From: a virus
DNA: 23,647 nt
Direction: 5' to 3' (one strand)
IMG/VR virus record: IMGVR_UViG_3300026488_000052
Coordinates: 1-23,647 of that record
The translations under genes and the position numbers were made by a program. Shown piece by piece: positions 1 to 23,647 of this stretch. How positions within the stretch are numbered: position 1 is the first letter of the stretch; each line of letters opens with the position of its first letter. The notes below the pieces were generated by a model. It was not told the DNA's origin. It searched no databases and saw only the letters and a list, made by a program, of their open reading frames with translations.

Positions 1-2
1 AT

Positions 3-350
3 TGTCTTATTCCTACTTCAGGTAAAAATGATTCGCTTTACGAAAGCTCAGGGGATATTTATTCAGATTTGATTAATCTAGCAGTAAAATGGCAAGTTCC
101 AATTTTGACTTTTTCACAACCAGTTAGGGATGCTTGGAATAAACCTGACAAAGGCGAAGTAATAGAACCTCATGATCTTGCTCATTCAGCAAGGAAAGCC
201 CATAGAAGTTGGTCTATCTCCAGTTTAAATTTCAAAACAGGAGCAGTTGAAGGGTATTTTTATTTAGGGTTTAATAGACGTGGGAAATCAGGTATAAGAA
301 TACCTCTTAAAAGGAATTTAGAAACTATGTATATTGGAGAAATTCAATAA
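3..350 (+). CDS. DnaB/RecA-like ATPase, C-terminal fragment (5' end outside window)
   Basis: The frame is open from base 3, so this is the 3' end of a gene that begins left of the window; the internal TTG at 69 has no reason to be the start. The visible 115 residues resemble the C-terminal half of a hexameric RecA-fold motor such as DnaB. The segment VPILTFSQPVR matches the 'hydrophobic strand, then S/T-Q' sensor of this fold. HDLAHSARKAHRSWSISSLN matches the following helix and strand, where DnaB-like proteins ask whether the system is nucleotide-loaded. GFNRRGKSG matches the basic R-x-G loop near the end. A replicative helicase or loader would fit immediately upstream of a DNA polymerase. 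The Walker A and B motifs lie outside the window, so a RadA- or UvsX-like recombinase cannot be excluded. The gene ends 2 bp before the P1 palindromes. Confidence 0.55.
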   Translation, partial: CLIPTSGKNDSLYESSGDIYSDLINLAVKWQVPILTFSQPVRDAWNKPDKGEVIEPHDLAHSARKAHRSWSISSLNFKTGAVEGYFYLGFNRRGKSGIRIPLKRNLETMYIGEIQ

Positions 351-351
351 G

Positions 352-394
352 TTTTTCTAAAATACTTGATATTTTTTGGAAAATATGTTATATT
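352..394 (+). promoter_or_regulatory. Promoter P1 with degenerate palindromic operator boxes
   Basis: TTGATA at 366-371 and TATATT at 389-394 are separated by 17 bp, a near-consensus sigma-70-type promoter. A-T-rich boxes at 352-363 and 373-384 lie 21 bp apart and are degraded copies of the TTTTCNGAAAA palindrome seen cleanly at P2 and P3. The second box fills the -35/-10 spacer. It is positioned to transcribe the genes from 430 to 3745. Confidence 0.75.
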
Positions 395-429
395 TAACTA
401 AAAATAAAAGTAAATTAAGGAGGAGAATA

Positions 430-657
430 ATGGAGATAAATGTTTTCAACAATAAGGTTCAAATACTATTAGATCAACCTGTAGGGTTACTTTTATTTGA
501 AGATGAAAAATTTAATTCTTTGTTAAACAAGATTTTTATAAGTTATAACGCCACATTTTCTGATTTTGAGTTACTGATAACAGACTTTGAAACTTCCAAT
601 ATTGAAAAAGCAATTGAAGCTATTTTAGATTTTATGGAAAAGGAGGAAATAGTATGA
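430..657 (+). CDS. Small hypothetical protein, first gene of the P1 operon
   Basis: 75 residues, acidic and rich in Phe/Ile/Leu; I do not recognise a family. The start was placed at the ATG at 430 because it has a strong Shine-Dalgarno (AAGGAGGAG, about 417-425). A longer frame opening at 376 would start inside promoter P1 and is rejected. The C-terminal part (IEKAIEAILDFMEKEE) is predicted helical; there are no cysteines and no membrane segment. The stop overlaps the next start by four bases (ATGA at 654-657), so the two are translationally coupled. Its place directly ahead of the polymerase suggests an early replication-related accessory, which is inference from position only. Confidence 0.7.
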   Translation: MEINVFNNKVQILLDQPVGLLLFEDEKFNSLLNKIFISYNATFSDFELLITDFETSNIEKAIEAILDFMEKEEIV

Positions 658-905
658 AAGTTCAATGTTGCGACTTCGTAAGATCGACTTTAGTAAGAGT
701 GGCACAAAAATTCAAAATGAAAAACTTATTAAAGAAAATTCAAGACGACCAAGTTGACATTGAAGCAAAGTTAGGAAGGATACGAATTAGTGAGCTATGG
801 ATACCTATCGAGTTTGAAACTCAAGTATGGTATGTCTATCTGGATGGAAACAGAATTTTAATTCAACCTGAAAATAGAAACTATCATTTGGAGGTGAAGT
901 TGTAA
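654..905 (+). CDS. Small hypothetical protein
   Basis: 83 residues, basic in the first half (segment STLVRVAQKFKMKNLLKKI) and beta-like in the second half (WYVYLDGNRILIQPE). No family recognised. Its ATG overlaps the stop of the previous gene, and AAAGGAGGAAA lies just upstream inside that gene. A one-base gap separates its stop from the next ATG at 907. Tight coupling on both sides supports real translation. The basic N-terminal half could contact nucleic acid, but nothing in the sequence proves it. Confidence 0.7.
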   Translation: MKVQCCDFVRSTLVRVAQKFKMKNLLKKIQDDQVDIEAKLGRIRISELWIPIEFETQVWYVYLDGNRILIQPENRNYHLEVKL

Positions 906-906
906 T

Positions 907-1065
907 ATGATTTGTAAAAGATGTGGAAGTCAGATGGCAGAATTCAAAGAAAAACAAGGAATGTCATTTATATGTCCTATTTGTAGAAAAGTTGAATTTG
1001 TAGAGTTTTATAATCTTTCAAAAAGAGGTAGAAAGAATGAAAGAAAAGGTACCAGAAAGATGTAA
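907..1065 (+). CDS. Mini zinc-ribbon protein overlapping the polymerase gene
   Basis: A 52-residue frame, MICKRCGSQMAEF and onward, with two CxxC knuckles: C3-x2-C6 and C23-x2-C26. This is the classical four-cysteine zinc ribbon with a 16-residue connector, followed by a strongly basic tail (KRGRKNERKGTRK). The start ATG at 907 follows the previous stop by one base and has GGAGGTGAAG upstream at about 891-900. The 3' end overlaps the polymerase start at 1037 by 29 bases in another frame. Such mini-ribbons occur in phages and often bind DNA, RNA polymerase or another protein. The exact role is unknown; the intact CxxC pairs and the coupling make it likely to be a real gene. Confidence 0.65.
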   Translation: MICKRCGSQMAEFKEKQGMSFICPICRKVEFVEFYNLSKRGRKNERKGTRKM

Positions 1066-3745
1066 ATTATGTGGTCTCTATAAACAATGCAAAACTCATT
1101 TTGTTAAACCAAGAGGAAATTTTAAAAACCCTAAAATGATACTGCTAGGTGAATCCCCTGGAAGAAGGGAAGATAAACAAGGAAAACCTTTTGTGGGTAG
1201 GTCAGGAAAATTATTAGAAGAAGTATTCAAGTATTTCAATAAGAACTTAGAAGAAGTTTGCTACATAACTAATGTAGTTAAATGTTGTCCCTATGCAGAC
1301 CCTTTCAATCCTAATAGAGGAGTTAGAACTCCAACTGACAGAGAAATTGAATGTTGTCTTCCTTTTCTACTTGAAGAACTTAAACAATTTGAAAGTAAAG
1401 ATGTTATTATAATGCCTTTAGGTAATACTGCTTTAAAAGGATTAGGTATAAAAGGAAAGATTACAGATTTAGTAGGTAAAGAACTAGAGTGGAAAGGGTT
1501 TAAAGTTATTCCTAATTTTCACCCAGCAGCAGTTTTAAGGAACCCTAAGTGGAAACAAAAATTCATATCAGTATTTGGTAAAGTACTAGATAGTAGACAA
1601 GTAGAGTGGGAAAATCTCATCAAACCACTTTTTAATGAAGATGCAATAAAACTACTTGAGAAGAAACTTGAAGAAAAACCTGAATGGTTTTGTTTTGATA
1701 TCGAGACAAATGGACTTGACCCATTTCACAACGATATCATTATGCTTACATTTTCATTTCCAAACGACCCATATGGTTATGTAATTCCACTTTACATTAA
1801 AGACCCACTTCCAGGAGATAAATACGAAAAAATAGATATCGTGGTAAATCAACTTCATAAGCAAAAGATTTTAAAACTCACAAAGCAACTTCTAGAGACA
1901 ATTCCAGTAATAGGTCATAACATCAAATTTGACTTGAAATTTATGGTAACTAAAACAGGGTTAGATTTGTCTAAAGTTAAAGTAAAAGATGATACTCTGT
2001 TTTTAGCTCATTTTGTATTTAACAAAACTCAAGTTGGAGAAACTCTTCAACTTAAAGATATAGCTGTTAAAGTATTAGGTTTAGATGGTAGATGGGATGA
2101 AGAAGTTAAAGAATATTTAAAGTCCAGATATAGACTTAAAAAAGACAGACACTACGGAAACATTCCAACTTCACTTCTTATTAAATATGCAGGATTTGAT
2201 ATTCTTTTCACTAAAGAGATTTATCTTCACTTATCGGAAAAAGTAAAAACATTTCATTGTGACGAAATTAGAGAGGCTCTCAATAAAGCTACAATTCTTT
2301 TTGCTGAAGCTGAACTTAAAGGTGTGAAAATAGATTTAGAAATGAAAAAGTTTTTAAATGAAAAGTATCAAGAAGAAATAGAGAAAGCTGAGAAAGAATT
2401 ACAAGAACTTCCAAAAATAAAAGAATGGAAACAAAAGAAGAAGATAGATTGGTTTAATCCTTCATCTCAAATTCATCAAAAAGAAATAGCATTCAATGTA
2501 TATAAACTTCCAGTTGTAGATAAAACTCAAAAAGGTCAACCTTCCTTGTCAAAGAAAGCTATTAACTGGTATTTGTCAAATCTTCCTGAAGACTCAGAAG
2601 AACGAAAATTTATGGAACTTTTTCATAAAATTAAACTTTTTAAGAAACTCAAATCAACTTATATAGACGGATTTACAGGTCAAATTGATGAAAAAGGATT
2701 TTATCATCCTGAATTCAATATCGCGGGAACTATCACGGGTCGTATGAGTTCAGGATATCATACTATCGCTTCAAAATCAGATATAAAAAGAATGTTTGTT
2801 AGTAGGTGGAAAAGTGAAGGCGGAATTATTGCAAGTTTTGATTATTCTCAACTGGAGGTTAGGGTAGCAGCAAGTCTTGCTAATGAAACTAAACTTATAG
2901 AAGCATATAAAACAGGAATTGATGTTCATAAAAGAACTGCTTCTCTAATTTTTGGAAAACCGATGGAAGAAATAACTAAGCAAGAAAGAAAAGCAGCTAA
3001 AACTGTAGTGTTTGGACTTTTGTATGGTAAAACAGCAAAATCACTTGCAGAAGATTTTAATATCACGATTGAGGAAGCTGAAAAATGGATTGAAAACTTA
3101 TATGGAGGATATACAAACCTTAAAAAATGGATAGAAAAGCAACATAAATTTGTCCTTGAAAACGGATTTGTGATAACAGCTTTTAACAGAGTTATTCCAG
3201 TTCCTCAAGCATTTGAACCAGATAAATTCAAAAAAGAAGAAGCAAAAAGACGAGCTGTAAATTATCCAGTTCAATCATCAGCCTCAGACCTTACAACAAC
3301 AAGCGTAGTTCGTTTATATGAAGCAATGAAAAGACTTAATTTAAAGTCAGTTATTCTTGGAACCGTTCATGATGCGATTGTGATAGATGTTTACCCAGGA
3401 GAACTTATTGATATATACAATCTAGTAGTTAAATGTGCTGAGATTATTCCTATGAAAAAATATGATTGGCTTACTTGTCCTATCAGAATTGATGGAACAC
3501 TTGGAATAAACTGGAAAGGAATTGAGTTTGACAGAATTAAACTTCATCCAGATGAAATCATTTTAGAAGGAACTGGATTTAAAAATGACTTAGAAGACCT
3601 CAAAAAGGTTTTAGAAAAAGCATACAGCATTGATGTTGAAAAACTTGATGAAGAAAAAGTTGATGAATCTGAACTTGGAATTGATCAGTTTGTATATTCG
3701 GATACTAAGGAAACTTGGAAGATTAAAATAAAAAGAAAAGGTTAA
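1037..3745 (+). CDS. Uracil-DNA glycosylase / 3'-5' exonuclease / family A DNA polymerase fusion
   Basis: 902 residues in three modules. (1) Residues 1-185 form a family-4/5-type uracil-DNA glycosylase. GESPGRREDKQGKPFVG (38-54) is the uracil-pocket motif and HPAAVLRNP (162-170) is motif 2. Cysteines C9, C12, and the pairs at 83/84 and 106/107 fit the four Fe-S cluster ligands of this family. (2) Residues 215-400 form a DnaQ-like proofreading exonuclease: DIETNG (221-226), HNIKFDL (294-300, D299) and YAGFD (384-388). (3) Residues 415-830 form PolA: TGRMSS (567-572), motif A FDYSQLEVR (601-609, D602), O-helix RKAAKTVVFGLLYG (651-664) and motif C VHDA (777-780, D779). All catalytic residues seem intact. 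The O-helix carries Phe where E. coli Pol I has F762, and there is no 5' nuclease domain. An acidic tail follows residue 835. It is the likely phage replicative polymerase, with a fused domain that could detect or remove uracil. The start is supported by AGAGGT upstream. Confidence 0.93.
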   Translation: MKEKVPERCKLCGLYKQCKTHFVKPRGNFKNPKMILLGESPGRREDKQGKPFVGRSGKLLEEVFKYFNKNLEEVCYITNVVKCCPYADPFNPNRGVRTPTDREIECCLPFLLEELKQFESKDVIIMPLGNTALKGLGIKGKITDLVGKELEWKGFKVIPNFHPAAVLRNPKWKQKFISVFGKVLDSRQVEWENLIKPLFNEDAIKLLEKKLEEKPEWFCFDIETNGLDPFHNDIIMLTFSFPNDPYGYVIPLYIKDPLPGDKYEKIDIVVNQLHKQKILKLTKQLLETIPVIGHNIKFDLKFMVTKTGLDLSKVKVKDDTLFLAHFVFNKTQVGETLQLKDIAVKVLGLDGRWDEEVKEYLKSRYRLKKDRHYGNIPTSLLIKYAGFDILFTKEIYLHLSEKVKTFHCDEIREALNKATILFAEAELKGVKIDLEMKKFLNEKYQEEIEKAEKELQELPKIKEWKQKKKIDWFNPSSQIHQKEIAFNVYKLPVVDKTQKGQPSLSKKAINWYLSNLPEDSEERKFMELFHKIKLFKKLKSTYIDGFTGQIDEKGFYHPEFNIAGTITGRMSSGYHTIASKSDIKRMFVSRWKSEGGIIASFDYSQLEVRVAASLANETKLIEAYKTGIDVHKRTASLIFGKPMEEITKQERKAAKTVVFGLLYGKTAKSLAEDFNITIEEAEKWIENLYGGYTNLKKWIEKQHKFVLENGFVITAFNRVIPVPQAFEPDKFKKEEAKRRAVNYPVQSSASDLTTTSVVRLYEAMKRLNLKSVILGTVHDAIVIDVYPGELIDIYNLVVKCAEIIPMKKYDWLTCPIRIDGTLGINWKGIEFDRIKLHPDEIILEGTGFKNDLEDLKKVLEKAYSIDVEKLDEEKVDESELGIDQFVYSDTKETWKIKIKRKG

Positions 3746-3746
3746 T

Positions 3747-3789
3747 TTTTCTGAAAATTACTTGACTTTTTCGGAAAATGAGCTATATT
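3747..3789 (+). promoter_or_regulatory. Promoter P2 with two perfect TTTTCNGAAAA palindromes
   Basis: TTGACT at 3762-3767 and TATATT at 3784-3789, 16 bp apart. Perfect 11-bp palindromes TTTTCTGAAAA (3747-3757) and TTTTCGGAAAA (3768-3778) begin exactly 21 bp apart, one just upstream of the -35 and one filling the spacer. A protein bound there would cover the RNA polymerase site, so repression is the simplest reading. It drives the operon starting at 3824. Confidence 0.82.
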
Positions 3790-3823
3790 TTTTATTAAAA
3801 GCTGGAGTTTTGAGGAGGGTAAG

Positions 3824-4597
3824 ATGGTTGTTCTTGAGGTCAAAGGTGAGATAAAAAGCGATTACCGAATTATTTCTATTAAATTCTCTCCTAACTTCAA
3901 AAAGTCCTTTTCAGTTCTAAAATCAGTATGTAATGAATTTGTTAATGAAATTAAAAAATGTAAGTCAATTGAAGAAATAAGAATAAAACTAAATGAATAT
4001 GGACTTGAGTTAAATGAGAAGGAATACTTGGCAATTAAATTGGATGTACTAATTTGCTCAATTTTGAAATACCCGTTTAACGAGGATATTTATCAAGAAC
4101 TGTTTTTAAAGGGATGGCAAATCTTGAAACAATCATCCATTCAAAACCTTCCAGAACATAAGAAATGGGCTTATGTTCATAGATCGCTTTTAAACAAATA
4201 TTATGATATCTGTAAAGTTTGCAAACAAAGACAAATTGAAACTTTTAATGAATTTACTGAATTAGACTCAAATATTTTGTCATCAAATCTTAATCCAGAA
4301 GAGTTCACAATTATTCAAGATTTAATCGAAAAGATCAAAAAATGGGTTGAAATACAACAAGATGAAGATACAAAAATTTTCTTTAAAGAATACTTCAATC
4401 CATCTAAGGAAGTATTAGAACATATATCGATGCAAGCCTCAAAAAGAACCTGGAAAAACAGAGATTTTTCACCTTTGTATCTTGCAAAAATATTAACTGA
4501 ACTTGGAAAGTGGAAATATAAAGATCCACGAGACAAGTGGCTTAAGATAAGAAAAAAGTTAAGAAAATATCTTTTAAATTTAGATAAGGAGGTTTAA
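3824..4597 (+). CDS. Divergent sigma-70-like (ECF-type) protein
   Basis: 257 residues. Residues 86-142 read like sigma region 2: NEDIYQELFLKGWQIL matches the usual 'DLvQetFlraW' helix, and HKKWAYVHRSLLNKYYDI followed by KVCKQRQIE matches the 'wLyrIarNlaiDylRkrkr' -10-binding helix. The C-terminal stretch (about 215-250, FSPLYLAKILTELGKW, then DKWLKIRKKLRKYL) has the shape of a region-4 helix-turn-helix ending in a basic helix. The N-terminal 80 residues match nothing I recognise. The start has GAGGAGGGT upstream and is the first gene after promoter P2; it is 1 bp from the SbcD gene. If real, it could redirect host RNA polymerase, for example to the late leftward genes. The similarity is from pattern reading only; another helical DNA-binding protein remains possible. 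Confidence 0.45.
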   Translation: MVVLEVKGEIKSDYRIISIKFSPNFKKSFSVLKSVCNEFVNEIKKCKSIEEIRIKLNEYGLELNEKEYLAIKLDVLICSILKYPFNEDIYQELFLKGWQILKQSSIQNLPEHKKWAYVHRSLLNKYYDICKVCKQRQIETFNEFTELDSNILSSNLNPEEFTIIQDLIEKIKKWVEIQQDEDTKIFFKEYFNPSKEVLEHISMQASKRTWKNRDFSPLYLAKILTELGKWKYKDPRDKWLKIRKKLRKYLLNLDKEV

Positions 4598-4598
4598 A

Positions 4599-5561
4599 AT
4601 GAAAATTCTTTATTACTCTGACATTCATTTTAGGGAAAAAGGGTCATTTATTCCTTGGAACAGACAAGAGAATCGCTTCACAAATGAGTTAAATCGTATC
4701 TTAAATTCAATGTACTGGTTATCAGAGATTGTAGAGGTTGAAAAACCTGATTTATTACTTTGCTTAGGAGATATATTCAACAATTTGGTAATCCAATCAT
4801 CCCCTACACTTGATGCTTCTGGTTTAGCGTTTTCTCAGCTAAAGGAAACCTGCAAAAGGTTAGGTATAGAGCATTGGCTTATCCCTGGAAATCACGACTA
4901 CTATGGCAGATATAACAACGCTATCTATTCTATCAGAGTACTAGAAGGATTTTTTGACAGAATTTTCTATGAGCCTGTTTATGAGGATAACATTTTATAT
5001 TTACCTTACTTTACAGATGAAGCTAAAGCTTACGAAGAAATTTTATTAAGAGAACCTAAGAAAGTTATAACTCATTTAACTTTTAATGGAGCTGATGTAG
5101 GTAAGGTTAAAGTGCAAGGATTAAAACCACCAAGAGACGTGAAAGTAATTTCAGGACATATTCATATTCCTCAAAAAATTGGAAATGCTTTATATGTAGG
5201 AAGCTTAGTTCAATTAAGCTGGATAGAAGGAACTAAACATGGGGTTTATATTGAGGAAAATGGGAAATTTAAATTCATTCAAAATCCTGTTGGAAAGCAA
5301 ATCGTCAAGATAAAAAGGTTAGATGAAATTGATAAGTACGACATAAAAAATACTGGTTTTATTTTAGAAACATTCCAACCTCCAGAAAAACTTCCAGTTG
5401 GAGTTGATATTCAAGTTAAGCTTGTTAAAGAAGAACAAAAAGAAGAAAGAATTGAATATGAATTTGAAAGCTTTCAATCACCACTAGAGCTTCTAAAACA
5501 AGAAGTAAAAGAAGTGTTTCCAGATAAAGTTAAGAAGCTAGAGACTCTATTAAAAGAGTGA
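4599..5561 (+). CDS. sbcD: SbcD/Mre11-like metallophosphoesterase (phage gp47-type nuclease subunit)
   Basis: 320 residues with the full calcineurin-like phosphoesterase set: D8-x-H10 (YSDIH), GD57-58 (CLGDIF), GNHD (97-100), H159 (ITHLTF) and GHIH (186-189), all residues that bind the two metal ions. This order and length fit the SbcD/Mre11 nuclease that pairs with an SbcC/Rad50 ATPase, which is encoded at 6150-7757. After residue 210 comes the small C-terminal capping region. The complex would process DNA ends and hairpins for phage recombination-dependent replication. AAGGAGGT precedes the ATG. Unusually, a lytic-transglycosylase-like gene separates it from its partner. Confidence 0.88.
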   Translation: MKILYYSDIHFREKGSFIPWNRQENRFTNELNRILNSMYWLSEIVEVEKPDLLLCLGDIFNNLVIQSSPTLDASGLAFSQLKETCKRLGIEHWLIPGNHDYYGRYNNAIYSIRVLEGFFDRIFYEPVYEDNILYLPYFTDEAKAYEEILLREPKKVITHLTFNGADVGKVKVQGLKPPRDVKVISGHIHIPQKIGNALYVGSLVQLSWIEGTKHGVYIEENGKFKFIQNPVGKQIVKIKRLDEIDKYDIKNTGFILETFQPPEKLPVGVDIQVKLVKEEQKEERIEYEFESFQSPLELLKQEVKEVFPDKVKKLETLLKE

Positions 5562-5570
5562 GGTTAGGTG

Positions 5571-6131
5571 ATGTTAAACTTGATAATGACTTTAATAATG
5601 TTATTCACTTCTTTTGGAAAACAAGTTAAACTTACAAGTTATGACAAATGGTTTATTGATGAAGCAGTTAAATACATTATGAAGATTAACAAGAAAAACA
5701 AAAAAGATATTGCTTTTGATATCGCTTATTATACAGTAGCATATAGCAAACTTTTTGGGATTGATGCAGAAATTTCTCTTTGTGTAATGAAAGCAGAAAG
5801 TTCTTTCAATATACAAGCTGATAGCGGGATAGCGGGAGGTCTTCTTCAGGTTAACTATAGATTTTGGAGTGTTGATAAAGAAAAACTTGTTAGAGATATT
5901 CAATATTCTATTTACTTTGGTGTTAAAGTTCTTAGATACACTTTCGAACTTGGAGATAAACTTTCGATTGTTCCTGAAAATGTACCTCTCTATAGATATT
6001 TTCTTTTGTATCACGGAGGGGTAAAAAGATTTTTTGCAAGAAAATTTACATTGAAAGAGAAAAGATACATCAGAAACATTCGAAATTGTCTTGATTATTT
6101 TGAAAGAAAGTATTTTGACGAAGTTTTCTAA
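5571..6131 (+). CDS. Small exported lytic transglycosylase-like protein
   Basis: 186 residues from the ATG at 5571. GAGGT at 5560-5564 is well spaced for this ATG and too close for the GTG at 5568. The first 14 residues (LNLIMTLIMLFTSF) are hydrophobic and look like a short signal peptide or anchor. MKAESSFNIQADSG and GGLLQVN (74-95) match the catalytic Glu-Ser and 'GLMQV' motifs of the SLT/lysozyme-like fold, with E76 as the catalytic acid. YHGGVKRF is in the place of the usual 'YNAGPG' motif and is divergent. The expected role is cleavage of peptidoglycan. Its place between SbcD and SbcC genes in an apparent early operon is odd. A second, more canonical member lies at 13591-14115. Confidence 0.7.
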   Translation: MLNLIMTLIMLFTSFGKQVKLTSYDKWFIDEAVKYIMKINKKNKKDIAFDIAYYTVAYSKLFGIDAEISLCVMKAESSFNIQADSGIAGGLLQVNYRFWSVDKEKLVRDIQYSIYFGVKVLRYTFELGDKLSIVPENVPLYRYFLLYHGGVKRFFARKFTLKEKRYIRNIRNCLDYFERKYFDEVF

Positions 6132-6149
6132 TAATAGGAGGGAGTGAAA

Positions 6150-7757
6150 ATGATAGAATTTCAAAAGCTTCATATCGAAAATTTCCAATCTATTAAAGAA
6201 GTTAAGCTCAATTTAAACACTAGAAAAGTTTATTGCGTAGTAGGTCCTAATGGAAGTGGGAAAAGCTCATTATTTGAAGCGTTAATTTGGATACTATACG
6301 GGAAAGCTCGTTCTAGTAATTTTATTAGATTTGGTTCAAATTATTGCAAAGGTTTAGTAGAACTTAATTTAAATGGAAGACAAATCACAATTACTAGATA
6401 CAAAAATCATCCAGTTTATAATTCGTCGGTTAAAATTACAATTGATGGAAAAGATTTAGTGCTTCATACAATCAGAGAAGCGAATAGAAAGATAGAAGAA
6501 CTTATAGGAAGTCCTGAGCTTTTTCAATCTTGTGTTATTCTCACGCAAGGACTTCCGTATGATTTTACTTCCCTCACTCCTACTACTAGAAAGGTAATCT
6601 TTGAAGAGCTTATTGGAATAGCATATTGGGATAAGTGGAAGGAAAAACTTCAAAAGAAACTCAAAGAATTACAAACTGAACTTAACAGAATTTTACTTGA
6701 AATGCAAAATCTTGAGAAAAAGCAAAGTAATTTACAAGGAAAACTTGAAGAACTTGAAAATCAAACTGGACTTAGTTCAGTAAAGGAGGAACTTCAGGAA
6801 ACAGAAAAAGCAAAACAAATACTTGAAAACGAACTTTCAAATCTTCCTGATATAAATTTAAAAAGTATCCAAGACAAGCTCAATAGAGTTATCAAGAAAC
6901 TTTCACTACTTGAAAAAGAATACAAAGATAAAATTTCAATACTTAACTCTGGAATTTGTCCAACTTGTAAACAACCTTATCCTGAGAATTTAATCAATCA
7001 AGTTAAAGAACGTCTCAAAGTTATTAAGGAAGGAATTATTCAACTTAAAAATCTCAAAAAACAGTTAGAGTCTCAAAGAGAGATAGCACTCAAAAAACAA
7101 AATTTACTTGCAAAATATGAAATTCTTACGAAACGAATCAAAGCTTTACAAAATGCACTGACTGAATCACAAACAAATATTAAAGAAAAAATTGAAAACA
7201 TAACAAAAGAACTTGAATTAATTCAAAGCGAACTTGAAACTTTACAAAACAAACAAAACGAACTTGAATCCGATATTGAATTTATTAATTATGTTATAGA
7301 CCTTCTCAAACCTTCTTCCAGATTTAGAACTAATTTACTTAACAGATATGTGGAAGCTCTCAATACCATCTTAACAGAATTTCCAATTGAATTTGAGATT
7401 AGATTTAAGCTAGGAAAGGGATTAGATTTAGAGATTAAAAAGGGAGGAAGAATACTTGATTTGAAAAGTTTATCTGGAGGGGAAAGGAGAAAGGTTAGCA
7501 TTGTGATACTTTTAGCTTTACAACAACTGATGGAAAGAATAGGAGGAATTAGAACTAACCTTTTAGTAGTAGATGAAATCTTTGATGCATTAGATTTAGA
7601 AAATCTTCAGTTTGCTGTTGAGCTTTTTGCAGGATTTGAAGGAGAAAAATCAGTTTTTATCATAACTCATAACGAAATGCTTAAAGAAATGATTAACAAT
7701 GTTATTGAAGTAAGAAAAAATGAGGAAGGAGTATCTGAATATTCAAATTTATCTTGA
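6150..7757 (+). CDS. sbcC: SbcC/Rad50-like ATPase (phage gp46-type)
   Basis: 535 residues from the ATG at 6150, whose AGGAGG (6136-6141) is 8 bp away; the GTG at 6144 is too close. Walker A GPNGSGKSS (32-40) and the Q-loop region (CVILTQGLPYDF) are followed by long coiled coils. The zinc-hook CPTC (270-273) sits in the middle, then returning coils, ABC signature LSGGERRK (441-448), Walker B LLVVDE (471-476) and D-loop FDALD. It is far shorter than bacterial SbcC (about 1000 residues) and close to phage T4 gp46. It should dimerise through the hook and form, with the SbcD-like protein, an ATP-controlled nuclease for DNA ends. The stop TGA at 7755-7757 lies inside the Shine-Dalgarno of the next gene. 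Confidence 0.9.
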   Translation: MIEFQKLHIENFQSIKEVKLNLNTRKVYCVVGPNGSGKSSLFEALIWILYGKARSSNFIRFGSNYCKGLVELNLNGRQITITRYKNHPVYNSSVKITIDGKDLVLHTIREANRKIEELIGSPELFQSCVILTQGLPYDFTSLTPTTRKVIFEELIGIAYWDKWKEKLQKKLKELQTELNRILLEMQNLEKKQSNLQGKLEELENQTGLSSVKEELQETEKAKQILENELSNLPDINLKSIQDKLNRVIKKLSLLEKEYKDKISILNSGICPTCKQPYPENLINQVKERLKVIKEGIIQLKNLKKQLESQREIALKKQNLLAKYEILTKRIKALQNALTESQTNIKEKIENITKELELIQSELETLQNKQNELESDIEFINYVIDLLKPSSRFRTNLLNRYVEALNTILTEFPIEFEIRFKLGKGLDLEIKKGGRILDLKSLSGGERRKVSIVILLALQQLMERIGGIRTNLLVVDEIFDALDLENLQFAVELFAGFEGEKSVFIITHNEMLKEMINNVIEVRKNEEGVSEYSNLS

Positions 7758-7981
7758 GGAGGAGAAAAAATGAAAACAGCCCAAAAAATTTTAAAAAACT
7801 TGATAAAATAGAAAACGAACTTAAAAATCTTAATCAAGGAATGTTATCCTTAGAGGAAAGAGTATCCTTTTTAGAAAAAAGCTATAATCAACTTCGGCAA
7901 GATTTAGATTACAGAATTTCCTCCCTAGAAAAAAGTATGATGATATTAAATACAAACTTGATACTTATAATGGGGCTATAA
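7754..7981 (+). CDS. Coiled-coil protein, middle part of a gene broken at A-runs
   Basis: This frame encodes a heptad-rich coiled coil (KLDKIENELKNLNQGMLSLEE and following). Its only upstream starts are a TTG at 7754 without a Shine-Dalgarno, or an ATG at 7841. The strong GAGGAGGAG instead serves the ATG at 7770, whose frame reads MKTAQKILKN then stops after 13 codons. Those frames join if the ribosome slips by -1 at A_AAA_AAC (7793-7799), or if one A is missing. At the other end, another -1 change at the A6 run 7929-7934 would continue into the frame ending at 8103. The combined product would be about 110 residues. This may be a programmed frameshift, a decayed gene, or homopolymer sequencing errors. 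Function unknown. Confidence 0.5.
   Translation: MRRRKNENSPKNFKKLDKIENELKNLNQGMLSLEERVSFLEKSYNQLRQDLDYRISSLEKSMMILNTNLILIMGL
7762..7813 (+). repeat. Direct repeat, left copy (about 50 bp)
   Basis: Starting at GAGAAAAAATGAA, this segment matches 9114-9162 with a handful of substitutions and a few missing bases. Shared landmarks are the ATG after six A's, ACAGCC, AAAAATTTTAAA, CTTGATAA and ATAGAA. The two copies bracket the coiled-coil and methyltransferase genes. Confidence 0.7.
7793..7799 (+). promoter_or_regulatory. Candidate -1 ribosomal slippery site A_AAA_AAC
   Basis: In the frame set by the ATG at 7770 (good Shine-Dalgarno), codons TTA AAA AAC place the heptamer A_AAA_AAC in the exact register for simultaneous -1 slippage. 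The -1 frame then runs open to 7981. I do not see a convincing stimulatory hairpin immediately downstream. A missing A in the run would give the same pattern. Confidence 0.3.
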
Positions 7982-8103
7982 AAATTTATAAAGAAACTAA
8001 AGCTACAAAGGAAGAATTTTTAATAAGACGAGGTCATTTTAGAAGAAAGGGAAATGGATTTAGAACTACAGAATGGGAATGGGTGGAAGAGCCAGAATGG
8101 TAA
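7927..8103 (+). other. Continuation reading frame of the broken coiled-coil gene
   Basis: This frame is open from 7888 to the TAA at 8101-8103 and has no ATG or good start of its own. It joins smoothly to the coiled coil at the A6 run (7929-7934): SSLEK then KYDDIKYKLDTYNG and onward. The end is basic and then Trp/Glu-rich (RRGHFRRKGNG, TEWEWVEEPEW), a protein-like composition. It reads as the true C-terminus of the gene that starts at 7770. The region 8104-8223 after it holds no gene I can see, only the Shine-Dalgarno AAAGGAGAG of the next gene. Confidence 0.5.
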
Positions 8104-8223
8104 TTGTTTTATTTTAGAGGTGTGGAGGTTTTAATTTTGCCGCGTTTCTTATTATGATATCAATTAATCCTAAGTACTGCAAAATAATTAAAAAGAATAC
8201 TTATCTTAAAAAGGAGAGAAAAA

Positions 8224-8745
8224 ATGAAAAAGGCAATGATTGAATATATAAAAAATCCTAAAATTGATGAAATATATACTCCTAAATATGCTGTAAAGCC
8301 GTTATTACCATATCTAAAAAAATTTAAAGATAAAATTTTTTGGGAATGCACTGATTTTGGTAATAGTAATATAACTAAAGTATTAAAAGAAAATGGATTT
8401 AAAGTAGTATCTACACATATTAATAATGGTTTTGATTTTTTAAAAGATGAACCTAATTTTAACTTTGATATTATAATTACAAATCCACCTTACAGCTTAA
8501 AAGATAAATTTTTAGAAAGGGCATACAATTTAGGAAAACCTTTTTGTTTCTTATTACCAATTACAACCTTAGAAGGTGTAAAAAGAGGAAGATTATTTAG
8601 AAAATATGGAATTGAAGTTTTAGTGTTAGATAAAAGAATAAATTTTATGAAAAATAAAAAGAATGTTTGGTTTAATACAAGCTGGTTTTGTTGGAAAGTT
8701 TTGCCAGAAAAACTAATTTTTGCCGAAGTAAAATGGGAGGCGTAA
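8224..8745 (+). CDS. NPPY-type N6-adenine DNA methyltransferase-like protein
   Basis: 173 residues. NPPY at 87-90 is the catalytic motif IV of N6-adenine (or N4-cytosine) methyltransferases. WECTDFGNSNI (40-50) takes the place of the SAM-binding motif I and is not the usual 'xxGxG' form. The hydrophobic strand FDIIIT before NPPY and the later RLFRKYGIEVLVLDKRINF resemble phage adenine methylase-like proteins of about this size, in which the recognition domain is absent or supplied elsewhere. AAAGGAGAG lies upstream of the ATG. It stands alone without a restriction enzyme gene nearby, so it may be an anti-restriction or orphan methylase. Because motif I is weak, another SAM-dependent substrate is possible. 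Confidence 0.6.
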   Translation: MKKAMIEYIKNPKIDEIYTPKYAVKPLLPYLKKFKDKIFWECTDFGNSNITKVLKENGFKVVSTHINNGFDFLKDEPNFNFDIIITNPPYSLKDKFLERAYNLGKPFCFLLPITTLEGVKRGRLFRKYGIEVLVLDKRINFMKNKKNVWFNTSWFCWKVLPEKLIFAEVKWEA

Positions 8746-8747
8746 AA

Positions 8748-9125
8748 ATGTGCTGGAAAGATATCTTCCCTAAGGAAAATCGTTATTTTGAAACTGAGAA
8801 TGGTATTCTCTATTGCTGTGATTGCTTAGAAGTTTTAAAGAAATTTCCTGAAGAGAGTGTAGACTTGGTTTTAACTGACCCTCCTTATGGAGTGAGAAAA
8901 AAGAAGTATAATCATCCTACAACTAAACCATTAGGATTAATGGAAGATTTAATTTATTTTTATTCTAATAGAGGTGACTTAGTTTTAGACCCTTTTATAG
9001 GTTCAGGAACTACCTTAGTAGCTTGTGAAAAACTGAATAGAAGATGGATAGGAATAGAAATAAATCCTGATTATTGTGAAATTGCAAAAAGAAGAATACT
9101 TGCTTTAAAAGATGAGAAAAAATGA
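8748..9125 (+). CDS. Beta-class DNA methyltransferase with internal deletion
   Basis: 125 residues from the ATG at 8748, with GGGAGG upstream; the earlier frame start at 8688 lies inside the previous gene. Both ends of a beta-class (motif IV first) methyltransferase are clear: SVDLVLTDPPYG (38-48) and HPTTKP, then DPFIGSGTTLVACEKLNRRWIGIE-type motifs X-I-II (56-104). Complete enzymes have roughly 100 or more residues between DPPYG and HPTxKP, containing motifs V-VIII and the target-recognition domain. Here only seven residues (VRKKKYN) remain. The frame is preserved, so the deletion is clean. Without recognition and binding loops it is probably inactive alone. The stop overlaps an ATG (9122) that starts the right direct repeat frame. 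Confidence 0.7.
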   Translation: MCWKDIFPKENRYFETENGILYCCDCLEVLKKFPEESVDLVLTDPPYGVRKKKYNHPTTKPLGLMEDLIYFYSNRGDLVLDPFIGSGTTLVACEKLNRRWIGIEINPDYCEIAKRRILALKDEKK

Positions 9126-9162
9126 ACACAGCCGAAAAATTTTAAAGCTTGATAAGATAGAA
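9114..9162 (+). repeat. Direct repeat, right copy (about 50 bp)
   Basis: This is the partner of 7762-7813, beginning GAGAAAAAATGAA and sharing ACAGCC, AAAAATTTTAAA, CTTGATAA and ATAGAA. Here the ATG frame stops after seven codons. A -1 change in the A5 run gives residues similar to the left copy (ILKLDKIE). It forms the 5' boundary of the truncated metallophosphoesterase. Confidence 0.7.
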
Positions 9163-9671
9163 ATGAATTTCCTAAAACCCAGATTTTTTACATAGAAGCT
9201 AATCACGAACTGAGAATGCAAAGATATATACTAACATATGCAAAAGAGTTTATCGATTTAGATGTACTTAAAATTCCATCTTTATTTAAACTGTATAAAT
9301 TTGATATTACTTATGTTTCAAATCTTGAACTTCTTAATAAATACCGTCAACCATTTAAGATAGGTCATTTAGCGTTTCTCCATGGTCATGAAATCAAAGT
9401 AAGTGGAAATGTTGTCAATGTAGCTAGAACACTTTTCTTAAAAACATTTACAAACATTTTGTTTGGACATTTTCATACAACTCAAGAGTACATATTTAGG
9501 GATTTGTGTGGTGGAATAAAAGGAGCTTGGTCTGTTGGTTGTCTTTGTAATTTATTTCCAAATTATCGCCCAGTTAATAACTGGAATCATGGATTTGCTT
9601 ATATTGAAATCTACTCAAATGGAAGTTTTAGAATTGAAAACAAGAAAATATTAAACGGTGAAATTCTGTAA
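9156..9671 (+). pseudogene. C-terminal remnant of a calcineurin-like metallophosphoesterase
   Basis: The frame is open from 9156 and its first ATG is at 9216, but no Shine-Dalgarno precedes that ATG. The recognisable protein already begins upstream: FYIEANHEL contains the NH[ED] metal motif just before the ATG. It is followed by HGHE (56-59 from the ATG) and GHFH (84-87), the last two histidine motifs of the fold, and a typical C-terminal strand pattern ending in GSFRIENKKI. The N-terminal D-x-H and GD motifs that hold the other metal are absent. In their place is the direct-repeat sequence. I read this as a broken gene whose 5' half was lost in the rearrangement that brought in the repeat. 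It is distinct from the intact SbcD-like gene at 4599. Confidence 0.6.
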
Positions 9672-9683
9672 GGAGAGGATAAG

Positions 9684-9965
9684 ATGGTACTGATAGAAGT
9701 ATTAATATTTTTCGCGTTTTTATTTTTATTTCACAAACTAATTAAATTTTTAATTTTTGCAATCGAATATATATTTCTAACAATAGAAGTTGAATGTGAA
9801 TTCAAGAAAAATTTCAAGGAAATCACTAAAGATATAGGCTCTTATTTAGATTATCTCTATAACAAATATTCTAGAAAAATAGATAGTCTTGAACTTTCAA
9901 ATAAGGAAAAAGAGGAACTAAAAAGCTGGTTAAAACAATTTATATATGAAGAACTTCTGAATTAA
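9684..9965 (+). CDS. Small membrane-anchored protein
   Basis: 93 residues. Residues 3-35 are strongly hydrophobic (IEVLIFFAFLFLF, then FLIFAIEYIFLTI), forming one long or two short membrane segments. The rest is a charged, probably helical cytoplasmic or periplasmic domain (SYLDYLYNKYSRKIDSLELSNKEKEEL). AAGGAGAGG lies upstream of the ATG. It is the last gene before the terminator at 9973. No family recognised; inhibition or anchoring roles at the membrane would both fit the shape. Confidence 0.65.
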   Translation: MVLIEVLIFFAFLFLFHKLIKFLIFAIEYIFLTIEVECEFKKNFKEITKDIGSYLDYLYNKYSRKIDSLELSNKEKEELKSWLKQFIYEELLN

Positions 9966-9972
9966 ATGCTCT

Positions 9973-10005
9973 AAGGAGACGAGGTTTTTGTTCTCGTCTC
10001 CTTTT
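9973..10005 (+). terminator. Intrinsic terminator ending the P2 operon
   Basis: An 11-bp perfect stem, AAGGAGACGAG (9973-9983) with CTCGTCTCCTT (9993-10003), has a 9-base T-rich loop and is followed by a T tract. It lies 8 bp after the stop of the membrane protein gene and ahead of promoter P3. Confidence 0.85.
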
Positions 10006-10013
10006 CACTTCTC

Positions 10014-10077
10014 TTTTGCAAACTTCCCAACTATGTCAAAATTCTAAGTCAAAAACCAAATTGTAATGTTTGCAAAA
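10014..10077. repeat. Inverted repeat TTTTGCAAAC / GTTTGCAAAA
   Basis: A perfect 10-bp inverted pair at 10014-10023 and 10068-10077, with 44 bp between. Each arm also contains the self-palindrome TTTGCAAA. It lies between the terminator and the P3 boxes, in a 226-bp region with no gene, so it may be a second protein-binding site. Confidence 0.4.
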
Positions 10078-10086
10078 TTCTGTTTC

Positions 10087-10150
10087 TTTTCCCAAAATTA
10101 CATTAATTTTTCCGAAAATCACTTGATTTTTTCGGAAAATAGTTTATATT
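10087..10150 (+). promoter_or_regulatory. Promoter P3 with three 21-bp-phased palindromes
   Basis: TTGATT at 10123-10128 and TATATT at 10145-10150, 16 bp apart. Palindromes begin at 10087 (TTTTCCCAAAA, one mismatch), 10108 (TTTTCCGAAAA, perfect) and 10129 (TTTTCGGAAAA, perfect), each exactly 21 bp after the last. The third fills the spacer and the second ends just before the -35. It drives the genes from 10192 to 11668. Confidence 0.84.
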
Positions 10151-10191
10151 TATCAATAGATGAAATGAAATTTAGAGGAGGAAGAAGTAAG

Positions 10192-10368
10192 ATGAAACTA
10201 AAAGTTTGGTTCAAAGTTCCAGGGTTCAAAAAATATTCTTGTGTATTTAATGATGTTGAAGAATTTGTAGACTATTTAATTGAATTGCAAAAGGAGTACA
10301 AAGAAATACTAATTCATCCTTGGAAAACAGGAAAAAAGTACAAAACTACTACAGTTGAAGTTTTATAA
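10192..10368 (+). CDS. Small hypothetical protein
   Basis: 58 residues. The ATG at 10192 was chosen because GAGGAGG (10174-10180) lies upstream and any start before 10150 would fall inside promoter P3; an ATG at 10165 precedes the Shine-Dalgarno and is unlikely. The sequence alternates basic and aromatic residues (KLKVWFKVPGFKKYSC) and ends in a lysine-rich segment (HPWKTGKKYKTTT). No family recognised. It is the first gene after P3 and probably an early host-interaction or regulatory protein, by position only. Confidence 0.65.
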   Translation: MKLKVWFKVPGFKKYSCVFNDVEEFVDYLIELQKEYKEILIHPWKTGKKYKTTTVEVL

Positions 10369-10381
10369 AAGGAGGTATAAT

Positions 10382-10699
10382 ATGAAATTATCTAAAGAAT
10401 TAAAGGAGTTTCTTAAGGACGAAGAAAAAGTAAAACAAGTGAGAGACGATATAGAATTTGGAGTGAACTTCCTGATAAATGATTTAGGTATGCACGAGAG
10501 TAAGGCTTGTAGATTTCTAGAAAGAAAGCTAAAGGAAAAGTACGGAGTACCGTTCGAGATAGAATGGTACTTCAAGAATGCTAATTATCTAATCATTGAC
10601 TATCTTGATGAGCTCGAGAAAGAAGGGTTAGAATTTTCAGCTTTTAGAGTTCATATTCACGTTGAAGATGGAGAAGAAGCTGAAATAGAAACTCTATAA
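10382..10699 (+). CDS. Hypothetical acidic helical protein
   Basis: 105 residues from the ATG at 10382, preceded by AAAGGAGGT; the longer frame from 10355 starts inside the previous gene and lacks a ribosome site. It is mainly helical in the first two thirds (KLSKELKEFLKDEEKVKQVRD and ACRFLERKLKEKYG). It ends in a beta-like acidic segment (VHIHVEDGEEAEIETL). No family recognised. Fourteen bases after the preceding stop, it belongs to the P3 operon. Confidence 0.7.
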   Translation: MKLSKELKEFLKDEEKVKQVRDDIEFGVNFLINDLGMHESKACRFLERKLKEKYGVPFEIEWYFKNANYLIIDYLDELEKEGLEFSAFRVHIHVEDGEEAEIETL

Positions 10700-10712
10700 A
10701 GGGAGGTGCAAA

Positions 10713-11171
10713 ATGCCATTAATTCTCGGAAGAATAGAAAATCAGTATGAAGAAGAGATAGTAAGCCAACAATACTATCTCGAAGGAGACTCTTGGTACT
10801 ACGAGTATATAAACTGTTATTCCAGCTCAGAGTTAGGGTTAGGTTCGTGTAGATGCGTATCACATGACCCTATTAGAACAGTAAAAGTATCAAGAGAGGC
10901 GGTACTAGAAGCTATAAAGGAAAATCCTACAGCTGTGCAGGAGCTAACGGAGGTAGAGTGGAAGGACTTAGAAGAATACAAAAAGAACAAGGAATATGAG
11001 CTAAGGTGTAAATTTCTGGAGAAGTTGAATATGGAGCCTGAGGAGTTTAAAAGCTATATTGTGATGCTAAGAGATAGATTATGCTTTAGTGATGAGGATA
11101 TAAAGAAAATGCTAAAGAAAGTACCTGAGTTTGCAAGAAAGTATATCGAGAAGGAATTAAACTTGTACTAA
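10713..11171 (+). CDS. Hypothetical protein, tandem paralogue A (CYSS..LGLGSC family)
   Basis: 152 residues, the same length as the next gene and clearly its paralogue. Both begin MPLI, share ENQY, then CYSS, LGLGSC, CVSHDPI (about 35-54), then VSRE-VLE-I-ENP and LTE-EWKDLE-Y-KNKEY. The conserved Cys/His cluster (C35, C46, C48, H51 region) could bind a metal or be redox active. The C-terminal third is charged and helical (EEFKSY, DEDIKKMLKKVPEFARKY). GGGAGGTG precedes the ATG. I do not recognise a family, and the pair has no membrane segment. Its place at the end of an early operon suggests a host-takeover role, which is inference. Confidence 0.72.
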   Translation: MPLILGRIENQYEEEIVSQQYYLEGDSWYYEYINCYSSSELGLGSCRCVSHDPIRTVKVSREAVLEAIKENPTAVQELTEVEWKDLEEYKKNKEYELRCKFLEKLNMEPEEFKSYIVMLRDRLCFSDEDIKKMLKKVPEFARKYIEKELNLY

Positions 11172-11209
11172 GCCTAATTCTATTATAAACCACCGTTAGG
11201 AGGAGTGAA

Positions 11210-11668
11210 ATGCCTCTTATATTTGACGAAATAGAAAATCAGTATGGAGAGATAATACCTGAGCAACTCTACCTAGAAAATGGTAAATGGTACTGTGAAA
11301 AAGTTAACTGCTACTCAAGTGAGTTGCTAGGTCTTGGGAGTTGTCAATGCGTAAGCCATGACCCTATTGATAAATTTGAAGTATCAAGAGAATTTGTATT
11401 AGAAATGATACAAGAAAATCCAGTAGCTATAAAAGAACTAACGGAGCAAGAATGGAAAGATTTAGAAAACTATAGGAAGAATAAGGAGTATAGATTAAAA
11501 TGCATATGCAGAGAACTTTATGATCTAGAACCTGAAGAATTCAAAGAAAAGTTGCTTGAGTTCAAAGAAAGATTTAATTTGAGCAACGAAGAGTTAAGAA
11601 AACTCCTCGAAGAGGAAATACCAAAAATAGTTAAAGAGTATCTAAAGGATGAACTAAATCTAGAGTAA
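11210..11668 (+). CDS. Hypothetical protein, tandem paralogue B (CYSS..LGLGSC family)
   Basis: 152 residues, paralogous to the previous gene over its whole length. It keeps ENQYGE, CYSSE, LGLGSCQCVSHDPI, VSREFVLE and LTEQEWKDLENYRKNKEY. The C-terminal part diverges most (PEEFKEKLLEFKERFNLSNEELRKLLEEE), as expected for a recognition or partner-binding end under change. GTTAGGAGGAG precedes the ATG, and 38 bp separate it from paralogue A. Its TAA (11666-11668) lies within the base of the convergent hairpin. Function unknown. Confidence 0.72.
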   Translation: MPLIFDEIENQYGEIIPEQLYLENGKWYCEKVNCYSSELLGLGSCQCVSHDPIDKFEVSREFVLEMIQENPVAIKELTEQEWKDLENYRKNKEYRLKCICRELYDLEPEEFKEKLLEFKERFNLSNEELRKLLEEEIPKIVKEYLKDELNLE

Positions 11669-11699
11669 AGAGTGAGAGGACACCCTCCTCTCACTCTTT
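11667..11699. terminator. Bidirectional terminator between convergent gene blocks
   Basis: A perfect 14-bp stem, AAAGAGTGAGAGGA (11667-11680) with TCCTCTCACTCTTT (11686-11699), has a 5-base loop CACCC. The + gene stop (11666-11668) and the - gene stop (11691-11693) both touch the stem. T tracts are short on either strand (CTTTC and CTTTA), so efficiency may depend on the stem. Confidence 0.78.
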
Positions 11700-12158
11700 C
11701 AATCTCTTTATCACCTTATTAGTCTCCTTAATTATTTTCTCTAAATCACTTCTTCTACTTTCCCACCAACTAATCCACTCCCAGATTTTTCTTTCAACAA
11801 AACCCACCAGGTTATCATCCACTTTATAACAAGGACTCTTACAAATCGTTTCAGCATAAGCTCTTACTACGTTATCATCATAACCTCTAACTATAGCCTG
11901 AACTGCATACGCTTCAGATTCCATTTCAATCTGATAATACTGATCCTCAGTAATTTGCCACCAAATCCACTTGAACGGATTTCTCCAGAACTGGATAACG
12001 TGAGTGAGTTCATGAGCTACGATATGAGGCAGTAAGTTTGACTTTTCAATTCTTACATAAAACGCAAAAGCATTAGCTAATTTCAAATCAGGATTATCTG
12101 GAATGAGTCTAGCTATGTAAGGATATTTTCCTAATACTAATCCACAAGTAATTTTCAT
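11691..12158 (-). CDS. HExxH zinc metallopeptidase-like protein
   Basis: 155 residues. HIVAHELTHVIQFW (45-58) carries the HExxH zinc-binding and catalytic motif. A glutamate-rich helix 22 residues later (IEMESEAYAVQAIV) probably gives the third ligand, as in gluzincin-type enzymes where 'ExxA' follows. The last 60 residues are charged and Trp-rich. No signal peptide is evident. GAGGTAAAG precedes the ATG at 12158. It is the final gene of the leftward operon, beside the spike tip and lysis genes, so cleavage of a virion protein or of a host envelope protein is possible. Eukaryote-like SprT proteases share HExxH, but I see no SprT zinc ribbon. Confidence 0.65.
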   Translation of the reverse strand: MKITCGLVLGKYPYIARLIPDNPDLKLANAFAFYVRIEKSNLLPHIVAHELTHVIQFWRNPFKWIWWQITEDQYYQIEMESEAYAVQAIVRGYDDNVVRAYAETICKSPCYKVDDNLVGFVERKIWEWISWWESRRSDLEKIIKETNKVIKRLKE

Positions 12159-12170
12159 TTTAACTTTACC

Positions 12171-12470
12171 TCAACCATTGCTATAAGTATCTCCAGAACA
12201 AGTTGCTATTACTCCATTGAAGCATCCTACTAGAGCATCACCACATCTAGCAGTTCCTCTTTCGTTAGTGATAACATCTCCAGAGCAAGTCACCACTACG
12301 CCTATATGTCCACAAGGAGTAATTCCTATATCAGCACACCTGACTGTACCTCTACTATTAGTGATAACGTCTCCTGAGAATGTAACTAGAATTGCTATTG
12401 TAGGTATGGGAATTGGATGACATATGCAAACTCCAACAGCTATATCCCCAAATCTAGCATGACCTGGCAT
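12171..12470 (-). CDS. PAAR-motif tail spike tip protein
   Basis: 99 residues with the PAAR layout: PGHARFGD at 2-9 (canonical PAAR-x-GD) and two near-copies of a strand unit, SGDVITNSRGTVRCAD (32-47) and SGDVITNERGTARCGD (63-78). A third partial copy is SGDTYSNG (92-99). His and Cys residues (H4, C15, C17, H18, C45, C53, C62, C76) could hold the structural metal at the point. PAAR proteins sharpen phage and type VI spike complexes that puncture the cell envelope. The start overlaps the stop of the preceding gene by one base. The position near the end of the tail operon fits a distal tail component. Confidence 0.75.
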   Translation of the reverse strand: MPGHARFGDIAVGVCICHPIPIPTIAILVTFSGDVITNSRGTVRCADIGITPCGHIGVVVTCSGDVITNERGTARCGDALVGCFNGVIATCSGDTYSNG

Positions 12471-13024
12471 TATGGTAACCTCAAGTTAAATTCTGACTGA
12501 AGATAACCTACTACATGTAGCATAACAGAATCACAATCAGAGCAATTTTGAGTTGTAGTTTTAACTCCACCTAAAGCTAACACTACTTGTAAGTCAATAC
12601 TAGCGTTAGCTAATCTTTCTATAAAGTTATCTACTTCGTTAGGTATACTTGAGTATATCTTACTCAAATCTGACTTTAGCTTATCATAGTTAGTAGTATC
12701 TAAAGTTGAGCTTACTATAAATAGAGTTTTATAGTCAGGTAAAGTAAAGTTAGCATATGTAGGAACTATCTCACTAGGTTCTATAGGTACATCTTCAACT
12801 AGATTTGAGTAACCTTCAACTCTGACATTCTTCATTGTAAGATATGACTTTACAGTGATAAGTAGTCTCTTAAGTTTTACTTGAGGTATAGTCTTTATTA
12901 GTGAGTCTATATAAGACTTTAAGTCATTTAGATAACCTAATATCTCACTTTTATAACTTCCTCCATTCTCACTCCAATAACTTTTAGCCTCATCTAACCA
13001 CTTCTCAAACTCACTTCTAGTCAT
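12470..13024 (-). CDS. Hypothetical protein beside the PAAR gene
   Basis: 184 residues. The N-terminal half is helical and charged (RSEFEKWLDEAKSYWSE, LNDLKSYIDSLIKTI); the C-terminal half is more mixed and contains NCSDCDS near the end. No family recognised, and no signal peptide or membrane segment. It overlaps the PAAR gene by one base and the upstream amidase-like gene by four (ATGA at 13021-13024), so it is in one translational unit with both. It could be a tail-tip or baseplate partner of the PAAR protein, by context only. Confidence 0.65.
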   Translation of the reverse strand: MTRSEFEKWLDEAKSYWSENGGSYKSEILGYLNDLKSYIDSLIKTIPQVKLKRLLITVKSYLTMKNVRVEGYSNLVEDVPIEPSEIVPTYANFTLPDYKTLFIVSSTLDTTNYDKLKSDLSKIYSSIPNEVDNFIERLANASIDLQVVLALGGVKTTTQNCSDCDSVMLHVVGYLQSEFNLRLP

Positions 13025-13584
13025 TTCACCACTCCAGTCTTAGCTATCTCAAATCCGTTAGCTATGCACACTTCAAATACATCTTGTGGACTCATTCTCC
13101 AATAAGGTAACTCTTTAGGTAGTATACTTAACCACTGCAGGATAAAACAAGTTCCAGTGGAGCAGATAAACTTTCCATCTGATTCTTTTTCCCTCCACTT
13201 AAAGATAAATCCTAATATCTCCTTCCAGTCATACGGTATTTTAGCTTGAGCTATAAAATCTAGAATGTAATAATAATGAGATAAAACTGAAATATCAACT
13301 TTCTTAGTTAGTATTATGTAGGGAGTTTCTGGAGTATGATACTTGTAAGTGGTAAGTTGCCATTTAGCCCCAAAGATACCTAGCAGTTTATTTCTAGTAT
13401 CTTCCCAAGCTTCAACTAAATGAACTCCATCTCCTAAATCAAATCCAACGTGAGAAAATCTTGATCTAGTAAACCACTTTATCAGTTTAGATACGATGGA
13501 GATACCTTCAAAAAAGACCACTCTCACTTCATATCTTTTCTCACTTCTGGCTTTATTGTAAGCATCTTTTATAACTGGAAGCAT
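13021..13584 (-). CDS. Permuted NlpC/P60-like (YiiX-type) cysteine amidase/peptidase
   Basis: 187 residues. FSHVGFDLGDGVHLVEAW (43-60) has the histidine-first signature of the permuted papain-like fold: H45, and E58 as a possible polar partner. YDWKEILGFIF (118-128) and FICSTGTCFILQW (139-151) give the typical late cysteine (C141). In this group the histidine precedes the cysteine, the reverse of normal NlpC/P60. Members cleave amide bonds of peptidoglycan or lipids. Beside the lytic transglycosylase it could be part of the lysis system or a tail-associated wall hydrolase. GAGGTAAC precedes the ATG at 13584. No signal peptide seen. Confidence 0.7.
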   Translation of the reverse strand: MLPVIKDAYNKARSEKRYEVRVVFFEGISIVSKLIKWFTRSRFSHVGFDLGDGVHLVEAWEDTRNKLLGIFGAKWQLTTYKYHTPETPYIILTKKVDISVLSHYYYILDFIAQAKIPYDWKEILGFIFKWREKESDGKFICSTGTCFILQWLSILPKELPYWRMSPQDVFEVCIANGFEIAKTGVVK

Positions 13585-13590
13585 AACAAG

Positions 13591-14115
13591 TTACCTCAGT
13601 TTCAGATAGTAGTAATACTTGATTTTGGTAACGTAATTTATAGTCTCTCTAGGTAGACTAAGGTCATAAATATACTTAGATTTAGTCTTTCTATATGATT
13701 TGTACACTCTGCCTGGACCTGCATTGTAGCTTGCAAAGATGAAGTCAAGTAAGCTGAGATACTCAATACTGGATTTCCGTCTCCAGAATCTTTCTAACCA
13801 CTTATCATACCTTATTCCAGTAGCTATGGCTGTGCAAGGTATGTAGAGTTTATTTGGATCTACTCCTAACCACCTAGCCGTAGACGACATTATTTGCATA
13901 AGTCCAATAGCTCCTACTTTTGACTTAGCTTTAGGATTAAGTGAGCTTTCAGCTATAGCTTGAGCTTTGAACCATCTCCAGTCAAGATAAGGAAAGTAGA
14001 TGTGAGAGTAAACTATGAAATACTTATCATATTTCTTAGTTATTCCAAACGCTACTGAAAGTAAGATTAAAGCAGAAAGTTTGATATTGCGTAGATAAGT
14101 CCTAACGCTATGCAT
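13591..14115 (-). CDS. Lytic transglycosylase / endolysin (SLT family)
   Basis: 174 residues. IAESSLNPKAKSKVGAIGLMQIM (54-76) is the canonical SLT motif, with E56 the catalytic acid; FASYNAGPGRV is the second motif and INYVTKIKYYY the third. Residues 10-25 (NIKLSALILLSVAFGI) form a signal peptide or signal-anchor, so export could occur through the host Sec system. The ATG at 14115 has GGGGTGATA upstream and overlaps the previous gene by 49 bp. It should cut the glycan strands with formation of anhydro-muramic ends. It lies just after the DUF350-like membrane protein, a plausible holin, and after the spanin-like pair. Confidence 0.85.
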   Translation of the reverse strand: MHSVRTYLRNIKLSALILLSVAFGITKKYDKYFIVYSHIYFPYLDWRWFKAQAIAESSLNPKAKSKVGAIGLMQIMSSTARWLGVDPNKLYIPCTAIATGIRYDKWLERFWRRKSSIEYLSLLDFIFASYNAGPGRVYKSYRKTKSKYIYDLSLPRETINYVTKIKYYYYLKLR

Positions 14116-14318
14116 CCTATTATCACCCCTGCATAGATAGCCACAGCTGTGTTTCCTTTCTTAATTTCACTATGAATAAACTCAAACTCGTCCTTAAATA
14201 CTACTCCTAAAGCTAACCTTACAAAGAAAACTACTATGATAGCAACAAATATAATACCTACAAGTCCAAGAGACTTTGAAATGAGAATGAGTTCTAAGTC
14301 GTCTTTGCTAAGTATCAT
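14067..14318 (-). CDS. DUF350-like two-membrane-segment protein, candidate holin
   Basis: 83 residues with two membrane segments: 17-40 (LGLVGIIFVAIIVVFFV and following) and 57-80 (TAVAIYAGVIIGCIALGLIYAI). The linking FEFIHSEIKKGNTAVAIYAGVIIG resembles the DUF350 repeat ('...eGNvAaA...GallG'). In DUF350 proteins this unit is repeated; here there is one, so it would need to assemble. The size, two segments and place directly before the endolysin also fit a holin. Both readings are compatible. The stop lies inside the endolysin gene. Confidence 0.5.
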   Translation of the reverse strand: MILSKDDLELILISKSLGLVGIIFVAIIVVFFVRLALGVVFKDEFEFIHSEIKKGNTAVAIYAGVIIGCIALGLIYAISNFLL

Positions 14319-14327
14319 AACCTCCTC

Positions 14328-14633
14328 CTATTTCAGAATTAAGTATAGTAAGACTATTCCCAGTAGTGCTGAGATTACAATAAAATTCAAGTACTTACTT
14401 GACATATCTTGCCTCAGTTTTAAAATATCACTTTGAAGTCTTGCTAGCTTATCGTTTATATCTCTTATCTTTCTAACAAGAATCTCATTATGAGTAGCAC
14501 ACTCTTTATTTAGCTTATGTTCTAAGTAATGAATACGCTCTTCAAGATGAACTAATCTTTCTTCTAAAGAGTGCATCTTTTCAAACATCGCGTCGTAGTC
14601 TTCTTTGGTGATAAAATAACTATTTCGTTTCAT
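14328..14633 (-). CDS. Coiled-coil protein with C-terminal membrane anchor
   Basis: 101 residues. About residues 12-80 are a long heptad coiled coil (MFEKMHSLEERLVHLEERI and DINDKLARLQSDILKLRQD). It ends in one membrane segment (about 84-100, FIVISALLGIVLLYLIL) at the very C-terminus, so it is tail-anchored. Similar small coiled-coil membrane proteins occur in phage lysis regions as holin-like or antiholin factors (hemolysin XhlA-type). XhlA has the same N-coil, C-terminal-TM architecture, so this is my best comparison. It overlaps the o-spanin-like gene by 14 bp. Confidence 0.55.
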   Translation of the reverse strand: MKRNSYFITKEDYDAMFEKMHSLEERLVHLEERIHYLEHKLNKECATHNEILVRKIRDINDKLARLQSDILKLRQDMSSKYLNFIVISALLGIVLLYLILK

Positions 14634-14931
14634 TCTTCTCTCCAGTTAGAGTCTTGTAAGTCTTTTCTAGGTCTTTTATCTGAAGTAAGTACTCGGTTAA
14701 TAACTTAATTGAAGTCACATCAAAGCAGTAATAGATTGAACTATTATATTCAACTTTATATATGTTAAGTTTAGGAAACTCCGGAAAGGAGAGATTAGGA
14801 CAAGATTGCTTATAGATTACTCTATCTCGGTATACTACTTTCGTTATGACCTTAGGTTCGTTATGACAACCTAACATAAAGAGAAACTCACTTACCAGGA
14901 GAAAATAGATTAAATACTTTAGTAACTTCAT
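14620..14931 (-). CDS. Lipoprotein, outer-membrane spanin candidate (Rz1-like)
   Basis: 103 residues. MKLLKYLIYFLLVSEFLFMLGC is a signal sequence whose last four residues (MLGC, cysteine 22) form a slightly unusual lipobox. The mature part is Pro- and Tyr-containing, with a hydrophilic helix at the end (TEYLLQIKDLEKTYKTLTG). Its start lies 44 bp inside the preceding coiled-coil membrane gene, in another frame. That is the classic nested or overlapping arrangement of inner- and outer-membrane spanins that fuse both membranes at the end of Gram-negative lysis. Confidence 0.55.
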   Translation of the reverse strand: MKLLKYLIYFLLVSEFLFMLGCHNEPKVITKVVYRDRVIYKQSCPNLSFPEFPKLNIYKVEYNSSIYYCFDVTSIKLLTEYLLQIKDLEKTYKTLTGEKNETK

Positions 14932-15310
14932 CGTCAGGATTTACCTCGACCTTTATCGTAGTGTTGGCAATATTTACTTTTTTATATTTTTTAAGTTTGA
15001 GATTAGACTGATGGAGTTTAACTATTCTGGAGATAAGTAAGTCCTTTTCTTTAACAAGTTTATCTATAGTGTTTTCTAAATTTTCTTTAGATACTTCGCA
15101 AGCAGATAACTTTGACTTGATATATTCTAGCCTACTTTTCAAATCTTGATTCTCAGATTTGAGATAGCTAACTTGAGACTTTAGATTATGTATCTTCTGG
15201 GTATAGTATTCTAACTTAAGTTTAAAGTAAGTTAACTGGACATATACTATAGCTACAGCTACAAGTGAAATTGAGATGCGACTAGTAAGCAGTGATATCA
15301 AGACTCTCAT
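14888..15310 (-). CDS. Inner-membrane spanin candidate (Rz-like)
   Basis: 140 residues. One N-terminal membrane segment (about 13-30, SISLVAVAIVYVQLTYF) is followed by a long periplasmic coiled coil (about 31-110) with many Lys/Leu heptads. A short tail ends EVNPDDEVTKVFNLFSPGK. This is type II membrane topology as in i-spanins. The 3' end overlaps the lipoprotein gene by 44 bp, the expected partner. Other coiled-coil membrane proteins could look the same, so the call rests on the pair. It overlaps the upstream gene by four bases. Confidence 0.55.
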   Translation of the reverse strand: MRVLISLLTSRISISLVAVAIVYVQLTYFKLKLEYYTQKIHNLKSQVSYLKSENQDLKSRLEYIKSKLSACEVSKENLENTIDKLVKEKDLLISRIVKLHQSNLKLKKYKKVNIANTTIKVEVNPDDEVTKVFNLFSPGK

Positions 15311-16053
15311 AGTATCACCTTATCAAGTAGATTAGCTTTCTCTAAGTAGTATTTTGTGAGTAATTTACTACGAGGTGCAGGGTTGATATAGTAAATTCTA
15401 AACTTATCAAAATCTAACGCTTTGACTATAGTTTCAATATAGCTAAAGCTGTCATTAAGCAAGAATACCTCTGGAAGTATAAAAAGGTAGTTTTCTCCCT
15501 TTAGCTTTAAGTCAATTGAAGCTGATGTGCAGACTGACATAGCTATGATAGCTTGAATATAGTCACCTAGAATTTGAACTGACGACAAAACTTCATTACT
15601 ATCAATACCTTCAAGTCTCTTTCTGAAAATAGTATGAGGTTTCTTATGAACTTCTAGAAACTTATGAGCTATTTCGGTATTTAAATCCTTTATTTTTGAT
15701 ATATATGTACGCTCAATATCATCTGATAACTTGATAAGTAACTTACTTAAATTCTCACAGTCATAATAAATCTTAGCTTCAAAGAAGTTAAGTGCTTGTA
15801 GTAAGAAGTTTGTCCATAGAGACGACTTTACCTTAATGATATAGTAGGTACAATGACAAAATTTAAATTTGCTGAGTCTCAAATCAAGTAGCGACTGAGA
15901 TACCATTCTAGTGATCTGAGATAATATTTTGTTAACTGTGGATACAAGTCTAATATCAGTGTCAACTTTTAAAAAATCTGAGCTAGTAGGAATAGTAAAA
16001 GCTATGTCAATATCAGATATCTTTTTACACAGTCCACACTCTTTGCAGTTCAT
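15307..16053 (-). CDS. Hypothetical protein with N-terminal Cys cluster
   Basis: 248 residues, no family recognised. It starts MNCKECGLCKK, a CxxCxxC cluster that could hold a metal, with further CHC near residue 68 and no matching second CxxC. The middle is helical. The C-terminal quarter alternates hydrophobic strands (YLFILPEVFLLND, KFRIYYINPAP), as in an alpha/beta domain. It has neither a signal peptide nor a membrane segment. It is coupled by overlaps of four bases downstream and one base upstream in the late operon, among membrane proteins. Function unknown. Confidence 0.6.
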   Translation of the reverse strand: MNCKECGLCKKISDIDIAFTIPTSSDFLKVDTDIRLVSTVNKILSQITRMVSQSLLDLRLSKFKFCHCTYYIIKVKSSLWTNFLLQALNFFEAKIYYDCENLSKLLIKLSDDIERTYISKIKDLNTEIAHKFLEVHKKPHTIFRKRLEGIDSNEVLSSVQILGDYIQAIIAMSVCTSASIDLKLKGENYLFILPEVFLLNDSFSYIETIVKALDFDKFRIYYINPAPRSKLLTKYYLEKANLLDKVIL

Positions 16054-16466
16054 TATTCATCTCCTCTCCAAGAGATTTCGCGAATTCTATCTTCTATATT
16101 GTTTAGTGAACTTCTGATCTCTTTATTTGAGGTATCAAAGTACTCTCGGAACTTCATAATGGTTTCTTTGACTTCCTTAATAAGGTCTAGTAACTGACTG
16201 AGTTTAGTATCGTTAACTTCCTTATGAGTCTTGAGCAATAGTTCAATTGAGTTGAGCTTGATTTCTATCTCTTTTAAAACGTCAGTCGAAGTTGATGGAG
16301 TATTCTTACTTGGTTCAGATAGTACCTTCTTGATAAATAGTGTATATGCACCTCTGGTAACAACAAATCCAGTTACTCCACCAGCTCCCATCAAAAACAC
16401 TAACGTTACTGACTTGTATAGCGGATATGAAGTAATTAACCTATCAAGAAACTCATACAAGTTCAT
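16053..16466 (-). CDS. Membrane protein with coiled-coil domain
   Basis: 137 residues. A membrane segment near residues 18-42 (SVTLVFLMGAGGVTGFVVT) is followed by a Ser/Thr/Pro linker (SEPSKNTPSTSTDV). A long coiled coil (about 63-135, IEIKLNSIELLLKTHKEVND and on) completes it. The architecture could be a second spanin-like or a tail-tube-associated membrane factor. No family recognised. The start follows a 12-bp gap after the VanZ-like small membrane protein. Confidence 0.6.
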   Translation of the reverse strand: MNLYEFLDRLITSYPLYKSVTLVFLMGAGGVTGFVVTRGAYTLFIKKVLSEPSKNTPSTSTDVLKEIEIKLNSIELLLKTHKEVNDTKLSQLLDLIKEVKETIMKFREYFDTSNKEIRSSLNNIEDRIREISWRGDE

Positions 16467-16478
16467 TTGATAACCTCT

Positions 16479-16697
16479 CTAGCTAAGATGTAAGTATGTT
16501 AGTCCACCTACTAGGGTTGCGATGATATCATTAAAATCAGATATATGGTTAGTAGATATATGATCGTAGATTTCTTTAGCTATAGCTATGATAAGAGTAA
16601 CATAAGTAGCAAGCTTATGACTGTAAGTTATCTGGTAAGTGAAAAGAGCTATACAAAATCCAGCTATGAAGTGAAGAAGTTTATCATAATTTAGCAT
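16479..16697 (-). CDS. Small multi-segment membrane protein (DKLLHF...DxxA type)
   Basis: 72 residues with about three hydrophobic segments. The pattern DKLLHFIAGFCIALF, then IAIAKEIYDHIS, then DFNDIIATLVGGL resembles short phage and bacterial membrane proteins with a His-Phe-Gly start and an Asp-rich second segment (VanZ or DUF2279-like). Some sit in phage lysis regions, so a holin or accessory role is possible. It is small for VanZ. GAGGTGAGGGT lies upstream of the start. Confidence 0.55.
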   Translation of the reverse strand: MLNYDKLLHFIAGFCIALFTYQITYSHKLATYVTLIIAIAKEIYDHISTNHISDFNDIIATLVGGLTYLHLS

Positions 16698-16709
16698 ACC
16701 CTCACCTCA

Positions 16710-17075
16710 CTAGTAAGAATGATAAGTAGGAATAACCCAGACCTTAACTGTACCTGGAGAAGAAGTGTCTCCTTGCATAGTGATATTTACTACCAGTGCT
16801 TCTTCATTCTCAGCCATAGGTAAGTAAATTCTATACTTACCTCGAGTCAAGGTCCGTCTATACGGAACTATAGCTGTTCCATTATCAACTTGAATTGGAA
16901 AAGTGCTCTTAGTAGTAGCTTCCTTAGTCTCAAATGAAATTACGATGTTATCCTCACTTCCTTGAATGTAGTCTACATAAATCATACAATCTCTTCTAGC
17001 ATTACTTACTTCAGCCTTGATGCTAGTTTCAGCTTCAGCTATTTTCTTACCTTCAGCATTAAAGACTTGTATCAT
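16710..17075 (-). CDS. Small beta-rich virion-type protein
   Basis: 121 residues, no Cys apart from C30 and no signal. Alternating polar and hydrophobic strands (NIVISFETKEAT, TFPIQVDNGTAIVPY, KYRIYLPMAENEEALVVNI) suggest a beta-sandwich such as those of phage tail or fibre accessory proteins. No family recognised. GAGGTAAAC lies upstream of the start. It follows the fibre-assembly-like gene (gap of 3 bp), so a receptor-binding accessory is plausible. Confidence 0.55.
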   Translation of the reverse strand: MIQVFNAEGKKIAEAETSIKAEVSNARRDCMIYVDYIQGSEDNIVISFETKEATTKSTFPIQVDNGTAIVPYRRTLTRGKYRIYLPMAENEEALVVNITMQGDTSSPGTVKVWVIPTYHSY

Positions 17076-17078
17076 AGT

Positions 17079-17504
17079 TTACCTCTCAGGTAAAAATTTT
17101 GTCAGTGGTACATAAGTTGACCTTACTACGAAATATAGTCTCTCATTGGGAATAGAAGTGTCGTTTAGAATTTGATAGTAAAGTCTTTTTATCAAGCCTA
17201 CCCAACCTGTTCTTATTCCAACTTTGAGAAGTTGTTCCCAACTACTTCTCAAGTCAAATATACTACAGAGATTATCAAGTTCAGTATTAAAGTCAGATTT
17301 CTCCTCAAGTATTCTAGCTGATGCTTGATATATGAGTTTACTAATTTTATCTATAGTAAGTCTACCTTCAGAATAAGTAACAAGTCTTGTAGTATGAAGT
17401 TTCCAGTCTACTTCGTCACTTCTCTGTTTCCACTCAGGATAGTATCTTTGTATAAAACTTGTAGTAAGTTGAGATAAGATAGATTCTCTTTCAGTCATTT
17501 TCAT
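17079..17504 (-). CDS. Fibre-region helical protein, paralogue of the gene at 21192
   Basis: 141 residues, helical. It matches the C-terminal two thirds of the 214-residue protein at 21192-21836. Shared items are SFIQRYYP / SYIFLHYP, KQRSD / KQKSD, YQASARIL / YEASANIL, and most clearly WEQLLKVGIRTGWVGLIKRLYY / WEQLIKVGVRTGWVQLVKQKYY. This copy lacks the N-terminal 'MLYAWIENGKVV' domain of the other. Each copy lies next to a fibre-like gene, so these are probably fibre-specific assembly factors or adaptors. There is no known domain name I can give. Confidence 0.65.
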   Translation of the reverse strand: MKMTERESILSQLTTSFIQRYYPEWKQRSDEVDWKLHTTRLVTYSEGRLTIDKISKLIYQASARILEEKSDFNTELDNLCSIFDLRSSWEQLLKVGIRTGWVGLIKRLYYQILNDTSIPNERLYFVVRSTYVPLTKFLPER

Positions 17505-17508
17505 TACC

Positions 17509-18870
17509 TCACTTTACAAACTCATCTTGAGAACCAAGTGAGTCTATCTCAGTATGCCAGTCGACAAATAATATGGGTATTTCATAGTTAAAGGTATCCT
17601 CTTCGTGAACTCCAAGTCTAGTAAGTCTATGAAAAATTATTTGTGAGATGGAAAATACTTTATCTATCTCACCAAAGTTTAAAACTACGTGTTTACCTAT
17701 ATCTTCTTCGGTTATCTCAAATACTTTAGTAATCTTATGTGTAGAAATTGAAAAGTTTCCTTCGGTTATCCTTTCATCCCCAATAACTCTTTCTACAGGT
17801 AAAGTCTTCCACTCAAGTTGGAACTTAACCTTACCTGGAGTAGCATCAGGTGGAATAAACGTATGCAAGTGAAATCTACAAGTACTTCCTATCTTTATAT
17901 CGTGAGAAAACTGAGTATAGAACTGAATGGAAGAAATCTTGCCTGGAGGAAACGCTATAGTTGTTAAGGTTGGAGTTATAGACCTTGCTACGACTACATA
18001 ATTGTCTACAGGTAAACCTGGAATCTTGATTTGAGCATCACTAATGATCTCAGGAGTATTATTCATTATAGTAACTTTATACTGACCTGGAGCGAGCTCT
18101 TCAATTTCAGTATGCAGTGTATCTAAAGCAGAACGTACTACTAAGTTATCAATCCAGCCTTTATCTGCACCTCTAGTAACTGAACCATCTTTAGTGTATA
18201 TCCACTTAAACGAATGTATTCCTTTACTTACCTGTCTCTCAAACTTAGTCCAGTTAACCTCACCTGAGATAGCTGAGACTTGACTACCGTCTATATAGAA
18301 TCTGAGAAAATCCCAACCTCGCTCTGAGCTTACCTTTTGATAGAAAGAGATTATAGCTTCTTCTGGTATGTCTAGTGAAAGCTGAAGATAGCTATTTTGT
18401 CCATCAGTTATACTAGGATCAGAGCATACTGACCTAGTTCCTAAATATCTTTCTTTCATATCTACAAGCCAAGGCTTGTGTCCACCTGTAGAGTATTTCT
18501 TCTTTAGGTCGTCAGTAGTGTTGTAGTTTTCAAAGTCATCATACCAATAAAAGACTTTATCATTTCTAGGTTTTCCTGTACTTGATTTAGTAAAGTAGTA
18601 GTAAATCTTTTCTCCAGGATTTAGTCCTTTCACTCTGACGTAGACCTTATTTTCAAGCACTCCATAATCAACATTTACTTCAGTCTCAGAAGCTGAAAGT
18701 ACATATCCGACTATATCCTTGTCTGGAACTATGTTATGGGTAACTTGATCTGAGAATACCGTAGCATTGCCAATAAACCTAATTGAACCGTCTGGAGCAA
18801 ACTTTATACCTTCAGGTAAGGAGACTGAAGAATTAGGTGCAATCTGAAAGAAAAATTGAGACAAGCTCAT
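17509..18870 (-). CDS. Tail fibre / receptor-binding protein with jelly-roll domain
   Basis: 453 residues, beta-rich. About residues 108-250 read like a concanavalin/DUF2341-like sandwich: DDFENYN opening, FYQKVSSERGWDFLRFYIDGSQV, WTKFERQVSKGIHSFKWIY and GWIDNLVV. These are typical of calcium-dependent lectin folds in adhesion proteins. The N-terminal 90 residues (SLPEGIKFAPDGSIRFIGN) look like a fibre attachment or shaft start. The C-terminal 150 residues contain Ig-like strand patterns. It lies four bases from the assembly-like gene and 1 bp overlaps its upstream DUF4376-like gene. Host-surface binding is the likely role. Confidence 0.65.
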   Translation of the reverse strand: MSLSQFFFQIAPNSSVSLPEGIKFAPDGSIRFIGNATVFSDQVTHNIVPDKDIVGYVLSASETEVNVDYGVLENKVYVRVKGLNPGEKIYYYFTKSSTGKPRNDKVFYWYDDFENYNTTDDLKKKYSTGGHKPWLVDMKERYLGTRSVCSDPSITDGQNSYLQLSLDIPEEAIISFYQKVSSERGWDFLRFYIDGSQVSAISGEVNWTKFERQVSKGIHSFKWIYTKDGSVTRGADKGWIDNLVVRSALDTLHTEIEELAPGQYKVTIMNNTPEIISDAQIKIPGLPVDNYVVVARSITPTLTTIAFPPGKISSIQFYTQFSHDIKIGSTCRFHLHTFIPPDATPGKVKFQLEWKTLPVERVIGDERITEGNFSISTHKITKVFEITEEDIGKHVVLNFGEIDKVFSISQIIFHRLTRLGVHEEDTFNYEIPILFVDWHTEIDSLGSQDEFVK

Positions 18871-19508
18871 TATTTTCCTCCATCATCTATATCCCAGAGT
18901 TTATCAGTGATTTTCATTTCAATTAAATTGATAATATAAGTTTCATTTGAGATTTTTCTTTCAATTTCCCACTTTCTTTGATATAGTTTTAATCCATATG
19001 CTATTATCTCTTGTTTGATTGATTCAAGTTGAGGTTTTGTTATTTCAATAAAGTCATTTTCATAAGTTCTAAATTGTATGGTTGTACTGTTGTCAGAAAG
19101 AGATGAAATTAGAGCATCTATATTAATCAAATCGCGTTCTCTAGCATCAACATACTTATTAATAGTTTTTGAAAATATCTTTGCTTTATTATATCTATAA
19201 TCTTCAAACGAAATCTTAAGCTCTTTTAGTTTTACTTTTTTATAGTATTCTAAGAGCTCTTCTTCAGTATGAGCACATTGTGGAGTATTTCCTAACTCTA
19301 TCCAAGATTGTATTGACTGATAATATTTATTTGATGCATCAACAGGAACATATATTATTCTATCTTGCATTTCTTCTGATATTGTCAGAATATATCCCTC
19401 AACAGGAGGAATTTCTAATCTTTTATTTCCATTAGAGTCTAAACTGACACTATATTTAGTTATGTCTCTAACTTCCTTAACTGACTTTATGTTCTGAAGA
19501 TCTATCAT
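18870..19508 (-). CDS. DUF4376-like tail fibre assembly protein
   Basis: 212 residues. The C-terminal 100 residues match the pattern of DUF4376 in phage tail fibre assembly proteins: a helical KELKISFEDYRYNKAKIF start, SKTINKYVDARERDLINIDALISSL, then IQFRTYENDFIEITKPQLESI and a last helix ending ERKI. N-terminal residues 1-70 look like the variable fibre-binding part. It lies 17 bp after the LamG fibre gene and just before the next fibre. It likely helps fold or mount the fibre on its side. Confidence 0.68.
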   Translation of the reverse strand: MIDLQNIKSVKEVRDITKYSVSLDSNGNKRLEIPPVEGYILTISEEMQDRIIYVPVDASNKYYQSIQSWIELGNTPQCAHTEEELLEYYKKVKLKELKISFEDYRYNKAKIFSKTINKYVDARERDLINIDALISSLSDNSTTIQFRTYENDFIEITKPQLESIKQEIIAYGLKLYQRKWEIERKISNETYIINLIEMKITDKLWDIDDGGK

Positions 19509-19525
19509 TAGTAACTCCTCCTAAT

Positions 19526-21172
19526 TTAAATCTCAGCATCAACAACTACATAAGAACCACTAAACAGTGGAAATGAACTACCATATGTTCTATCAGCAGG
19601 TTCAGCTAAATTAACCATTAATGAATCAGTCCATAAGCTAAATTTATTAACACTAACATCTACTGAAGACGAACCAGTCCAATATGTAAAACGTGAGTCA
19701 ACTACTGAAGGTGTAGTTCTTTTAATTACTTTATAAGGAATGTGACAAAAGACTTGAGTTGGATCTACCCAAGAAGCTGAGATGCCTTGACAGTTTATTT
19801 TTTCATAATACCTCATACATCTTAATAATTGTATATCATATGGAACGTATTCAAAATCCGTAGCTCTATCTCCCTCCTCAAGTTGAATATTAGATATCTT
19901 AAACCAATCTCCAACATCAAAGTTATTAGTTCCATCTGCAAAGTGATAATCAACATTACAAAATAGTCCTTCACCTGGAGCTTTGAAATTAGGATGATTA
20001 CCACATATTATTAGCTCAAAGCCTTTGTTAATGTCATTTTTAAACCTCTTTGGAAATTCAGATAAGTCAAATGTGAACTCAAATCTTTGGAATTTACCAT
20101 TACCTGTATATTCAAATATTCTCACATACGAGTCGTACTTACCATCTGTACAATTTCTAAATGAAAGAGAGTACTTTCCATTCTTATTTGAAGCAAATTC
20201 AAAAGATAGCGTTACTTTCTTACCACTTATTGCTAAGTCATATAGGTGTTGTCCTTCGAATCTGTATACGTAAGGTGCAATACCTCTCTTTGTAGCACTA
20301 GAGTTAATGTTATCAATTCTAGTTACAAGAAAATATGATGGACGCTCTTCATAGTTGTTAGACTCAACATATAGAGCTTTAACTTCGTCCTCAGTCAAAG
20401 CTCTATTGAAGATGCGGACTTGGTCGATAAGATTATGTCCAAATTGAGTTGAACCAAAAACGCCTCCTCCTATTCTAAATAGCTCGCTACTTGCTCTATG
20501 TAGTGCACTATGTGTAGCCCTTAAGACTCCATCAACATATAAATATGATTTATCAGATTTATTCACAACAGTTAAATGAAACCACTTGCGTAACTGGAGA
20601 GGGAATGCAAAGTAAAGTATCCCTCCACTTCCTGAATAAAAGCAAAATTTACCGTCTCTATTTGTAATTAATGTTAAAGTTTCATCATGAGTTGTACCTA
20701 GTCCTAAATCAACGCTTTCACCTGTTGAATACAATACATAAATCCACAAGCTAATTGTGAATTCTTGAGGTAATACTCCTGTTAAGTCAGTTTGTATATA
20801 ACTACTCCCATCAAACTTTGCAGCTTGTCCAAATCTCCCTACATCATACTGCTCATTTCCGTGCCAAGTACCATTGTACTTTCCAGATAGATCGTTGGCA
20901 TTTCCGTCTAGCGGATAACACGCTACACAACTTCCATCTCCAAATATATCCAGCACATTTGCAGTTATTCCTTCATCTGGTGCGTGAATTTTACCTCTCC
21001 ACTGTGATAAGTAATGTTCTGCACTCCAAACACGCACCCTATCAAGGGTATATTTACTTGTATTATATAAGGAGTGATATTCACCTCTTTGTGCTACAGA
21101 AAAGTCACCATTGATAATTCTATTTTTAAATCCACTTACAACACTAACAAATCTACTATCAAGCTTTGCCAT
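19526..21172 (-). CDS. LamG-domain tail fibre protein
   Basis: 548 residues. The start (KNRIINGDFSVAQRG, then YTLDRVRVW) is a widespread phage fibre head motif. Residues 80-275 form a LamG/concanavalin-type domain: VACYPLDGNANDLSG, GRFGQAAKFDGSSYI, TISLWIYV and IDQVRIFNRALTEDEV, with the last being the diagnostic final strand. A second beta domain follows. The 'QLEEGDRATDFEYVPYDIQLLRCMRYYEK' region (shown only by its position, about 450-480) is a known fibre hinge where the N-terminal motif folds back. It is presumably the main host-glycan binding fibre. No signal peptide. The gene lies 19 bp after the assembly-like gene at 21192. Confidence 0.82.
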   Translation of the reverse strand: MAKLDSRFVSVVSGFKNRIINGDFSVAQRGEYHSLYNTSKYTLDRVRVWSAEHYLSQWRGKIHAPDEGITANVLDIFGDGSCVACYPLDGNANDLSGKYNGTWHGNEQYDVGRFGQAAKFDGSSYIQTDLTGVLPQEFTISLWIYVLYSTGESVDLGLGTTHDETLTLITNRDGKFCFYSGSGGILYFAFPLQLRKWFHLTVVNKSDKSYLYVDGVLRATHSALHRASSELFRIGGGVFGSTQFGHNLIDQVRIFNRALTEDEVKALYVESNNYEERPSYFLVTRIDNINSSATKRGIAPYVYRFEGQHLYDLAISGKKVTLSFEFASNKNGKYSLSFRNCTDGKYDSYVRIFEYTGNGKFQRFEFTFDLSEFPKRFKNDINKGFELIICGNHPNFKAPGEGLFCNVDYHFADGTNNFDVGDWFKISNIQLEEGDRATDFEYVPYDIQLLRCMRYYEKINCQGISASWVDPTQVFCHIPYKVIKRTTPSVVDSRFTYWTGSSSVDVSVNKFSLWTDSLMVNLAEPADRTYGSSFPLFSGSYVVVDAEI

Positions 21173-21191
21173 ATTTATTTACCTCTCCTAT

Positions 21192-21836
21192 TTAAATTTT
21201 AGGAAACGGTGGAAGTTTAGAATTTTCTACCTTAAAGTTCTCAACTTCATCTAAACTTGCTAAATTCTCAATCTGACTTTCTATTTCATAATATTTCTGT
21301 TTAACAAGTTGAACCCATCCTGTTCTAACACCTACCTTGATGAGCTGTTCCCATACAAAGCTAGCGTGAATTGTTCGTCCGTTCCAAGTAAAAGTAATCT
21401 CATTACCCGTTTCATCTTTTGATAGCTTGTTTACTTCATCTTGCAATGTTGAAGTGTTAGATAAGATATTAGCTGATGCTTCATATACTTTACTTGCGAT
21501 CTCGTCAGCTGTTAGCGATAGTTTACTTATAAGTAATGTTGTGAAAAACTCTTTGTCAGCTAAATCTGATTTTTGCTTTGCATCTGGATAATGTAAAAAG
21601 ATGTAAGAAGTTATAAACTCTGACAATCTATTTAATAACTCTTTCTTCTTTCGTGAAATGTACTCAGATAAAAGCTCACTATCTTTTCTAATATCTACAA
21701 CTTGATTGTTTTTAACTGTTAAATACTCAACGTCATCTAATGTCAAATCTTCAAATATCTGATACTCTGATACCTTAACATACTTTTTATCGTCTGTTGC
21801 TACAACTTTACCATTCTCAATCCAAGCATAGAGCAT
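21192..21836 (-). CDS. Fibre-region assembly-like protein, long paralogue of 17079
   Basis: 214 residues. The N-terminal 50 residues (MLYAWIENGKVVATDDKKYVK) resemble the head of phage tail-fibre assembly proteins, which start with a small beta hairpin. The rest is helical and paralogous to the 17079-17504 protein, including WEQLIKVGVRTGWVQLVKQKYY. A 20-residue loop (DETGNEITFTWNGRTIHAS) is inserted here and missing from the paralogue. It overlaps the upstream gene by one base. I infer it is an assembly factor or adaptor for the LamG fibre that follows 19 bp later. Confidence 0.65.
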   Translation of the reverse strand: MLYAWIENGKVVATDDKKYVKVSEYQIFEDLTLDDVEYLTVKNNQVVDIRKDSELLSEYISRKKKELLNRLSEFITSYIFLHYPDAKQKSDLADKEFFTTLLISKLSLTADEIASKVYEASANILSNTSTLQDEVNKLSKDETGNEITFTWNGRTIHASFVWEQLIKVGVRTGWVQLVKQKYYEIESQIENLASLDEVENFKVENSKLPPFPKI

Positions 21837-22438
21837 TATACTATCCTCCTAATTGTAAGAATACCTGAGATAGTACCTCCTGAACTTATTCTTACTTTTC
21901 CAAAATCATTCCATATGGTTGTAGTATCAATCCATTTACAGGAACCTACACATAAACTTTTTCTTCCACTACAAAGACCTGAAATCATCTTACAATCTGT
22001 ATATGTAGAAATGATGAAGTTATATATTATAGGATGAGTATCTGCAGTTCCACCTAAAGGATCCACAGAGAAACAAGAGCAGATAAACTCACTTTGATAA
22101 CCAATAGCATCTACATTGCTATTTCCATCATTATCTCTAAAATATATAAAATCTCTCCCAAACGAATCAGTGTAAGAGCTACCATTGGGATAAAGAAAGA
22201 AGTCTAGGTTAGTGCTTGAGCTGTAGCTTATCACTAAAGTAAACTCAAATAACATATTACTAATGTTAGTTAGTGGAACATCAAAGACATTACTAATACT
22301 ATTAAACTCTATCTTAATAACTTCGCCAGGTTCTGGAGTAATAGGAGTATCTCCTAAATTCATAATTCTGAGGCTTATTTTATCTAATAATGTCAATCTG
22401 GAGACATTTGATAAATCAGACTTTGCAACTATACTCAT
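21836..22438 (-). CDS. Small beta-rich virion protein
   Basis: 200 residues, mostly beta strand with Ser/Thr/Asn-rich loops (VISYSSSTNLDFFLYPNGSS). Cysteines cluster at 118-120 and 149-166 (DCKMISGLCSGRKSLCVGSC), a possible disulfide or metal patch. The last strands (GKVRISSGGTISGILTIRRI) are typical of phage fibre or tail subunits. No family recognised. Its start is 13 bp after the stop of the upstream fibre-like gene and its stop overlaps the next start by one base. It could be a tail adaptor or decoration protein. Confidence 0.58.
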   Translation of the reverse strand: MSIVAKSDLSNVSRLTLLDKISLRIMNLGDTPITPEPGEVIKIEFNSISNVFDVPLTNISNMLFEFTLVISYSSSTNLDFFLYPNGSSYTDSFGRDFIYFRDNDGNSNVDAIGYQSEFICSCFSVDPLGGTADTHPIIYNFIISTYTDCKMISGLCSGRKSLCVGSCKWIDTTTIWNDFGKVRISSGGTISGILTIRRIV

Positions 22439-22451
22439 AACTTACCCTCAC

Positions 22452-23647
22452 TTATGATATTGGTTCAAACTTTAAATTATCATTATCAATGTATAGCTTA
22501 TAAAGCTTACCTGTTGACTGATCTCTCAATATAATATAGTCAGCGTGATTACTAGTCCAACTAGGCACTAAACTTTGAAGTTTAGTATTATTATCTTCTG
22601 AAACATCAACATAACCGAACTTCTCAGTAAATACAATCGTATCTCCAGCGTGTAGTGGTAGTTTAAACTTTACGGACATGCTATCTACTTCTTCATAATC
22701 AACATTGGGTATCAGTCTTACACGATTAAGATAGACTTCAAGAGACTTACTATCAGGAGTATATGTTGCTCCGTTTGGGAGAGTTATGATAGTGCCCTCA
22801 GGTTTATCTTCCTCAATATTAAGGATTTCAAACATTCTAGTATCAGAAAAATATGCTCCACCAGGTATTTTGTAATGATAGAGAACACCGAAACTGTTGA
22901 GTTCAGCGTCACTATTAAAAGTAAATCTGAATCTGATTTTCTTAAAACCTGCTGATACAGTGATTATCTTATCAGGCTCACAGGTAGACCAAGTTGTACC
23001 ACCGTCAACAGAATACTCTATGTTTGGAGTAACAGATGAGTTTAAATGGACGAAAAATCTATAGTCGTTTTCACTTAGATTAAGTAAATCATCAGTTTCT
23101 AAAGTAGTTCCTGACTGGATTATATATTTACTATCATATCTATTATGGTTAGCACTACCTGAAACTATATGAAGAGAGTCTTCTAATAGTTTATCATAAT
23201 ACACATCCTGAAATGGAGTACTGAGTAAAAGAGAGTAATATTCTAAGTCTTCAAAAGTGACTAGATTACTAATATCTCCGACACTACCACCTGAAACTGA
23301 CGATCCTAGTATTATATAACCATTACCTAAACTAACGCCAACTTTCACAAGAGTTTTATCAGTAATTATTTTTCCTTCCTCAGTATCGGATAAGTAGAGC
23401 TCTTCTCCAGATGCAAAAGAATAGTTAGTTTTGATAAGTCCTGAAACTATCATTCTATTATTTTCAAGATCAGCATAACCAACTACTTGAGATTTTTCAC
23501 TACCATCAGCTAAAGCAGGGTAATATTTACCATCAGCTCCTCTATATACTAACATTCCGTGAGTTACGGAACTGTCAAAAGTAGGATTGGGGTCATAAGT
23601 CAAACCTTTTGGGATGATAGACGAAGGATCGTCAGAAATACCGTTAT
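22452..23647 (-). CDS. Fibre or tail-tip protein, C-terminal part (5' end outside window)
   Basis: The frame remains open to the right edge: the TTG at 23603 has no Shine-Dalgarno, and the residues before it (NGISDDPSSIIPKG) read naturally into it. The visible 398 residues begin with a short repeat-like domain, HGMLVYRGADGKYYPALAD, SQVVGYADLENN and GEELYLSDTEEGKI, which is commonly seen in phage fibre and tail proteins. They continue with beta-rich domains (VNYS-type 'YSVDGGTTWSTC', 'GGAYFSDTRMFEI', 'VYLNRVRLIPNVDYEEV'). The last of these resembles a fibre domain in which Y-L-N-x-R-L-x-P-x-x-D-Y is recurrent. Role in host binding or tail assembly is inferred from neighbours. Confidence 0.65.
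   Translation of the reverse strand, partial: NGISDDPSSIIPKGLTYDPNPTFDSSVTHGMLVYRGADGKYYPALADGSEKSQVVGYADLENNRMIVSGLIKTNYSFASGEELYLSDTEEGKIITDKTLVKVGVSLGNGYIILGSSVSGGSVGDISNLVTFEDLEYYSLLLSTPFQDVYYDKLLEDSLHIVSGSANHNRYDSKYIIQSGTTLETDDLLNLSENDYRFFVHLNSSVTPNIEYSVDGGTTWSTCEPDKIITVSAGFKKIRFRFTFNSDAELNSFGVLYHYKIPGGAYFSDTRMFEILNIEEDKPEGTIITLPNGATYTPDSKSLEVYLNRVRLIPNVDYEEVDSMSVKFKLPLHAGDTIVFTEKFGYVDVSEDNNTKLQSLVPSWTSNHADYIILRDQSTGKLYKLYIDNDNLKFEPIS

Follow-up and report, generated by a model that had tools for sequence, protein, structure and literature searches.

The gene at positions 1037 to 3745 of the analyzed stretch (the window, a 23,647-base virus contig that is itself a fragment) appears to encode the replicative polymerase of the phage, in which a putatively catalytically competent family 4 uracil-DNA glycosylase (UDG) replaces the 5' nuclease of Pol I and would remove uracil from DNA at the replication fork or close to it, as part of a system that excludes uracil. 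We assign this reading a probability of roughly 0.6, on the basis of sequence comparisons and predicted structures. The architecture, a UDG followed by a 3'-5' exonuclease and a family A polymerase (PolA), is already known from SPO1 gp31, PaBG-type jumbo phages and the phiLo polymerase (PDB 9QHS), and the window polymerase is a new, live-looking example of it. The earlier note, written from the letters alone, had treated the fusion as unusual, but it is published and common among phages. Its underlying reading, a family-4-type Fe-S UDG with exonuclease and PolA motifs in a single chain, agrees with Pfam, alignment and structural models.

A UDG domain in the place of the Pol I 5' nuclease

The open reading frame starts with ATG and runs without an internal stop. 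Its main features are:

1024..1029 (+): Shine-Dalgarno-like AGAGGT, 7 nt 5' of the ATG, read from the sequence
1037..3745 (+): UDG, 3'-5' exonuclease and family A DNA polymerase, 902 aa (ORF, Pfam, AlphaFold2)
1037..1594 (+): family-4-type Fe-S UDG domain, approximately residues 1-186 (structure matches to 1ui0, 4zbx and UdgX 6ajo)
1694..1708 (+): exonuclease motif I, FDIET (D221, E223), invariant in 32 fused proteins
1916..1942 (+): exonuclease motif II, HNIKFDLKF (D299), consensus of fused proteins
2186..2200 (+): exonuclease motif III, YAGFD (Y384, D388), D388 invariant in fused proteins
2834..2863 (+): polymerase motif A, SFDYSQLEVR (D602), D602 invariant in fused proteins
2987..3028 (+): polymerase motif B, RKAAKTVVFGLLYG (R651, K655), both residues invariant in fused proteins
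3362..3391 (+): polymerase motif C, TVHDAIVIDV (H778, D779), nearly invariant in fused proteins

Pfam placed a UDG domain at residues 27-174 of the 902 (E 8.5e-28; 97.6 bits against a cut-off of 24.3), DNA_pol_A_exo1 at residues 200-403 (E 5e-10) and DNA_pol_A at residues 447-827 (E 1.5e-74), the latter two likewise above their cut-offs. The acidic residues of the exonuclease and motifs A, B and C of PolA are complete, and by these motifs the chain passes as a proofreading family A polymerase; a polymerase of the archaeal family B read-ahead type was considered and rejected on family membership. PHROG_17, a common phage DNA polymerase family, matches residues 16-831 unbroken (E 1.3e-133), so the UDG part must be included in that profile. 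The AlphaFold2 model of the whole chain (pLDDT 89.9, pTM 0.81) superimposes on the Bst and Klenow polymerases with Z scores of 33-35 over 560-580 residues, spanning residues 188 to 831, which implies that the UDG occupies the place of the 5' nuclease of Pol I. The remaining residues, 832-902, form an additional, fast-changing extension with a dN/dS of 0.3-0.4 between the window and its relatives, compared with 0.06-0.16 in the other domains. The polymerase gene recurs at 76-79% identity and with identical architecture in five IMG/VR contigs from this lineage, two of which have gained an intein, and this shared architecture indicates that 1037..3745 is a genuine single gene. In a promoter and terminator scan at the polymerase gene, signals were no commoner than in shuffled sequences.

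The glycosylase domain retains a live-looking pocket

The residues on which glycosylase function would depend lie at the following positions:

1061..1072 (+): CxxC (C9, C12), first pair of [4Fe-4S] ligands, aligned with Tth C13/C16
1148..1192 (+): UDG motif 1, GESPGRREDKQGKPF, with E39, E45 and F52, aligned with Tth E41, E47 and F54
1262..1288 (+): UDG motif 2, YITNVVKCC, with N79 and the cluster ligand C83, aligned with Tth N80/C84
1355..1357 (+): C107, fourth cluster ligand, aligned with Tth C100
1514..1540 (+): UDG motif 3, NFHPAAVLR, with H162, aligned with Tth H155

Catalytic or cluster residues missing from such an alignment would have spoken against the earlier note; aligned with Thermus TthUDGA, the domain keeps all four cluster cysteines (C9, C12, C83, C107) and all five pocket residues (E39/E45/F52/N79/H162). 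Their counterparts in TthUDGA, C13/C16/C84/C100 and E41/E47/F54/N80/H155, are the cluster ligands and pocket residues, respectively, of that enzyme's structure. The pocket comprises the glutamates of the catalytic loop, the stacking phenylalanine, and the asparagine of motif 2 and histidine of motif 3 that contact uracil. Against the family 4 pattern GE(A/G)PG..ED, motif 1 of the window has a serine at position 40 (GESPG), where most relatives have alanine or glycine.

Among solved structures, the N-terminal domain is best matched by the family 4 UDGs of Thermus (1ui0, 3e-26), Thermotoga (1l9g/1vk2, 1e-25) and Sulfolobus (4zbx, 1e-21). Modeled alone with AlphaFold2 (pLDDT 94.0, pTM 0.90), the domain matches 1ui0 with a Z score of 22.4 (172 residues, 2.3 A), tied with 4zbx (22.1) and UdgX 6ajo (21.8); after a gap follow the family 5 enzyme 2d3y (17.6), the phiLo polymerase 9QHS (16.4) and MUG/TDG (about 12.8). 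The top NCBIfam model on the UDG domain alone was TIGR00758 (UDG_fam4), tied with NF040953 and scoring 115.7 bits, narrowly short of the curated cut-off of 125.3. Identity with UdgX, and with it covalent trapping, was considered and rejected: the loop from C83 to R97 contains no histidine, motif 1 reads GESPG rather than GEQPG, and the NCBIfam UdgX model scored 76.5 bits against a cut-off of 190. As the whole C83-C107 loop lacks histidine, the domain is not expected to form a covalent adduct as UdgX does.

For the UDG domain, comparisons of the window with its relatives gave a dN/dS of 0.10-0.16 and comparisons among the relatives 0.07-0.08, similar to the polymerase domain; such purifying selection indicates that the domain is not decaying. 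The lineage of the window thus retains a live-looking pocket under purifying selection, while SPO1-like and YuA-like phages have lost theirs.

A recurrent intein in the catalytic loop

The UDG pocket loop is also the target of a mobile element, for which the window represents the empty allele:

1162..1163 (+): intein site at the G42/R43 junction, unoccupied here; the intein begins at this point in L065, L004 and L005

In two relatives (L004 and L005), a 342-residue intein, supported by Pfam Intein_splicing and HNH_3 and by the NCBIfam intein N- and C-terminal regions, follows the GEAPG of UDG motif 1 and is itself followed by serine. L065, whose phage is almost identical to that of the window (98.35% over window positions 1-1153) and which covers its upstream region, shows this intein starting at the identical position, and its contig ends inside the intein. 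When motif and intein were used as queries, four further loci (L194, L197, L198 and L199) proved to carry members of this intein family, 45-50% identical, at the corresponding position of motif 1; in L197, another intein lies at the cysteines of motif 2. Inteins tend to persist at sites where imprecise loss is not tolerated, and the recurrent motif 1 intein may therefore indirectly support the importance of the UDG loop. No description of an intein site in UDG motif 1 was found in the literature, of which coverage was partial. Such a homing site, lying in the pocket loop, could help to show how selfish elements take advantage of active sites that are essential.

Neighboring genes and proposed uracil exclusion

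The polymerase gene lies in a replication block with the following neighbors:

3..350 (+): DnaB-like helicase, C-terminal part, cut by the window edge (PHROG_19; its full relative in L005 matches Pfam DnaB_C)
4599..5561 (+): SbcD-like nuclease subunit, same replication block (Pfam Metallophos, PHROG_100)
6144..7757 (+): SbcC-like ATPase subunit, same replication block (Pfam SMC_N/AAA_23, PHROG_77)

In the relatives, the 5'-3' exonuclease is a separate upstream gene, with DnaB in between. The 23,647 bases of the window contain no dUTPase, and dUTPase genes are present in five of the six relatives tested, the sixth contig starting too near the polymerase gene to include the upstream region. Four of them (G001, G002, G004 and G005) have a dimeric dUTPase (dUTPase_2), and L065 has a trimeric one instead; the use of two unrelated dUTPase types in one role suggests that uracil exclusion matters to this lineage. 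Thymidylate synthase or dUMP-hydroxymethylase (PF00303) was not found in five relatives, whose records are incomplete, and on this absence, itself soft, the reading as a hydroxymethyluracil phage was set aside. Nor did seven records, not all of them complete, yield a phage AP endonuclease of either family searched (PF01261, PF03372), which would leave processing of the abasic site to the host.

UDG domains on two families of replicases

The UDG domain of the window was used to fetch 80 viral UDG loci, of which 41 are PolA fusions, three (L058, L066 and L071) carry the UDG at the N-terminus of DNA polymerase III alpha and 13 are ORFs of UDG-exonuclease length, several of them beside a separate Pol ORF; these proportions are biased because the scan was seeded with fused proteins, which leaves the existence of fusions to two polymerase families unaffected. 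None of the best 80 cellular UDG matches is a PolA fusion. In two additional loci (L198 and L199), Pol III alpha bears the UDG at its C-terminus. Of these Pol III alpha fusions, L058 and L066 have kept the full pocket, as has L199 by reading; in L198, a tyrosine replaces the stacking phenylalanine. Chimeric assembly is an unlikely source of the N-terminal fusions, since L066 and L071 share the architecture from different samples and L058 comes from a third, and the differing placement of the UDG makes it likely that the N- and C-terminal Pol III alpha fusions were separate events. Judged from these sequences, fusion of a UDG to a replicase arose at least twice and probably three times. No description of UDG-Pol III alpha fusions was found in the literature covered.

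Pocket residues are kept in 30 of the 46 fused proteins scored, including those of the window's lineage. A pocket was called dead when two or more of its five residues were lost, and fused UDGs without a usable pocket have been retained on PolA in SPO1, phi18, SBSphiC, LysYB1, the YuA-like Serbin, STP12, Almagne and P744, and Colly_1. On the polymerase tree, in which the window's lineage adjoins Colly_1, the dead state needs five changes, four of them forced by well supported branches. A match to thymidylate synthase or dUMP-hydroxymethylase was found in all 11 dead-pocket records versus 8 of the 35 others, a correlation that serves as a lead only, because a test on independent pairs had too few of them (median p 0.5) and intact motifs are over-represented among the loci fetched.

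A wider generalization can be offered tentatively, at somewhat less than even odds: phages may have repeatedly and independently joined a live family 4 UDG to the replicase, at the N-terminus of Pol A and at both the N- and C-termini of Pol III alpha, as a general means of fork-coupled uracil excision, with the window polymerase as a live instance, and the lineages with modified thymine (dUMP-hydroxymethylase/TS) may have lost the pocket while the domain stayed on as a clamp.

Proposed role and alternative explanations

What follows is a scheme that we infer from these data, as regards the enzymatic activity and its link to synthesis, the choice of strand and the later steps of repair. The dUTPase would act first by lowering dUTP, and the UDG carried by the polymerase would then flip out and excise the remaining uracil, whether from dUMP incorporation or from cytosine deamination, close to the fork or while gaps are being filled. 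The resulting abasic site would be cut by an AP endonuclease of the host, leaving a gap that this polymerase could itself fill. Excision at the fork has a problem of its own: where the uracil lies in single-stranded template that the polymerase is about to copy, its removal would create an abasic site that blocks synthesis. The suggestion in the earlier note that the fusion couples uracil checking with synthesis gains support from the dUTPases in five of six relatives and from the same domain on the unrelated Pol III alpha, and the coupling itself stays conjectural.

The main rival holds that the fused UDG is chiefly a DNA-binding or processivity module, like poxvirus D4 in the E9/A20/D4 holoenzyme, with glycosylase activity secondary. 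The retention of pocketless domains in the nine phages named above, after several losses on the tree, suggests that the domain is useful without catalysis too, which makes a D4-like clamp a serious second function. As the main role in this phage it is nevertheless rather unlikely, since a pure clamp would not require the pocket residues that the window's lineage and most fused proteins have kept. Considerably less probable is a UDG that binds uracil and stalls synthesis without cutting, whether by read-ahead as in archaeal family B polymerases or by UdgX-like trapping. The fold is as close to UdgX as to family 4, and the C83-C107 loop, longer than in TthUDGA, lies in the same region as the R-loop (KRRIH loop) of UdgX. 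However, the UdgX hallmarks, that loop with its His109 and GEQPG, have no equivalent here, and the residues for excision (E39, E45, N79, H162) are kept; the scanner that stalls, raised in the earlier note, has accordingly lost ground. Least probable of all is that the UDG merely persists from an ancient fusion, as a neutral passenger that no longer does anything for this phage. Such fusions are indeed widespread, and the pocket has been lost in several of them, but selection on the UDG matches that on the polymerase, an intein is retained at the pocket loop and dUTPase partners are present.

The fusion of a UDG to the polymerase had also been linked by the earlier note to heat, as an environment of high cytosine deamination. 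The IVYWREL fraction is 0.424-0.445 in the window and its relatives, compared with 0.385-0.419 in all comparison phages, and the usual formula converts it into growth at 60-80 C, with a large error: a phage of the thermophile Moorella scores 46 C and phages of mesophiles up to 58 C. Given these scores the signal is weak, and composition hints only faintly at a thermophilic host; of the heat argument, the suggestion of a thermophile survives in this form, while fusions occur in phages of mesophiles as well.

The mechanistic question raised here is whether a glycosylase can act from within a replicase instead of trailing it, given that excision at the fork may leave abasic sites that block synthesis. 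The window's lineage supplies an intact protein for such tests, which may be thermostable; its dead-pocket relatives could serve as natural controls, and the same domain is available on an unrelated polymerase family. Proofreading archaeal polymerases stall on uracil-containing DNA in PCR, and the enzyme, if active, would be relevant to PCR with such DNA.

Comparison with known systems

TthUDGA (1ui0) shares all cluster and pocket residues with the window domain, but is a stand-alone enzyme with a shorter loop between the third and fourth cluster ligands. Among fused proteins, SPO1 gp31 and the SPO1-like polymerases have the same domain order as the window. SPO1 differs in its degenerate pocket and cluster (F54M, N80S, a cluster cysteine lost), in a neighboring dUMP hydroxymethylase and in having an intron in place of an intein. 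The label 'Phage SPO1 DNA polymerase-related protein', attached to family 4 and UdgX enzymes, refers to gp31. The nearest fused polymerase beyond the window's lineage, and the top match among predicted viral structures, is that of Maribacter phage Colly_1 (Molycolviridae); SbcCD-type genes adjoin it as in the window, but its UDG pocket and cluster are wholly degenerate. The phiLo family A DNA polymerase (9QHS, released 2026-03-25) is a solved chain of UDG-like and family A parts that keeps motif 1 as GEAPG..E together with F, N and H. It is longer (1142 aa) and only about 26% identical, and its cluster is doubtful because the N-terminal CxxC lies outside the aligned part.

The UDG-exonuclease-PolA architecture has been published for PaBG and the rest of its 11-member jumbo phage group (PMC7412058). 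As in the window's lineage, PaBG-type ('Lupandier') gp205 combines UDG, 3'-5' exonuclease and polymerase in one chain, with a separate 5'-3' exonuclease gene and with the UDG modeled on 1ui0; in contrast, it belongs to a distant jumbo-phage lineage and, being known from a homology model, is likened by architecture rather than by residues (PMC7412058). The model for a clamp role is poxvirus D4, a UDG that serves in the replicase holoenzyme (PMC1936997). Vaccinia D4/E9/A20 resembles the window polymerase in holding a UDG on a viral replicase, but is an analogy and not a relative: its UDG is family 1-like and a separate subunit, and its polymerase belongs to family B.

Mosaic polymerase genes, and inteins in UDG motif 1

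The polymerase genes of L003 and L005, two loci of the same lineage as the window, are near-identical in their polymerase parts (dS 0.06), whereas dS rises to 0.6-0.7 in the uracil-DNA glycosylase (UDG) and exonuclease parts. This contrast along the genes suggests that the mosaic arose by recombination or intein-linked conversion.

A single intein family, with 45-50% identity between lineages, occupies an identical insertion point in UDG motif 1 (GEAPG^S) in the viral loci L004, L005, L065, L194, L197, L198 and L199. In L197 the cysteines of motif 2 are the site of a further intein, and relatives of the motif 1 intein are also hosted by other genes (L201-L206).

Other genes of the window and its lineage

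3824-4597, 257-aa ORF immediately 3' of the polymerase gene; its sole match is a weak one, to a PHROG family of unknown function
8224-8745, methyltransferase ORF
8688-9125, methyltransferase ORF
10713-11171, first of two tandem paralogous genes, function unknown
11210-11668, second of the two, function unknown
12171-12470 (-), short protein with glycine-rich repeats; by eye it looks like a PAAR spike-tip protein
L065, 1-474, trimeric dUTPase (PF00692)
L005, 6210-6908, dimeric dUTPase (PF08761)

The L005 counterpart of the 257-aa ORF (216 aa, 13806-14456) is similar in its C-terminal part. The N6_N4_Mtase copy of the window has 145 aa and is apparently internally shortened; the L005 copy (17533-18306) has 257 aa. 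The tandem paralogues had no Pfam matches, and the glycine-rich protein had none at 0.001. GC skew switches sign at about 11,200, where the replication block (+) joins the structural block (-). The two dUTPase types found within the lineage are unrelated.

UDG joined to DNA polymerase III alpha

Five viral contigs encode a family-4 UDG and DNA polymerase III alpha in one gene, with the UDG at either terminus:

L198, 169-4446, C-terminal UDG
L199, 1144-4458, C-terminal UDG
L058, 4405-8508, N-terminal UDG
L066, 4456-8475, N-terminal UDG
L071, 4456-8475, N-terminal UDG
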